Positions 1 to 64,000 of a DNA stretch of 64,000 bases are shown piece after piece. The position numbers and the translations under genes are program-made. The notes below the pieces were generated by a model, which was not told where the DNA came from, did no database searches, and was given only the letters and a program-made list of their open reading frames with translations. The stretch is from Posidoniimonas corsicana (GTDB taxonomy: Bacteria; Planctomycetota; Planctomycetia; Pirellulales; Lacipirellulaceae). Where the stretch lies: assembly GCF_007859765.1 (NCBI RefSeq), contig NZ_SIHJ01000001.1, positions 2,419,311 through 2,483,310 of the forward strand. The letters are read 5' to 3'. Each line of letters starts with the position of its first letter. Position 1 is the stretch's first letter.

Positions 1-90
1 CACCCGTGGGGTCCGCTGGGCAGTTGCGGGCGTGGCGCAGGCCAGAGCCGTGGCGAGGATCATCAGCGGGGCGAGTCGGCGGGCGACCAT
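1..90 (-). CDS. N-terminus of a secreted protein (partial)
   Basis: Reading the minus strand from an ATG at 90 gives MVARRLAPLMILATALACA followed by TPATAQ, a textbook Sec signal peptide: two arginines, a hydrophobic core and an A-x-A-like cleavage site. The gene then leaves the window after 30 residues, so its function cannot be told. It is divergent from the FAD oxidoreductase at 218, with about 127 bases between the two starts that must hold both promoters. The call rests only on the signal peptide and an open frame to the edge. Confidence 0.6.
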   Translation of the reverse strand, partial: MVARRLAPLMILATALACATPATAQRTPRV

Positions 91-217
91 AGCGGCTACT
101 CTGGCATTTCTCGATTCGTGACTTTCGCTATTCTTATGGTCCGTCAAACAGGAACACTCCGCCAGCCCCAAACCCCCTAGGGCGCCAGGAGCGGGCACGC
201 GAAAGGAATCGGCGCAC

Positions 218-1909
218 ATGGCAGGCAACGCGGCGTACGACGCGGTTATCATCGGCGGCGGTCACAACGGGTTGGTCTGTGCCTGCTACCTTGCCAAGGC
301 GGGCAAGAAGGTCTGCGTGCTGGAGCGCCGGCACGTGCTGGGCGGCTGTGCAACGACCGAGGAGCTTTGGCCCGGCTACAAGGTCAGCACCGCGGCCTAC
401 GTGATCAGCCTGTTCCTCCCGCAGATCATCCGCGACCTCAAGCTCAAGGAGCATGGCCTCGAGGTCCTGCCGCGGACTCCTAGCTCGTTCACCCCCCTGC
501 CCGACGGCCGCAGCCTGCTGATGGGCCCCGACGCCGAGCTGTGCCACCGCGAGATAAGCCAGTTCAGCGCCCGCGACGCCGAGCAGTACCCCAAGTACGA
601 AGCCCTGCTGGAACGGGTAGCCGCGGTGCTGGAGCCGGTGCTCAGCGAAGCCGCGCCCGACCCGCTGCCGCTGCCAGCCAGCTGGCGGAAGATCGGCATC
701 CCCAAGAAGATGCGGGACATTAAGAAGGGCTGGTCGATGTATCAGGCGATGGCGTCGCTTGGGGACGACATGCCCGCCGCCATCGAGCTGCTCACCGGCC
801 CCGCGCGACCTATCCTGGAGCGATGGTTCGAGTCAGAGGCGCTCAAGGCCACCCTCGCGACCGACGCCATCATCGGCGCCTTCCTGTCGATCAGCTCGCC
901 CGGCAGCGCGTACGTGCTGCTGCACCACGTGATGGGCGAGGCGGGCGGCGCCCGCGGCGTGTGGGGCTACGTCCGGGGCGGCATGGGCGCCCTGTCTGAG
1001 GCGCTCGCCAGCGCCGGGAAGCAGTTGGGGGTGGACGTGCGACGCGAGTCGCCGGTGGCCGGCATCAACACCAGCGGCGGCAAGGCGGTCGGCGTGACGC
1101 TGGTTGACGGCTCGGTCATCGAGGCGCCGGTCGTCGGCTCGAGCGTCGACGCGCACCTGACGTTCGAGAAGTTCTTACAGCCGGCGGATCTGCCAGAGAG
1201 CTTCCGCACGGCGGTGGCGAACATCGACTACGCCTCGGCGTCAATGAAGATCAACCTGGCGCTCGCCGAGCCGCCCAACTTCACCGCCCGCCCGACCGAG
1301 CCGGGAGCACCGCGGGGCGTGATGCCGCACCACCACGGCACGATGCACATTGGCCCCTCGATGGACTACCTGGAACGCGCCTACGACGACGCCAAGTACG
1401 GCCGTCCGGCCGAGGAGCCGATCCTCGAGATGACGATGGCGACCAGCGTCGACGAGACCATCGCCCCGGCCGGCAAGCACATCCTGTCGATGTTCGTACA
1501 GTACGCGCCCTTCAACCTGGCGCCGCTAGACGCCCGCGACCGCACCGAGGAGACCGTGCAGAAGTCGCCCGACCAGTGGGACGCTATCAAGGACGACTTT
1601 GCCGACCGCTGCATCCGCAAGCTGGCCGAGTACGCCCCCAACGTGCCCGACGCCATCGAGCACCGCCAGGTGCTCAGCCCGCTGGACCTGGAGCGGACCT
1701 ACGGCATCACCGGCGGCAACATCATGCAGGGCGCGATGAACGCCAACCAGCTCTACTGCTTCCGGCCGGTGCCGGGATGGGCCGACCACCGCACCCCGGT
1801 CAGCGGACTCTATCTGTGCGGCGCCGCCAGTCACCCAGGCGGCGGTGTGATGGGCGCGTGCGGCAAGAACGCGGCGGAAGAGATCCTCCGCGACGGTCGG
1901 TGGGGGTAG
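218..1909 (+). CDS. FAD-dependent phytoene desaturase-like oxidoreductase
   Basis: The protein has 563 residues. It opens with a Rossmann dinucleotide-binding motif, VIIGGGHNG at residues 10-18, followed by an acidic ribose-binding residue in VLERRHVLGG, and it closes with the second FAD signature LYLCGAASHPGGGVMGACG. This is the layout of the NAD(P)/FAD-dependent amine-oxidase/phytoene-desaturase superfamily, and the length and the GGCATTEE segment are closest to the PYROXD2-like branch. Members oxidise or desaturate lipophilic substrates, but the substrate here is not known. The start at 218 has AAAGGA about 12 bases upstream. No carotenoid genes are adjacent, so a role in carotenoid synthesis is not supported by context. 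The gene is probably monocistronic. Confidence 0.85.
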   Translation: MAGNAAYDAVIIGGGHNGLVCACYLAKAGKKVCVLERRHVLGGCATTEELWPGYKVSTAAYVISLFLPQIIRDLKLKEHGLEVLPRTPSSFTPLPDGRSLLMGPDAELCHREISQFSARDAEQYPKYEALLERVAAVLEPVLSEAAPDPLPLPASWRKIGIPKKMRDIKKGWSMYQAMASLGDDMPAAIELLTGPARPILERWFESEALKATLATDAIIGAFLSISSPGSAYVLLHHVMGEAGGARGVWGYVRGGMGALSEALASAGKQLGVDVRRESPVAGINTSGGKAVGVTLVDGSVIEAPVVGSSVDAHLTFEKFLQPADLPESFRTAVANIDYASASMKINLALAEPPNFTARPTEPGAPRGVMPHHHGTMHIGPSMDYLERAYDDAKYGRPAEEPILEMTMATSVDETIAPAGKHILSMFVQYAPFNLAPLDARDRTEETVQKSPDQWDAIKDDFADRCIRKLAEYAPNVPDAIEHRQVLSPLDLERTYGITGGNIMQGAMNANQLYCFRPVPGWADHRTPVSGLYLCGAASHPGGGVMGACGKNAAEEILRDGRWG

Positions 1910-1977
1910 CGGTCCTGGGGCAGCCGTATGCTGGCTAGCTGTTTGTCGGGGCGCCCCGTTTGTGGCAAACTAGCCGA

Positions 1978-2514
1978 ATGGCCCAGAAGCTCCTGTTAGT
2001 CGACGACGATGAGCTGCTCCGCGAGCGGATGGCGCGGGCGTTGACCAAACGCGGGCTCGAGGTGCACCCGGCCGCAAACGCGGATGAGGCAGTCGCCGTC
2101 GCCAGAGCGGAGGGGCCGGACCTTGCAGTGCTCGACCTCAAGATGCCAGGCCGCACCGGACTGGAGCTGCTGACCGAGCTGCGGGGTCTGCTGCCCGAAT
2201 TGAAGTGTGTGATCCTGACGGGGTACGGCAGCATCGCCAACGCGGTCGACGCGATGCGGCTGGGCGCGGTCAACTACATCACCAAGCCGGCCGACGCCGA
2301 TCAGGTCGTCGAGGCGTTCCGCCGCGGCGGGGGCGAGCTGCCTACCGAGCCCGCCGCGGCCGACGAGATCCACCCGCCTTCGCTCGCCGAAGCCGAGTGG
2401 AACCACATCCAGCAGACGCTTTCGGACTGCGACGGCAACGTCACCCGCGCGGCGGAGAAGCTCGGCATCCCCCGTCGTACCCTGCAACGCAAGCTGAAGA
2501 AGCTGGCGCCTTAG
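1978..2514 (+). CDS. Response regulator, PrrA/RegA/ActR-like, with Fis-type HTH
   Basis: The 178-residue protein has a receiver domain with the acidic cluster D9-D11, the phosphoacceptor D53 in VLDLKMPG, a Thr in ILTGYGS and the conserved K103 in ITKPAD. A short linker leads to a C-terminal Fis-family helix-turn-helix (about residues 138-178, ending RRTLQRKLKKLAP). The size and the direct receiver-to-Fis join match the RegA/PrrA/ActR group of redox-responsive regulators, which in proteobacteria control respiration genes. I start at ATG 1978 because homologous receivers begin right before LLLVDD; an in-frame start at 1960 adds only six residues. No histidine kinase is seen beside it. It lies just upstream of the respiratory cluster on the same strand, which makes control of that cluster plausible but unproven. 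Confidence 0.85.
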   Translation: MAQKLLLVDDDELLRERMARALTKRGLEVHPAANADEAVAVARAEGPDLAVLDLKMPGRTGLELLTELRGLLPELKCVILTGYGSIANAVDAMRLGAVNYITKPADADQVVEAFRRGGGELPTEPAAADEIHPPSLAEAEWNHIQQTLSDCDGNVTRAAEKLGIPRRTLQRKLKKLAP

Positions 2515-2523
2515 TGGATCTGG

Positions 2524-2537
2524 GGCGCCGCGGCGCC
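2524..2537. repeat. GC palindrome after the response regulator gene
   Basis: A perfect 14-base palindrome, GGCGCCGCGGCGCC, lies 10 bases after the response regulator stop. It could form a short hairpin and act as a weak terminator or mRNA end, but no T-run follows. In DNA this GC-rich such palindromes also arise by chance. Confidence 0.3.
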
Positions 2538-2782
2538 AGCGGCCACGCGCAAACATCCAAGCCCACCCATTCGGGTGTGACTCTTTGCCGTCTAGTTGAG
2601 CCGCGATTCGGTCGTTATCTTTAGCTCCTTACTGCACTTGTGCAGCGTCGCGCTCACCGAGTCACGCCTCGAAGTAGCTCTTCTAACTGACGTTGCATAG
2701 GTGCTGGCGGGCCGTCCTGGAGACCAGGCCGGTTCGTCGTAAGTCGTTTTTTGATAGACACTTGCAATTTGACGGACCGGCT

Positions 2783-3478
2783 GTGGACCGCTTTCACTTT
2801 CCGCCCTGGGTCAACACGTTCACTCTGATGGTGCTCGGCGGCGCTGCCGCGGGCGGCGCCTACGTGGGCGGCATGTTCTTGTACGGCACCTGGCCTAGCG
2901 TCATGAACGCCGGCTACGCGCCCGAGCAGCCCGTCCCGTTCAGCCATAAGCTGCACGCCGGCGAGCTGAAGATGGACTGCCGGTACTGCCACAACACCGT
3001 GGAGTCATCGGCCCACGCCGCGGTTCCGGGCACGAACGTGTGCGCGAACTGCCACCGTGGGCCGGGCGCGGACGGCAACAACACGACCACCGCCGTGCAC
3101 ACCGCGAGCCTCAAACTGCTGCCGATCCGCGAGGCGATCACCACCGGCGAGCCGATGCAGTGGGAGCGGGTCCACGACCTGGGCGACTACGTCTACTTCA
3201 ACCACAGCGTCCACGTGAACCGGGGCGTCAGCTGCGTTGAGTGTCACGGCCGCGTCGATCAGATGGAGCGGGTCGAGCAGATGAAGCCGCTGAGCATGAG
3301 CTGGTGCCTGGAGTGCCACCGCAATCCCGCGCCACGGCAACGCGACCCCGACCAGATCACCAACCTGGCCTGGAGCCTCGACGGCGACGTCGACCCGCAG
3401 GCTTACGGCGAGGAGCTGCAGAAGAAGCACGGTTGGAGCTCGCAGGCGCCGACTAGCTGCTCCACCTGCCACCGGTAG
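2783..3478 (+). CDS. actA: Alternative complex III subunit ActA, pentaheme cytochrome c
   Basis: The protein (231 residues from GTG 2783) has one N-terminal membrane anchor (about residues 10-35) and five CxxCH heme-binding motifs beginning at residues 66, 87, 151, 175 and 226. Five c-type hemes behind a single anchor is the ActA pattern of alternative complex III, where ActA takes part in electron transfer from quinol toward the oxidase. The following genes (ActB, C, DE, F) confirm the identity. The frame can be extended upstream to ATG 2693, adding 30 residues, but that extension is arginine-rich and does not look like the family, whose members tend to start close to the RFxFPPW segment. 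The start is therefore an inference; no strong Shine-Dalgarno is seen at either site. Confidence 0.9.
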   Translation: MDRFHFPPWVNTFTLMVLGGAAAGGAYVGGMFLYGTWPSVMNAGYAPEQPVPFSHKLHAGELKMDCRYCHNTVESSAHAAVPGTNVCANCHRGPGADGNNTTTAVHTASLKLLPIREAITTGEPMQWERVHDLGDYVYFNHSVHVNRGVSCVECHGRVDQMERVEQMKPLSMSWCLECHRNPAPRQRDPDQITNLAWSLDGDVDPQAYGEELQKKHGWSSQAPTSCSTCHR

Positions 3479-3565
3479 ACAACGGGACCTCTCACGCAGG
3501 CCCCGCAACCAGGCCGCCCGCGGCCTTTCCGCAACGCGCAACCGATCACAAGTCAGCCTCACGCG

Positions 3566-6500
3566 ATGAGCGAAGCAACCACTCAAACCCGCACCAGCTC
3601 CCCCAAGTCGGGCCCCAGCAAGTACTGGCGCAGCATCGACGAGCTGCAGCAGACCCCCGAGTTCCTGGAGTTTGTGCACCGGGAGTTCCCGCAGGCCGCG
3701 GACGAGATCCCCGCAGGCGTCAGCCGCCGGCGTTGGATGCAGCTGATGAGCGCCTCGTTCGCGCTGGCCGCTGTGCAGGGCTGCCGGTGGAAGACCGAAA
3801 CGATCGCCACGTTCTCCGATCGCCCCGAGGGTTACGTCCCCGGGTCGATCACCAAGTACGCCACCAACATCGATTGGGCGGGCGCGCCCCGGCACCTGCT
3901 GGTCTCGTGCTACGACGGCCGCCCCATCAAGGTTGACGGCAACCCCAATCACCCGGCCAGCCGGGGTGGCAGCGACTCGTTCAGTCAGGCCGCGACGCTT
4001 TCGCTGTACGACCCCGACCGCCAGCAGCAGCCCATCGACCGCAGCGGCAAGGAGGCGCAGGGCGTCGACTGGGCCGACGTCGAATCGCGCTTGGGCGAGC
4101 TCGCCACCAAGCTCGGCGAAGGTGGGGGCGCCTCGCTGGCGGTGCTCAAGCAGCCAACCAGCTCGCTGTCGATCGACGCCGCACTCAAGTCGCTGCTGGA
4201 AAAGTTCCCGCAGGCCAAGCTCTACGAGTATGCCCCAATCTCGCGCGAGGCCGAGCTTGCGGGCGCCGAGCTCGCCTTTGGCGAGCGGGTCCGCACCCGC
4301 TACAGCCTGGCGGACGCGAAGGTAATCGCCTGCTTCGACTGCGACCTGCTGAAGGACGACCCCGAGTCGATCGCGCTGTCGGCCGACTACGCTGAGGGCC
4401 GCGACCCCGACGGCGAGATGAACCGCCTGTACTGTGTCGAGAGCCAGTTCAGCATGACCGGCGGCTGCGCCGACCATCGCCTGCCGTTGAAGTCGTCGGC
4501 CGTCCCGGCTGCCCTGTCCAAGCTGCTGGCTCTGGTCGAGAGCGGCGAGGTCACCGTGCCGGCGATTGCCGAAGACGCCAAGTCGCCGACCGAAGACCAG
4601 TTCCTGGCCGCCCTTGCCCAGGACCTGCTCGCCCACAAGGGGGCGGGCGTGGTCGCGGTGGGCGGTTGCCAGTCGGCCGAGTCCTTCGCCTTGGCCCACA
4701 AGATCAACGCGGCTCTGGAGAACGCCGGCCAGACGGTGCTCTACTCGGCCGAGCCGCAGGGCGCCGCCGAGGTCAAGCCGCTCGCGGACCTGGCCGGCGA
4801 GATCGCCGCGCGGCGCATCGACACGCTGGTGATCCTGGGCGGCAACCCCATCTACGACGCGCCGGTCGACCTCGACTTCGCGAAGCGGCTGGGCGAGGTA
4901 GAGACCTCCATCCACCTCAGCCCCTACGACGACGAAACCTCGCAGGCCTGCACCTGGAGCCTGCCGGAGACCCACCCTTTCGAGTCGTGGGGGGACACCC
5001 GCGCCTGGGACGGAACGGTCTGCGTTCAGCAGCCGCTGATCGAGCCGCTCTTGGGCGGCAAGTCGGCCCTGGAACTGCTGTGCCTGATGGCGGGCGTCGA
5101 AGAGTCGCCCCGCGAGTTCGTCCGTGCTGCGGTGGCCGATCAGGCCGGCGGGCTGGACGACGCCGGCTGGGAGCAGCTGGTGCACGACGGCTACCTTGCC
5201 GACAGCGCCGCCGAGGCGGCCAGCCCAGGCGTGCAGGACTTCGAGTTCGAGCCCGCCGCGGCCGGCGAGATGGAGGTGGTGCTGACCGTCAGCGAGAGCA
5301 CCTACGACGGCCGCCTGGCGAACAACGGCTGGCTGCAGGAAACCCCCGACTTCATTACCAAGCTCACGTGGGACAACGCGGCCCTGATCAACCCCGAGAC
5401 CGCCAAGTCGCTCAATGTTGGCCAGGGGCAGATGGTCACGGTCACGGTCGGCGAGCGTTCGCTCGAACTGCCGGTGTTCATCCAGCCCGGCCAGGCGAAG
5501 AACTCCATCGGCGTGGCGCTGGGGTACGGCCGCAAGGCCGCCGGCCGCGTGGGCGGCCTGCTGAACGAGTCGGGCGGCGCGGTGCAGGGACTGTTCCCGA
5601 ACGGGATCTACGGCACCTGGGTGCCGATCTCCGCGGCACCGGTTGGCTTTGACGCCTACCAGCTGCGCACCACCGATGGCGCCCGCGTGCTGACCGATGG
5701 CGTGAGCGTGAAGGGCGCCAGCGGCAAATACACGCTGGCCACCACCCAGGACCACCACGCCATCGACGTCGGCGGCCTGGAGGCGATCACCGAGCGTTCC
5801 TTCGAGTTCATCCGCGAGGCGTCGCAGGACTTCTACAAGGAGCACCCGAAGTTCGCCCAGGAGATGGGCCACCACATCGCGACCGAGAACCTATGGAAGG
5901 AGCCCAGCTTTACCCGCGAGTCGGACGCCGGCGACATCTCGCCGGACCGCTACAAGTCAACCACGGGCAACGCCTGGGGCATGGCGATCGACCTCAACAA
6001 GTGCGTCGGCTGCAACGCCTGCTCGGTCGCCTGCCAGGCGGAGAACAACGTACCGGTGGTCGGCAAGGACATGGTCAGCCGCGGACGCGAGATGCACTGG
6101 ATCCGCATCGACCGCTACTTCCGCAGCCACGACGGCGAGTTCTCCGAGAGCCCGACCGTGGTCCACCAGCCGGTCGCCTGCCAGCAGTGCGAGACCGCCC
6201 CGTGCGAACAGGTGTGCCCCGTCGCAGCGACGATCCACAGCGCCGAGGGCCTCAACGACATGGTCTACAACCGCTGCATCGGCACGCGGTACTGCGCCAA
6301 CAACTGCCCGTTCAAGGTCCGCCGCTTCAACTACTTCCACTACAACTGGGAGCTGGAGCGTGAGGACTGGCCGGCCGGCAAGATCAACGAGTCGAAGGTC
6401 AACGCGAACCGCGAGCTGCAGCGGCTGGTGATGAACCCCGAGGTGACCGTGCGTCACCGCGGCGTGATGGAGAAGTGCACCTACTGCACGCAGCGGATCT

Positions 6501-6877
6501 CGGCCGCCCGCATCGAGGCGAAGGTCGAAGGCCGCTCGATGGCCGATGGCGATGTCGTGGTCGCGTGCCAGGAGGCGTGCTCGACGAACGCCATCACCTT
6601 CGGCGACCTCAACGACGAGAACAGCAAGGTCGCCCAGGCGCACGCCAGCGGCCGCGCCTATGGAATGCTTGATGGCCTGCACCTGCGGCCCCGCACGCAG
6701 TACCTGGCCCGCATCCGCAACCCGCACCCGGCCCTCAAGCAGTTCCAGCCGCCCAACCCCGAGATCCACCACGGCGGCCACGGCGACGACCACCACGACG
6801 AGGGCGGGCACGGCGAAGCCGGCCAGGGCGAGGACGGCGCCGAACAAGATCACGCCGAAGCCAATCACACCGCCTAG
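3566..6877 (+). CDS. actB: Alternative complex III subunit ActB, molybdopterin-like/iron-sulfur fusion
   Basis: This 1103-residue protein joins a molybdopterin-oxidoreductase-like large region (residues about 1-770) to an NrfC-like ferredoxin region (about 795-1050). Near the N-terminus, [17 protein letters not shown] resembles a Tat signal that is preceded by about 50 extra residues, as is usual for ActB. The iron-sulfur part has several cysteine clusters: one from C813 ([11 protein letters not shown]), then [26 protein letters not shown] and CTYCTQR. In the family the molybdopterin-like part carries no Mo cofactor, and electrons pass through the Fe-S clusters. The C-terminal 35 residues are strongly histidine- and acid-rich ([17 protein letters not shown]), which is unusual and may bind metal. 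It lies 87 bases after ActA and 66 bases before ActC. Confidence 0.93.
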
Positions 6878-6894
6878 CGAAAACCAAACGCCGG

Positions 6895-6910
6895 CCGCCC
6901 CACGGGGCGG
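6895..6910. repeat. Intercistronic GC hairpin between actB and actC
   Basis: CCGCCCC, two bases, then GGGGCGG form a 7-base-pair inverted repeat in the 66-base gap between actB and actC. It is one of several short GC palindromes in the gaps of this cluster and may influence mRNA processing or stability. A chance origin in GC-rich DNA cannot be excluded. Confidence 0.3.
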
Positions 6911-6943
6911 GGGTGCCAAACTACTACCAAGCACACGTTCACT

Positions 6944-8341
<1,398 letters not shown>

Positions 8342-8398
8342 TCGCCCGACGCCGACCGCCGACTTCCCAATAGAGTTAGCCGCACAACACGCCTCCCA

Positions 8399-9739
8399 AT
8401 GTCCGACGACGCCAACAACACGACGCCCCCCGAGCCGAAGCTGCTCGGCGTGCTGGCCCAGTTCCCTGACGCGGACGAGCTGGTGACCGCCGCCCGCAAG
8501 ACCACCGATCAGGGCTACCGCAAGGTGGAGGGGTTCAGCCCGTTCCCGATCCACGGCATCGACGACGCGCTCCGCGCACCCAAGACCATTCTGCCGTGGA
8601 TGGTCTTCTGCGGCGGCCTGACCGGCTGCCTGGTCGCGTTGGCCATCCAGTACTACATGAACGGCGTCGAGTTCCCGTTCATCTACAGCGGCTACCAGTT
8701 CCCGATCAGCGCCAAGCCGATCTTCAGCCTGCCGGCGAACATCCCGGTCACCTTCGAGCTGATAATCCTGTTCAGCTCGTTGACAGCGTTCTTTGGCATG
8801 TTTGGGCTCAATGGCCTGCCGAAGCTGCACAACCCGCTGTTCAAGAGCGAGCGCTTCAGCCGCGTCACAAACGACGGCTTCTTCCTGTGGATCGACGCCG
8901 CTGACCAACAGTTCGATGAGGCGATTGTCGGCGACTGGCTCAACTCGGTGGGCGCCACGCACGTCGAGACGATCCACGAAGAGGTCGAGGGCCGTCAGGT
9001 ACCGGCGTTCCTGCTCGCGATCGGCGCCGTTGGCGCCGCGGTGGCCCTGGTGCCGCCGCTGTGGGTGGCCGCCGCCGCCGGCACCTCCACCAGCCCGCGG
9101 CTTTCGCTCTGGTGGGACATGGACTACCAGGCGAAGCTCAAGACCCAGACCGCAACCGACCTGTTCGCCGATGGCCGCGCGATGCGGAAGGCGCCGGTTG
9201 GGACCATTGCGTGGGGTTCGATCGAGGCGAAGCAGGACCAGCGGTACTACGAGGGCATCGAGCCCGACGGGGTGGCGTCCGCCGCCGTGCCGGCCCACTT
9301 CGTGAGCGCTCAGGTCGAAGGCGACGCGGCGGCCGCGGGGCAGCCCGCCGAGGTCCCACCCGAGCCGAATTGGACCAAGGACTTCCCGCTGGAGGTCACG
9401 CAGGAACTGATGGAGCGTGGTCAGCAGCGGTTCAACATCTACTGCGCCACATGCCACGGTCAGGCTGGCTACGGCGAGGGCCTAGTTACCCAGCGGGCGA
9501 TGAGCCTGAATCAGGGAACGTGGACCAGGCCGCTAAGCCTGCACGACGAGGCGGTGCGCGAGCAGCCGGTCGGGCGCATCTACAACACCATCACCAACGG
9601 CATCCGCAAGATGCCGGGCTACCGACTGCAGATCAACGCCGAGGACCGCTGGGCGATCGTGCTCTACGTCCGGGCGTTGCAGAAGAGCCAGCACGCCTCG
9701 CTCGACGAGATCCCCGAAGAGGACCGCCCCGTGCGGTAG
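8399..9739 (+). CDS. Fused ActD-ActE: DUF3341 membrane subunit plus monoheme cytochrome c
   Basis: The 446-residue protein has two parts. Residues about 1-190 match ActD (DUF3341): a small cytosolic fold, then two membrane helices separated by a PISAKPIFSLPANIPVTFE loop. After a further membrane helix near 205-225, residues about 310-440 form a class I cytochrome c with CATCH at 349-353, a distal methionine in KMPGYR, and the final helix DRWAIVLYVRALQ. In well-studied alternative complex III operons (for example Rhodothermus), ActD and ActE are separate proteins; here one reading frame covers both, and the extra helix between them puts the heme domain in the periplasm. No internal stop or frameshift is seen, so the fusion looks real. 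Confidence 0.9.
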   Translation: MSDDANNTTPPEPKLLGVLAQFPDADELVTAARKTTDQGYRKVEGFSPFPIHGIDDALRAPKTILPWMVFCGGLTGCLVALAIQYYMNGVEFPFIYSGYQFPISAKPIFSLPANIPVTFELIILFSSLTAFFGMFGLNGLPKLHNPLFKSERFSRVTNDGFFLWIDAADQQFDEAIVGDWLNSVGATHVETIHEEVEGRQVPAFLLAIGAVGAAVALVPPLWVAAAAGTSTSPRLSLWWDMDYQAKLKTQTATDLFADGRAMRKAPVGTIAWGSIEAKQDQRYYEGIEPDGVASAAVPAHFVSAQVEGDAAAAGQPAEVPPEPNWTKDFPLEVTQELMERGQQRFNIYCATCHGQAGYGEGLVTQRAMSLNQGTWTRPLSLHDEAVREQPVGRIYNTITNGIRKMPGYRLQINAEDRWAIVLYVRALQKSQHASLDEIPEEDRPVR

Positions 9740-9818
9740 CGCCCCGGCGCACCGCGAGCCAGAGCGGGCGGCGCCCGCTGCCGAAATCCAACCAACGCCC
9801 AGCGCTTCACAACGACCC

Positions 9819-11087
9819 ATGGCTACCGCCGCGACCACCACGACCGATGCCGCCCCCGAGGAACTCTCGGCCGGGACGACGTTTTCCCCGCTGGCCGGCC
9901 CGGCCCTGATCGCCGGCGCCGTGCTGCTGCTGATCGCGGCGGCGATCGGCGTCTCGACCGGCAGCGCGGCGTTGTTCTGGCACGCGTACCTGATGAACTT
10001 TGTGTACGTGGCCAGCTTCGTGATCGGCGGGCTGTTCTTCACGCTGGCGTGCCACCTGTTTGGCGCCTACTGGGCGACCTCCATCCGCAGACTGGCGGAG
10101 ATCGTGGCCAGCGCGATGCCGGTGATCATCCTGCTGTTTGTTCCGATCGCCCTCTTCGTCCTCAACGACGAGACCGGCGCCCTCTACCCGTGGGGCGACC
10201 GCGCCGCCACGCTGGACGACGCGGTCCTCAAACCGAAGGCGGACTACCTCTCGCCCAAGTGGTTTGTGATCCGCGCGGCCATCATCTTCGCGGTTTGGGC
10301 GTTTGCCACCCGGATCATGGTAAAAGGGTCACTGAAGGTGGACAAGACCGGCAGCGTCGCAACGCTGCGTGGCCTAGCCCGCTGGAGCGGCCCGCTGATG
10401 GCGCTGTTCGCGGTGAGCCTGAACGTGGCCGCGTTCGACTGGCTGATGTCGCTCGACCCAGTCTGGTTCAGCACGATGTTTGGCGTGTACTACTGGGCCG
10501 GCTGCGTGCTGGGCTTTCTGGCGCTGCTCACGCTCATGATCCACTTCCTGCAGAGCCGCGGCATGATCACCCAGTCGGTCCGCGTTGAGCAGCGGCACGA
10601 CATCGCCAAGCTGATGTTCGCGATGGTGGTGTTCTGGGGCTACGTGACGTTCTCGCAGTTCATGCTGATCTGGTACGCCAACGTGCCCGAGGAGACCAAG
10701 TGGTACGCCGACCGCGGCGCCCCGGCCCCGTTCGGCATCTCATCGATGACCGGATGGCTGTTTATCCTGCACCTGTTGATCCCGTTCCTGGGCTTCATGT
10801 CAAAGCGGGTCCGCCGCAACCCGCAGGCGATGGCCGGCTGGGCCGCCTACCTGCTGGCCGTCCACTGGTACGACCACTACTACATCGTGATGCCGACCCT
10901 GAAGGTGACCTACTCGTTCACGGGCGTATCGTCGGGCTCGGCGCCGCCGTTCGTGCTGGAGGCCCTCTGCCTGGTCGGCATGCTGCTGGTGCTGATCGGC
11001 GCAATCGCCCGGGGCACGACCCGCAAGTGGCTGGTGCCGATCAAGGACCCCCGCATGCACGAGGCCCTGACGTACGTCAACCACTAG
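9819..11087 (+). CDS. actF: Alternative complex III subunit ActF, NrfD-like quinol oxidoreductase membrane protein
   Basis: A 422-residue polytopic protein (about ten helices) with the ActF-specific signatures WGYVTFSQFMLIWYANVPEE and AVHWYDHYYIVMPT. ActF is the second NrfD-like subunit of alternative complex III and is thought to contribute a proton path across the membrane. An internal periplasmic loop holds GALYPWGDRAATLDD. Its place right after the ActD-ActE fusion completes the A-B-C-DE-F set. The start ATG 9819 is followed by an Ala/Thr-rich stretch without signal peptide, as expected for a polytopic protein. Confidence 0.93.
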   Translation: MATAATTTTDAAPEELSAGTTFSPLAGPALIAGAVLLLIAAAIGVSTGSAALFWHAYLMNFVYVASFVIGGLFFTLACHLFGAYWATSIRRLAEIVASAMPVIILLFVPIALFVLNDETGALYPWGDRAATLDDAVLKPKADYLSPKWFVIRAAIIFAVWAFATRIMVKGSLKVDKTGSVATLRGLARWSGPLMALFAVSLNVAAFDWLMSLDPVWFSTMFGVYYWAGCVLGFLALLTLMIHFLQSRGMITQSVRVEQRHDIAKLMFAMVVFWGYVTFSQFMLIWYANVPEETKWYADRGAPAPFGISSMTGWLFILHLLIPFLGFMSKRVRRNPQAMAGWAAYLLAVHWYDHYYIVMPTLKVTYSFTGVSSGSAPPFVLEALCLVGMLLVLIGAIARGTTRKWLVPIKDPRMHEALTYVNH

Positions 11088-11094
11088 GCCGCGA

Positions 11095-11106
11095 CCCCGG
11101 CCGGGG
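11095..11106. repeat. GC palindrome after actF
   Basis: A perfect 12-base palindrome CCCCGGCCGGGG lies 7 bases after the actF stop, in the gap before the next small gene. It is another of the intercistronic palindromes of this cluster and may be a transcript processing or pausing site, or chance. Confidence 0.25.
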
Positions 11107-11162
11107 GGCCGCCCCGGCGACAACATTCGATCTCCAGCACGCCGCTAACCGCTAGCATACCC

Positions 11163-11525
11163 ATGAGCGACACTGCTCCCGAATCCGTACTGCCGCCCGC
11201 CGAATCCGGCGTCGAGGCGGACGACCTGAACACCACCACCATCGTCGTGGTGGGGCTGATCTCCACCGCGCTGGTGCTGGCGTCCGCATTGGGCGTGAAG
11301 GCCCTCTACTCGGCGTACATCAACATCGATTCGGCGAAGAAGGCGTTGGTGGCTACCGCCAGCGAGGCGGATTCGTTGGTGCAGCAGCAGGACTCCTCCC
11401 TCCTCGGGGCCCCGCACGAGATCGCCGGTCAGCCGGGGGTCTACTCGATGCGTATCGACGACGCTATGAAGCTAGTAGTGAAGGAACTGTCGGCCGAGCA
11501 GTCCCAGGGCCAGGAAGGCCAGTAA
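11163..11525 (+). CDS. Small single-pass membrane protein in the respiratory operon
   Basis: The 120-residue product has an acidic N-terminus, one clear membrane helix (about residues 24-46, TTTIVVVGLISTALVLASAL) and a C-terminal soluble part of about 70 residues containing QPGVYSMRIDDAMKLVVKEL. I do not recognise a named family. Its position between actF and the SCO gene, on the same strand with small gaps, argues for a role in the complex: either a small accessory subunit (alternative complex III preparations contain an unassigned single-helix subunit called ActG) or an assembly factor. This assignment is contextual inference only. The start ATG 11163 gives an uninterrupted frame with normal codon use. 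Confidence 0.75.
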   Translation: MSDTAPESVLPPAESGVEADDLNTTTIVVVGLISTALVLASALGVKALYSAYINIDSAKKALVATASEADSLVQQQDSSLLGAPHEIAGQPGVYSMRIDDAMKLVVKELSAEQSQGQEGQ

Positions 11526-11544
11526 CCCGCGCTGCCGAATAGTC

Positions 11545-12423
11545 ATGACCCGCTTCCCCACTTTCATCCTGATCGCGATTGTCCTGGCGTTGCTGGGACC
11601 GGTGTGCGCCCAGGGGCAGCTGCTGGAGGACAAGCCGGACGAGATCAAGGACGTCGGGGTCGACGAGAAGCGGGGCGCTCAGATCCCGCTGCAACTCAAG
11701 TTCCGAGACGAGAACGACCGCGTCGTCTCGCTGGGCGACCTGTGCAACGGCGAGCGGCCGGTGCTGCTGTCGCTGAACTACTCCGACTGCCCGATGCTGT
11801 GCCGCGTGCAGCTGAACGGCCTGGTAGACGCGCTCAAGCAGATGGAGATGACCGTCGGCGAGGACTTCGACGTGGTGAGCGTCAGCATCGACCCACGCGA
11901 GAGCCCGCAGCGGGCGAAGAAGACCGAGGAACTGTATCTGTCTAGCTACGCAAGGCAGGGCACGGCGGGCGGTTGGCACTTCCTGACCGGCACGCAGCAG
12001 AACATCACCAAGCTCGCCGACGTGGTGGGCTTCCGTTACAAGTACGTGCCCGAGCGACAGGAATTCGCCCACACCGCCGCGGTTATGGTCTGCTCACCCG
12101 AGGGAATGGTATCGCGGTACCTGTACGGCGTGATGTTCGACCCCCAGACCGTGCGGCTCTCGCTGGTCGAGGCCGCTGACGGCAAGGTCGGATCGGCGAT
12201 GGACCAGATCATCCTGTTCTGCTTCCACTACGACGAGACCAAGGGCCGGTACGGGCCCGTGGCTCGCAACATAATGACCGCCGGCGCGGCGTTCACGGTC
12301 CTGACCCTGGCCGCCTGCCTGCTCCCGTTCTGGGTGCGTCGCAGTTCCGGCACGCGCCCGACCGACGGACCACAGGAGGAGCGGTTCGCTCCCACCGATA
12401 CCCCGGACCCCCAAGCGACATGA
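11545..12423 (+). CDS. SCO1/SenC family copper chaperone for cytochrome oxidase
   Basis: The protein (292 residues) has a Sec signal (RFPTFILIAIVLALLGPVCA), a thioredoxin-like SCO fold and the copper site: C82 and C86 in CPMLC plus H176 in FAHTAAVMV. SCO proteins deliver copper to, or reduce, the CuA site of subunit II. Unlike many SCO proteins it has a C-terminal membrane helix (about residues 245-265, TAGAAFTVLTLAACLLPFWV) and a short charged tail, so it is probably anchored at both ends or by the C-terminus after signal cleavage. Its stop overlaps the coxB start by ATGA at 12420-12423, the tightest coupling in the cluster, which fits a chaperone made together with its target. Confidence 0.93.
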   Translation: MTRFPTFILIAIVLALLGPVCAQGQLLEDKPDEIKDVGVDEKRGAQIPLQLKFRDENDRVVSLGDLCNGERPVLLSLNYSDCPMLCRVQLNGLVDALKQMEMTVGEDFDVVSVSIDPRESPQRAKKTEELYLSSYARQGTAGGWHFLTGTQQNITKLADVVGFRYKYVPERQEFAHTAAVMVCSPEGMVSRYLYGVMFDPQTVRLSLVEAADGKVGSAMDQIILFCFHYDETKGRYGPVARNIMTAGAAFTVLTLAACLLPFWVRRSSGTRPTDGPQEERFAPTDTPDPQAT

Positions 12424-13712
12424 CGTTCCCCGTGTTGTCCAACATGACAAGCCCCGCCCTGCTGGCCGATTGGTTCCGCCCCGGCGCGTCGACCACGGCG
12501 CACTACGTGGACAACTTGTTCTACGTCATCTCCGTGATCTGCGTGTTCTTCTTCGTGCTGATCATCGCGATGATGGCGTGGTTCATGTGGAAGTACCGCG
12601 CCCGCCCGGGGCACCGCGAGGAGCACACAGCCCACCACAACAACGCGCTGGAGATCACGTGGTCGGTGATCCCGCTGATCCTGGCGATCTGGATCTTCTT
12701 CCAGGGCTTTGTCGGGTACGTGGCGATGCGGAACACGCCGCAGGACGCGTACGAGATTGAGGTCATCGCCCAGAAGTGGAGCTGGTCGTTCGTCTACCCG
12801 ACCGGCGCCATCTCGCCCGAGCTGCACGTCCCCAAGGACCAACCGGTCAAGCTGATCCTGTCGTCGAGGGACGTGATCCACAGCCTGTACATCCCCGCTT
12901 TCCGGGTGAAGATGGACTGCGTGCCGGGACGCTACAACGAGATGTGGTTCGAGGCGACAACCGCGTCGGACGAGGTCAAGGATCCCACCTGGGACAATGA
13001 CCAGAACAACCCCGAACTCAAGTACACCGACGGCAGCGCCACCTACGATGAGGCCGCTGCGACCGAGGGGTACGACCTGTTCTGCACGGAGTACTGCGGC
13101 ACATCCCACTCGTCGATGATCACCAAGTGCATCGTGCACGACGAGGCCGGGTTCCAAGAGTGGATGAAGAAGGCGATGGACCCCCGCAGCCAGGGCACCC
13201 CGGTCGAGGTCGGCAAGCAGCTCTACAACCGCCGCGGCTGCGCCCAGTGCCACACCATCGACGGGACCGACCGCCCCGGGCCCGGCGGCCCCAGCTTCAA
13301 GGGCCACTACGGCGAGACCGTCACCTTCAAGGACGGCTCGACCGGCAAGATGGATGATAACTACATCCGCGAGTCGATCCTCAACCCGCAGGCGAAGATC
13401 CGGCAGGGCTACAACCCGATCATGCCGACCTTCCAGGGCCAGCTGAACGAGGACGAGATCTTCGCCCTCCGCCAGTACATCCGCAGCCTAAACGACGAGG
13501 AAGTCAACGACTGGGCGCCCAAGGAGGGTGAGGAAGGCGAGGAGGCCGAAGGCGAATCGGAAGAGGCCAGCGCTGACGGGCCCGCGACGCCCCAGGAAGA
13601 GTCCGCCGGCGACGCCGAAGATGACGACGAAGCCCCGGCGACCGCTGAGCAACCCGCAACCACGGACGAGGCCGACAACGCCGACCCCGAAGAGACCGAA
13701 TCCGACGATTAA
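12420..13712 (+). CDS. coxB: Cytochrome c oxidase subunit II with fused cytochrome c (caa3 type)
   Basis: In the 430-residue protein, two N-terminal membrane helices (about 35-60 and 78-100) are followed by the cupredoxin domain with CuA ligands: His in DVIHSLYIPAF, then C222 and C226 in CTEYCGTSHSSM with His and Met. Residues about 262-365 form a class I cytochrome c with CAQCH from C274 and a distal methionine in PIMPTFQ. Fusion of cytochrome c to subunit II defines caa3 oxidases, where the domain accepts electrons from the upstream complex. The last 60 or so residues are a low-complexity acidic tail (EEGEEAEGESEEASADG), not part of the family fold. It shares four bases with the SCO gene. 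Confidence 0.95.
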   Translation: MTFPVLSNMTSPALLADWFRPGASTTAHYVDNLFYVISVICVFFFVLIIAMMAWFMWKYRARPGHREEHTAHHNNALEITWSVIPLILAIWIFFQGFVGYVAMRNTPQDAYEIEVIAQKWSWSFVYPTGAISPELHVPKDQPVKLILSSRDVIHSLYIPAFRVKMDCVPGRYNEMWFEATTASDEVKDPTWDNDQNNPELKYTDGSATYDEAAATEGYDLFCTEYCGTSHSSMITKCIVHDEAGFQEWMKKAMDPRSQGTPVEVGKQLYNRRGCAQCHTIDGTDRPGPGGPSFKGHYGETVTFKDGSTGKMDDNYIRESILNPQAKIRQGYNPIMPTFQGQLNEDEIFALRQYIRSLNDEEVNDWAPKEGEEGEEAEGESEEASADGPATPQEESAGDAEDDDEAPATAEQPATTDEADNADPEETESDD

Positions 13713-13825
13713 CTTTTGAATCGCCACGGGCGCTATGCACGCCGAACAGGCGGCGTTGACCGCTCGCTCCCCTGCGGCCCCGACGCCGTGGCGGCTCCCC
13801 GATAGACACGCAAGCAGTTCGAACT

Positions 13826-15592
<1,767 letters not shown>

Positions 15593-15670
15593 CGAGAGCT
15601 CCTCCGGCCCCGCCCGGCCTGGACCGTCAGTTTTCCCAAACGCCTACCGCCCAACGACCAACGCCTCCCC

Positions 15671-16906
15671 ATGGCCACCGCCGAAGCCACCACGCACGAC
15701 GCCCACGCCGATCACGGGCACGACCACGACCACCCGGAGTGGCTCGCCCACCACTTCGAGTCGCCCGAGCAGCAGTTCGACGCGGGCAAGCTCGGCATGT
15801 GGCTGTTCCTGGCGCAGGAGGTGCTGTTCTTCTCCGGGCTGTTCGTTGCCTACACCGTCTACCGGGCGAACCACCCCGAGGTGTTCATCCAGGCGCACCA
15901 CTTCCTCAACCCTTGGCTGGGGATGCTCAACACGATCGTGCTGCTGGCCAGCAGCCTGGCGATCGCGTGGGGGGTGCGGGCCGCTCAGAAGAACCAGCAG
16001 CAGACGCTGATGTGGATGCACATCTTCACGCTGGCGTGCGCCGGGTTCTTTATGGGCGTGAAGGTGGTTGAGTACAGCTACAAGTTCGACGAGGGGCTGT
16101 ACTGGGCGGGCTGGGACCGCGAGTACGGCCACTGGAACGAGGACCTGACGATCAACGCCGACGGCGAGGCCGAGCCCAAGGTCCACCTGACCGACTCGGG
16201 CATGCACACCAAGCTGAAGGGCGTCATGGTGTGGAGCTTCATCATCGGCGGCGTGATGTACGGCTACGGCTGGATCCGTCGCTACTCAGCGCCGGTTAGG
16301 GCGTGGGTCTTCATCGGCCTGGGCCTGACGGTGTTGGGCATGGGCGGCGGGGTCGTTGTGGCGAACGGCGTCCAGCAGATTGAAGTCGACAAGCACGCCG
16401 CCCACGCGGCAGAGGGCCACGCCGGCGACGGCCACGGCGACCACGGGGACGAGACCCACACCCCCACCGGCGCCGAACTCGACGCGGCCGTGCCAACCTT
16501 CCAGGACGACATGCAGGCCGGCGGCGACCACGCCGAGCACGCGGTAGCCGACGAGCGTCACCCGATGGGCGAGGTTCAGACCGAGGATGTCGAGGCCGCC
16601 ATCGTTCCTGAAGCCGAGGCCGGCGCAGTCGGCGTCGAGGAGACCCTCCGCGAGACGGTGCCCGTCAGCAACGAGGGCCGCCCCGCCAACGCCGGAAACT
16701 TCTTTAGCATCTACTTCGCCATGACCGGCGTGCACGCGTTGCACATCCTGGCGGGCGTGGCCGCGATCAGCTGGATTGTGGCCCGCATCGCCCGCGGCGA
16801 CTTCGGCCCCGAGCGGTACGGCCCCGTGGAGTACACCGGCCTGTACTGGCACTTGGTCGACCTGGTGTGGATCTACCTGTTCCCGCTGCTGTACCTGATC
16901 CACTAA
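15671..16906 (+). CDS. coxC: Cytochrome c oxidase subunit III with a large hydrophilic insertion
   Basis: This 411-residue subunit III begins with a histidine-rich stretch (HDAHADHGHDHDH), then shows the family motif GKLGMWLFLAQEVLFFSGLF and ends with the classic YWHLVDLVWIYLFPLLYLIH. Subunit III is usually about 200-260 residues. The excess lies in two places: a loop of about 40 residues (EYGHWNEDLTINADGEAEPK) and a hydrophilic His/Asp/Glu-rich stretch of about 115 residues (around 235-350) before the last helices. The protein stabilises the catalytic subunit and its proton uptake in the family. The insertion is in frame and has ordinary composition, so it seems native. It follows coxA by 78 bases. 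Confidence 0.92.
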   Translation: MATAEATTHDAHADHGHDHDHPEWLAHHFESPEQQFDAGKLGMWLFLAQEVLFFSGLFVAYTVYRANHPEVFIQAHHFLNPWLGMLNTIVLLASSLAIAWGVRAAQKNQQQTLMWMHIFTLACAGFFMGVKVVEYSYKFDEGLYWAGWDREYGHWNEDLTINADGEAEPKVHLTDSGMHTKLKGVMVWSFIIGGVMYGYGWIRRYSAPVRAWVFIGLGLTVLGMGGGVVVANGVQQIEVDKHAAHAAEGHAGDGHGDHGDETHTPTGAELDAAVPTFQDDMQAGGDHAEHAVADERHPMGEVQTEDVEAAIVPEAEAGAVGVEETLRETVPVSNEGRPANAGNFFSIYFAMTGVHALHILAGVAAISWIVARIARGDFGPERYGPVEYTGLYWHLVDLVWIYLFPLLYLIH

Positions 16907-16937
16907 TCCGGGCTATTTACCAAGCTACGCCTCACGT

Positions 16938-16957
16938 CCCGCGGCCGGTTCCGCGGG
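16938..16957. repeat. Hairpin between coxC and coxD
   Basis: CCCGCGG, a six-base loop, and CCGCGGG form a perfect 7-base-pair stem in the 83-base gap before coxD. No T-run follows, so termination is less likely than RNA pausing or processing. Confidence 0.3.
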
Positions 16958-16989
16958 CAGTAAGATACGACGAGATAAGCAGATAAGCC

Positions 16990-17445
16990 ATGTCCGATCA
17001 CTCGCACGACGCCCACGAGCACCACGTCACCAGTGTCGCGACCCTGGTCGCCACGTTTGTGGCGTTGGTCGCCCTGACGGTGGCCACGTCGGCGCTCTCA
17101 TTCGTGAACCTGGGACGCGCAGACATTTGGGTGACGCTTGGGATCGCGACCCTCAAGGCCGCCCTGGTGGCGACCATCTTCATGCACCTGATCCACGACA
17201 AGGCGTTCAACGTCATCATCCTGCTGGGGACCATACTGTTCGGCGGGCTGTTCATCGGTTTTACGCTGATGGACTCGCGCCAGTACTCGCCGGAAGTCGA
17301 GGCCTACTCTGCCACGGTTGAGCAGCAGGCCTACGCCGACAAGTTGATGAACGAACCGGCCCCCGCGGCGGCCGACGCCGAGGCGCCCGCCGAAGGCGCA
17401 GAGGCCGAGGGCGAACACAGTGAAGAGCGTGAGGCGGCCGAGTAG
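16990..17445 (+). CDS. coxD: Cytochrome c oxidase subunit IV-like small membrane protein
   Basis: The 151-residue protein has three membrane helices: VATLVATFVALVALTVATSA, IWVTLGIATLKAALVATIFMHL and ILLGTILFGGLFIGFTLMD. The middle helix carries the ATLKAxLVATIFMHL signature of prokaryotic subunit IV (COX4_pro), which ends most bacterial cox operons. The N-terminus is His-rich (MSDHSHDAHEHH) like that of coxC. The C-terminal 45 residues are Ala/Glu-rich and disordered-looking. It is the last gene of the respiratory cluster; 43 bases later the PEP carboxylase gene ends on the other strand, so transcripts converge here. Confidence 0.88.
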   Translation: MSDHSHDAHEHHVTSVATLVATFVALVALTVATSALSFVNLGRADIWVTLGIATLKAALVATIFMHLIHDKAFNVIILLGTILFGGLFIGFTLMDSRQYSPEVEAYSATVEQQAYADKLMNEPAPAAADAEAPAEGAEAEGEHSEEREAAE

Positions 17446-17488
17446 CTACCCCCCTGCTCACTTTTTGTAGCGACTGGGCCGGCCGGTG

Positions 17489-20248
17489 TCAGCCGGTGGT
17501 TCGCATGCCCGCCGCAACGCCCTTAATGACCAGCTGGGTCAGGCGGTCCAGCTCGTCGGCGTGCGTGGCGCCTTCCTCGGCCTGCTTTGCGCGCCGCATC
17601 ACGTCAACCTGCACGAAGTTTAGTGGGTCGACGTAGCGGTTACGCAGGTGGATCGATTCCTGCAGCCAGGGCACGTCGTCCAGTAGCGCGTCACAGCCGG
17701 TCACGGCCAGCACCGCGTCGCGGGTGCGGTTGTACTCTTCCTCGATCAGCGTGTAGATCGCCTTGGCGCTCGGGTGGTCGGCCAGAGCGGCGTACCGCTT
17801 GAACACGGGCGGGTTCGCCTTGGAGAGCGCAAGCACCGAGTTGTCGATCGTCGCGCGGAAGAACCGCCAGTCCTCGTAGAGCGTGCGGAGCGTCTCGAGG
17901 CTGTCGGGTTCGGCGGACGTGAGCTCGCTGAACGCGGCGCCCAGCCCGTACCACGCCGGCAGCAGGCAGCGACACTGCGTCCAGCTGAACACCCACGGGA
18001 TCGCCCGCAGGTCCTCGATCCGGTCGCCGCCCTTGCGGCGGGAGGGGCGGGAGCCGATTGGCAGCCGCTCGATGCCGGCGATCGGCGTGGCGCTACGGAA
18101 GAACGCGACGAAGCCGTCGTGGTCGACCAGCGAGCGGTACGCGCGGAGCGAAGACGCCGCCAGGCGGTCCATCAGGTCCCGCCAATCGCCCATCTCGGCG
18201 GAGGTGTTGTGGGTGGCGGCGGTCAGCACGCTCCACAGCATCTGCTCCAGGTGGCGGTGGGCGATGTGGGGGTCGTCGTACCGCTCGGCCAGCACCTCGC
18301 CCTGCTCGGTCAGCCGGACGGACCCGTCGAAGGTCTCGCTGGGCAGGGAGAGGATGGCCCGGGCGGCGGGCCCGCCGCCGCGGCCCAACGAGCCGCCGCG
18401 GCCGTGGAAGAACGTCACGTGCACGCCCTGCTGCTTGGCCGCCTCGAAGATGTTGAGCTGACCGCGGTGCAGGGCCCACTGCGCGGCCAGGTAGCCGCCG
18501 TCCTTGGTGCTGTCGGAGTAGCCGACCATCACCATCTGCTCTTCGCCCAGGCCGCGGACGTGCTCGCGGTACTCGGGGATGGCCAGCGCGTCGGTCAGGA
18601 TCTGGGCGCCGTTCTGCAGGTCGTCGATGGTCTCGAACAGCGGCACGACCGGCAGCCGCAGGTTGACGTCGATCTGGGCGTCGTACTCTCGGTTACGGGC
18701 GTCGGCCCGCTCGGACCACCGCCACAGCCACAGCACGGTCAGCAGGTCGCTGGGGCTGGTGGTCATGCTGATGACGTGCCCGCCCAGCGCCCCCATGCCG
18801 AACCGACGGGCGATCCGCCTCAGCAGACGGAACAGGTCCAGCGTCTCGCGGGTGGTCTCGCTGCGGTTAACTGGCGACAGGTTGGGCGCCACCGGAAGGG
18901 TTTGCAGCAGCAGCTCGACCCGGCGTTCCTCGCTCAGCGGCAGATCGTCGTCGGAGATCAGCTTGGCCGACTTCCAAATCTCCTCCATGACCTGCGCGTA
19001 CACGCCGGAGTGCTGGCGGATGTCGAGCCTTGCGGTCTGAAATCCGAAGGCGTCGATCTGATCGAGCCACGGCTGCAGGTCGGTGTGGACGATCTCCTCG
19101 TTGTCGGTGGCCAGCAGCGACCGCTTGGCGAGCAGCACCTCGTCGCGGAGCTCACCTACGGTCCGGTAGGCGCCGTCGGGGATCGGCCCGCTGAGCGTCA
19201 TCTGGGCGGTCTGCGACAGCCGCCAGGCCACCACCTTCAGCTGCCGGCGGTAGAGCTCGTCGGCGGCAATCCGCTCGAGGCCCTCGGCCACCTCGGGCCA
19301 CCGCTCGCACGCGGCCGCGACTGAGTCGCGGAGGGCGTCGCAAGCAGGAGTGGCGCCGCAGGAGATGCTGATCGAATCGAGCAGCGTCTCGCAGGCCTGC
19401 AGATGGTCCTCGATCGCCGCCCGACGGAGCCACAGGCACGTCTGCTCGGTGAGCTCAGGGGTGACGAATGGGTTGCCGTCGCGGTCGCCGCCCATCCAGG
19501 AGCCGAAGCGGATCATCCGCGGCGGCTCGACGTCGGCGTCTGGGTAGCTCTGCCGCAGGGCCCGCCGCACCTGGTCCATGACCCGGGGAACCGTATCCCA
19601 CAGCACGCCCTGAAACGACAGCCCCCGCTGCACCTCTTCCATGACGGTCGGCTTGGTGGGCCGCACCAGGTCGGTCTGCCAGAGCTTGACGATCTCGCTC
19701 CGCAAGGCGAGCAGGACCTGCTCCTTCTCGACCGGCAGCAGGTCGCTGTTGTCGAGCTCGGCCAGCATCCCCCGCATCTTGCGCAGTTTGCTGCGCAGGC
19801 TCTTCCGCTTGGCCTCGGTCGGGTGGGCGGTGAACACTAGCTCGATATCGATCTTCGCCAGCGCTTGGGCGGTCTGCTCGGCGGTCAGGCCCCTGGCGGC
19901 CAGCTCCTGCACAGCCGCGAAGGCCGACTCGCGGCGGGGCTCCGGGTGGATCTTCAGCTCGCGCTCGCGGAGGGCCCGCACCCGCTGACGGTCCTCGGCC
20001 AGGTTGGCCAGCTCCAGGAACCCGCTGAACGCCTGGATGACGATTCGCAGCTGCTCGGCGTCCAGACCCGCGAGCAGGGCAGCCAGGGCGTCCCCCTGGC
20101 TGGCGTCGCCGTCGCGGAAGTCGCGGGCCTCGGCGCGCACCTTCTCAACCAGCTCGAACGCCGGCTGCCCGGCGTGCTGCAAAATGACCTCGCCGAACAC
20201 CTGGCCCAGCATCGTGATTTCTTTGCGCAGCTTCTCTTCAACGGCCAT
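17489..20248 (-). CDS. ppc: Phosphoenolpyruvate carboxylase
   Basis: Phosphoenolpyruvate carboxylase converts PEP and bicarbonate to oxaloacetate, refilling the TCA cycle. From ATG 20248 the protein has 919 residues, the normal family length. It carries the catalytic histidine H142 in VFTAHPTEAKRKS, the substrate-binding GYSDSTKDGGYLAAQWAL, the second catalytic histidine and glycine loop in FHGRGGSLGRGGGP, and the family-typical C-terminal MRTTG. The frame is open a further 90 codons upstream, but that extension has no homology signature and the MAVEEKLRKEITMLG start suits the family. It is convergent with coxD and divergent from the acetyltransferase gene. Confidence 0.97.
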   Translation of the reverse strand: MAVEEKLRKEITMLGQVFGEVILQHAGQPAFELVEKVRAEARDFRDGDASQGDALAALLAGLDAEQLRIVIQAFSGFLELANLAEDRQRVRALRERELKIHPEPRRESAFAAVQELAARGLTAEQTAQALAKIDIELVFTAHPTEAKRKSLRSKLRKMRGMLAELDNSDLLPVEKEQVLLALRSEIVKLWQTDLVRPTKPTVMEEVQRGLSFQGVLWDTVPRVMDQVRRALRQSYPDADVEPPRMIRFGSWMGGDRDGNPFVTPELTEQTCLWLRRAAIEDHLQACETLLDSISISCGATPACDALRDSVAAACERWPEVAEGLERIAADELYRRQLKVVAWRLSQTAQMTLSGPIPDGAYRTVGELRDEVLLAKRSLLATDNEEIVHTDLQPWLDQIDAFGFQTARLDIRQHSGVYAQVMEEIWKSAKLISDDDLPLSEERRVELLLQTLPVAPNLSPVNRSETTRETLDLFRLLRRIARRFGMGALGGHVISMTTSPSDLLTVLWLWRWSERADARNREYDAQIDVNLRLPVVPLFETIDDLQNGAQILTDALAIPEYREHVRGLGEEQMVMVGYSDSTKDGGYLAAQWALHRGQLNIFEAAKQQGVHVTFFHGRGGSLGRGGGPAARAILSLPSETFDGSVRLTEQGEVLAERYDDPHIAHRHLEQMLWSVLTAATHNTSAEMGDWRDLMDRLAASSLRAYRSLVDHDGFVAFFRSATPIAGIERLPIGSRPSRRKGGDRIEDLRAIPWVFSWTQCRCLLPAWYGLGAAFSELTSAEPDSLETLRTLYEDWRFFRATIDNSVLALSKANPPVFKRYAALADHPSAKAIYTLIEEEYNRTRDAVLAVTGCDALLDDVPWLQESIHLRNRYVDPLNFVQVDVMRRAKQAEEGATHADELDRLTQLVIKGVAAGMRTTG

Positions 20249-20581
20249 GGTGTACAGGCGGGGGTGAGGGGAGGGATGGCCTGGCCAACCCAGCATGGTC
20301 GATTGCGGGCGTGCGTCAAGCGGGCTGGGGCTCGCGCGGTCGGTGCCAGGTCTGTAGCCAAGTTCTAGGCTCTGGCCGCCAAACGCCCACCTTCGCACCG
20401 CCCAACGGGTCCCCGTCAAGCGATGGACGCAGCAAAGTCGTCTTACCGTCTCATCGGCAGCGGTGCGGCGGTCCCAACGCAGACTCTCGCGTAATTCGAC
20501 GGCCAAGGGCTGACGCACCCCGGCCCGGCCAAGCTAAAATGGGGCCTTTCCCGCCCCACCGCCGCCCGGCCCGCTGCTGCT
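20249..20581. other. Intergenic region between divergent ppc and acetyltransferase genes
   Basis: This 333-base gap must hold the ppc promoter and the promoter of the acetyltransferase gene. Open frames crossing it are short or are simple extensions of ppc. I see no clear -10/-35 pair, hairpin, repeat or RNA gene. Confidence 0.5.
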
Positions 20582-21103
20582 ATGGAAGCTGCTGACTTCC
20601 CCTCCGACCCGACCATCTCCCTCCGTGAGGCGGCCGAGTCCGACCTGCCCGCGATCGTCGAGATCTACAACGCCGCGATCCCGTCGCGGACGTCGAACGC
20701 CGACCTGCGGCTGATCACCGTCGAGAGCCGCCTAGACTGGTTCCACGCCCACTCGGCCGAGCGCCGCCCGCTGTGGGTTGCGGTCCACGAGGGGCGGGTG
20801 GTGGCCTGGGTCGGCCTGTCGGACTTCCTGCCGCGGTACGCGTACCACATCACGGCCGAGGCGAGCCTGTACGTTGACCCGAGCCTGCAGGGCCGCGGCC
20901 TGGGCCCGTGGATGATGCAGCAGCTTATTGACGAGTGCCCCCAGCTGGGCGTGGAGAATGTCATCTCGCTGGTGTTCGCGCACAACAAGCCGAGCCTCAA
21001 GGTGCACGAGCGGCTCGGCTTCGAGCGGTGGGGCCTGCTGCCGGGCGTCACGAAGCTCGACGAGAATCGCGGCGACGTGGTCGTGCTCGGCAAGAAGATC
21101 TGA
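20582..21103 (+). CDS. GNAT family N-acetyltransferase, phosphinothricin-acetyltransferase-like
   Basis: The protein (173 residues) has the GNAT fold: IVEIYNAAIPSRTSNADL near the N-terminus, EASLYVDPSLQGRGLG with the acetyl-CoA pyrophosphate loop (Q/R-x-x-G-x-G/A) around residues 95-105, and the late NKPSLKVHERLGFERWG motif. This arrangement is typical of the phosphinothricin/methionine-sulfoximine acetyltransferase branch, enzymes that acetylate small amino compounds. The true substrate is unknown. The start ATG 20582 matches the family start. A secreted glycosidase-like gene follows after 68 bases, but a functional link is not evident. Confidence 0.88.
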   Translation: MEAADFPSDPTISLREAAESDLPAIVEIYNAAIPSRTSNADLRLITVESRLDWFHAHSAERRPLWVAVHEGRVVAWVGLSDFLPRYAYHITAEASLYVDPSLQGRGLGPWMMQQLIDECPQLGVENVISLVFAHNKPSLKVHERLGFERWGLLPGVTKLDENRGDVVVLGKKI

Positions 21104-21171
21104 TTCCTATTCGCTTCGTGGCGGCTGATCCTGGCCAGCGCCCTGACCCCAACCCGGGAGCATCGGTTCAA

Positions 21172-22734
21172 GTGATCACCCTCCGTATCCTCGCGGCGTG
21201 CTGCGCCGCCGTTGCAGGCGCTGCGCCCGCACTGGCGGCCGCGCCGCCGCTGACCTACGCCAACCCGATCTACGGCGGGCAGGACCCGTACGTGTTCCAG
21301 GCGGACGGCTGGTACTACATCGCGGCCAGCGCGCCGGGCGACACGGCGATTGTCGTTTTCAAGTCGCGGTCGCTGACCGACCCGGGAGTCAGCCGCACCG
21401 TGTACCGCCCGCCACCGACCGGCCCCTACAGCAAGCAGCTGTGGGCGCCGGAGATCCACCGCATCGACGGCCAGTGGTACATCTACACCTGCGCCGACGA
21501 CGGCGACAACGCCAACCACCGGCTGATTGTGCTGAAAGCCGACACCGACGACCCGCAGGGCCCGTACAGCATGGCCGCCGAGCTGCAGACCCCCGGCTGG
21601 GCGATCGACGAGAGCGTGTTCCGCACCGCCGACGGGACGCTGTATTGCGTCTGGTCCGGCTGGCCGACCGACACCGTGCCCGACTCGACCCAGCACCTGT
21701 TCATCTCGCGGATGAAAAGCCCCACCGAGCTGGTTGGCCCAGCGGTGGATATCTCCGGCAAGATGTACGAGTGGGAAACCCGCGGCCGCCCCGCGGGACT
21801 CAACGAAGGCTCGCAGCCGCTGCAGCGCAACGGGCGGCTGTTTATCGTGTACGCGTGCAGCGGCAGCTGGACCGCCGACTACGCCCTTGGCCTGATGGAG
21901 TGCACCGACGGCGATGTGATGAACCCAAGGTCCTGGGTCAAGCGGCCCGAGCCCGTGCTCAGCCGCACCGACGGCGTGTACGGCCCGGGGCACGGCTGCC
22001 TGACCAAGAGCCCCGACGGCACGGAGGACTGGTTGGTCTACCACAGCTCGATCGACCCCGAGGGCTCGTGGAACCGCGCGATCAGCATCAAACGCTACGG
22101 CTGGAAGCCCGACGGCACGCCCGACTTTGGCGAGCCGGCGCCGTGGGGAAAGGTGCTTCCCGCCCCGTCGGGCGAAGCGCCGCCGCCGGCCGGCGACGCG
22201 TATGCCGATGACTTTACTTCTGTCGACGCGTGGGAGCCGATCACGTTCTTCCGGGAGCACTCGGTCTCGGCACGTGACGGGCGGGTGGCCATCCGCGGCG
22301 CGCTCGACCCCCGCTACAGCGACAAGCTCGTCCTCCGCGACCGCGGCTACGACGATCTCGACATCACGGTCGAGGTCGCCCGTCGCCGGGGCGATGGCCC
22401 CGCGGGGCTGCTTTTCCGGGCGAGCAACTGCGCGGTCGGCCGCCACCGCTACTCCGGCTACGTTGCCCAGATCACCGCAGACGGCGTTGTCGAACTCGGC
22501 CGCAGCGATGGACGCTCGCTAACCATCCTGGCCGAGGCCGAACTGCCCGACTCCGGGCGCGGTCCGCGCCGGCTCCGCGTCGTGGCCCGGGGGCCGGAGA
22601 TTTCGGTCTACATTGGTGACGCCGACCAGCCAATCCTCACCGCCACCGACGACGCTCACACGACCGGGCGGGTTGGATTGCTGGCCGATGGCGTCAACGC
22701 GTTGTTTGGCCGCTTCCGCGTGGAGCCGCTTTAG
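21172..22734 (+). CDS. Secreted glycoside hydrolase family 43-like protein with C-terminal lectin-like domain
   Basis: From GTG 21172 the protein (520 residues) has a Sec signal (ITLRILAACCAAVAGAAPAL). Residues about 25-330 form a five-bladed propeller of GH43 type: GGQDPYVFQADGWYYIAAS holds the catalytic-base Asp, WAPEIHRIDGQWYIYTCAD is the usual second blade, and NEGSQPLQRNGRLFIVYACS contains the likely acid Glu. Family members remove arabinose or xylose side chains from plant or algal polysaccharides. Residues about 345-520 (DDFTSVDAWE onward) look like a LamG/DUF1080-type beta-sandwich. The GTG start is inferred; the frame stays open upstream inside the acetyltransferase gene in another phase. 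Its 3' end overlaps the convergent propeller gene by 41 bases. Confidence 0.85.
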   Translation: MITLRILAACCAAVAGAAPALAAAPPLTYANPIYGGQDPYVFQADGWYYIAASAPGDTAIVVFKSRSLTDPGVSRTVYRPPPTGPYSKQLWAPEIHRIDGQWYIYTCADDGDNANHRLIVLKADTDDPQGPYSMAAELQTPGWAIDESVFRTADGTLYCVWSGWPTDTVPDSTQHLFISRMKSPTELVGPAVDISGKMYEWETRGRPAGLNEGSQPLQRNGRLFIVYACSGSWTADYALGLMECTDGDVMNPRSWVKRPEPVLSRTDGVYGPGHGCLTKSPDGTEDWLVYHSSIDPEGSWNRAISIKRYGWKPDGTPDFGEPAPWGKVLPAPSGEAPPPAGDAYADDFTSVDAWEPITFFREHSVSARDGRVAIRGALDPRYSDKLVLRDRGYDDLDITVEVARRRGDGPAGLLFRASNCAVGRHRYSGYVAQITADGVVELGRSDGRSLTILAEAELPDSGRGPRRLRVVARGPEISVYIGDADQPILTATDDAHTTGRVGLLADGVNALFGRFRVEPL

Positions 22735-24034
22735 CCTGCTGGAGTGGCTCGCGTACGCAGATTAGTCGGTCCTCGTACCGCAGCAGCAGCGAGCCGTCGC
22801 CTACGGCGGTGCTGGCCCACAGCCGGCCGGGGATGGTGTTGGTGCGGACCAGCGTGAACTCGGCGCCGGGCTCAAGCACGTGCACGCCGCCACGATCGTC
22901 GGGCAGCAACACCTTACCGCCCACGGCCCAGGGCGACGCCCAAAACGCCGACGCACCGCGGACGCGTTCACGGTACGCCTGCTCGCCCGTCTTGGCGTCC
23001 AGCGCGTGCACGATCCCGCCGCGGCGGGTCAGCACGTAGACCATGCCGTCGTAGATCAACGGCGACGACATGCCGAGCGGCGTCTCGGTTGAGCCCCACA
23101 GCAGGAAGGGGCTCTGCCCGTCCTCGCCGCTTGAGATGTCGCCCTCGCCTCCGGGCTTCACCGCGAAAATGCCGCCGCGCCCGCCGCCGCGCCGCGAGCG
23201 GTCCTCGGCGCCTACAATCAGCAGCTCCTCGGTCGCCGCCGGCGAGGCCGAGCTGCGGCTGCCGCCGACGTCGAGGGTCCAGAGCAGCTCGCCGGAGGCC
23301 GGGTCGTACGAGCGGAACTTCCCGCCGCCGGTGACCAGCTCGGTCCTCAGGCTGTTCTTCCAGATAATCGGCGTGCTCCAGTTGGAGCCCTCGTCGCGGT
23401 CCTCGCGCCACAGCTCCTCACCGTTGTCGGCGTCCAGCGCAACTAAGAACGACTGGTCCTCGCTGTCAACCTGCACGAACAGCCGACCGTCGTGCAGCAC
23501 CGGTGAGCTGGAGGTGCCCCAGTCGGCTTGCATGCGGTAGGTGCCCAGGTCCTTCTGCCACACCTCGTTGCCGTCGAGGTCGTAGCAGTACAGGCCGGTC
23601 ATGCCGAAGTAGACGTACACCCGCTCGCCGTCGGTAACCGGTGTCTCCGAGGCGTAAGTGTTGTCGCGGTGCGTGCCGACCGTCGGCACGCCAGCCTTGG
23701 CCACCTTGCTCCACAGCTCGTCTCCGGATTCCAGGTCCAGACAGATAAGCTCCCACCGCTGCGGCCGACGGCGGTCGTCGCCCCCCTCGGCCTCCTCATC
23801 GGGGACCGCGGTGGCGATCAGCACCTTGCCCCCGGTGATCACCGGCGCCGCCCAGCCGCGACCCGGGATATCGGCCTTCCACGCGACGTTTTCCGATTCG
23901 CTCCAGCTGAGCGGGTGGCTGTCGCCGTCGACGACGTTGTTGCCGTTGGGGCCGCGGAACTGGGGCCAATCCGTAGCGAAGGCGGGCAGGGCGGTGAGGG
24001 CGGCCAAGGCAAAGGCCGTCAGTCGAGGCTTCAT
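22694..24034 (-). CDS. Secreted PQQ-type beta-propeller protein
   Basis: The protein (446 residues) begins with a signal peptide (MKPRLTAFALAALTALPAFA) followed by DWPQFRGPNGNNV, the standard opening of planctomycete PQQ-binding-like propeller proteins (WPxFRGPxxxG). Repeats of about 40 residues contain the W-docking pattern, such as ICLDLESGDELWSK, VALDADNGEELWRE and HALDAKTGEQAYRE. No dehydrogenase catalytic motif is seen, so it is more likely a BamB-like scaffold or binding protein than an enzyme. GGAG lies about 9 bases before ATG 24034. It converges on the GH43-like gene with a 41-base 3' overlap. Confidence 0.88.
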   Translation of the reverse strand: MKPRLTAFALAALTALPAFATDWPQFRGPNGNNVVDGDSHPLSWSESENVAWKADIPGRGWAAPVITGGKVLIATAVPDEEAEGGDDRRRPQRWELICLDLESGDELWSKVAKAGVPTVGTHRDNTYASETPVTDGERVYVYFGMTGLYCYDLDGNEVWQKDLGTYRMQADWGTSSSPVLHDGRLFVQVDSEDQSFLVALDADNGEELWREDRDEGSNWSTPIIWKNSLRTELVTGGGKFRSYDPASGELLWTLDVGGSRSSASPAATEELLIVGAEDRSRRGGGRGGIFAVKPGGEGDISSGEDGQSPFLLWGSTETPLGMSSPLIYDGMVYVLTRRGGIVHALDAKTGEQAYRERVRGASAFWASPWAVGGKVLLPDDRGGVHVLEPGAEFTLVRTNTIPGRLWASTAVGDGSLLLRYEDRLICVREPLQQAKAAPRGSGQTTR

Positions 24035-24729
24035 ATCACGTGCTCCATGGTGTGAGGGCCGGACCGAAGGGGTGGCCGCGGACCGGCCACTTTAGTGTGT
24101 TAGGACGTCGAGCTCGAAAGGGAATGAAACCCACCAGTAATGTGCAGGTTTTCCGTGATCTTTCCCCGTCTTTCCCTGACTGAGCATTTAACACTCCTGC
24201 CGCTTCGAATTTTGCGACTCTACTCGGTCGGTTTCGTCCGGTCGGATCTTTGTCAGAATCTTCTATTGCAGGCTCAACCGCGCTGCGGCAGAAGCGTGAG
24301 CCTTCTAACTTTGCCCCAACTCGATTCATCCAGGGGACGAAACGCCAGCCGGATAAACTGTGAGAACGGTCGCAAAGCTGGAAGTGTTTGGCTGTCGGTA
24401 TCCGCATCGACGCGCCCCAATGTTGCATTGCTCGGGGGCTAGCACTCGAAGGCTCGCCAATTCGCTTCGCCCCATTTGCGTAGCCGGTTCTGCGTGCAAC
24501 TGGCGGTGTCCCGCGGGTTATCCTGGGGCCACTCACCGTGGAGAATCCTCGCCGCTCAGCCGGTGCGTCTGCCTCGCGATTCGCGGCATCGACGTCCGCA
24601 ACGGGTAATGATGGATATGTGAACGGCGGCAGGAAACTGCTTGCTTCGACGCTGGCCGGCGCCCTATCCTGACGCGGGCGCTCGCCACCCGCGTTCCTCT
24701 TCTCTATCCGCCGCCAACGCCGAGTCGCC
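24035..24729. other. Long intergenic region, lower GC, no convincing gene
   Basis: This 695-base stretch separates two divergent genes. It is visibly less GC-rich than its surroundings, especially 24110-24320. Frames across it, including a 244-codon minus-strand frame at 24036-24770, show no family signature, and that frame covers both flanking promoters. A possible hairpin has arms AGGCTCA (24270-24276) and TGAGCCT (24297-24303). It may hold decayed sequence, a long leader or an RNA gene; I cannot tell which. Confidence 0.4.
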
Positions 24730-26010
24730 ATGAGCGAACCCGCTGCCTTTGCGCTGATCAGGGACGGCAAGACTCGCTACTTCGCGGACCGCTGGGCGAG
24801 CGCCCTGCTGCGCCGGGAGGTGATGTGGGGTCCTCAGGACTTCGCCGCCTGGGTCGAGCAGTTCGAGGAACTTGACGAGTGGGCGCTCGACTGCGATGGC
24901 GGCGCCGTGGTGGACTACGACAACCGGCTCTTGCTGTGGGAGGGCGCCGCGTCGGAGTACCGCGTGCCCCGTGTCCGCCGGCTCTACAACCGCCTGCTGG
25001 CCGCCGCGTGGCAGGAGTTCAAGGTAGAGCTTGCCCCCGCCGGCAGCGACAGGCTGGCGAAGCACGTCGGCATAATCGACGAGCCCCGCGACCACGCCGA
25101 CGGCGAACTCCCCGACGACGAGGACGAGGAAGACGACGACTACGAACCTCGGCTGCAAACGGTCGAGGAATCCCGCCGCTACGAGCCGGACGAGGATGAC
25201 GACCCCGACGAGGACGATGATGATGTTCCCCGGGCGTGGGTGACCATTGTCGATGCTGAAGGTTCTTCGCGCCACCGTCAGCTCGACGAACTCCCGCTCG
25301 ACCTCCTGCAAGGCGAACCCGAGGCGCTGGAGGCGGTCGCCAAACTCAAGCCGGCGCAGATACCGCCGGAGGCGGTGGTCTCCGAGGGTCTGTTCCTGAA
25401 TACGAAAGAGCGCATCGCGTTCGTGTGGGGCTCGCCCGAGCTTCGCGAGCGGATGAAGGAGTTGGGCCGCCGCTGGCGCGGTTGGACGCTCCGCTGGAGC
25501 AAGCAGGGCTACGCGCAGCAATGCGCTGCGTCGGGCGTCGCCGGGCAACCCATGACCGACGCCGATGCGCTGGCAAGGATCCTGCCGCTGGTGCTCTCCA
25601 CCGAGCAGTTCAACCTGGGGACCGTCATCGGCGCCATCGGCGGTGGGGTGCAGAAGTTCGCCCGCAAGGCGACCGGGTGTCTGATCGTTGTGCTCTGCCT
25701 GCCGCTGCTGCTGTTCGGTGTGTTCTCCGGCGCGTGGATGTCGGTGCTCTACGCTGTCGTCGCTACCGTGGTAGTGGTTTCTGGGCTGTACATGCTGATC
25801 GTGCGTCGGGTGCGGAGGTCGTTCGCCAAGAAGATGCAGCCCCTGCAGGGCGACGGCGGCGCGCCGACCGTCGTGGCGGGGCCGCAGGACGAGCAGGAAC
25901 GCAAGGTGCGGATCGACCGGCTGCTGGCGTTGGCCGGCCTGCCGCCGCTGGCGGAGGTGCAGCCGCTCTTCCCCAACGCGACCGGTCTTGAACTGCTGGC
26001 AGAACAGTGA
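24730..26010 (+). CDS. Uncharacterised protein with two C-terminal-half membrane helices
   Basis: The 426-residue protein has no signal peptide. Its N-terminal 110 residues are soluble (aromatic and acidic: RYFADRWASALLRRE), followed by a very acidic linker (DDEDEEDDDYE and EDDDPDEDDDD, about 120-170). A middle domain (about 180-290) ends at QCAASGVAGQP, and two helices follow (CLIVVLCLPLLLFGVFSGAW and VVATVVVVSGLYMLIVRRV). The C-terminal 70 residues are cytosolic. I do not recognise the family. It is coupled to the next gene by a GTGA overlap, so the two products probably work together. Confidence 0.75.
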   Translation: MSEPAAFALIRDGKTRYFADRWASALLRREVMWGPQDFAAWVEQFEELDEWALDCDGGAVVDYDNRLLLWEGAASEYRVPRVRRLYNRLLAAAWQEFKVELAPAGSDRLAKHVGIIDEPRDHADGELPDDEDEEDDDYEPRLQTVEESRRYEPDEDDDPDEDDDDVPRAWVTIVDAEGSSRHRQLDELPLDLLQGEPEALEAVAKLKPAQIPPEAVVSEGLFLNTKERIAFVWGSPELRERMKELGRRWRGWTLRWSKQGYAQQCAASGVAGQPMTDADALARILPLVLSTEQFNLGTVIGAIGGGVQKFARKATGCLIVVLCLPLLLFGVFSGAWMSVLYAVVATVVVVSGLYMLIVRRVRRSFAKKMQPLQGDGGAPTVVAGPQDEQERKVRIDRLLALAGLPPLAEVQPLFPNATGLELLAEQ

Positions 26011-26762
26011 GCCTCCGGATGTCGACCCGCTACTACACCGAGAACCTGGCAAAGATCCGCTACAAGCACCTCAAGCAGGCGCTTGCGCCAACGGCAGGCC
26101 CGCTCGCGGGGCTGATGGCGGGCGGGCTGCGGCTGGCGCTCATGGCCGGCGTGCGGCTGCCGGCGGCGCACGGGGATGGTTTCCCAGGGTCGGAGCGGAC
26201 GATCGACCCGGCCGAGCTGCCGTCGGCCGCTGTGGCGAAGTGGGCGCCGATCCTGGAGCAGCTCCGCGACCTGGGCTTCGAGCCGCTGCGCACCTGCCAG
26301 GACCAGACGGTCGGCGCTAAGCTGCACTACGGCACAACCCTCTACAATCCCACGGGGAACGCCGTGGCCATCCTGGAATGGACCCGGATGGCGGGGGCGG
26401 GTGGTTTCGAGGAGAACACGCCGCTGGAGCTAAACGCCTACATCGACGGCGGCCCCGACATCGTCACCGGCGTCGTCCGGCGTCAGGACATTGCGATGGC
26501 CGACCTGGTGCAGATCGAGTCGGCCGAGATCGTCAGCTTCGACAACCGCCGCCCGCTCGGTGAGCTGTACGCTCAGCACCGCGAACGCTGCGCCGGCAAG
26601 GACGTCATCGCGGTGGGCGAAGAGAACGTCGAGGCGCTGGTCGACGCTCGCGCCCGTCAGCGGTTTGACGAGCTGCTGCAGAGCGGGCTCCTGCGGGAGC
26701 TCTCGCCCGACGAGGTGAAGCGGCTGGCGGCGGCCGACGTCGGTGAGCTGCATGACTGCTGA
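26007..26762 (+). CDS. Uncharacterised protein translationally coupled to its upstream neighbour
   Basis: The product has up to 251 residues, starting either at GTG 26007, which overlaps the previous stop by GTGA, or at ATG 26019 (MSTRYYTENL). There is no signal peptide. A short Gly/Ala-rich hydrophobic stretch (LAGLMAGGLRLALMAGV) may be a buried or membrane-associated helix. The rest is a soluble alpha/beta-looking domain with the segment LRDLGFEPLRTCQDQT and a C-terminal helical part rich in Arg and Glu. No named family is recognised. The coupled arrangement suggests a partner of the upstream membrane protein. Confidence 0.72.
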   Translation: MSLRMSTRYYTENLAKIRYKHLKQALAPTAGPLAGLMAGGLRLALMAGVRLPAAHGDGFPGSERTIDPAELPSAAVAKWAPILEQLRDLGFEPLRTCQDQTVGAKLHYGTTLYNPTGNAVAILEWTRMAGAGGFEENTPLELNAYIDGGPDIVTGVVRRQDIAMADLVQIESAEIVSFDNRRPLGELYAQHRERCAGKDVIAVGEENVEALVDARARQRFDELLQSGLLRELSPDEVKRLAAADVGELHDC

Positions 26763-26988
26763 CGCCGCGGTGCGGCCGCCGTGTCGCACGGCGCGACAGC
26801 GCGCGTCGGTCCAAACAGCACGGCGAATGTGTGACCCCACCATCCGGGGCGGTTTTCGGTCGGATTGAGGCAATGTCGTCCGGCGCCCGATTCGCTTCTA
26901 GCCACCGCGGGGTTCTCCCCGTAGTAGTATTTAGCAGCCCCCGGGCCGTCCGACGGCCCAGTTCCGCACCAATCAACCGTAGAAACCT

Positions 26989-28107
26989 ATGCCAACCCGA
27001 ATCGCGACTGGATTGCTAGTTACCTGCTTGCTGCTAACGCCGGCCGCCGGCCTGCGCCCGGCCGCGGCCGCCGAGGCCGATGCCAAGGCGGTGGTCGCGA
27101 AGGGGCTGTCGTTCCTGCGTGAGAAAGGCCAGGACGCCAACGGGGCGTTTTCTCCGCGGGCGGGGTCGGGCATCACATCGTTGTGCGTTACAGCGGCTCT
27201 GCTGAACGGCGCCGGCCTGGACGACCCGCTCGTGGCGAAGGGGCTCAAGGCGGTAGAGGGCTACGTGCAGCCGGACGGCGGCATCTACGGCAGCCCCCGG
27301 CTGAAGAACTACGAGACCTGCGTCGGCATCGTCTGCCTGGTCGAGGCCAACAAGCGGGCCGGCGACGGCCGCTACGACGAGACCCTCAAACGAGCCAACG
27401 CCTACGTGCGCGGCTTGCAGATCGGAGCCGAGGGCGAGGTCGGTAAGGACGACCCGCAGTTCGGCGGCGTCGGCTACAGCGGCCGCGAGCGGCCCGACCT
27501 GTCCAACACCAGCTACCTGGTCGAGACGCTGATCGCCATGGGCGCCCAGGACGACGACCCGGCCATCCAGCGCGCGCTGGCGTTCGTGACCCGTTGCCAG
27601 AACCTCCAGGGCGCCGGCAACGACACCCCGTTCGCCGGCAAGGTGAACGACGGCGGCTTCTACTACGTGATCCCCACCGAGAACGTCGACCCGTCGACCT
27701 CCGAACGCTACACGGCCGACGGCGGGCTGCGGAGCTACGGCTCGATGACCTACGCCGGCTTCAAGAGCATGGTCTACGCCGGCCTGAACGAGAACGACCC
27801 CCGCGTGAAGGCCGCCCTGGAGTGGATCGGCAAGCACTACAGCGTCGAGAAGAACCCGGGCCAGGGGACCGCGGGCCTGTTCTACTACTACAACACGTTC
27901 GGCAAGGCGCTTGAGGCTTCTGGCAAGGCGAAGATCGACACCGCCAGCGAGGGCGAGCGCGACTGGCGGCAGGACCTGATCGCCGAGCTCGCCAAGAAGC
28001 AGCGCGACGACGGCTCGTGGGCCAACTCCAACCAGCAGTGGTTCGAGAACGACCCGAACCTCTGCACCGCCTTCGCGTTGCTGGCCCTGTCGTACTGTCA
28101 GCAATGA
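26989..28107 (+). CDS. Secreted prenyltransferase/squalene-cyclase-fold repeat protein
   Basis: The 372-residue protein carries a signal peptide (TGLLVTCLLLTPAAGL, cleaved near RPAAAAEA) and repeats of the alpha-alpha barrel seen in prenyltransferases and squalene cyclases: GLKAVEGYVQPDGGIYG, ERPDLSNTSYLVETLIAM and KKQRDDGSWANSNQQWFEND. The cyclase catalytic DxDD motif is not seen, and the exported form argues against terpene synthesis. Such secreted barrels are common in planctomycetes and have no proven role. Its stop overlaps the next start by ATGA (28104-28107), so the two form an operon. Confidence 0.85.
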   Translation: MPTRIATGLLVTCLLLTPAAGLRPAAAAEADAKAVVAKGLSFLREKGQDANGAFSPRAGSGITSLCVTAALLNGAGLDDPLVAKGLKAVEGYVQPDGGIYGSPRLKNYETCVGIVCLVEANKRAGDGRYDETLKRANAYVRGLQIGAEGEVGKDDPQFGGVGYSGRERPDLSNTSYLVETLIAMGAQDDDPAIQRALAFVTRCQNLQGAGNDTPFAGKVNDGGFYYVIPTENVDPSTSERYTADGGLRSYGSMTYAGFKSMVYAGLNENDPRVKAALEWIGKHYSVEKNPGQGTAGLFYYYNTFGKALEASGKAKIDTASEGERDWRQDLIAELAKKQRDDGSWANSNQQWFENDPNLCTAFALLALSYCQQ

Positions 28108-28838
28108 TCGGTCCGCGGTTGGCGAGGTTGAGCGGGTGGGTGTCGGCTACGGTGTGGGCGGTCAACGTGGGTTTGCTCGCCGCTGCCGCGGCGTGGGTCT
28201 ACTTGGACGGCGGCGCTCCCCACAGCGTTGAGGCCATTGCGGAGCTGCGGGCAGGTTCGACCTGGAGCGACCAGACCACCGCTCTCGCGAGCGCCGTCGT
28301 GGCGGCGGCCGCCACCGCGGTCGTGATGCTCCTGATGTTGTTCATCGGTCCCCCCTGGTGCCGCTCAACCAAGGCCTGGCTGCTGTTCACCGGCGTGGTG
28401 TGCGGGTGGCTCGGCCTGGGCATCCTGTGGCCCGATCTGTACTGGGCGGGCCAGCAGCGGCGGGTTGCGTCGGAGCTGGCCGCGGCGACCGAGTTCGCCC
28501 GGCAACTCAGCACCGACTGGCCAACCAACGACGGCGAGCTGCCCGGCGTGGGGATGTTCCTGGCCTACCCCAAGGGGGCGCCGACCGTGATGCTGCTGAT
28601 CGGCACGGCGGAGATCCCCGGCACGGGCCTGTGGTTCACCCTGGTCGAGCGGGGGCCCGGCGGCGTGCTGCGTTTCGAGCTGGCCGGCGACGAATCCGAC
28701 GCGTGGCTCGAGTGGCGCCCCGACGGCTCGTCCCCGGAGACCTACGTCGGCGGCCTAGAAACCCACTACCGGCTCCGCCGCGACACGCGGCTGTCTGACC
28801 AGTGGGTGCTCTCGCGGTACGACGCGGGACCGGGTTGA
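28104..28838 (+). CDS. Uncharacterised membrane protein
   Basis: Starting at ATG 28104, which overlaps the upstream stop (ATGA), the 244-residue protein has three hydrophobic helices in its first half: ATVWAVNVGLLAAAAAWVYL, a second around AAATAVVMLLMLFIG, and WLLFTGVVCGWLGLGILW. A C-terminal soluble domain of about 120 residues follows (FARQLSTDWPTNDGELPGVG onward). No family is recognised. The coupling suggests it acts with the secreted repeat protein. The last 200 bases are read through on the other strand by the recombinase frame. Confidence 0.72.
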   Translation: MIGPRLARLSGWVSATVWAVNVGLLAAAAAWVYLDGGAPHSVEAIAELRAGSTWSDQTTALASAVVAAAATAVVMLLMLFIGPPWCRSTKAWLLFTGVVCGWLGLGILWPDLYWAGQQRRVASELAAATEFARQLSTDWPTNDGELPGVGMFLAYPKGAPTVMLLIGTAEIPGTGLWFTLVERGPGGVLRFELAGDESDAWLEWRPDGSSPETYVGGLETHYRLRRDTRLSDQWVLSRYDAGPG

Positions 28839-30000
28839 GTCCCATTCGTTTTGTCCAAAAACACGCGCGGAGGCTCGCTAAATGCTCTGTTTTTCTACGC
28901 CGGTCCTTGAATTCATAGTGGAGCTGCTCCCCTTTAATGCGGACGCCCCTGAAGACCGTCTCTCGCCGAACCTTCTGCCGCTTGAAGCCCTTCAGGTCGA
29001 TGCAGAGCTTGTGTTTGGAGAGCGGCTTGTGGCCTTGCTCATGGCACCATCTAGAGAAGTGCTGGTAGAGACCCGCCAAGGGCAGGCAGGTGCTTTCAGA
29101 GGCCTTTTCGATCTTCTCGCTGGCGTATTGAGCTGACAGGCTTAGTTCTTGAGAAGGCAGGTAGGCCTTTAGTATGTTATTGTTGGCTACATTTTTATAA
29201 AGAATGTGATATGAGAGAGCTTTTCCCTCTTTGGTCTTGTAGCCTTCATCGATCATCCGCTGGAGAGTAATCGTCAGCGGGTAGCCCTCGTCAAGAAGTT
29301 CTTTGGCCCGCTTGATCGTTGGAGCTTCTAGCGTTCGCCGCCTGACGCCGCTGCTTCGGCTTCCGTAGAGCTTGCTGCTGAAGTGATGAATGACCGCCAG
29401 TAGGTCCTCGGCCAACTCTTCTTTCTCTTCAAGGTCTTGCTTCTCTGTGAATACAACACGTACCTCGTACTGGGTTAATAGGTACAGGATGAGTTCAGTT
29501 CCAAAGCGAGCTAGTCTGTCCTTCTGAGTAATTAAGAGGGTGGCCCCATTGAGCTTTCCATTGATCGCATCACCCAGCAGTGTGGTTAATCCACGCCGCT
29601 GATAATTAAGACCACTCAGTACATCCTTATAGACCAGTGGATCCTTGCACTGATAAAGATCTAAAGCTGAGGCTTTTAACCTCTCAATCTGTCTTGCTAG
29701 ATCATTATCCTTGCCCCCTTTCGCGAAGCCCTTCGCCTGATCGTTAGTCGAAACGCGCGCGTAGATCGCAACCACGCCCGCTGATTTGGGCTGGCTTTTC
29801 TCAGAGTTGATCCAGGCCAGAAGGTCGCTGCGCAGAAAGCGGCGGTGGCCAGAAGGCAGCTTATAGACTTTCAGCTCGCCCGAATCGGCTGCTCTTCGAA
29901 CAGTTGACCCATGGCAGCCCGCTAGAGCTGCAGCGTCTCGTAAGGCCAGGAACTGGGCACCGCGTGCAGGTTCCCCGTTTTGTGCACCTTGAGCGGCCAT
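28636..30000 (-). CDS. IS607-like serine recombinase with an unusual C-terminal extension
   Basis: The 454-codon frame has three parts. Residues about 16-66 form a MerR/excisionase-type helix-turn-helix ending KLPSGHRRFLRSDLLAW, the arrangement in IS607-family transposases. Residues about 75-235 are a serine resolvase domain with catalytic S84 in YARVSTNDQ and TQKDRLARFG. Residues about 310-370 (YQHFSRWCHEQGHKPLSKHK and the VFRGVRIKG strand) resemble the winged-helix end of phage/P4-type primases (Pox_D5-like). That last match is my inference. GC content drops sharply between about 28870 and 30060, indicating transfer. The final 75 or so codons read antisense through the neighbour gene and are Arg-rich, so the natural end was probably near 28860 and may be truncated. 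No tnpB accompanies it. Confidence 0.85.
   Translation of the reverse strand: MAAQGAQNGEPARGAQFLALRDAAALAGCHGSTVRRAADSGELKVYKLPSGHRRFLRSDLLAWINSEKSQPKSAGVVAIYARVSTNDQAKGFAKGGKDNDLARQIERLKASALDLYQCKDPLVYKDVLSGLNYQRRGLTTLLGDAINGKLNGATLLITQKDRLARFGTELILYLLTQYEVRVVFTEKQDLEEKEELAEDLLAVIHHFSSKLYGSRSSGVRRRTLEAPTIKRAKELLDEGYPLTITLQRMIDEGYKTKEGKALSYHILYKNVANNNILKAYLPSQELSLSAQYASEKIEKASESTCLPLAGLYQHFSRWCHEQGHKPLSKHKLCIDLKGFKRQKVRRETVFRGVRIKGEQLHYEFKDRRRKTEHLASLRACFWTKRMGLNPVPRRTARAPTGQTAACRGGAGSGFLGRRRRSPGTSRRGATRATRRIRRRPARNAARRRAPARPG
28849..28856 (+). repeat. TTTTGTCC motif at the left edge of the recombinase island
   Basis: TTTTGTCC (followed by AAAA) lies 11 bases after the stop of the neighbouring gene, where GC content begins to fall. 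The same octamer, in either orientation, recurs at 30066 and 30159 on the other side of the recombinase and in a cluster at 61886-62044. Confidence 0.45.
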
Positions 30001-30041
30001 GATCCCCGAAGAATTCGAGTCAGGAAGTCAGCCGCTGATAG

Positions 30042-30060
30042 ATTTTGGTAGAATTTTGGT
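30042..30060. repeat. Direct repeat ATTTTGGT upstream of the recombinase
   Basis: ATTTTGGT occurs at 30042-30049 and 30053-30060, an 11-base step (about one helical turn), 42-60 bases before the recombinase ATG. Direct repeats on one face of the helix suggest a binding site, perhaps for the recombinase's own helix-turn-helix. Confidence 0.45.
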
Positions 30061-30064
30061 GGCG

Positions 30065-30166
30065 GGGACAAAACTCGGGGCCTACTCCGGCCTTGAATTG
30101 TCGTAAGTGCTTTCGTGCTGGTTGATTCCGTTCCTATCCCCAACGAGGCGCGGCGGGGTTTTGTCC
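30065..30166. repeat. Inverted GGACAAAA motifs right of the recombinase
   Basis: GGGACAAAACTC is at 30065-30076 and an inverted TTTTGTCC at 30159-30166. The 12-mer at 30065 recurs exactly at 62036-62047. With the copy at 28849 these bracket the recombinase gene. Confidence 0.5.
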
Positions 30167-30452
30167 GATTTGGGGGACGCGGAACGGACGTTCCTTTCTG
30201 TGCTCGGATAAGATCTCAGCGCGCAGCGGGCGCCGCTGCCCACTGGCGTACATGCGGTCCCTTCATTAGACCGCGCTGGGTGGCCGTTTTCAGCTAAGAA
30301 CCGGCAACCAAACAAGAGAAGAGCGCCGCCCTCCGAGCCCCGCCCGTTCGACCCGCGCGGGGGCTGGCGGGTGCGACCGCTGCCCGCGATGGCGTCCGAC
30401 TCGGTTCAGACTTCAACCACGCACGACGCCCCGCTGTCGACGCGGCGCGGGC

Positions 30453-31319
30453 CTACCGCTTCAGCAGCATGTGGGCTTCGCGGGGGTCGTCGAGGCTGGC
30501 GGCCAGTTTGCCGAGGGCCTCGGTCTCGATCTGGCGGACCCGCTCGCGGGTCAGGCCGAGCTGCAGGCCGATCTCCTTGAGCGTGCGGGGCTCGACGCCG
30601 CCCAGGCCGAAGCGGAGCTTGAGCACGGTCGCCTCGCGCTCGTCCATCGTCTTGAGCATCTCCAGCACGTGCCGCAGGCTGTCGTTCTCGACCAGCGCCT
30701 CGTCCGGGCTGAGCTGGTCCTCGTCCATCACCATGTCGCCCAGCGTCCAGCCGGCCTCGGTCTGGTCGGTCTGCGGCGTGGCGTTGTAGATCTTGATCGC
30801 CTTCTTGATGATCGGCAGCTTCTTCTTCGGCAGGCCGAGCACACGGGCGACTTCCTCGGGCGTGGGGCTGCGGCCCAGCTCCTCGGTGAGGCGGCTGGTC
30901 GCGCGGCGCCACTTGGACAGCAGCTCAACCATGTACGCGGGGATGCGGATGGTCTTGCCGGTGTTGATCAGCGCCCGCTTGATGGACTGCTTGATCCAGT
31001 AGCTCGCGTAGGTGCTGAACCGCGTGCCCATCGCGGGGTCGAAGCCCTCCACGGCACGGAGCAGCCCGAGGTTGCCCTCCTCGATCAGGTCCTGCAGGCC
31101 CAGGCCCTTGCCGGAGTAGCCGCGGGCGATGTTGACCACCAGCCGCAGGTTGGCGCGGACCATGCGGTCGCGGGCCTGGGTGTCGCCCTCGCCGATGCGG
31201 ACCGCCAGCTCCTTCTCCTCGGCGGCGGTGAGGAGGGCGGTCTCGTTGATCTCGCGGAGGTAGGTCTCCAGCGGGCTCTGCACACTCGAGCTGGATCGTT
31301 TCTTGGGGGCGGCGGGCAT
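30453..31319 (-). CDS. RNA polymerase sigma-70 factor, RpoD/SigA-like (group 2)
   Basis: The 288-residue protein has sigma regions 1.2 to 4.2. SPLETYLREINETALLTAAEE is region 1.2; LRLVVNIARGYSG through FDPAMGTRFSTYASYWIKQS is region 2 with the -10 recognition helix; region 3 contains GRSPTPEEVARVLGL; region 4 ends LKEIGLQLGLTRERVRQIE. Region 1.1 and the non-conserved insertion of primary sigma factors are missing, so it is a small group 1/2 sigma like those found in several copies in planctomycetes. It is probably used under particular growth conditions. It follows the S1 gene on the same strand but the strong terminator between them makes it a separate unit. Confidence 0.92.
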   Translation of the reverse strand: MPAAPKKRSSSSVQSPLETYLREINETALLTAAEEKELAVRIGEGDTQARDRMVRANLRLVVNIARGYSGKGLGLQDLIEEGNLGLLRAVEGFDPAMGTRFSTYASYWIKQSIKRALINTGKTIRIPAYMVELLSKWRRATSRLTEELGRSPTPEEVARVLGLPKKKLPIIKKAIKIYNATPQTDQTEAGWTLGDMVMDEDQLSPDEALVENDSLRHVLEMLKTMDEREATVLKLRFGLGGVEPRTLKEIGLQLGLTRERVRQIETEALGKLAASLDDPREAHMLLKR

Positions 31320-31477
31320 GGCGGGCAGGGGCGGTGGGGCTGTCGGCGGGGCGCCGTGGGGGCGGGCGCACGGATAGTGCTAGCTAGCAGTGGGTATCGT
31401 CGCCCGGGCCGGTCGACCTTTGCGGCGGCGTAAGATGGTGGCCGTGCGCGGGATGCGCGCAAAGCTCCGGCCGCGCC

Positions 31478-31516
31478 AAAAAAAACGACGCGACGGGATG
31501 CGACCCGTCGCGTCGT
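31478..31516 (-). terminator. Rho-independent terminator of rpsA
   Basis: On the minus strand a perfect 13-base-pair stem (ACGACGCGACGGG and its complement, 31485-31516) with a six-base loop is followed by a run of eight T (31478-31485). It lies 44 bases after the rpsA stop and is the clearest terminator in the window. Confidence 0.92.
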
Positions 31517-31559
31517 GTAGTCGTAGCGGTTAAGCGGGCCGTGGGGCCCGTCGGGGGAG

Positions 31560-33389
<1,830 letters not shown>

Positions 33390-33792
33390 TGAGGGATAGA
33401 TAGAGAGGGTTGCGCCGCGTCTTACGCGCCCTGGCAGGGCCCGAGAAGGGGCCAAAGAACGGGCGGCAGCGGCTGGTATCGGCTCCTCGGCCCTGGCCCG
33501 CACCACGCGGACCGATCCATCGGGACTGGGAGAATCCGCCAATCTAGCAGACTGCGGAAGCGGGGGAAAGCCGGACCGGGCCGGGTTTCCCCCGGCCGCG
33601 GCGCGTTCCCGCCCCTCCAGGATCGGCCGATCGGGCCCTGCCACTGGCGTGCGAATCGGCAGAACCGGCAGATCCAGCCCCGCTTCGCGGGCGTTCGGCC
33701 CCCGCGTCGGCCCCGCGGGCGTGGGCCGCGCTCTCGCTGATTACGCTAATACAGAGAGGCTTCCCCTGACGACATAACCGGTAGAGTTTGCC

Positions 33793-34272
33793 ATGACGCG
33801 GTGGTTGATGCTTGTGTTGCTTGCGATGGGCGTGGGGGAGCACCCCGCGATGGGCCAGACGCCAGGCGGCGCCCCGGCCTACCAGCGTCGTGGCGGCGGC
33901 CACCCGGGCTACGGGCCCAGCCACGGGCCGTACCCAGCCAAATACTATGGGCGGCCGGACTACGGGCGCCGTCCCGTGCCGGAGGCGAACGTGTCGGCGG
34001 GGACGTTCCAGCGACCCTACCCTTATCACCTGGACTACTACAAGCAGCGGTACGGCGGGAGCTACGAGCCCTACTTCGGCAACCTCTACGGGCCGCCAAA
34101 CGTGGTGCTGGGAGGGGTTTACGGCGGCTACGGGGCGCCGGTGTACGCGCCGCCGTACGGCTACCCAGTGGCCGCCGACTACCCGGCAGCGCCGGCCGCG
34201 ACCCAAGCCATCGTCTGCCCGCACTGCCAACAACCGATCTACCTCGCCGCTCCCCCCGACGCGGGCGAGTGA
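33793..34272 (+). CDS. Small secreted Tyr/Gly/Pro-rich protein
   Basis: The 159-residue protein has a signal peptide (MTRWLMLVLLAMGVGEHPAMG) and a mature part rich in Tyr, Gly and Pro (GYGPSHGPYPAKYYGRPDYG, GGVYGGYGAPVYAPPYGYP). It ends with one CPHC pair (IVCPHCQQPIYL), half of a zinc ribbon, which could bind metal or form a disulfide. No family is recognised; it looks like a low-complexity cell-surface protein. The next small secreted gene starts 32 bases later, so both may be co-transcribed. Confidence 0.68.
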   Translation: MTRWLMLVLLAMGVGEHPAMGQTPGGAPAYQRRGGGHPGYGPSHGPYPAKYYGRPDYGRRPVPEANVSAGTFQRPYPYHLDYYKQRYGGSYEPYFGNLYGPPNVVLGGVYGGYGAPVYAPPYGYPVAADYPAAPAATQAIVCPHCQQPIYLAAPPDAGE

Positions 34273-34304
34273 ACCACGACTTTCGAACAGCAAGGACGCT
34301 CTCG

Positions 34305-34595
34305 ATGCCCGGTTTCAACGCCAAACAGGTCGTCAAGCACTCGGCCGCGACGGCCCTCTTCGCCCTGACGCTCTGCCCGTCCGCCATGGGCCAGGCGCCC
34401 GCGGGGTACGCGGGGCAGCACACGGCCAGCATCCACCCGGAGGTCGCGCCGTACGCCGGGCCGCACAACTACGCGACCCAGGTCCGGCCGTTCCGCTACG
34501 GCTGGTTCGGCGCCCAGAGCTACTCGCCCACGAGCGAGGCCCACCGCACCTACTACAACGACGTCATCCGCTGGTCCCGCTGGCGGATGTACTAG
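34305..34595 (+). CDS. Small secreted protein ending YGWFGAQ...RWRMY
   Basis: The 96-residue product starts at ATG 34305 with AAGGA 8 bases upstream, one of the better ribosome sites here. It has a signal-peptide-like start (KQVVKHSAATALFALTLCPSA, cut near MGQA) and a short mature part with RPFRYGWFGAQSYSPTSE and RWSRWRMY. Aromatic and Arg-rich short proteins with an RYGWFG core recur in planctomycetes, though I know of no function. It follows the Tyr/Gly/Pro-rich gene by 32 bases and probably belongs to the same transcript. Confidence 0.68.
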   Translation: MPGFNAKQVVKHSAATALFALTLCPSAMGQAPAGYAGQHTASIHPEVAPYAGPHNYATQVRPFRYGWFGAQSYSPTSEAHRTYYNDVIRWSRWRMY

Positions 34596-34684
34596 GCGGT
34601 TGGTGCCGGGCACGCGGCGCCGCGGTGTGTTAAGATGCGGGGGCTGTAGCTGGTCCCTTCTCAATCCCCGCCGACGCCCACCCT

Positions 34685-35389
34685 ATGCTCATCCACCGAA
34701 TCGCCGCCGCTGTTGTCTGCCTGCTAATTGTCTCGCCGCTCGCGGCCGCCGAATCGGACGGGTTCGTTCCGCTGTTCGACGGCAAGTCAATCGAGGGCTG
34801 GGTGAAGCAGGGCGGCGACGCGACCTACAAGGTCGAGGACGGCGTCATCGTGGGAACCAGCGTGCTCCACACGCCCAACACGTTCCTCTGCACCCCACGC
34901 AAGTACGGCGACTTCGAGCTCACGCTCGAGCTGAAGGTCGACAACAAGCTCAACTCCGGCGTGCAGATCCGCAGCCTGTGCAAGGACGAGCCGTACGAGG
35001 CGACCGCCAAGTGGGCCAACGGCAAGGAGTGGAAGGGCCGGATCCCGGCCGGCCGGGTGCACGGCTACCAGGTGGAGATCGACCCCTCGGACCGCTCCTG
35101 GTCCGGCGGCATCTACGACGAGGCCCGCCGCGGCTGGCTGTACAACCTCGAGGGCGAAGACCGCAAGGAGGCCCGCGCCGCCTTCAAACGCGACGAGTGG
35201 AACAAGTACCGCATCCGCTGCCAGGGCGACCACATCCAGACCTGGGTGAACGGGGTGCCCGTGGCCGACCTGCGCGACGGCGCCACCCCCGAGGGACTGA
35301 TCGCCCTGCAGGTGCACGGTATCGGCGGCGACAAGGATAAAGAGGGCACGCAGGTCCGCTGGCGGAACCTGATGATCAAGGAGTTGTAG
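34685..35389 (+). CDS. Secreted DUF1080 (3-keto-disaccharide hydrolase-like) protein
   Basis: The 234-residue protein has a signal peptide (MLIHRIAAAVVCLLIVSPLA) and one DUF1080 beta-sandwich: FVPLFDGKSIEGWVKQGG, the core FELTLELKVDNKLNSGVQIR, and WNKYRIRCQGDHIQTWVNGV. The family includes enzymes that cleave 3-keto-glycosides and lectin-like sugar-binding proteins, and is strongly expanded in planctomycetes. One domain is the minimal unit. It is convergent with the amidohydrolase gene, with 21 bases between their stops. Confidence 0.88.
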   Translation: MLIHRIAAAVVCLLIVSPLAAAESDGFVPLFDGKSIEGWVKQGGDATYKVEDGVIVGTSVLHTPNTFLCTPRKYGDFELTLELKVDNKLNSGVQIRSLCKDEPYEATAKWANGKEWKGRIPAGRVHGYQVEIDPSDRSWSGGIYDEARRGWLYNLEGEDRKEARAAFKRDEWNKYRIRCQGDHIQTWVNGVPVADLRDGATPEGLIALQVHGIGGDKDKEGTQVRWRNLMIKEL

Positions 35390-35410
35390 CGGCGTTCCCT
35401 CGGGTGGGCG

Positions 35411-36688
35411 CTACTCTTCGATCCGCTGCTTGAACTTCTCGTACAGCCGCTTGTGTCGGTCGGTCAGGTCGATCTCCTCGCCCTGCACCCACGCCCGCTC
35501 GATCTGGGTGGCGATCTCCAGCGGGTCGCCGTCCGCGACGAACAGCGTGGCGTGCTTGCCCGGCTCGAGTGAGCCGACCTTGTCGGCCACGCCGAGGATC
35601 TCGGCCGGCGCGATCGTGACCGAACGCAGCGCCGCGTCGCGCGGCAGGCCAAACCCGGCGGCCACGCCGGCGTGGTAGGGCAGGTTGCGTACGTTCGAGG
35701 CCGTGTCCTGCCGGTCGCCGGCGATGCAGAACCGCACGCCCGCCTCGTGCAGCCGGGCCGGCAGCGAGTAGGCGTGGTCGTAGGGGTCGCTGCGGCGCTG
35801 GGGGACGCGGAGCACGCCGCCCACGATGACCGGGACGTCGTGCTCGATCAGCAGGTCGGCGCAACGCGGCGCGTCGTAGCCCCCGTGCAGGATCATCCGC
35901 AGCCCGCGTCGTGCACAAAACGCCACGGCGGCCTCGATCTCGGCCAGGTCGTTGGCGGTGATGATCACCGGGCGCTCACCGGCGAGCACCGGGCCCAGCG
36001 CCTCGAGCCGCAGGTCGACCGGCTGGCTGTCGGCGGCGTCCGGCTGGCGTTGTCGGTGGTAGGCCTCGGCCTGATCGAACAGCAGGCCAAGCTTGCCGAC
36101 CGCGTCGTCGGCGTTGTCGGGCTCCTCGTCGTGATTGTGCTCGCCGGTCGGGCGGCGGGACCGCGGCCAGCGGATGTGCAGGCCCGCGTCCGGTTTCACG
36201 AGCATGTCCTCCCAGGTCCAACCGGCCAGCTGCATCACGCTCGAGCAGCCCGGCATCCGGCCCCCCTCGGGCGCCGAGAGCGCCAGCAACACGCCGTTGG
36301 AACGGGTGACCGGGATCAGCTCGCTGTCCGGATTGAACGACTTGTGGGCGTGCGCGTTGGGGTTGATGGCGCCCGCCTCGTCGAAGTCCCGCGTGGCCCG
36401 CACGGAGTCGATCTCCACCAGGCCGAGCTGCGTGTACGGTGCGATCATCCCCGGGTAGACGTGCTTGCCCGCCAGGTCAACGACTTCCGCGTCCGCCGGC
36501 CGGGTAGACGCGTCGCCAACCGCTTCGATCCGGCCGTCGTGGATGACCAGCACGCCGTCCTCAATCGGCGGGCCGGTCACCGGGTGGATCGTCGCGCCAA
36601 CCAACGCCACGGACGCTTCCGCGGCGCGGAGGTCCGAAAGCGGCAGCAGCAGGAGGCTCAGGCAGGCGATAGAAAGGAGCGGCTTCAT
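35411..36688 (-). CDS. Secreted amidohydrolase-family protein lacking the HxH metal motif
   Basis: A 425-residue protein with signal peptide (MKPLLSIACLSLLLLPLSDL). The amidohydrolase frame is clear: VALVGATIHPVTGPPIEDGV, VDLAGKHVYPGMIAPY, and the late VGSLEPGKHATLFVADGDPL. Active family members have a HxH or HxD pair right after the PGMID segment; here it reads YPGMIAPYTQLGLVE, so the first two metal ligands are missing. The protein may be a non-catalytic partner of the neighbouring amidohydrolase, whose stop-to-start gap is only 60 bases on the same strand. An alternative metal site cannot be ruled out. Confidence 0.88.
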   Translation of the reverse strand: MKPLLSIACLSLLLLPLSDLRAAEASVALVGATIHPVTGPPIEDGVLVIHDGRIEAVGDASTRPADAEVVDLAGKHVYPGMIAPYTQLGLVEIDSVRATRDFDEAGAINPNAHAHKSFNPDSELIPVTRSNGVLLALSAPEGGRMPGCSSVMQLAGWTWEDMLVKPDAGLHIRWPRSRRPTGEHNHDEEPDNADDAVGKLGLLFDQAEAYHRQRQPDAADSQPVDLRLEALGPVLAGERPVIITANDLAEIEAAVAFCARRGLRMILHGGYDAPRCADLLIEHDVPVIVGGVLRVPQRRSDPYDHAYSLPARLHEAGVRFCIAGDRQDTASNVRNLPYHAGVAAGFGLPRDAALRSVTIAPAEILGVADKVGSLEPGKHATLFVADGDPLEIATQIERAWVQGEEIDLTDRHKRLYEKFKQRIEE

Positions 36689-36748
36689 GGCGTCTGGCGG
36701 GCAGTGGTGCGCGGAGCGGTGTAAGCGGAGGGCGGTCGCCGGCGGGCG

Positions 36749-39700
36749 TCAGTGGGTGTGGCCGTGGCCGTGGCAGAACTCGTCGTGGCGGGGCCACAGC
36801 TTGGACGGGTCCTCACGGTTCTCGCCGGGCTTCGCCGCCGGCTCTCTGGAGTCGAACACCGCCTGGACGAGTCGAGCGTGCAGCTGGTGGTCCTGCTCGA
36901 CGCGGCGGCGGTCCTCCTGCCGGTCGAAGTACTTGCGCCCGTCGACCCAGGTCTGCTCGCACCTGGCGAAGACCGACAACGGCGGGGCGTCCCACAAGGC
37001 GAGGTCGGCGTCCTTGCCAACGGTGATCGAGCCGACGCGGTCCTCGATCCGCAGCTGCTTGGCCGGGTTGAGCGTGACGAACTTGAGCGCCTCGTCGGGG
37101 CTGACGCCGCCGTACTTGACCGCCTTGGCGGCCTCCTGGTTGAGGCGGCGGCCCATCTCCGCGTCGTCCGAGTTGAAGGAAACCACCACGCCCGCCCGGT
37201 GCATCAGCGCGCCGTTGTGCGGGATGGCGTCGAAGACCTCGTACTTGTAGGCCCACCAGTCCGCGAAGCTGCTGCCCGTCGCGCCGTGGGCGACCATCTC
37301 CGGGGCGACCTTGTAGCCCTCCAGGATGTGCTGCAGCGAGCCGATCGTCACGTCGAAGCTGTCGAGCGTCCGCAGCAGCGCGAGGATCTCGCTCTGGCGG
37401 TAGCTGTGGCAGTGGATCCACCGCTCGCCGGCGAGGATCTCGGCCAGCGCGTCGAGCTCCAGGTCGCGTCGCGGCGGCGGGCCGACCGGATCGGCGGCCC
37501 AGGCGTCGTGCTCGGCCTGGTAGGCGCGGGCGGCGCTTAGCGCGTCGATGTGCAGCTCGTCCACGCCCATGCGGGTCTGCGGGTAGCGGGTGGTGTGGTC
37601 GGATCCCCAGTTGCTCTGCTTCACGTTCTCGCCGAGGGCCCACTTGATGCCGGCCGGCGCGCCGGCGAACTTCATCTCCTCCGGTCCGGCGCCCCAGCGG
37701 AGCTTGATGACCTGGTTCTGGCCGCCGATCGGGTTGGCCGAGCCGTGCAGGATGTTCGACGTCGTGACGCCGCCGGCCAGCTGGCGGTAGATGGTGATGT
37801 CGTCCGGGTCGATCATGTCGCCGATGCGGACCTCGGCGGTGATCGCCTGCGACGACTCGTTGATGCCGCCGTCGGTCGCCATGTGGGAGTGGCAGTCGAT
37901 CACGCCGGGCGTGAGGTGCTTGCCGCGGGCGTCGACCACTACGGCGCCGTCGGGCTGGGCGAGCCGTTTGCCGACCTCGGCGATGAGTCCGTCGGTCACG
38001 AGCACGTCGGCCTGCTCGAGCGTGCCCGCCTCGTCGCAGGTCCAGACCGTGGCGCCGCGGAACAGCAAGTGCTTGGGCGGCTCCGGCGGGGAGGCCCGGC
38101 CGTAGGCGCCGAGCGGGTAGTTGACGGCCACTTCGACTTCTACAGGCGAGGGCGCTTGTTCGTCATCTTCCCCGTCGTGTTCGTGTTCATCCTCATCGGC
38201 GTCTTCCTCTCGTTCATCCTCCTCCTCTGAGTGCTCGCCCGCTTCGTCGGTCTTGGCGGCGGTAAAGCGGATTGAGGGTTTGCCGAGCGGTTGGAGGACG
38301 CCGGACAGCGTCAGGTCGTCGCCGGTTCCGATGGCGTTGGCCGACAGCACCACGCCCCCCGCCAGGCCCAGCGGCTTGCCGTCGAGCCTCGCGGTGAGCC
38401 GCGAGTGATCGAGCCGCAGGTCCTTCAGCTTGGCAGACTGCTCCTCTTCATCGGTGTCGGACTGATCCTCGGCGGGTTCGTCCTGTTCCGCCGGATCGCT
38501 GGCGAGCGTCAGCTTGCCGCTCGGTTTCGTCGGCTTGCCGGTGATCGAAAGCATTAAATCGCCGAGGTCGGTTTCGCGTTTCAAGGCGATGTGCCACTCG
38601 CCGGTGAGGTCGACCTCCGCCGTTTGGGTGATCTTGAACTCTTTGCCGGCCACCCAGGTCGAGAGCACCTTGGTCTTCTTGTCGAACAGGTCGCCATCGG
38701 TGACTACCAGGTTGGCGTACTTACCCGATGCCAGCGTGCCGACCGAGTCCGACACGCCGAGCAGCTGCGCGGGCGCGGTTGTCAACGCCGCCAACGCGGC
38801 GTCGGCCGGCAGGCCCCGCTCGACCGCCTGGCGGACCTGTTTGAGGAAGTCGCCCCGCTTCTTCAGGCCGTGTGTGGTGAGGGCGATCGTCACGCCCGCC
38901 TGGTGCAGGCGGGCCGGGTTTTCTAGGGCCAGCCGCCAGTGCATCAGCTCTTCCAGGCTTGCGTCGGCCGCGGCGTCGGGGGAGGAAACCGGGGGCGGCT
39001 TGGGGAAGTCGACCGGCACGATGATCGTCCGGCCGGACTTGGCGATCGCCGCCAGCCGGCGGTACTCGTTGCCCGATCCCCGCACCGCCAGCCGCAGCGA
39101 GAACTCGCGGGCGAAGCGGTCGGCCCGCAGCACGAACAGCTCGTTCGCGGCGTCTGCGATCAGGAGCTGGCGGCCGTCCAGGCAGCCGGCGAGCGCTTCG
39201 AGGGCCGCGCTGGGCGCCACTTCCGAGGCGCCGCCGCTGGCCTTGGCGGCCGCGGTCGCCTTGGCGTGCCACTGCGCGTCGAGCATCGCCTGCCGCGCGA
39301 GCGCAACCGCGCCCATCGGGCTGTTGGGGAAGCCCGAGCGGCCACGCCGGCGGATCGTCAGCTCGGCGTGCAGGGCCGCCTCGTCGGCGAGCAGGGCGCC
39401 CGAGTCGGCGTCGTCGCCCGTGAGTGCGACGCAGCTTATCCCCTTGATGATGCCGTCGTCGGGCGCGACAAGCCGGGCGGTGATGCCCTGCCCTCGCAGC
39501 TCTTTCTGGACGGATTCCGACGCCTTGTACCCGGCGGCCACGCGGCGCTGCGGCGTGACGTTGTCGTTCCAGTAGCCGGGGCCCGGCGCCGCGCCGTCGA
39601 TCGACTGCTCGGTGAAGGCGTCGATCAGGCCCGGGTAGATGGTCTTGCCGGCGAGGTCGATTGTCTCCGCTCCGGGCGGCGGCTCCACCCCGGCGCCAAT

Positions 39701-39898
39701 CGCCTGGATGACTCCGTCGTCCAGCACCACAACGCCCTGCTCGATCACCTCGCCGGGCGCGGTGACGATGCGGGCGCCGGTCAGCGCGTAGAGCTTCGGC
39801 TTGTGGTCTCGCAGGCCGGCGACCGGCTTGAGCGGCACGACGCCAAAGGCGCTGTGGCAGCACAGCAGCAGCGTCAACACACCGGGGAGGTATCGCAT
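36749..39898 (-). CDS. Double-domain secreted amidohydrolase: inactive-looking first half, active second half
   Basis: From ATG 39898 the protein has 1049 residues with a signal peptide (MRYLPGVLTLLLCCHSAFG). Residues about 30-420 are an amidohydrolase domain whose expected HxH is replaced (YPGLIDAFTEQSIDG). A beta-rich region follows, then an acidic linker (EEEDEREEDADEDEHEHDG, about 570-600). The second amidohydrolase domain (about 625-1010) keeps H670 and H672 in CHSHMATDG, later histidines in WIHCHSYRQ and LQHILEGYK, and the Asp in SFNSDDAEMG, and so should bind metal and hydrolyse a cyclic amide or similar bond. Internal duplication with loss of metal site in one half matches the neighbouring single-domain protein. 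Confidence 0.9.
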   Translation of the reverse strand: MRYLPGVLTLLLCCHSAFGVVPLKPVAGLRDHKPKLYALTGARIVTAPGEVIEQGVVVLDDGVIQAIGAGVEPPPGAETIDLAGKTIYPGLIDAFTEQSIDGAAPGPGYWNDNVTPQRRVAAGYKASESVQKELRGQGITARLVAPDDGIIKGISCVALTGDDADSGALLADEAALHAELTIRRRGRSGFPNSPMGAVALARQAMLDAQWHAKATAAAKASGGASEVAPSAALEALAGCLDGRQLLIADAANELFVLRADRFAREFSLRLAVRGSGNEYRRLAAIAKSGRTIIVPVDFPKPPPVSSPDAAADASLEELMHWRLALENPARLHQAGVTIALTTHGLKKRGDFLKQVRQAVERGLPADAALAALTTAPAQLLGVSDSVGTLASGKYANLVVTDGDLFDKKTKVLSTWVAGKEFKITQTAEVDLTGEWHIALKRETDLGDLMLSITGKPTKPSGKLTLASDPAEQDEPAEDQSDTDEEEQSAKLKDLRLDHSRLTARLDGKPLGLAGGVVLSANAIGTGDDLTLSGVLQPLGKPSIRFTAAKTDEAGEHSEEEDEREEDADEDEHEHDGEDDEQAPSPVEVEVAVNYPLGAYGRASPPEPPKHLLFRGATVWTCDEAGTLEQADVLVTDGLIAEVGKRLAQPDGAVVVDARGKHLTPGVIDCHSHMATDGGINESSQAITAEVRIGDMIDPDDITIYRQLAGGVTTSNILHGSANPIGGQNQVIKLRWGAGPEEMKFAGAPAGIKWALGENVKQSNWGSDHTTRYPQTRMGVDELHIDALSAARAYQAEHDAWAADPVGPPPRRDLELDALAEILAGERWIHCHSYRQSEILALLRTLDSFDVTIGSLQHILEGYKVAPEMVAHGATGSSFADWWAYKYEVFDAIPHNGALMHRAGVVVSFNSDDAEMGRRLNQEAAKAVKYGGVSPDEALKFVTLNPAKQLRIEDRVGSITVGKDADLALWDAPPLSVFARCEQTWVDGRKYFDRQEDRRRVEQDHQLHARLVQAVFDSREPAAKPGENREDPSKLWPRHDEFCHGHGHTH

Positions 39899-40118
39899 GG
39901 CGGCAGTTCGGTGGGGTGTGGGCGGGGCAGGAACCACAAGCCTAGCCCGCTGGGGACCTGATCTCAACAAACTTCCGGGCAACCGCGTGGGGCGATCCGA
40001 GCCGAAACTGGGTGAATCCGCCGTCCGGTTGCATTAGACTTACCGGTCCTGGGGCACGCGGCGGCGGGACGCCCGTGTTAGCGGTTCACAGATTGCTAGT
40101 CTCTTGTGAGAACCATCG

Positions 40119-43100
40119 ATGCCTGCCCTGCTGCGCGGCTCCTCCTCAATTCTACTTCTTGCCACTGCCTGCTGCCTGAACGCCGGGGCCGCGGCTCTGG
40201 AGGTCGGCGACCTCCGCTGCCAGTACCGGGAGAACCCGGTGGGCGTTGACGCCGAACAGCCCCGCCTGTCGTGGAAGCTGACGTCGACCGCCCGCAACCA
40301 GTCGCAGTCGGCCTACCAGATCCAGGTCGCGACCGACGCCGACAAGCTTGCCGCCGGCGAGGCGGACCTGTGGGACAGCGGCAAGGTCGCTTCCAGCAGC
40401 ACGCGGGACATCCCCTACGACGGCAAGGCCCTGTCCGCTCACCAACGCTGCGTCTGGCGCGTGCGGTCGTGGGACGCCGATGGGCAGCCGGGCGAGTACA
40501 GCGAACCCGCGGAGTGGACCGTGGGCATCCTGAAGCAGGACCAGTGGCAGGCGGAGTGGATCGGCTACGACGCCAGTCGGGCCGACCGGCGACCGCCGGC
40601 GGACCTCGACGGCGCGTCCTGGATCTGGGCCGCCGACGAGGAGGGCAAGGCGGCCGAGCGGGGCGACTTCGGTTTCGCCAGCACGCTGGAGATCCCACAG
40701 GACGCGAAGCTCGAGTCCGCGGTGGCGACGCTCTACGGCGACGACCAGGTGATCGTCTACGTGAACGGCAAGCGGGCGAACGTCGGCGTGCGGCGCAACC
40801 GCCCGTTTGAACTAGACCTGCTGCATGTGATCGAACAGGGCGAGAACGACATCCGCCTCGCCTGCCACAACGGCTCGCCCGAGTCTGCCGGAGTGATCAT
40901 GAAGCTGGTCGTGAAGACGGACCAGGGCGAACGGACGCTCGTCACGAGCGGCGACTGGTCGAGCGTGAAGAGCCCGTCGAACGAGTGGCGGGCCGCCCAA
41001 CGCCCGGCCGACGAGGGCGATCACGCGCTGGTGGTGGCGGCCAACGGCGAGGGTCCGTGGGGCGAGGTTGGCCCCTCGGCCCAGTACCTGCCGCCGCCGG
41101 CCTACCTGCGCGTCGGTTTCGAGATCACCAAGCCGGTCAAGCGCGCGCTGGCGTACATGGCGGCGCTCGGTGATTGCGACGCGCGGATCAACGGCCAGCG
41201 GGTCACCGACGACTACTTCCCGTCGGGGTGGACCGACTACAACAAGCGGGTCTACTACCGCGCCTACGACGTGACCCACCTGCTCCGCCAGGGCGACAAC
41301 GCGGCCGGCGTGGTGCTGGCCGATGGCTGGTTCAGCGGCCACGTGGGCTGGGGCGAGCAACGCGACCACTACGGCGACAAGCCCCGCTTCGCCGGCCAGC
41401 TGGTCGTGCAGTACCAGGACGGCACGCAGCAGGTGCTGGCCACCGGCGAGGCCTGGCGGGCGGGGGAGGGGGGGACCCGCGAGGCCGACTTCCTCGGCGG
41501 CGAGGTATTCGACGCCACCCGGGAGCCCACCGGCTGGGACGCGCCCGGGTTTGACTCCAGCGGCTGGGCGGAGGTCGATCGCGGCGCGGCGGTCGACCCG
41601 CTGGTTCAGTGGCACCCGGCGCAGCCGGTCGAGGCGATCGGCGAGTTCTCGCCGCAGGAGATCACCGAACCGCTGCCGGGGGTGTACGTGCTCAACCTCG
41701 GCCAGAACTTCGCCGGCGTGCCGCGGCTGAAGGTGAAGGGGCGGAAAGGCCAGGCGATCCATCTCCGCTTCGGCGAGCGGTTGAACCCGGACGGCTCGCT
41801 CTACCTCACCAACATGCGTTGCGCCCGGGTGACCGACACCTACGTCTGCAGCGGCCAGGGGACCGAGACGTGGCAGCCACGGCACACGTTCCACGGCTTC
41901 CAGTACGTGGAGGTCCGCGGACTGGACGCCAGCCCGGAGTCGGGCGAGGTGGTTGGGGTGGCGCTCAGCAGCGCGACGCCGCGGGTCGGCTCGTTCGAGT
42001 GTTCGGACGAGCGGGTCAACCAGCTGGTCAACAACATCTACTGGACGCAGCGGTCCAACTTCATCGACATCCCGACCGACTGCCCCCAGCGCGATGAGCG
42101 GCTCGGCTGGACCGGCGACGCGCAGGTCTACATCGGCGCGGCGACCCTCAACTGCGACGTCCAGGCGTTCTTCCACAAGTGGCTGCAGGACATGACCGAC
42201 TCCCAGCGCGCCGACGGGCAGTACCCCAAGGTCGCGCCGGAGAAGGTGGCCGGCAACGACGGCGGCCCCGCCTGGGCCGACGCGGGCGTCATCTGCCCGC
42301 TGCAACTCTACGAGACCTACGGCGACCGTGAGATCCTGGCCCGGCAGTACGCGTCGATGAAGAAGTTTGTCGACTTCTGCCGCGACCGCAGCAAGGACGG
42401 CGTGCTGCCGCCCGACCGCTTCCACTGCTACGGCGACTGGCTCAGCATCAACGCCAGCACGCCCAACGAGGTGATCTACACGGCCTACTACGCGCACGCG
42501 GCCGACCTGCTCTCGCAGGCGGCCGAGGTGCTGGGCATCGAGAACGACGCCCGCGAATACCGCGAGCTGTTCCACAAGGTGCGCAACGCCTTCAACGAGG
42601 CCTACGTCAAGGACGACGGCTCGATCCACGGCGACACGCAGTGCTGCTACACGCTGGCGATCGTGTTCGACCTGGTCGAGGGCGACAAGCTCAACGAGGC
42701 CTCGCGGCGGTTGGTGGCGGACATAGAGTCCCGCGGCGGCCGGCTCTCGACCGGGTTTGTCGGCACGAAGGACCTGATGCACGCGCTAGACAAGATCGGC
42801 CGCCTGGACGTGGCGTGCGGCTTGTTGACCCACGAGGAGTACCCCGGTTGGCTGTTCTCCATCAAGCACGGCGCTACCTCGATCTGGGAGCGGTGGGACG
42901 GCTGGACGCCCGACCGCGGGTTCCAGGACCCCGGCATGAACTCGTTCGCCCACTACTCGTTCGGCGCGGTGTACCGCTGGATGGTCGAGTGCCTGGGGGG
43001 CGTCAAGCCAACCAGCCCTGGGTACGACCAGTTCGTAATCGCGCCCTACCTGCCTGAGGACCTGGAGTGGGTGAAGGTCGGGTACGATTCGGTGCACGGC

Positions 43101-43331
43101 CCGATCGAGAGCGCCTGGCGGCGGACGGACCGTGGCGTGACGGTGCAGGTCACGGCGCCGGTCAACACCACGGCCACCATCCGACTGCCAAGCGGCGATC
43201 GGGACGCGATCAGCGTGGATGGCAAGCCGCTGTCGGAATGCGGCCTGCGCGTCGGCGACTCGACCAACGATTCGACCGCGGTCGAGATCGGCAGCGGCAG
43301 CTACGAGTTCGTCATCGCAGCGGAGAGTTGA
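40119..43331 (+). CDS. Secreted alpha-L-rhamnosidase, GH78-like
   Basis: At 1070 residues the size fits GH78. A signal peptide (RGSSSILLLATACCLNAGAAA) is followed by the Bac_rhamnosid_N segment (ENPVGVDAEQPRLSWKLTS), an inserted carbohydrate-binding-like beta domain, and the (alpha/alpha)6 catalytic barrel. The barrel holds FIDIPTDCPQRDERLGWTGD, with the conserved DERLGWTGDAQ catalytic region, and the late GATSIWERWDGWTPDRGF. The enzyme removes terminal alpha-L-rhamnose from plant or algal polysaccharides such as rhamnogalacturonan or ulvan. It has no dockerin or PEP-CTERM end, unlike later genes in the block. It is followed by the Tat-exported GH43/117-like gene. Confidence 0.92.
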   Translation: MPALLRGSSSILLLATACCLNAGAAALEVGDLRCQYRENPVGVDAEQPRLSWKLTSTARNQSQSAYQIQVATDADKLAAGEADLWDSGKVASSSTRDIPYDGKALSAHQRCVWRVRSWDADGQPGEYSEPAEWTVGILKQDQWQAEWIGYDASRADRRPPADLDGASWIWAADEEGKAAERGDFGFASTLEIPQDAKLESAVATLYGDDQVIVYVNGKRANVGVRRNRPFELDLLHVIEQGENDIRLACHNGSPESAGVIMKLVVKTDQGERTLVTSGDWSSVKSPSNEWRAAQRPADEGDHALVVAANGEGPWGEVGPSAQYLPPPAYLRVGFEITKPVKRALAYMAALGDCDARINGQRVTDDYFPSGWTDYNKRVYYRAYDVTHLLRQGDNAAGVVLADGWFSGHVGWGEQRDHYGDKPRFAGQLVVQYQDGTQQVLATGEAWRAGEGGTREADFLGGEVFDATREPTGWDAPGFDSSGWAEVDRGAAVDPLVQWHPAQPVEAIGEFSPQEITEPLPGVYVLNLGQNFAGVPRLKVKGRKGQAIHLRFGERLNPDGSLYLTNMRCARVTDTYVCSGQGTETWQPRHTFHGFQYVEVRGLDASPESGEVVGVALSSATPRVGSFECSDERVNQLVNNIYWTQRSNFIDIPTDCPQRDERLGWTGDAQVYIGAATLNCDVQAFFHKWLQDMTDSQRADGQYPKVAPEKVAGNDGGPAWADAGVICPLQLYETYGDREILARQYASMKKFVDFCRDRSKDGVLPPDRFHCYGDWLSINASTPNEVIYTAYYAHAADLLSQAAEVLGIENDAREYRELFHKVRNAFNEAYVKDDGSIHGDTQCCYTLAIVFDLVEGDKLNEASRRLVADIESRGGRLSTGFVGTKDLMHALDKIGRLDVACGLLTHEEYPGWLFSIKHGATSIWERWDGWTPDRGFQDPGMNSFAHYSFGAVYRWMVECLGGVKPTSPGYDQFVIAPYLPEDLEWVKVGYDSVHGPIESAWRRTDRGVTVQVTAPVNTTATIRLPSGDRDAISVDGKPLSECGLRVGDSTNDSTAVEIGSGSYEFVIAAES

Positions 43332-43427
43332 TAGCGCAACTCATTCAGGTTGACGCCCGCTGCCGCGCCGCGCAGGATTGATGGAGTAGCAACCGACTCG
43401 GCACTCCAACTCATCAGGCGGCGGCGT

Positions 43428-44498
43428 ATGCAGCGTAGGCAGTTTCTTCAGGCGGCGACCATCGCCGCCATCACTTCATCAGGGAGCCAGGCTCTCGCCC
43501 GCACGACGACCGAGCAGCCCCCGCGTATCGAGTCCGATTTTTGCAAGCGTTTGCAGCCGTTGGGTCGGATCCTCGAGCTGGAGGGCTACTTCGTCTGGTG
43601 CAATACGCCCATCTACGGCCCGGACGGCAGGGTGCACGTCTTCTACTCGCGCTGGCCGAAAGGCCGCGGGATGGGTGGTTGGCTCAACGCGTGCGAGATC
43701 GCCCATGCGGTCGCGGACCAGCCGGAGGGCCCGTACGAGACGCTCGACGTGGCCGTCGCCCCGCGCCCCGGCAACTGGGACGCGACCACCTGCCACAACC
43801 CCCACATCCAGCAGGTCGACGACAAGTACTGCCTGTTCTACATGGGCAATCGAAACGGTCGCACCAACACCAAGCGGGTGGGGCTGGCGATTGCCGACTC
43901 GCTCGACGGCCCGTGGCGTCGCGCGGACGAGCCGCTGCTGCTGCCCGGCGACGAGGGCGCCTGGGACGACCACTGCACGACCAACCCCTCGTTCATCCGC
44001 GCGGCCGACGGCCGCTGCCTGCTTTACTACAAGGGGTGGAACGACAAGGACTACGTCACGGGCAAGCCGCCGATCCGCGGGAATCGTATGTACGGGCTGG
44101 CGGTCGCCGACAGCGTCGAGGGCCCGTACCGCAAGCACCCGGGCAACCCCCTGGTCGATTTCTCAGGCCTGGGCGAGAACCAACAGTGCGAGGACGCGTA
44201 CGTCTGGCTCGAGGACGGGCGCTACAAGATGATCGCCCGCGACATGGGCGTGTTCGATCACGAGGTCGGCCTGTACATGGAGTCGGACGACGGCGTGCAG
44301 TGGTCCCCGCCAAAGGTTGGGTACTACCCTCTGAAGCACTACGTCGACCAGCCCCCCGCCCCCCGCGGACTGCGACGCTACGGGCGGCTGGAGCGTCCCC
44401 AGTTGCTGATGCGCGACGGCCGCCCCACGCACCTGTTTTCGTCGTCTCAAGGCGGCGAGCAGCAGACAGCATCCGGATTTGTGTTCGCCTTGGCATAG
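43428..44498 (+). CDS. Tat-exported GH43/GH117-like five-bladed propeller glycosidase
   Basis: From ATG 43428 the protein has 356 residues and begins MQRRQFLQAATIAAITSSGS, a twin-arginine signal (RRQFLQ). The rest is a five-bladed propeller with GYFVWCNTPIYGPDGRVHVF, NGRTNTKRVGLAIADSLDGP and EDAYVWLEDGRYKMIARDMG, which resembles the GH43/GH117 fold. Subfamily and substrate are not certain; GH117 members cleave agar- or porphyran-type oligosaccharides. The frame extends upstream to 43350, but a Tat signal at the chosen start is a better explanation. It follows the rhamnosidase by 96 bases and probably acts in the same degradation pathway. Confidence 0.82.
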   Translation: MQRRQFLQAATIAAITSSGSQALARTTTEQPPRIESDFCKRLQPLGRILELEGYFVWCNTPIYGPDGRVHVFYSRWPKGRGMGGWLNACEIAHAVADQPEGPYETLDVAVAPRPGNWDATTCHNPHIQQVDDKYCLFYMGNRNGRTNTKRVGLAIADSLDGPWRRADEPLLLPGDEGAWDDHCTTNPSFIRAADGRCLLYYKGWNDKDYVTGKPPIRGNRMYGLAVADSVEGPYRKHPGNPLVDFSGLGENQQCEDAYVWLEDGRYKMIARDMGVFDHEVGLYMESDDGVQWSPPKVGYYPLKHYVDQPPAPRGLRRYGRLERPQLLMRDGRPTHLFSSSQGGEQQTASGFVFALA

Positions 44499-44757
44499 AC
44501 TTTGCGTGGGCCGGTGCGTCAGGGGCTGTCTCAATACAGGTCGGCCGCGTTCGCCACGCCGGTGCAATCCCGTGGTTGAATAACGCAATCGGTTTGGACC
44601 CCTGTGTTGCAGCCGCTTAGGATGGACCGCAACGCGTTCGATACGCGTCCCCAGCGACCTCCTGCCTCCCTCTCGTTTCCTTCACTTGTCGTCAATCCCT
44701 GTCCGCCGGCTTGCGCTGGCGTTCTCGGGGCCGCTTCTTTAAACCAGGACGGACATC
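44499..44757. other. Intergenic region ahead of the PEP-CTERM gene cluster
   Basis: The 259 bases between the Tat-exported glycosidase and the first PEP-CTERM protein contain no supported gene and no clear terminator. They presumably hold the promoter of the PEP-CTERM gene. Confidence 0.4.
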
Positions 44758-45867
44758 ATGAGATTTGTGGCAACCGCCGCGGTAGCTGCCTGCTTGGCAG
44801 TCCTTTCGCCCCACTACGCCAGCGGCGTGCTGCTGGTCTACGAGGGGTTTGACTACTCCGAGGGCGCCCTGAGCGGCCAGGCCGACGGCGGCTTCGGCTT
44901 CGCACCCGGCAGCTCGTGGGGCGGCGGCTCGGTCGTTGCTGGCAGCCTGTCTTACACCGATGGCGGGAGCAACTCGCTGCCGACTAGCGGCAACCGGGCG
45001 CTGGTGAGCGCCGAGAGCGGTAGCGTTTCCGCTTACCGTCAGCTCGGCCGCGGTTACGGCGACGACCCTAGCTACGGGCCGGGCACGTACTGGCTTAGCT
45101 TTCTTGGTCAGCGGCTGCAGCCCCATATCACCCAGGACGAGAACGCCGCCCGCTCGTTTGGTCTCCAATTGCACAGCAGTGGTGGCGGCGACGAGCGGCT
45201 GGGCGTCGGGCGTGTGACGATCAACGCGCCGGTTCCTTCGGTTGGCTGGGGCCTATTCTCTGATGGGTCCGCATCGCTTTATACCGAGGCGGCGGAGTCG
45301 ATGTTCGATCTGTCGTTCAACGTGGTGGAGATCACTATCGCCGACGCGACCGACGGCAACCTGAGCGACTCCGCCAAGCTGTGGGTGAACCCCGACCTGA
45401 GCGGAACCCTCGGCACGCCTAGCGCCGAGCTGGCGGTGGGCAGCGGGCTGAACTTCGACTACCTGTTCGACACCCTGCGGCTTTGGGCCGGCGGCACATC
45501 GGGGGACAACCCCTACGCGGCGTACGAGGTGGACGAGATCCGCATCGGCACCCTGCTGGAGGACGTGCTCGGCAACTCGGTGATTGTCCCGGGCGATGTC
45601 GACGGCAACGGCACGGTCGACGTCAACGACCTCACCCCGATCCGGATGAACTACCGAAACGGCGACGCCGTCCGCACGGACGGCGACCTCAACGGCGACA
45701 CCTTTGTGAACTTCGCCGACTTCCGCCAGTGGAAGACGGCCCTGCTTGAGGCCGGTGGCTCGCTGGAGGGTGTTGACCTGGCGTTCCTGGGGCAGGTTCC
45801 CGAGCCGGCGTCTGCCCTGCTGCTGTTCATGGGGTCCGCCATGCTGGTCCGGCGCGGCCGTCGCTAG
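44758..45867 (+). CDS. PEP-CTERM protein with dockerin-like repeat
   Basis: The 369-residue protein has a signal peptide (RFVATAAVAACLAVLSPHYA), a beta-sandwich body (LVYEGFDYSEGALSGQADGG onward, with many Gly and Ser), a dockerin type I-like double EF-hand (PGDVDGNGTVDVNDLTPIR then DGDLNGDTFVNFADFRQW) and a PEP-CTERM tail: VPEPASALLLFMGSAMLV plus RRGRR. The tail is recognised by exosortase, which anchors or processes the protein at the surface; no exosortase gene is in the window. The dockerin-like repeat binds calcium in the family. The FDY-containing body is typical of extracellular carbohydrate-associated proteins, but no enzyme motif is seen. Confidence 0.86.
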   Translation: MRFVATAAVAACLAVLSPHYASGVLLVYEGFDYSEGALSGQADGGFGFAPGSSWGGGSVVAGSLSYTDGGSNSLPTSGNRALVSAESGSVSAYRQLGRGYGDDPSYGPGTYWLSFLGQRLQPHITQDENAARSFGLQLHSSGGGDERLGVGRVTINAPVPSVGWGLFSDGSASLYTEAAESMFDLSFNVVEITIADATDGNLSDSAKLWVNPDLSGTLGTPSAELAVGSGLNFDYLFDTLRLWAGGTSGDNPYAAYEVDEIRIGTLLEDVLGNSVIVPGDVDGNGTVDVNDLTPIRMNYRNGDAVRTDGDLNGDTFVNFADFRQWKTALLEAGGSLEGVDLAFLGQVPEPASALLLFMGSAMLVRRGRR

Positions 45868-45978
45868 CATCGCCCCTTCTTATACGTGGCCTGCTGGGAC
45901 TGGCTGTGTCGACGCGCTCGCACGCTTGTCGTCGGTAGACGCTGAAATGCTTATTCGCACTCTGGAGTGTTGGATCAC

Positions 45979-46944
45979 ATGAAATCAACTCACCTATGCC
46001 TGTTTGTGCTGGCCCTCGTCGCGGGCCCAGCAATCCAGTCCGCATCTGCAATCTCACTCATCCCCGACGCCGACGCACGCCTGGCCAACGACAGCAACCG
46101 CGGTCCGACCAGCAACGTGGGTTCGAGCGGTCTGTGGGAAGTCCGCTGGCACGAGGCGCCCCGGGTACGGATTGGATACGTCCGGTACGACATTACGGGG
46201 GTTAGCCCTTCGCTGTTCGCCGACGCCACCCTTAGCGGAACATTCACCGCCAGCTCCTACAACGGCCCGGGCACGTGGGACGTCTACGGGTTGAATGACG
46301 ACGTGGTGGCGAACGCGGGGACCGGTCGGCAGGGCAACGACTGGGATGAGTCCACGATCAACTACGCGAACGCGGGCGGCGTGGACAATTCCGCGGCGGA
46401 AGGAACCTTTGCGTTTACCGACTCTTCATTTCTGGGGACGATCACCCTGGATGGAGTTGACGAACAGCCTCTGCCGTTCTCGTCCAACCCCACAGATCTG
46501 AGCCTCGAGACCTTCCTCAACGCCGACACCGACGGGCTCGTCACCTTCTTGTTCATGGACTCGTCGCAGACCGGCGCCGAGTATCGGATCGACAGCAAGG
46601 AAGGGAACATGGAGGACGGGCACGGGCCCACGACGCTCAACTTTGAGCTGAACTGCGATCCGGGCGACGTCGACTGCATGGGCGGCGTGACGCTAGACGA
46701 CCTGGCGATCATCGCGGCCAACTTCCGCACCAGCAACTTCCGGGAGTTCGGCGACCTCACCGGTGACGGCTTCGTTGACTTCGACGACTTTGGAGAGTGG
46801 AAGGACAACTACACCGGTTCACTCGAAGGCGTTGACTTGTCGTTCCTCTCATCGCCGGCGCCGGAGCCCTCGGCCAGCATGCTCGTTGCGACGCTTCTCG
46901 TGAGCTGCATCGGGCGGCGCCGTTCGGCCCACCCCTGCAAGTAA
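45979..46944 (+). CDS. PEP-CTERM protein with DNRLRE-like domain and dockerin-like repeat
   Basis: The protein (321 residues from ATG 45979, with GGAG about 11 bases upstream) has a signal peptide (STHLCLFVLALVAGPAIQSA). A DNRLRE-type beta-sandwich with IPDADARLANDSN and RIGYVRYDITGV follows. Next come the dockerin-like segment (CDPGDVDCMGGVTLDDLAII and GDLTGDGFVDFDDFGEW) and a PEP-CTERM tail (APEPSASMLVATLLVSCIG, basic end RRR). DNRLRE domains are found in surface and polysaccharide-related proteins. It lies 111 bases after the previous PEP-CTERM gene, consistent with a family array. Confidence 0.85.
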   Translation: MKSTHLCLFVLALVAGPAIQSASAISLIPDADARLANDSNRGPTSNVGSSGLWEVRWHEAPRVRIGYVRYDITGVSPSLFADATLSGTFTASSYNGPGTWDVYGLNDDVVANAGTGRQGNDWDESTINYANAGGVDNSAAEGTFAFTDSSFLGTITLDGVDEQPLPFSSNPTDLSLETFLNADTDGLVTFLFMDSSQTGAEYRIDSKEGNMEDGHGPTTLNFELNCDPGDVDCMGGVTLDDLAIIAANFRTSNFREFGDLTGDGFVDFDDFGEWKDNYTGSLEGVDLSFLSSPAPEPSASMLVATLLVSCIGRRRSAHPCK

Positions 46945-46996
46945 CCACCGCGGCGACCTAATCGACTTCCCGAGACTCAACCCCCAGCACGGCGCG

Positions 46997-48748
46997 ATGG
47001 CCATCAACAATATGCAACTTCGAATTCTCAGCCTCTCGGCGTTCGCCGTGGCGGCCTGCTGTGGCCTGGCTAGCAAGCCGGCCCACGCACAGGTGAACTA
47101 CCTCTTTCAGGCGGCGCCCGGCGCGGCCGAGTCTGCTCGTCAGTGGAGCACGCCGGGAAACTGGCTGAATCCCGACAACAACAACATGTTTGTGCCGAAC
47201 GCGATGTTCGACGAGCGCGCCGTCATCGACAACGGGGCCACGGCGATCCTCAACGTCAGCAGCCCGTCGTCGGGCGAGAGCTCGGTCGTCACGCCGGGCG
47301 CGCTGCAGGTCAGCAATGGCGGCCTGGACATCCGCAGCACGGGCGCGCTGTTTGTGACCGCCAACGACTTCACGCCCGGGACGGTCTCGATCGGCGGATC
47401 GGGCGTGCTGACGATCGCTTCCGGCGGTGTGCTGAATGCCGGCGGCGCCGTGACGATGGCCGGCGGAGCGGCCTACAACGTCGGGGTGACCGGCATCGGC
47501 AGCAATGGCCGGATCAACACCGACGCCTCCGCGTCGGTTGGCGGGTCGTTGTCGCTGCAGTTCAGCGGGTACAGCCCGTCAGCGGGCGACTCGTGGACCG
47601 TGCTGGAGGCCGCGTCGATCAGCGGCGGCTTCAGCTCCGTTAGCGCTTCGGGCCTGCAGTTCAACGAGACCATCCACGTAAGCCAGGCCGACGTGGCCGG
47701 CGGGCGTCGGGCGCTCAACGCTTCGGTCGCCGAGGTGCTCGTGCTGGACGTCAACCGGGACACCGGCGTCGCGACTATCACGCACCCGGGCAGCACCTCG
47801 ATCCAGCTCGACGGCTACTTTGTTGGCTCAGACTCGGGGCTCCTCCGTGCGGACCCCGCCAGCTGGAACAGCTTCAACGAGAGCGGCGCGCTGGGCAACG
47901 ACTGGGTGGAAACCGCCCAGACCGTTAACAACATCGGCGAGCTGAAGATTGGTGGCGAAGCCACCTTTGGCGCCGATTTCAACCTGGGCGCCATCTACGA
48001 CCCGTTGGCCGGTGAGTTCGGGACCGCCGCCGAGGACCTCGAGTTCGGCTACCGCAGCGCGGACGGCTCGAAGTACACGGGCGTTGTGCGTTACAGCGGC
48101 GCCAAGGCCAACACGCTGGTGCTGCAGGTCGACCCCAACGGCACGGGCGACGCCTACCTCCGCAATACGTCTAGCACGAGCGTCCAGTTCGACGCCTACG
48201 AGGTGCTGTCCGCCAGCGGGGCGATCAGCCCGTCCGCGTGGGACAGCCTGGACGACCAGGACGGGCCGGGTAACGTTTGGCTCGAGGGCCTGAACAACAC
48301 GGCCAACCTGATCTCGGAGTTCGACTCCGAGGGCTTCACCACCATCAGCCCGGGGCAGAGCTGGAACCTGGGGCCGCTGTTCACCGGCGGTGCGCAGGAC
48401 CTCTCGTTCAACTTCCTGATGCAGGGCGAAGAAGTCGGCACGGCGGGCCTGGTCGTCTACGAGCAGTACGTGCCGGGCGTCGGTTTGGCGGGCGACTTCA
48501 ACGAGGACAACGTCGTGGACGCCGCCGACTACACGGTCTGGCGTGACAACGTCGGTGCGGCCAGCCTGCCGAACGACAACGGTCTCGGCGTAGTCGGTCA
48601 GGCCCACTACGAGCTGTGGCGGTCGCAGTACGGTTCGACCCAGTCGGGACCGTCCGCCGCGGCCAGCGCGCCGGAGCCCGCCGCTGTCGTGCTGATGTTG
48701 GCCGCTGCCGCCGCGTCGATCGGCGGCTGCCGTGGTCGTGCTTCGTGA
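46997..48748 (+). CDS. Large PEP-CTERM protein with autotransporter-like repeat body and dockerin-like end
   Basis: A 583-residue protein with signal peptide (LRILSLSAFAVAACCGLASK), then a beta-helix-like region rich in Gly and Ser: GNWLNPDNNNMFVPNAMFDE, VSNGGLDIRSTGALFVTAND, and SIGGSGVLTIASGGVLNAGG. Later domains contain two similar segments (RADPASWNSFNESGALGNDW and SPSAWDSLDDQDGPGNVWLE). The C-terminus has one dockerin-like pair (GDFNEDNVVDAADYTVWRDN) and a PEP-CTERM tail (APEPAAVVLMLAAAAASIGG). Such proteins are putative surface structural proteins in planctomycetes. It starts 52 bases after the previous gene, so the two may be co-transcribed. Confidence 0.84.
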   Translation: MAINNMQLRILSLSAFAVAACCGLASKPAHAQVNYLFQAAPGAAESARQWSTPGNWLNPDNNNMFVPNAMFDERAVIDNGATAILNVSSPSSGESSVVTPGALQVSNGGLDIRSTGALFVTANDFTPGTVSIGGSGVLTIASGGVLNAGGAVTMAGGAAYNVGVTGIGSNGRINTDASASVGGSLSLQFSGYSPSAGDSWTVLEAASISGGFSSVSASGLQFNETIHVSQADVAGGRRALNASVAEVLVLDVNRDTGVATITHPGSTSIQLDGYFVGSDSGLLRADPASWNSFNESGALGNDWVETAQTVNNIGELKIGGEATFGADFNLGAIYDPLAGEFGTAAEDLEFGYRSADGSKYTGVVRYSGAKANTLVLQVDPNGTGDAYLRNTSSTSVQFDAYEVLSASGAISPSAWDSLDDQDGPGNVWLEGLNNTANLISEFDSEGFTTISPGQSWNLGPLFTGGAQDLSFNFLMQGEEVGTAGLVVYEQYVPGVGLAGDFNEDNVVDAADYTVWRDNVGAASLPNDNGLGVVGQAHYELWRSQYGSTQSGPSAAASAPEPAAVVLMLAAAAASIGGCRGRAS

Positions 48749-48922
48749 TTGTCTGCGGCGTTGGCATTGAGGCAGTTGGGGATCGGCGGGTCGATTGACC
48801 CGCAGGTCCTGAACGCCGGGCGGAGGCAACGGAGGTGATCCGCCGCTGGCGCCGCGTCGTTGTTGTTGGCTCATCGTTCCTCGGCCAGATCGGGGACGCT
48901 CCTCCTCCTGGAACAGAACGCC

Positions 48923-50608
48923 TTGAAACGCCTGTCCGCGGTTATCACCGCCCTCGCCTTGTCCCCCGCCCTGGCCCAGGCCCAGGTGGACGATCCAATC
49001 CTGCCCGGCATCACGGTCGAGATCGCCAACGTTCTGCGTCTGCCAGACACCAGGGGCATGGGCCCCGAGGACGGCCGTTCCGGAAACAACTACGCCCGGA
49101 TCAACTTCCTGCAGGAGATCGACGACAACCCCAACGACTGGTTCATCAACGACCTGCGCGGCCAGGTCTACCGGGTCGAGCCGTCGACCGGGTCGATCAC
49201 CGAGTACCTGGATGTGGGCGACGAGTTCTCGCGGTTTATCATCGGGCCGGGCGGGCTCTCGACCGGGCTGATCGCGATCACACCGCACCCGGAGTTCGCC
49301 TCCAACGGCAAGTTCTACACGATCCACGAGGAGTCGGCCTCCGGGAACCCGGCCACGCCGGACTTCCAGGCGGCGGCCAACGCAGGGAACCTGAACAACG
49401 GGCAGCATGGCGTGGTTACCGAGTGGACCGCCTCCGACCCGACGGCCAGCGTCTTTAGCGGCACGCACCGCGAGCTGATCAGGGTGGCTCAGCCCGCCGG
49501 CAACCTGCACAACCTTGGCGATATCGGCTTCGACCCGCTGCTGTCGCCGGGCGACGAAGGCTATGGGCTGATGTACCTGGCCGGCGGCGACGGCGGCTAC
49601 GACGCGGCTGGCAAGGGCAGCCGCCAGGCGCAGCGGCTCGACTCGGTCTTCGGAAAGCTGCTGCGGATCGACCCGGACGGCGACAACAGCTCCAACGGGC
49701 AGTACGGCGTCCCGTCGGACAACCCGTTCGCCAACGACGGCGATTCTGACACCCTGGCCGAGATCTACGCCTACGGATTCCGAAATCAGCACCGCATCAG
49801 CTGGGACCTGCAGACTGGCGTTATGATCGGGACCGACATCGGCGAGAGCCGCACCGAAGAGGTCAACTTCCCCAAGATTGGCGGCAACTACGGCTGGAGC
49901 GAGTACGAGGGAGTCTTGCATCGGGACGGCTCCCCGATTACGCGGGACGACGACACCTCCGAGTTCGAATGGCCGGTCGCCAAGTACGACCACGGCGACG
50001 GGTTCGCCATCGCGGGCGGATTCGTCTACCGGGGAACCCTGGTCCCAGAGTTAACGGGAAAGTTCATCTACGGCGACATCGTCAACGGCCGCATCTACTA
50101 CAGCGACCTGGACGAGATGCTGGCCGCCGACGCCGATGGCAGCTTCTCGACCTCCGCTGACGTTTACGAGCTCTTCCTCACCCAGGACGGCGAGTCGGTC
50201 TCGATCGCCAGCCTGGTCACCGAGGAGCGGGGCGGAGAGCTGCCGAACAACCGGGTTGACCTTCGCTTCGGTCAGACCTCCGACGGCGAGTTCTACCTGA
50301 CCACCAAGCAGGACGGCTGGGTGCGGCAGCTGACGTCGGCGTCAATGGCGGGCGACTACAACCGCGACGGCGTCGTTGACGCGGCGGACTACACCCTGTG
50401 GCGGGACACGCTCGGCCAGGCGGGCAGCGCCCCGGCCGCCGACGGCGATGGCGACAAGGTCGTGACGCTCGCCGATTACGATGTCTGGCGCAACGCCTAC
50501 GGCCAATCGGGCGCCGCCCCAACGACGGCCGCCCCGGAGCCCGCGGCCGCCCTGCTCTGCCTGGCGGCGCTCGGCCTGCCGCTAGCCCGCCGAGGCCGGG
50601 GGCGGTAA
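48923..50608 (+). CDS. PQQ-dependent sugar dehydrogenase-like propeller protein with dockerin and PEP-CTERM end
   Basis: The start is taken as TTG 48923, giving a signal peptide (KRLSAVITALALSPALAQA). Residues about 25-460 form a six-bladed GSDH/sorbosone-dehydrogenase propeller: FLQEIDDNPNDWFINDLRGQ, the HPEFASNGKFYTIH blade, YAYGFRNQHRISWDLQTG, and KIGGNYGWSEYEG, all typical. It should oxidise sugars with PQQ at the cell surface, or bind sugars if inactive. The C-terminus has two dockerin-like units (GDYNRDGVVDAADYTLWRD; DGDGDKVVTLADYDVWRN) and a PEP-CTERM tail (APEPAAALLCLAALGLPLA). The frame stays open to another TTG at 48860, and the start is uncertain. Confidence 0.85.
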   Translation: MKRLSAVITALALSPALAQAQVDDPILPGITVEIANVLRLPDTRGMGPEDGRSGNNYARINFLQEIDDNPNDWFINDLRGQVYRVEPSTGSITEYLDVGDEFSRFIIGPGGLSTGLIAITPHPEFASNGKFYTIHEESASGNPATPDFQAAANAGNLNNGQHGVVTEWTASDPTASVFSGTHRELIRVAQPAGNLHNLGDIGFDPLLSPGDEGYGLMYLAGGDGGYDAAGKGSRQAQRLDSVFGKLLRIDPDGDNSSNGQYGVPSDNPFANDGDSDTLAEIYAYGFRNQHRISWDLQTGVMIGTDIGESRTEEVNFPKIGGNYGWSEYEGVLHRDGSPITRDDDTSEFEWPVAKYDHGDGFAIAGGFVYRGTLVPELTGKFIYGDIVNGRIYYSDLDEMLAADADGSFSTSADVYELFLTQDGESVSIASLVTEERGGELPNNRVDLRFGQTSDGEFYLTTKQDGWVRQLTSASMAGDYNRDGVVDAADYTLWRDTLGQAGSAPAADGDGDKVVTLADYDVWRNAYGQSGAAPTTAAPEPAAALLCLAALGLPLARRGRGR

Positions 50609-50611
50609 CCA

Positions 50612-50631
50612 GCGGCGGGGCGCCCCGCCGC
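50612..50631. repeat. 20-base perfect palindrome after the sugar-dehydrogenase-like gene
   Basis: GCGGCGGGGC and its exact reverse complement lie back to back 4 bases after the stop. The RNA would form a strong hairpin. There is no T-run, so it may be a terminator of weak type or a 3' end stabiliser. Confidence 0.45.
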
Positions 50632-50657
50632 GATGCGAAACCCCGCTTGGTGCACCA

Positions 50658-52814
50658 ATGCAACGCACGATGCTTGCCCACACGCCCCGGGCATTACGCC
50701 GGGGCGTCTTCTTGCTGCTCACTCTCTCGCTGACGCCCGCGGCGTTCTCGCAGGCGATCGACCGCCGTGCATTGGTGGGTCGACACGCGATCAACTACTC
50801 GCGGTACAGCCCCGAAGCTCCCGCCTCGGTCGGCAACGGCGAGTTCGCGTACACCTTCGACATCACCGGCATGCAGACGTTCCCCAGCGCGCAGCCGGGG
50901 CATCTGCCGCTCGCCACCATGGCCCAGTGGGCGTGGCACCGGTTCCCGGGCAGCGAAGCGTACGCCTACGAGGACACCCTCAGCGACTACGACGCCCACG
51001 GCCGGCGAGTCAGCTACGCGACCGACATGCGGAGCGAAACCGCCACCGCGATCCGTTCCAACCCGCACCGCTTCTCACTGGGACGAGTTGGACTCCTGCT
51101 CGAGGGGAAGGACGGCGCGCGGGCCAAAGTTGGTGATCTATCAAACCCACAACAGACACTCGACCTCTGGACCGGCGTCGCGGAAAGCAGCTTTGAGTTC
51201 GACGGCCAGCCGGTGCGGGTCCGCACCGCGTCGCACCCGGAACAGGACGCCGTGGCGTTCCAGATCACCTCGCCGCTGGTGAGCGAGGGGCGGGTCGGCG
51301 CCGAGCTGCGGTTCTCGTACCCGAGCGGCGCCTGGGGCCCCGGGCTGCAGCGGTGGGACGCGGACTCCAAGCACACCACGACCCAACAACAGGCGCCCGG
51401 CGGGTACCGCATTAGTCGCGAGATGGACGGCGTCCGCTACGACGTGCTGCTGTCGACCGACGCCAATCTGGACCAGGCGGGCCCGCACCAGCTGACGCTG
51501 AAGCATCTAGGCGCGGACACACTCCAACTGGTGGTCAGCTTCAGGAAAGAAAATGCAGAGCCGGCGGCTGCCGACTCAGCCGCGGAGGTGCTGGAGGCCA
51601 GCGCCGGCCATTGGCGCCGGTTCTGGTCGAACGGGGGAGTCGTCGATCTGTCGGACAGCTCCGACCCCCGCTGGAAGGAGCTGGAGCGGCGGGTCGTGCT
51701 CTCGCAGTACCTGACCGCCATCAACTGCGCGGGGTCGCTGCCGCCGCAGGAGACCGGCTTGTTGTGCAACAGCTGGTACGGCAAGAGCCACCTCGAGATG
51801 CACTGGTGGCACGCGGCGCACTTCCCGCTTTGGGGCCGCGACGAGCTGCTCGAACGCAGCCTCGGTTGGTACGAGCAGATCCTGCCCGCCGCCCGCCGCA
51901 TCGCCGAGCGGCAGGGCTACGCCGGCGTGCGGTGGCCAAAGATGACCGGTCCGCACGGCGTCAGCAGCCCCAGCGAAGTGGGCGAGCTGCTCATCTGGCA
52001 ACAGCCCCACCCGATCTACTTCGCCGAGCTGGCCTACCGTTCTGACCCGAGCGCCGCAACGCTCGATCGGTTCCATGAGATCGTGGAGCAGACGGCCGAG
52101 TTCATGGCCGACTACGCCGAGTGGGATTCGAGCGAGTCGAACGCCGGCGAAGGGCGGTACGTCTTGGGGCCCGTGCTGATCCCTGCCCAAGAGTGCTACG
52201 ACGGCCGCGGCAAGCCGGGCGTGCTGAACCCCACCTTCGAGCTGGCCTACTGGCGGTGGGCGTTGCGTACGGCCAACGAGTGGCGCGAGCGGCAGGGGCG
52301 CCCCGCCAACGAGGAGTGGGCGGCGGTCGCCGAGAAGATCGCGCCGCTGCCGGTGCGCGACGGCGTGTACACGGCAATCGAGAACGCGCCGTTCACCCGC
52401 CGCCGCGACCACCCGTCGATGCTGGGCGCGCTGGGGGTGATGCCGGAGGTCGGCCTCGTCGACCGTGGGACCATGTCCCACACGCTCGACGACGTCCGCG
52501 GCGATTGGGACTGGGCCGAGACCTGGGGATGGGACTACCCGATGATGGCCATGACCGCCGCGCGGCTCGACCGCGGCGCCGACGCGGTCGACTGCCTGCT
52601 GATGGACGCCCCCAAGAACAACTACCTGCAGAACGGGCACTGCCGCCAGACGGACCGGCTGCCCATCTACCTGCCGGCCAACGGCGGCCTGCTGACCGCG
52701 GTTGGCATGATGGCGGCCGGTTGGGACAGCCCGACCCCGCTCCGCGCCGCGCCCGGCTTCCCAGACGACGGCGCCTGGCGCGTGCGTCACGAGGGCCTGC
52801 GGCCCATGCCGTAG
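50658..52814 (+). CDS. Secreted six-hairpin glycosidase-like protein, subtype unknown
   Basis: This 718-residue protein has a signal peptide (GVFLLLTLSLTPAAFSQA). Residues about 25-320 form a beta-sandwich (RYSPEAPASVGNGEFAYTFD), followed by an (alpha/alpha)6 barrel: TGLLCNSWYGKSHLEMHWWH, PKMTGPHGVSSPSEVGELLI and GPVLIPAQECYDGRGKPGVL. This architecture resembles GH65/GH95-type enzymes, and the PAQE glutamate is a candidate catalytic acid, but I cannot place the family. It has no dockerin and no PEP-CTERM tail although it lies among genes that do, so its product is probably free or periplasmic. It starts 49 bases after the sugar-dehydrogenase-like gene. Confidence 0.8.
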   Translation: MQRTMLAHTPRALRRGVFLLLTLSLTPAAFSQAIDRRALVGRHAINYSRYSPEAPASVGNGEFAYTFDITGMQTFPSAQPGHLPLATMAQWAWHRFPGSEAYAYEDTLSDYDAHGRRVSYATDMRSETATAIRSNPHRFSLGRVGLLLEGKDGARAKVGDLSNPQQTLDLWTGVAESSFEFDGQPVRVRTASHPEQDAVAFQITSPLVSEGRVGAELRFSYPSGAWGPGLQRWDADSKHTTTQQQAPGGYRISREMDGVRYDVLLSTDANLDQAGPHQLTLKHLGADTLQLVVSFRKENAEPAAADSAAEVLEASAGHWRRFWSNGGVVDLSDSSDPRWKELERRVVLSQYLTAINCAGSLPPQETGLLCNSWYGKSHLEMHWWHAAHFPLWGRDELLERSLGWYEQILPAARRIAERQGYAGVRWPKMTGPHGVSSPSEVGELLIWQQPHPIYFAELAYRSDPSAATLDRFHEIVEQTAEFMADYAEWDSSESNAGEGRYVLGPVLIPAQECYDGRGKPGVLNPTFELAYWRWALRTANEWRERQGRPANEEWAAVAEKIAPLPVRDGVYTAIENAPFTRRRDHPSMLGALGVMPEVGLVDRGTMSHTLDDVRGDWDWAETWGWDYPMMAMTAARLDRGADAVDCLLMDAPKNNYLQNGHCRQTDRLPIYLPANGGLLTAVGMMAAGWDSPTPLRAAPGFPDDGAWRVRHEGLRPMP

Positions 52815-52982
52815 TTAGTACGCGCTGCCGTTGCGGGCGCCACTCGAGATCGTGGCGGCTTGCAGCACCGCAACGACTGCGGCTCGCCGGTGGCGTCGCG
52901 GTCATCCGCGGCCAATCCGACGCAGGATGTTCGCCGCCCGTCTATACTGAACGGGCTTCGATTGATTGCCGGAACCGAGTTG

Positions 52983-54425
52983 ATGCCGCCTCCCTCCTAC
53001 CTACCTCGTCTGCTGATCGCGGCTGCCGCGGCGCTGCAGGCAACGCACGGCTGGGCGTACGTGCCTGACGAGCGGTGGTCGTTCGCCGCGTCGGGCCCGG
53101 CCGGCGTCGAGGGCGACCCGGTCACGCTCACCTGGAGCTTCGTCGACGACGGCGCCAGCATCTCCGATGGCGAGTCGTCGAACCTGATCTCGTACCTCGA
53201 CGACCAGTTCAACGTTCAGTCGCCGACCGACGACCTCACTGATCGGCCGTGGTTTACGCTCTTCGAGCGGTCGTTTGACCGCTGGTCGGAGTTGGGCGGC
53301 GTGACCTTTCAGTACGAAGCCCACGACGACGGCCAGCAGCTGGGCTCGGGCAGCGGCGCCCTGGGCGTGCGGGGCGACATCCGCATCGGCGGCAAGCACG
53401 TCGACGGGCCCAACGGGACGCTGGCCTACACGTGGCTGCCAAACAACGGCGACATGGTGATCGACACCGGCGAGACCGCCTTCTACTCCAATCCCTCGAA
53501 CGACTACCGGCAGTTCCGCAACACCGTGATGCACGAGGTCGGGCACGCGTTGGGGTTGCTGCACGTCGAATCCGACGACTCACGCCTGCTCCTCGAGCCG
53601 TACATCACCACCACCTTCGACGGCCCGCAGCTAGACGACATCCGCGGGCTGCACGCCCTGTACGGCGACGCCTACGAGAAGACCTACAACGGCCAAGGCA
53701 ACGGCGCCTACACCCGGGCGACGCCGCTCGGCAAACTAGTACCCGGCGGCGAGCTGGCGGTTGGATCCGACGCGGCAGGCAACCAGTCGGTTGACCCGCT
53801 GGAGACCGACTTCGTCAGCATCGCGAACAACTCCGACCGAGACTTCTTCTCGTTCACGGTCGACGCGCCCGCCACGCTCGACGCCACGCTCACGCCGCTG
53901 GGCGGGGTGTTCAACCAGGCTGCCCAAGGTGGCGTGCAGAGCACGTTTGACGCCAACGCCCGAAACGACCTGCGGCTGGCGATCTTCGCGCCCAACGGCA
54001 TGACGCCGATCGCCGTTGTCGACGCGGCCGACGCCGGCGGCGTCGAGTCGCTCAGCGGCTTCGCCCTCGACTCGCCCGGCCAGTACTACGCCCGTGTGAT
54101 GGGGGGGGACGACAACGTGCAGTTCTACGAGCTGAGGCTGTCGGCCGCGGCGCCGCTGCTGGTGCTCGCCGGCGACTACAACGGCGATGGGGTGGTCGAC
54201 GCCGCCGACTACACCGTGTGGCGGGACTCACTCGGGCAGTCGGGCCAGAGCCTGGCGGCGGACGGCAACGGCGACCTGCTCGTCGATTCAGCCGACTACG
54301 GCCTCTGGCGATCCAACTTTGGGGAGTCGGCGGCCACGGTCGGGCTTGCCGAGAACGCCCCAGAGCCAGCGGCGGTCCTGCTGCTGGCGTCCGGCGGCCT
54401 GGCCTGCCTGCGGCGCCGCCGCTGA
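52983..54425 (+). CDS. Matrixin-family metalloprotease with dockerin and PEP-CTERM end
   Basis: From ATG 52983 the protein has 480 residues with a signal peptide (RLLIAAAAALQATHGWAYV). The catalytic zinc motif is H184-E185-x-x-H188-x-x-G-x-x-H194 in NTVMHEVGHALGLLHVE, the matrixin pattern, with the family's LDDIRGLHALYG following. A beta-sandwich (about 260-390, SIANNSDRDFFSFTVDAPAT) of pre-peptidase C-terminal type comes next. Then there are two dockerin-like units (GDYNGDGVVDAADYTVWRDS and DGNGDLLVDSADYGLWRSN) and a PEP-CTERM tail (APEPAAVLLLASGGLACL). It is a surface-anchored zinc protease. The frame is open upstream, but the signal peptide fixes the start. Confidence 0.9.
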   Translation: MPPPSYLPRLLIAAAAALQATHGWAYVPDERWSFAASGPAGVEGDPVTLTWSFVDDGASISDGESSNLISYLDDQFNVQSPTDDLTDRPWFTLFERSFDRWSELGGVTFQYEAHDDGQQLGSGSGALGVRGDIRIGGKHVDGPNGTLAYTWLPNNGDMVIDTGETAFYSNPSNDYRQFRNTVMHEVGHALGLLHVESDDSRLLLEPYITTTFDGPQLDDIRGLHALYGDAYEKTYNGQGNGAYTRATPLGKLVPGGELAVGSDAAGNQSVDPLETDFVSIANNSDRDFFSFTVDAPATLDATLTPLGGVFNQAAQGGVQSTFDANARNDLRLAIFAPNGMTPIAVVDAADAGGVESLSGFALDSPGQYYARVMGGDDNVQFYELRLSAAAPLLVLAGDYNGDGVVDAADYTVWRDSLGQSGQSLAADGNGDLLVDSADYGLWRSNFGESAATVGLAENAPEPAAVLLLASGGLACLRRRR

Positions 54426-54445
54426 ACTCAGCCGCCCTACGCAGA

Positions 54446-54475
54446 CAACCCCGGTGGGGACGCCCACCGGGGTTG
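54446..54475. terminator. Bidirectional terminator between matrixin gene and repeat-protein gene
   Basis: A perfect 13-base-pair stem (CAACCCCGGTGGG and complement) with a GACG loop lies 20 bases after the matrixin stop and 27 bases before the stop of the convergent gene at 54503. It has no long T-run but serves both strands. Confidence 0.7.
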
Positions 54476-54502
54476 CGCGTTCTTGTCAGCAGTCCTCAGA
54501 AC

Positions 54503-55189
54503 TCACCAGGAGATCTGCGAAGCGTCGCTCTCGCTGACTCCCCAGATCGCGACCGCGTCGGACTGCACGTCGGCCGAGCGAAAGTTGCCGTTGGCGATCG
54601 CCACGCCGGCACTGGTGCTGTAGGCCTGACCGCCGAACACGCCGGTCGCGTTGGCCTGGCTGCGGCTCACGGCGAAGCCGCCGTTGGAAACCGCCGTGGA
54701 GCTGTTGATCGCCTCGCCGTAGCCGCCGAAGTAGCCTGACGCGTTGGCGCCGCCGCGGGCGATCGCCACGCCGCCGGTCGAGAACGCGGCGCTGGTGCTG
54801 CCGGCGAAGGCGTTGCCCCGGGCGCGGGCGTTGTCGTAAGCGGCGGCGTAGCCGCCCTGCGTCGCGGCGATGGCGTTCGAGTCGCTGCGGGCGCCCCAGC
54901 CGCGGGCCGAACTGTTCCCGCGGGCGATCGCGGTCCCGCCGTCGGCGGCGGCGATCGCCGTGCCGGTCGCGTAGCCGCCGTACCGGCCGTCGCCGGTCAT
55001 GCGGGCGTTGGCGTAGCCGCCATTGGTCGCCACCGCGTGGGCGCTGATGTTGGTGTTGCCGCGGCCGCTGGCCGACGCGCGGGCGACGCCGCCGTTCGAG
55101 AAGCTGCTGGCCCGGACCTGGGCGGCGGCCTGGTCGGCGACCATCAGCGTCAGGGCGATCATGGCGGCGAGTGCGAGTGAACGGGACAT
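54503..55189 (-). CDS. Secreted repeat protein with six glycine-rich repeats
   Basis: The 228-residue product has a signal peptide (SRSLALAAMIALTLMVADQA) and then about six degenerate repeats of 24-31 residues, each opening with an (S/T/D)xGG motif: SNGGVARASASG, TNGGYANARMTG, ADGGTAIARGNS, TQGGYAAAYDNA, STGGVAIARGGA, SNGGFAVSRSQA. Ala, Gly, Ser and Asn dominate. Alternating small residues suggest a beta-solenoid or an ice-binding-like fold. No known family is recognised. AAGGAG lies 8-13 bases before ATG 55189, a strong ribosome site. A promoter-like element 55 or so bases upstream is shared with the gene at 56254. Confidence 0.72.
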   Translation of the reverse strand: MSRSLALAAMIALTLMVADQAAAQVRASSFSNGGVARASASGRGNTNISAHAVATNGGYANARMTGDGRYGGYATGTAIAAADGGTAIARGNSSARGWGARSDSNAIAATQGGYAAAYDNARARGNAFAGSTSAAFSTGGVAIARGGANASGYFGGYGEAINSSTAVSNGGFAVSRSQANATGVFGGQAYSTSAGVAIANGNFRSADVQSDAVAIWGVSESDASQISW

Positions 55190-55227
55190 GACTGGTTCTC
55201 CTTCTTGGTAGGTTGCGAGTGGTTGTT

Positions 55228-55253
55228 GGCTCGCGGGTTAGGGTGACACCCCT
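55228..55253 (-). promoter_or_regulatory. Candidate promoter element (AGGGGTGT...GAGCC) of the repeat protein gene
   Basis: On the minus strand AGGGGTGT (55253-55246), 13 bases, then GAGCC (55232-55228) lie about 57-65 bases before the ATG at 55189. The same pair with 14 bases between occurs at 56939-56913 before the gene at 56254. The AGGGGTGTnACC part resembles an ECF-type -35 element. This is an inference from two copies. Confidence 0.4.
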
Positions 55254-55342
55254 ACCTGCCGGTTGAGTCCGCTGAGCCCGCGCAATGGGCTCACGATTCT
55301 TGAAAAGTTTTCAACACCTACTCTGGAGAATGCGCAGCAACA

Positions 55343-55377
55343 AACCGGGCCGCACCCATCGAGGGAGCGGCCCGGTT
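55343..55377 (-). terminator. Hairpin downstream of the PDZ-domain gene
   Basis: AACCGGGCCGC and its perfect complement (11 base pairs, 13-base loop) lie just after the stop of the minus-strand PDZ gene at 55405, followed on the minus strand by a short T-containing stretch (TTTGTTGC). It is a likely terminator of moderate strength. Confidence 0.55.
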
Positions 55378-55404
55378 CGGATACTAGGGAGTTCAGACGC
55401 TAGG

Positions 55405-56112
55405 CTACATCTGGGCCCGGAGGGCGGCGGCGACTTCGGGAGACAGGGCGTCGAGCTGCTTCTGCACCTCGCCGGCGGCGCCCGCCAGGTTCACCTTCTG
55501 CGGGCCGTCGGCCGTCTGCACCACGGCTTCGATCTTGTACAGCCCGTTCGTCATGCTCGACGCGAAGGCGGTCACAGGCGAGCGGCCCACCGACGACGAA
55601 GCGCTGGCCGATCGCGGGCCGGTCGTCTGCCACATGCCGCCGACGCGGCTGCTGGTCGGCAGCGCGACCCGCGGCTGGAGCGTGACCTTGTGCGGGCCGG
55701 CCCCGGTCAGCAGGATCAGGTCAGCGGGCCGGTCGAGCGGCCCGACCTTGGCCGGGTCGGTCGCAATCTGGCCGTTTACCTGCAGCACCACGTGCCCGGC
55801 GCGGATGCCGGCCGCCTCGGCGGGGCTGCCGGCCCGGACCTCGCTGACGTACAGGCCGGCGCCGTCCTGCAGCTCGGGCAGCCGCTGGTAGAGCTCCGGC
55901 ATCGCGTCGAATTTGAGCCCCCAGTTCAATTCAACCCGGTTGACCGGCGTGGCGATCCCCGCCGCGGCGTGCAGCGAGGGCGGCAGCAGCTGGCTGAGGG
56001 TCGAACGTTTCAGGTGCTCGAGGCTCTCGGGGCCGTAGGTGGTGATGCGGGGGCCCTGGGCCAGGACGGGGGTGGCGGCGAGGGCGACAATCAGCAGCAC
56101 GGAACGGGACAT
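55405..56112 (-). CDS. Secreted PDZ-domain protein
   Basis: The 235-residue protein has a signal peptide (MSRSVLLIVALAATPVLAQG) and a PDZ domain at about residues 85-150: LYVSEVRAGSPAEAAGIRAG and VVLQVNGQIATDPAKVGPLD, with the usual glycine-rich peptide-binding loop. No protease triad is present, so it is a binding or scaffold protein. The C-terminal part (about 160-235) is Ser-rich then helical. Its leader matches that of the repeat protein at 54503: both have AAGGAG, then a CAGTC, then ATGTCCCG, implying duplication or co-regulation. It lies between the other two secreted minus-strand genes. Confidence 0.8.
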   Translation of the reverse strand: MSRSVLLIVALAATPVLAQGPRITTYGPESLEHLKRSTLSQLLPPSLHAAAGIATPVNRVELNWGLKFDAMPELYQRLPELQDGAGLYVSEVRAGSPAEAAGIRAGHVVLQVNGQIATDPAKVGPLDRPADLILLTGAGPHKVTLQPRVALPTSSRVGGMWQTTGPRSASASSSVGRSPVTAFASSMTNGLYKIEAVVQTADGPQKVNLAGAAGEVQKQLDALSPEVAAALRAQM

Positions 56113-56213
56113 GACTGGGTCTCCTTGAATGTAAACGGTTGGATTGGGGAGTCGCTAAGACTGACTGGCGAATGGCCGACCGGTCCCAGCGCGGAATCTC
56201 AAAAAGAACTCAA

Positions 56214-56247
56214 GAAAACCGGCCAGCGACGCTGGGTCGCTGGCCGG
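56214..56247 (-). terminator. Terminator of the secreted Gly-rich gene at 56254
   Basis: A perfect 12-base-pair stem (CCGGCCAGCGAC and complement, 56219-56247) with a five-base loop is followed on the minus strand by TTTTC. It lies just after the stop at 56254. Confidence 0.8.
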
Positions 56248-56253
56248 GGAGCG

Positions 56254-56877
56254 TTACCGGCCGAAACGGAACTTGCGGCCGCTGGGCAGGCTGAAGCCGC
56301 GGTTGCCGCCCGAGTTGCGGGGCATCACGGCCGGCTGGTAGTTGTTGCTGGATCCGGAGTTGCCGTTGTTGAACAGCACGGGGGATCCATTGCTGTTGTT
56401 TTTGCCGCCGAACGGCACGTACTGCGAGCCCGAGCCTGATCCCCACCGGCGGGTGCGGCTCTCGGTCCAGGCCTTGGTGTTGTCGCCCCAGCCAACGACC
56501 TCGCTGCCGCCGCCCTGCTGCGAGGCGCTGCCGCCGGCCTCCACGCGGCCGTTGCCGCCGCCGGTGACCACGCCGCCCTGGCTGACATGGGCGCCGTCGC
56601 GGCCAATGGCCATGTTGAAGTTGTGCCCGACGCCCGACGAGCCGTTCGAGGCGCCGATGCTGTGGGAGATCGCGACGCCGTCCTTCGTGACGCCGACGCC
56701 CAGCGCCCGGCCGAAGCCGTCGCGGCTCTCGGTCTTGGCGATGCCCCAGTCGCCGACGTAGCCGGCCGAGGCGCCCGATCCGCCCGGGCCGACGTCGACG
56801 CCGGAGTCGGCCGATTGGGCCAACGCCAGGGCGGGGGCGAGTGCTAACAACAATGCTGCGGTGAGGGAGGTCTTCAT
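56254..56877 (-). CDS. Secreted Gly/Asn/Ser-rich protein
   Basis: From ATG 56877 the protein has 207 residues, with a signal peptide (MKTSLTAALLLALAPALALA). The mature part is rich in Gly, Ser and Asn and has imperfect repeats (GVTKDGVAISHSIGASNG, GHNFNMAIGRDGAHVSQGG, VVTGGGNGRVEAGGSAS). The C-terminus is basic and low in complexity (NRGFSLPSGRKFRFGR). AAGGA lies about 9 bases upstream. It resembles the repeat protein at 54503 in style, but I find no shared motif strong enough to call them paralogues. The promoter-like element upstream is shared with that gene. Confidence 0.7.
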   Translation of the reverse strand: MKTSLTAALLLALAPALALAQSADSGVDVGPGGSGASAGYVGDWGIAKTESRDGFGRALGVGVTKDGVAISHSIGASNGSSGVGHNFNMAIGRDGAHVSQGGVVTGGGNGRVEAGGSASQQGGGSEVVGWGDNTKAWTESRTRRWGSGSGSQYVPFGGKNNSNGSPVLFNNGNSGSSNNYQPAVMPRNSGGNRGFSLPSGRKFRFGR

Positions 56878-56912
56878 CGTTCTAGTCCTTCGTTTTGCGG
56901 GAGGGCCGAGTG

Positions 56913-56939
56913 GGCTCGGCGTGGGTCGGTTACACCCCT
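56913..56939 (-). promoter_or_regulatory. Candidate promoter element (AGGGGTGT...GAGCC) of the Gly-rich gene
   Basis: On the minus strand AGGGGTGT (56939-56932), 14 bases and GAGCC (56917-56913) lie about 55-62 bases before ATG 56877, almost the same spacing as the copy at 55228-55253. It sits in the gap shared with the divergent ECF sigma gene. Confidence 0.4.
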
Positions 56940-57095
56940 GACTGCCCATCCCCGCCCGCATCCCCGCGCCCGCCGCTGCTTTTTCGCCAAGAATCTTGAG
57001 TTTTTCCGGATCGCCCGGACTTTCGACGCCCCCGCGGCCGGGCTAGGCTAGGCTTGGACGCCAGACCTACCTCTTTTCCCCGGGAAAAATGCCCC

Positions 57096-57716
57096 ATGGG
57101 CGACGTCACGGTCAATCACATCGGCGGCCTCTACGACGGCGACGAGGAGTCCCTCGCCTGGCTCTGCGAGAACTTCCTCCCCTCCGTCGAGGCCTACAGC
57201 CGCCGCAAGATCGGCAAGTTCCGCAAGGTGGCCGACGAGGAGGACATCGCGGCCCAGGCGATCTACATCTTCTGGCAGGGGATCCGCGAGGGGCGTTTCA
57301 CCGACGTCGAAACCCGCGACGATCTCCGCAAGATCCTCTGCGGCATCGCGTTCCGCACCGCCCAGGGGCACGTGCGTCAGCAGATGGCCCAGAAGCGCGG
57401 CGGCGCGGGGCTCCGCGGCGAGTCGATGTTCGCCCAGCAACGCGACGCCGGCGGGCCCGGGCTCGACGGGTTCGAGGGCGGCGCGCCGCAGGCGTCGGGC
57501 GAGTCGATGAACGCGGTGCTCGCCCAGTGCGAGGACCTGCTCAAATCGCTCGACGAGCTCGACCGCAAAATCGCTGTGCTGAAGTTCGAGGGCCACACGC
57601 ACGCCGAGATCGCCGAGATGCTCGACTACTCCACCGGCCACATCGAGCGCCGCGTGTCGAAGATCAAGCAGGTCTGGATGGAACGCGAAACCTACTTCCG
57701 CTCCCGCGGCGAGTGA
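57096..57716 (+). CDS. ECF-type RNA polymerase sigma factor
   Basis: The protein has 206 residues from ATG 57096. Region 2 runs around residues 15-90 (VEAYSRRKIGKFRKVADEED, then IYIFWQGIREGRF) and region 4 around 140-195, with LLKSLDELDRKIAVLKFEGH and the helix-turn-helix HAEIAEMLDYSTGHIERRVS. Together these make an extracytoplasmic-function sigma factor; regions 1 and 3 are absent as expected. Planctomycete ECF factors are often paired with Ser/Thr kinases, and one such kinase (58790-60964) is nearby. No anti-sigma gene is adjacent. The start ATG 57096 gives MGDVTVNHIGGLYDGDEESL; in-frame upstream codons (from 57054) are not conserved-looking. Confidence 0.9.
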   Translation: MGDVTVNHIGGLYDGDEESLAWLCENFLPSVEAYSRRKIGKFRKVADEEDIAAQAIYIFWQGIREGRFTDVETRDDLRKILCGIAFRTAQGHVRQQMAQKRGGAGLRGESMFAQQRDAGGPGLDGFEGGAPQASGESMNAVLAQCEDLLKSLDELDRKIAVLKFEGHTHAEIAEMLDYSTGHIERRVSKIKQVWMERETYFRSRGE

Positions 57717-57717
57717 C

Positions 57718-58789
57718 GTGCCGCCCACCGAAGCTCCTCCCGCAGCCGCCGGCCCCCTGGCCCGCACCGCCGAGGTCGTCCACGACTACTTCCTCGGCCT
57801 GCTGGCCGCGTGCTACGCGCTGGCGCTGCTCGCGCCCGGCCCGGGCGCGTGGCTCCGCAGCGTGGAGCTTGGCGCCCGCGGCGCCGCGGGCGGGGTGTCG
57901 TTGTCGCAGGTGCTGCTGGCTGGGCTGCTGGCGATCGCCGGCGTCGGGATCGACCCAACGCGGGTCCGCGAGTCGCTGCTCCGCCCGCTGACGCTGGGCG
58001 GCGCGCTGGTGGTCAAGCTGGTGCTGCCGATCATTGTGGTGTCGGTGATCGCGTGGTTGGCTTCGTTCTGGGCGGGCTGGCTGCCGGCCGAGATGCTGCT
58101 CGGCCTGGCGATCGTCGCCGCGATGCCGGCCGCGGCGAGCTGCCCCGCGTGGACGCAGGCCTCCGCGGGCGATGTGGCGCTTGCGCTCGGCGTGGTGGTC
58201 GGCTCGACGCTGCTGGGGCCCTGGGCCGCGCAGTTCTGGCTGCCCGGCTTCGCCCAGGCGGCCGGCGCTGACCCCAACATCGCCCACGGGATCAGCCGCG
58301 CCGTGCTGGGCAGTTACTTTCTGCTGTGGGTGCTGCTGCCATCGGCGCTGGGCGTGGCTGCGCGGGTGCTGCTCGGCCCCGACCGGATCGCCCGCGTCCG
58401 CCCCGCCCTGCGGCTGGCGGGCAGCGGGTTGCTGCTCCTGTTGATCTACGCGTTCGCGGCGGCCGCGTTGTCGCTGGTCGAGGTCCGGCACGCGGGCGAG
58501 CGCCTCGCCACGGCGCTCTCGCTCGCCGGCGCGCTGTGCGCGGCGGCTTTCTTGGCCGGTTGGCTGCTGGCGCGGTCCACCCGGGCGTCCGGGCCCACCT
58601 CGGCCGCGCTGGTGTACAGCGTCGGCATGCACAACAACGGGGTCGCGTTGCTGCTGGCCGACACGGTGCTGCCGCGCGAGTCGGCCGTTTTTCTGCCGAT
58701 CATCTGCTACGCCCTCGTGCAGCACGGCCTGGCCGGGATCGTGGACGCGCTGTTCACCCGCGCGCAGCACGCCGCGGGCGGTGCGCCGG

Positions 58790-58812
<23 letters not shown>
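57718..58812 (+). CDS. Bile acid:sodium symporter family (BASS-like) transporter
   Basis: The 364-residue membrane protein starts at GTG 57718, one base after the ECF stop, so the two are in one operon. About nine to ten helices are seen. The BASS-family segments VSLSQVLLAGLLAIAGVGID, LAIVAAMPAAASCPAWTQAS and TSAALVYSVGMHNNGVALLL contain the helix-breaking Gly/Pro/Asn-rich ion-binding crossover. Family members import bile acids or organic anions with Na+. The substrate is unknown. The 3' end overlaps the convergent kinase gene by 23 bases. Coupling to an ECF factor is unusual for this family. Confidence 0.85.
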
Positions 58813-60964
<2,152 letters not shown>

Positions 60965-61268
60965 AAACGCCTAGGCGTGTGTCTTGAATTAGCCGCGGGG
61001 CGTTAGCCCCTGGTTCGAACCGCCAGAAACCGATAGCAAACTCGCGCCCTAACCTGTGCCAGCCCACCCCCGCGGGCGGCCAATCACCGATCTTACCCAG
61101 GGCCCCATCGGCTCGCCAGCAGCGGGATTTCTAGGGGTTTGGGGTTTTTTCGGAAGTTTTTCCCCTGCCGCGCGGGGTCGTGCGGGGCAACCGGCAGTAC
61201 TGGGTGTAGCCCAACGCCGACAACGGCCTCCGGGGCGATCAAAACCATCTCATTCTGGGGGATTTACC
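60965..61268. other. Intergenic region with a REP-like sequence
   Basis: This 304-base gap separates the kinase start and the secreted beta-domain gene start. It holds AGCCGCGGGGCGTTAGCCCC at 60991-61010, with a hairpin GGGGC-GTTA-GCCCC at 60997-61010. I recall similar GGGGCGTTAGCCCC sequences as dispersed intergenic repeats in Pirellulales, but only one copy is in this window. GGGGGA at about 61256-61262 serves as ribosome site for the next gene. Confidence 0.5.
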
Positions 61269-61757
61269 ATGTTCCGCTCGATCCTGACCTGCTCGTCGCT
61301 CGCTCTGCTGATGACCGCTTCGCTTTCCGCTCCTGCCCAGGCCGGCGGATGCAGCGGTGGCGGCGGCGGGCACTACACGCCCCGCCCCATTTACCGACCC
61401 GTGGTGCGGCCGGTGGTGACCCCGAAGGTGATTGTGAAGAAGCCCGCCCCGCCGGCGCCCCCCAAACAGCTCCCCGCCCCTCCCCTGCCGCAGGTCGTGA
61501 GCGGCTCTCGCCTGTACCTCGACGGCAAGAACTTCGGCGGCGGCGAAGGCAGCGTGATGATGAAGGTCGGCCCGCTGACGATGAACGTTGAAGTGCTGAG
61601 CTGGAACGCCGCCGCGGTCGAGGTGCAGATGCCCAAGATGGCCCTCGACCTGGCCCTGCCCGCTAAGCTCAAGATCCTGCGTGCCGACGGCAGCCTGGTA
61701 GTGGTCAAAGAGGTGCAGCTCACCCCCGAGGCGCCCCGCCTGGCCCTGGGCCTGTAA
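61269..61757 (+). CDS. Secreted protein with a possible IPT/TIG-like domain
   Basis: The protein (162 residues from ATG 61269) has a signal peptide (RSILTCSSLALLMTASLSAP), a Gly/His/Pro-rich linker (GGCSGGGGGHYTPRPIY), a Pro-rich stretch (KKPAPPAPPKQLPAPPLPQ) and a C-terminal beta domain (SRLYLDGKNFGGGEGSVMMK and AVEVQMPKMALDLALPAKLK) that resembles IPT/TIG folds. GGGGGA lies 7 bases upstream. The likely role is in the cell surface; the fold call is inference. The gene ends in a good terminator at 61789. Confidence 0.72.
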   Translation: MFRSILTCSSLALLMTASLSAPAQAGGCSGGGGGHYTPRPIYRPVVRPVVTPKVIVKKPAPPAPPKQLPAPPLPQVVSGSRLYLDGKNFGGGEGSVMMKVGPLTMNVEVLSWNAAAVEVQMPKMALDLALPAKLKILRADGSLVVVKEVQLTPEAPRLALGL

Positions 61758-61788
61758 GCCCGCCGCCACCCAAGCGACATCCCCCCCC

Positions 61789-61827
61789 GCCCCGTGGAAC
61801 GAGCCGTTCGTTCTGCGGGGCTTTTTT
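61789..61827 (+). terminator. Rho-independent terminator
   Basis: GCCCCG (61789-61794) pairs with CGGGGC (61816-61821) around an inner GGAACGA/TCGTTC stem with two wobble pairs and a five-base loop, followed by six T. It lies 31 bases after the stop of the secreted beta-domain gene. Confidence 0.9.
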
Positions 61828-62360
61828 CGTCGCCATGTTTTTTGGGCCCCACGGCCCGGTGGCCGCTAGAGTTTCGCCGCGGGACTTTTGTCCCGTTCTG
61901 GCGCATCGAGTTTTAGGGACAAAAGTCGGAGGGTTTTGTCTCCCTCGGTTTTCGTTTCACCCTGCTATAGCAGCGCCGACGGCGCCGCACCGGGGACAAA
62001 ACGACCCGACTTTTGTCCAACCTTGTGACCCCATAGGGACAAAACTCATCCGAAGCTCCTTCCCCAAGAGAACGATCCACGCCGCAACCATCGGCGGAAG
62101 CCGCTGGTCTTTGATCCCTAGCACACCGCCCAGCGCAACCCTCATTGCACCACAGCAGGTGGCCGGTTTCTACCGAAAAGATGTGAGTGGGACGGAGTAC
62201 TTGGAGGCGGTTGGCCCGGCGCAGTTCGCGATCCATGCACCCACCGTGAGGAGGCCGTCGTAACTTGCGAAGTGTTGCGGGTAGTTCAAGTGCCAACGAT
62301 ACTGCTTGCCAGTTGCTGATCGAAATAGACGAGTCACTCCGTCCAATGTGTCCACCGACT
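61828..62360. other. Intergenic region with a dense cluster of GGACAAAA motifs
   Basis: Between the terminator and the DUF1963-like gene, five exact copies of GGACAAAA/TTTTGTCC and one near copy occur in alternating orientation at 61886-62044, within 159 bases. No gene is supported in this stretch; the frames that cross it are shadows. GC content is lower than in the surrounding genes. The remainder (62050-62360) shows no clear feature. Confidence 0.55.
61886..62044. repeat. Alternating inverted GGACAAAA motif cluster
   Basis: TTTTGTCC lies at 61886-61893 and 62011-62018, and GGACAAAA at 61917-61924, 61994-62001 and 62037-62044, with a one-base variant TTTTGTCT at 61934-61941. Orientation alternates throughout. 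GGACAAAAGTCGG (61917-61929) is the exact reverse complement of CCGACTTTTGTCC (62006-62018), a 13-base inverted repeat with 76 bases between. The core matches motifs flanking the recombinase at 28849 and 30066-30166. Confidence 0.6.
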
Positions 62361-63053
62361 ATGGATCTTACAACGCTTCTCCGGCAGATAGGCCGCCCTT
62401 GCACGGCCTTCGACGTGGGTGGGTTTCGCCCGACGAACGACATCGAAGAGTCATGGCTGGGTCGGGTAACCCACTACGCGGCGGACGAAACGGCGCCGAC
62501 AGACAAGCACGGGGAACCGATGCTCGAACTGGGGCAATTCTACCTACCAGTAATGCCGTTCGTCCCGGCTTCGCTCGCTGGGACGACGCTTCTGACAGCC
62601 TTCATCTCACCGAACCTCGAAGGCGACAGCGACCTCATGGACGGCTGCTGGGAGATCCGAGAATACCGCAGCCATGCAGGCCTCGTCCGTAGATCGTCTG
62701 AGAAGACAGCTACGGGGCTGAAGCCGCTCCCCCTACGCAGCTATCTTGTCGATGCCGACCACCCCGTCTGGGACGGCGGCGGCCTGACCGCGGAACAGGA
62801 GGACGCATTCATTGCGCTGGAGCGGGAAGGAGCGATTGCAGATTACTTCGACGTCACTTCCCACATCTACGGGCATAAGTTTGGCGGGTATCCTTCCTTC
62901 TGCCAGTCAGGCGTCGATCTTCATCCCTTTGAGTTCGTGTTTCAGGTGTCGTCAGACCCCAAGATTCAACTGAACGTGATCGACAACGGGAGCCTCACTT
63001 TCTGGCGCCACCCTGAGTTGGGAACTTGGAAGTTATACTACGACTTTTACTAG
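62361..63053 (+). CDS. DUF1963 (YwqG-like) family protein
   Basis: From ATG 62361 the product has about 230 residues (ATG 62346 and TTG 62265 are alternatives). It contains LTTLLRQIGRPCTAFDVGG, WLGRVTHYAADETAPTDKHG and LGQFYLPVMPFVP, then the late GHKFGGYPSFCQSGVDLHP, the layout of the DUF1963/YwqG family whose function is not well defined. GC content is lower than in the genes around it, and the gene follows the GGACAAAA cluster, both of which suggest acquisition by transfer. Family assignment is from memory of motif order. Confidence 0.65.
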   Translation: MDLTTLLRQIGRPCTAFDVGGFRPTNDIEESWLGRVTHYAADETAPTDKHGEPMLELGQFYLPVMPFVPASLAGTTLLTAFISPNLEGDSDLMDGCWEIREYRSHAGLVRRSSEKTATGLKPLPLRSYLVDADHPVWDGGGLTAEQEDAFIALEREGAIADYFDVTSHIYGHKFGGYPSFCQSGVDLHPFEFVFQVSSDPKIQLNVIDNGSLTFWRHPELGTWKLYYDFY

Positions 63054-63152
63054 CGGCGTTGCACTTCCCGATCGGCCTGCCGCCGTGACAACGCGAACCC
63101 CCTTTGCGACTAGCAGTTCAAAACAACCCAACTACCGGAGAACAGCCCGCCC

Positions 63153-63338
63153 ATGGGCAAGATCATCCGCCACGAGTTCACCGGCAGCATCCTCGGCTTC
63201 TGGCTGCTCTGTCTTACCATCGTGCTGATCCCCCTGGCCATCGTGTACCTGCTGCACGGCACCCTGCAGATTGTGCACGAGGTGGACGACCCCGAAGAAT
63301 TCGTCGCGCAGTACCGGGCCCGGAAGCAGGCGATTTAG
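63153..63338 (+). CDS. Tiny single-pass membrane protein
   Basis: The 61-residue protein MGKIIRHEFTGSILGFWLLC onward has one long hydrophobic helix (ILGFWLLCLTIVLIPLAIVY) and a charged cytosolic end (DDPEEFVAQYRARKQAI). GGAGAA lies about 10 bases before the ATG. Short membrane proteins like this are found in many planctomycetes; I do not know a function. It lies between the DUF1963-like gene and the converging RtcR gene. Confidence 0.68.
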   Translation: MGKIIRHEFTGSILGFWLLCLTIVLIPLAIVYLLHGTLQIVHEVDDPEEFVAQYRARKQAI

Positions 63339-63423
63339 GCGAAATCCTGCCCAGCAGCGTGAGAGATGGTCCACACTATTAAGCGCGAGCGCTACACCGC
63401 GCCTGATGAGGGCGCCCGAGCCC

Positions 63424-64000
63424 CTACCCGCCGCTCACGTCCGTCCAGCTTAGGCCGTGGCGGGCGAGGAGCTTGCGGACGCGGTCGGTGTCGTTGGGGT
63501 TGGCCTTCGCCTGGCGTGAGACGGCGAACAGCCGGCGGCCCGCCTCCGACAGCGACTTCGACTGGCGGCACACACAGACCGCCTCGGCCAGGCCGGCCTG
63601 GTCGAAACGGTCGACCTGCGCGGCGTCTACCAGGCCGGCGAGCGTCGCCTCGATCGAGTCGGCAGCAGCGGGCACGCGCCACTGCGCAGCGAGCCGGCTA
63701 GACTCCTCGTCGACCAGATCCACGCCGATCCGCCCGCCGGCGGCCAGCGTGGCCATCCGCGTGACCGCCGCGTTGAGGTCGCGGAAGTTGGCCTTCCACA
63801 GCGCCGAGGGCGCCTCGGCGAAGCGGAGGAACCGCGCCCGGGCCTCCTTGTTTATCCGCACCACGCCGCCGGTGCTGGCGGCGAACTTCTGCAGCTCGTA
63901 GTCCAGGTTGGGCTCGATGTCCTCGCGCCGCTCGGCCAGGCCCGGCAGGCGGAACGTCCACAGGTTGATGCGGGCCAGCAGGTCCTCGCGGAAGCGGCCG
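63424..64000 (-). CDS. rtcR: RtcR, sigma-54-dependent activator of RNA repair (C-terminal part)
   Basis: The minus-strand frame enters from the right edge with FREDLLARINLWTFRLPGLA and ERREDIEPNLDYELQKFAAS, the end of a sigma-54 AAA+ domain. It then carries KANFRDLNAAVTRMATLAAG and the RtcR-specific C-terminus (VCRQSKSLSEAGRRLFAVSR; NPNDTDRVRKLLARHGLSW). This matches RtcR of Escherichia coli closely along its whole C-terminal part. RtcR activates the rtcBA genes for RNA ligation and cyclisation. The N-terminal CARF-like sensor and most of the AAA+ domain are outside the window, and so may be the rtcBA genes. Confidence 0.9.
   Translation of the reverse strand, partial: GRFREDLLARINLWTFRLPGLAERREDIEPNLDYELQKFAASTGGVVRINKEARARFLRFAEAPSALWKANFRDLNAAVTRMATLAAGGRIGVDLVDEESSRLAAQWRVPAAADSIEATLAGLVDAAQVDRFDQAGLAEAVCVCRQSKSLSEAGRRLFAVSRQAKANPNDTDRVRKLLARHGLSWTDVSGG

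Follow-up and report, generated by a model that had tools for sequence, protein, structure and literature searches.

The 64,000-nucleotide stretch of Posidoniimonas corsicana DNA analyzed here (the window) most probably carries a one-gene serine transposon of IS607-like lineage that lacks TnpB and has DNA-binding domains at both ends of its transposase. We put the probability of this reading at roughly 70%. The catalytic part places the protein in the IS607 group, and the lack of TnpB together with DNA-binding modules at both ends departs from the family as described. At the level of sequence, the analysis established the order of the domains, the invariance of the catalytic residues, the mobility of the elements and the matching of their end dinucleotides. 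How the IS607 arrangement places the DNA becomes directly open to experiment in a natural lineage whose transposase has DNA-binding modules at either end, a lineage that also provides a compact serine transposon of one gene with a modular tail.

The recombinase is read from a translated open reading frame of 454 aa on the minus strand (28636-30000, start at 30000), and the following domains were assigned:

29803..29955, minus strand: MerR/excisionase-type N-terminal HTH, residues 16-66 (Pfam HTH_17 and alignment)
29347..29772, minus strand: serine recombinase catalytic domain, residues 77-218, with S84, R162 and R165 (Pfam Resolvase; Foldseek to ISC1926 TnpA)
29185..29328, minus strand: HTH resembling that in the Recombinase domain of large serine recombinases, residues 225-272 (PF07508 below cut-off; extension profile; structure model)
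28906..29139, minus strand: winged helix of Pox_D5/P4-OBD/RFX type, residues 288-365 (Pfam; Z to 1dp7 and 1ka8)

Pfam analysis of the full protein identified HTH_17 at residues 21-66 (E=8.4e-9) and Resolvase at residues 77-218 (E=1.3e-15), and the NCBIfam model for IS607 transposases, NF033518, scored 141.2 bits against a cut-off of 110. The residues S84, R162 and R165 were invariant in all ten proteins of an alignment of the window's fusion with nine others. These results agree with an earlier sequence-only reading, which had recognized an IS607-like MerR/excisionase HTH and a serine resolvase domain with S84. For the C-terminal extension, Pox_D5 matched at residues 298-339 (E=2.8e-4 for the full protein; E=2.9e-5 and 24.9 bits against a cut-off of 21.4 for the extension alone). 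Five PHROG primase families matched at the same place (E 0.0024 to 0.16), and RFX5 was matched in the PDB sequence search (E=1.5e-6), in which a designed protein ranked above it (E=9.1e-12, none of its stretches passing by itself) and several unrelated chains followed at weaker E. The Recombinase domain PF07508 was found on the extension alone at E=0.015, its 15.9 bits lying under the cut-off of 21.1. The zinc beta ribbon PF13408, D5_N and helicase domains gave no Pfam match to the full protein at E up to 1.

A profile of the extension matched 39 of the 392 phylum genomes. Both C-terminal modules were covered by one match in the window's own genome only, and the other matches covered either the winged-helix part or the first HTH. 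Nine of these loci were inspected and five of the nine domain-scanned; the four HTH-type loci encoded Resolvase plus Recombinase domains, and the one of winged-helix type a D5_N/Pox_D5 protein. Because the profile matches split into these two protein types, the tail is, judged by its homologies, an HTH like that of large serine recombinases with a primase-like winged helix after it. The sequence-only reading had interpreted the C-terminal region as a primase-like winged helix, and this part of it stands (residues 288-365), backed by Pox_D5, the PHROG primases, RFX5, the fold comparison below and collinear homologues, but its layout needs the HTH at residues 225-272 added between this winged helix and the catalytic domain. 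As separate observations, phrog_7601, a phage family with unknown function, matched residues 244-362, most of both modules (E=7e-5), and a locus outside the window in the same genome (L045, G000:C1:3108076) encodes a P4-type primase with D5_N and Pox_D5.

The model of the full protein was of modest confidence (mean pLDDT 65.3, pTM 0.34), and that of the extension alone was better (pLDDT 79.4, pTM 0.52). The best PDB matches of the full model in Foldseek were IS607-family catalytic domains (ISC1926 TnpA, E 1.1e-7), with MerR-family folds also among the matches. Residues 225-272 formed three helices in the extension model. The Foldseek check that had been proposed for the extension returned RFX-DBD (E=1.5e-3) and RFX5 (E=1.8e-3) as the top matches, with none at E 0.001 or better. 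VIA-align gave a Z of 9.1 for RFX-DBD (1dp7) and RFX5 alike, with ASFV PrimPol at 7.9 and the origin-binding domain of phage P4 (1ka8) at 7.5, where values under 8 may reflect no more than a common arrangement. The sequence matches to RFX5 and Pox_D5 agree with the fold comparison in assigning a winged helix.

The boundaries of the window element were placed by comparing its flanks with other loci of the same genome, which gave the following features:

28874..30065, no strand: mobile element, 1192 bp including one of the two GG copies (joined-site alignment to repeat loci)
28876..30000, minus strand: recombinase gene, residues 1-375, with no stop codon inside the element
28636..28875, minus strand: tail read through from codon 376 up to the stop, covering the junction, the host repeat and antisense sequence of the adjacent gene
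28872..28873, no strand: left GG dinucleotide
30064..30065, no strand: right GG dinucleotide, then the remaining GG of the host repeat
28840..28873, plus strand: left half of the split host repeat
30066..30110, plus strand: right half of the split host repeat
30042..30060, minus strand: two direct copies of ACCAAAAT, 11 bp apart, by the gene-proximal end; candidate binding sites

The sequence-only reading had taken a bracketing motif, GTTTTGTCC/GGACAAAAC, as a mark of the element. As an element end or transposase site this motif was rejected, since it belongs to a dispersed host repeat of which one copy is split by the element. The word GGGACAAAAC occurred in 107 copies in the genome versus 3 of a reversed control, and the 30 places fetched with it revealed the repeat, with inverted arms TTTTGTCC..GGGACAAAA and a paired core that was present in 23 of the 30. 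Several pairs recurred at spacings of 93, 118 or 150 bp. In 13 stretches of related genomes (9-19 kb), the word GGGACAAAA was found at most once per stretch. Motifs related to the host repeat were also observed within the window at 30158-30166 and 61886-62044.

The flanks of the window element are the two halves of one copy of this repeat, the left ending ..CACGCGCGGAGG at 28873 and the right starting GGGGACAAAACTC.. at 30064. When joined without the element, they aligned across the junction to 21 of the 30 fetched repeat loci, representing 19 distinct places, with 13 of the 21 rows free of gaps; one further row aligned right of the junction only, and eight loci gave no match. The junction comparison showed no duplication beyond the GG, and no long inverted repeat was found at the element ends. 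Based on these alignments we conclude that the element is inserted at a GG inside the dispersed repeat and that its removal restores the repeat, in line with the mobile origin suggested earlier. The sharp drop in GC content on which that suggestion had drawn was also confirmed, at 0.524 in the element versus 0.681 and 0.688 in the 10-kb flanks; further dips in the window are seen at 24000-24499 (0.568) and 62001-63000 (0.588). An empty site was sought by synteny in the same-genus genome G450, which lacks the whole stretch 26726-30450 and is therefore uninformative for the element. In its place, G450 has about 50 bp between the gene ending near 26762 and a gene which we take to be sigma-factor-like. 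Because about 50 bp stand there, two host genes and the repeat copy with the element are absent at that place in G450.

The open reading frame at 28636-30000 thus exists as first described, but only residues 1-375 lie in the element and about 240 bases are host DNA. Codon 376 spans the junction between element and host, and the frame continues through the repeat and then antisense to a host gene that ends at 28838, with the element contributing only its first two bases to this tail. Read from the junction, the part after codon 375 really is chance read-through. The genome contains no second copy, and this one lacks its own stop codon, so it may be inactive.

Where ends could be placed, which was the case for the elements of the window and of genomes G744, G736 and G588 (left out are those of G768, G742, G999 and G815), the elements measured 1.2-2.2 kb with the recombinase as the only gene. 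G744 contains two copies of 1431 bp that are 99.93% identical, 8088 bp apart, and begin and end with CT. Since two nearly identical copies have unrelated flanks, the fusion elements are shown by comparison to be mobile, which is also supported by the precise insertion in the dispersed repeat. No empty site was obtained for G744, the nearest relative of which shares no left flank. Two copies of 1723 and 1746 bp with 90% identity were found in Bythopirellula polymerisocia Pla144 (G736; family Lacipirellulaceae, order Pirellulales), with TA common to one end, TAC to the other, and similar A-rich words near both. The two copies in G588, of about 2.2 kb, have GG near both ends, which are less certain in that the shared sequence starts four bases before the left GG and stops one base after the right GG. 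The end dinucleotides thus vary, being GG in the window and G588, CT in G744 and perhaps TA in Bythopirellula. Both G588 sites have CCCTGG just left of the junction, and some preference for target sequence is possible there. The G588 elements (L076 6977-9191 and L077) are also mosaic: per 100 columns, about 490 bp of 3' non-coding sequence (L076 8475-8965) shows 88-94 matches and most of the gene 41-61, and a 5'-end stretch of about 140 bp is 88% identical. A convincing set of end repeats did not emerge from comparison of the elements, and in the analysis of phased end repeats the gene-proximal end of the window element alone stood out, weakly (p=0.002 by shuffling, 1 of 12 ends tested). Rfam gave no family at gathering score in the window element or a G588 element.

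The full protein matched in 32 of the 392 phylum genomes, with no match past residue 244 outside the window's own genome. When the extension alone was searched against 397 class genomes, it matched, beyond its own genome, two places in each of two same-family genomes; a further genome gave a single short, weak match. With a profile built from five extensions, one more fusion genome was added among the family's 43, the other new matches being, by eye, primases and one large serine recombinase. A profile of six extensions matched 27 of 376 order genomes, eight of which contain the collinear fusion. These are G000 (the window's genome), G736, G588 and G768 in one family, G742, G999 and G815 in a second and G744 in a third. 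Some of the non-fusion matches were inspected; L061, L063, L067 and L071 read as primases, and L054 and L069 were left without an assignment. With a full-length profile, 14 places were found in the eight genomes at E 4.7e-66 or better. The winged helix was present in 12 of them, one was cut within the extension by a contig end, and one, located near a contig end, breaks off after the catalytic part.

The fusions carry one or two winged helices. The full window protein aligned to all nine other fusions, and its extension alone to eight of them, not including the one from G744. In G736 and G588, the second winged helix aligned weakly to the first of the others. A third, divergent copy of 436 aa is seen in G744 (L165 4078-5385), with no blastn match to the stretch with the other two. 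Viral contigs contained no close relatives by full protein, extension or extension alignment, and nine ordinary IS607-like loci by the catalytic alignment. The full protein matched 154 plasmid and 32 phage records, none over 80% of the query, and the best 20 of each end at residue 244 or before; the extension alone matched six plasmid records and one phage record at E 0.2 or worse. Other phyla were covered by a single pattern scan of genome contigs, which gave four loci, all planctomycete. No description of a recombinase/winged-helix fusion was present among the literature titles and abstracts listed, a scope outside which most subscription journals fall.

A tree of the N-terminal and catalytic parts was built from nine fusions and 20 ordinary IS607-like proteins (16 locus ORFs and four named records), leaving out the near-copies L035 and L073 and later finds. 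All fusions fell on one side of a branch with support 89/71, recovered in 94% of 200 bootstrap trees, in a tree with long branches in four rows; a single origin of the fusion is likely from this topology. Between the two Bythopirellula proteins, 14 of 458 residues are different at a dS of 0.334, and dN/dS was 0.146 for the N-terminus and catalytic part, 0.059 for the HTH and first winged helix and 0.064 for the second winged helix.

A TnpB partner is usual in the IS607 family and not required for transposition. As the sequence-only reading had noted for the vicinity of the gene, TnpB is missing: PF07282 had no match in the window genome (95% complete), and none in seven of the eight fusion genomes, some of which are incomplete. 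The eighth, G742, had two matches on contigs other than that of the fusion. As a control, PF07282 matched in 6 of 14 well-known genomes.

The protein shares features with several known systems. Like the IS607 family (IS607, IS1535, ISC1904, ISC1926), it combines a MerR-type N-terminal DNA-binding domain with a serine recombinase core, and the window element resembles that family in its insertion at GG without target duplication or long terminal inverted repeats; among the relatives, the dinucleotide is GG in G588 and CT in G744. Unlike that family, the window protein has no TnpB partner and is extended by about 150 aa that comprise two more modules of HTH type, while the fusion family as a whole is distinguished by an added C-terminal HTH and one or two winged helices. 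IS607 transposases are odd among serine recombinases in having the DNA-binding domain at the N-terminus, and in large serine recombinases the recombinase domain and the zinc ribbon make extra sequence-specific DNA contacts. The HTH directly after the catalytic domain resembles the latter group (PF07508 below cut-off), whereas the MerR-type HTH_17 in front of the catalytic domain and the winged helix in place of any zinc-ribbon match do not. The winged helix at residues 288-365 is like those of P4-type/D5-like primase-helicases, the P4 origin-binding domain (1ka8) and RFX-DBD (1dp7), and differs from P4-type primases in being joined to a recombinase with no D5_N match.

Passages in PMC4058570 describe IS607-family chemistry as involving a serine, a 2-bp overlap and a circular intermediate, and passages in PMC6188088 describe GG at the termini of IS607 and an invariant GG target, without duplication. 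By analogy, S84 would cut the DNA and strands would be exchanged over a 2-bp overlap, the element would move as an excised circle, and the N-terminal MerR-type domain would bind the element ends. The HTH right after the catalytic domain could contact the DNA next to the crossover, because resolvases and large serine recombinases have their DNA-binding domain at this position, and outer DNA contacts may be added by the winged helix. That the C-terminal part adds sequence-specific contacts to the element ends, as opposed to choosing the target or serving oligomerisation, is a tentative proposal to which we give slightly less than an even chance. Binding to the ends is favoured over a fixed target read by the C-terminus because the sister copies of G744 and of Bythopirellula share, by eye, no flank sequence.

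The C-terminal winged helix might instead select the target, either hairpin-forming extragenic repeats or replicating DNA, rather than the element ends, which we consider unlikely. The window element does sit in a dispersed repeat that has inverted arms, insertion sequences are known to target REPs (PMC1525189), and both G588 copies, with their shared CCCTGG, are located at the base of a strong hairpin (z of -3.41 and -3.81, against a background of 5.8% of 120 windows below z -3). However, five of the seven sites have no significant hairpin, with z values of -1.03 for the window, -1.91 and -1.03 for G744 and 1.78 and -0.12 for G736. A bolder version, in which the elements form a separate class of serine transposons with a transposase that grips DNA on either side of the catalytic domain and picks hairpin-forming extragenic repeats by a P4-OBD/RFX-type winged helix, seems quite doubtful.

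Returning to a transposon of IS607-like lineage as the preferred reading, it is very improbable that the protein is a host-domesticated site-specific resolvase, invertase or regulator. The single window copy and the lack of a stop codon inside the element would fit domestication, but the precise insertion in the repeat comprises this gene only, and the near-identical G744 copies have unrelated flanks. Even less credence is due to a known IS607 transposase with an ordinary resolvase C-terminal HTH and nothing unusual, the outcome against which the sequence-only reading had weighed its own proposal. The resemblance of residues 225-272 to a Recombinase-domain HTH speaks for it, but the 16 ordinary IS607-like ORFs compared are 189-243 aa from stop to stop, their alignments end at query residues 211-234, and the HTH is followed by a separate winged helix. 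The winged-helix matches already contradict this explanation. An open frame arising by chance, an assembly error or an accidental fusion of genes has a negligible probability: the tail after codon 375 is truly chance read-through, but for residues 1-375 this explanation is already refuted by collinear full-length homologues in three families, and the low dN/dS over the C-terminal modules of the sister pair also speaks against it.
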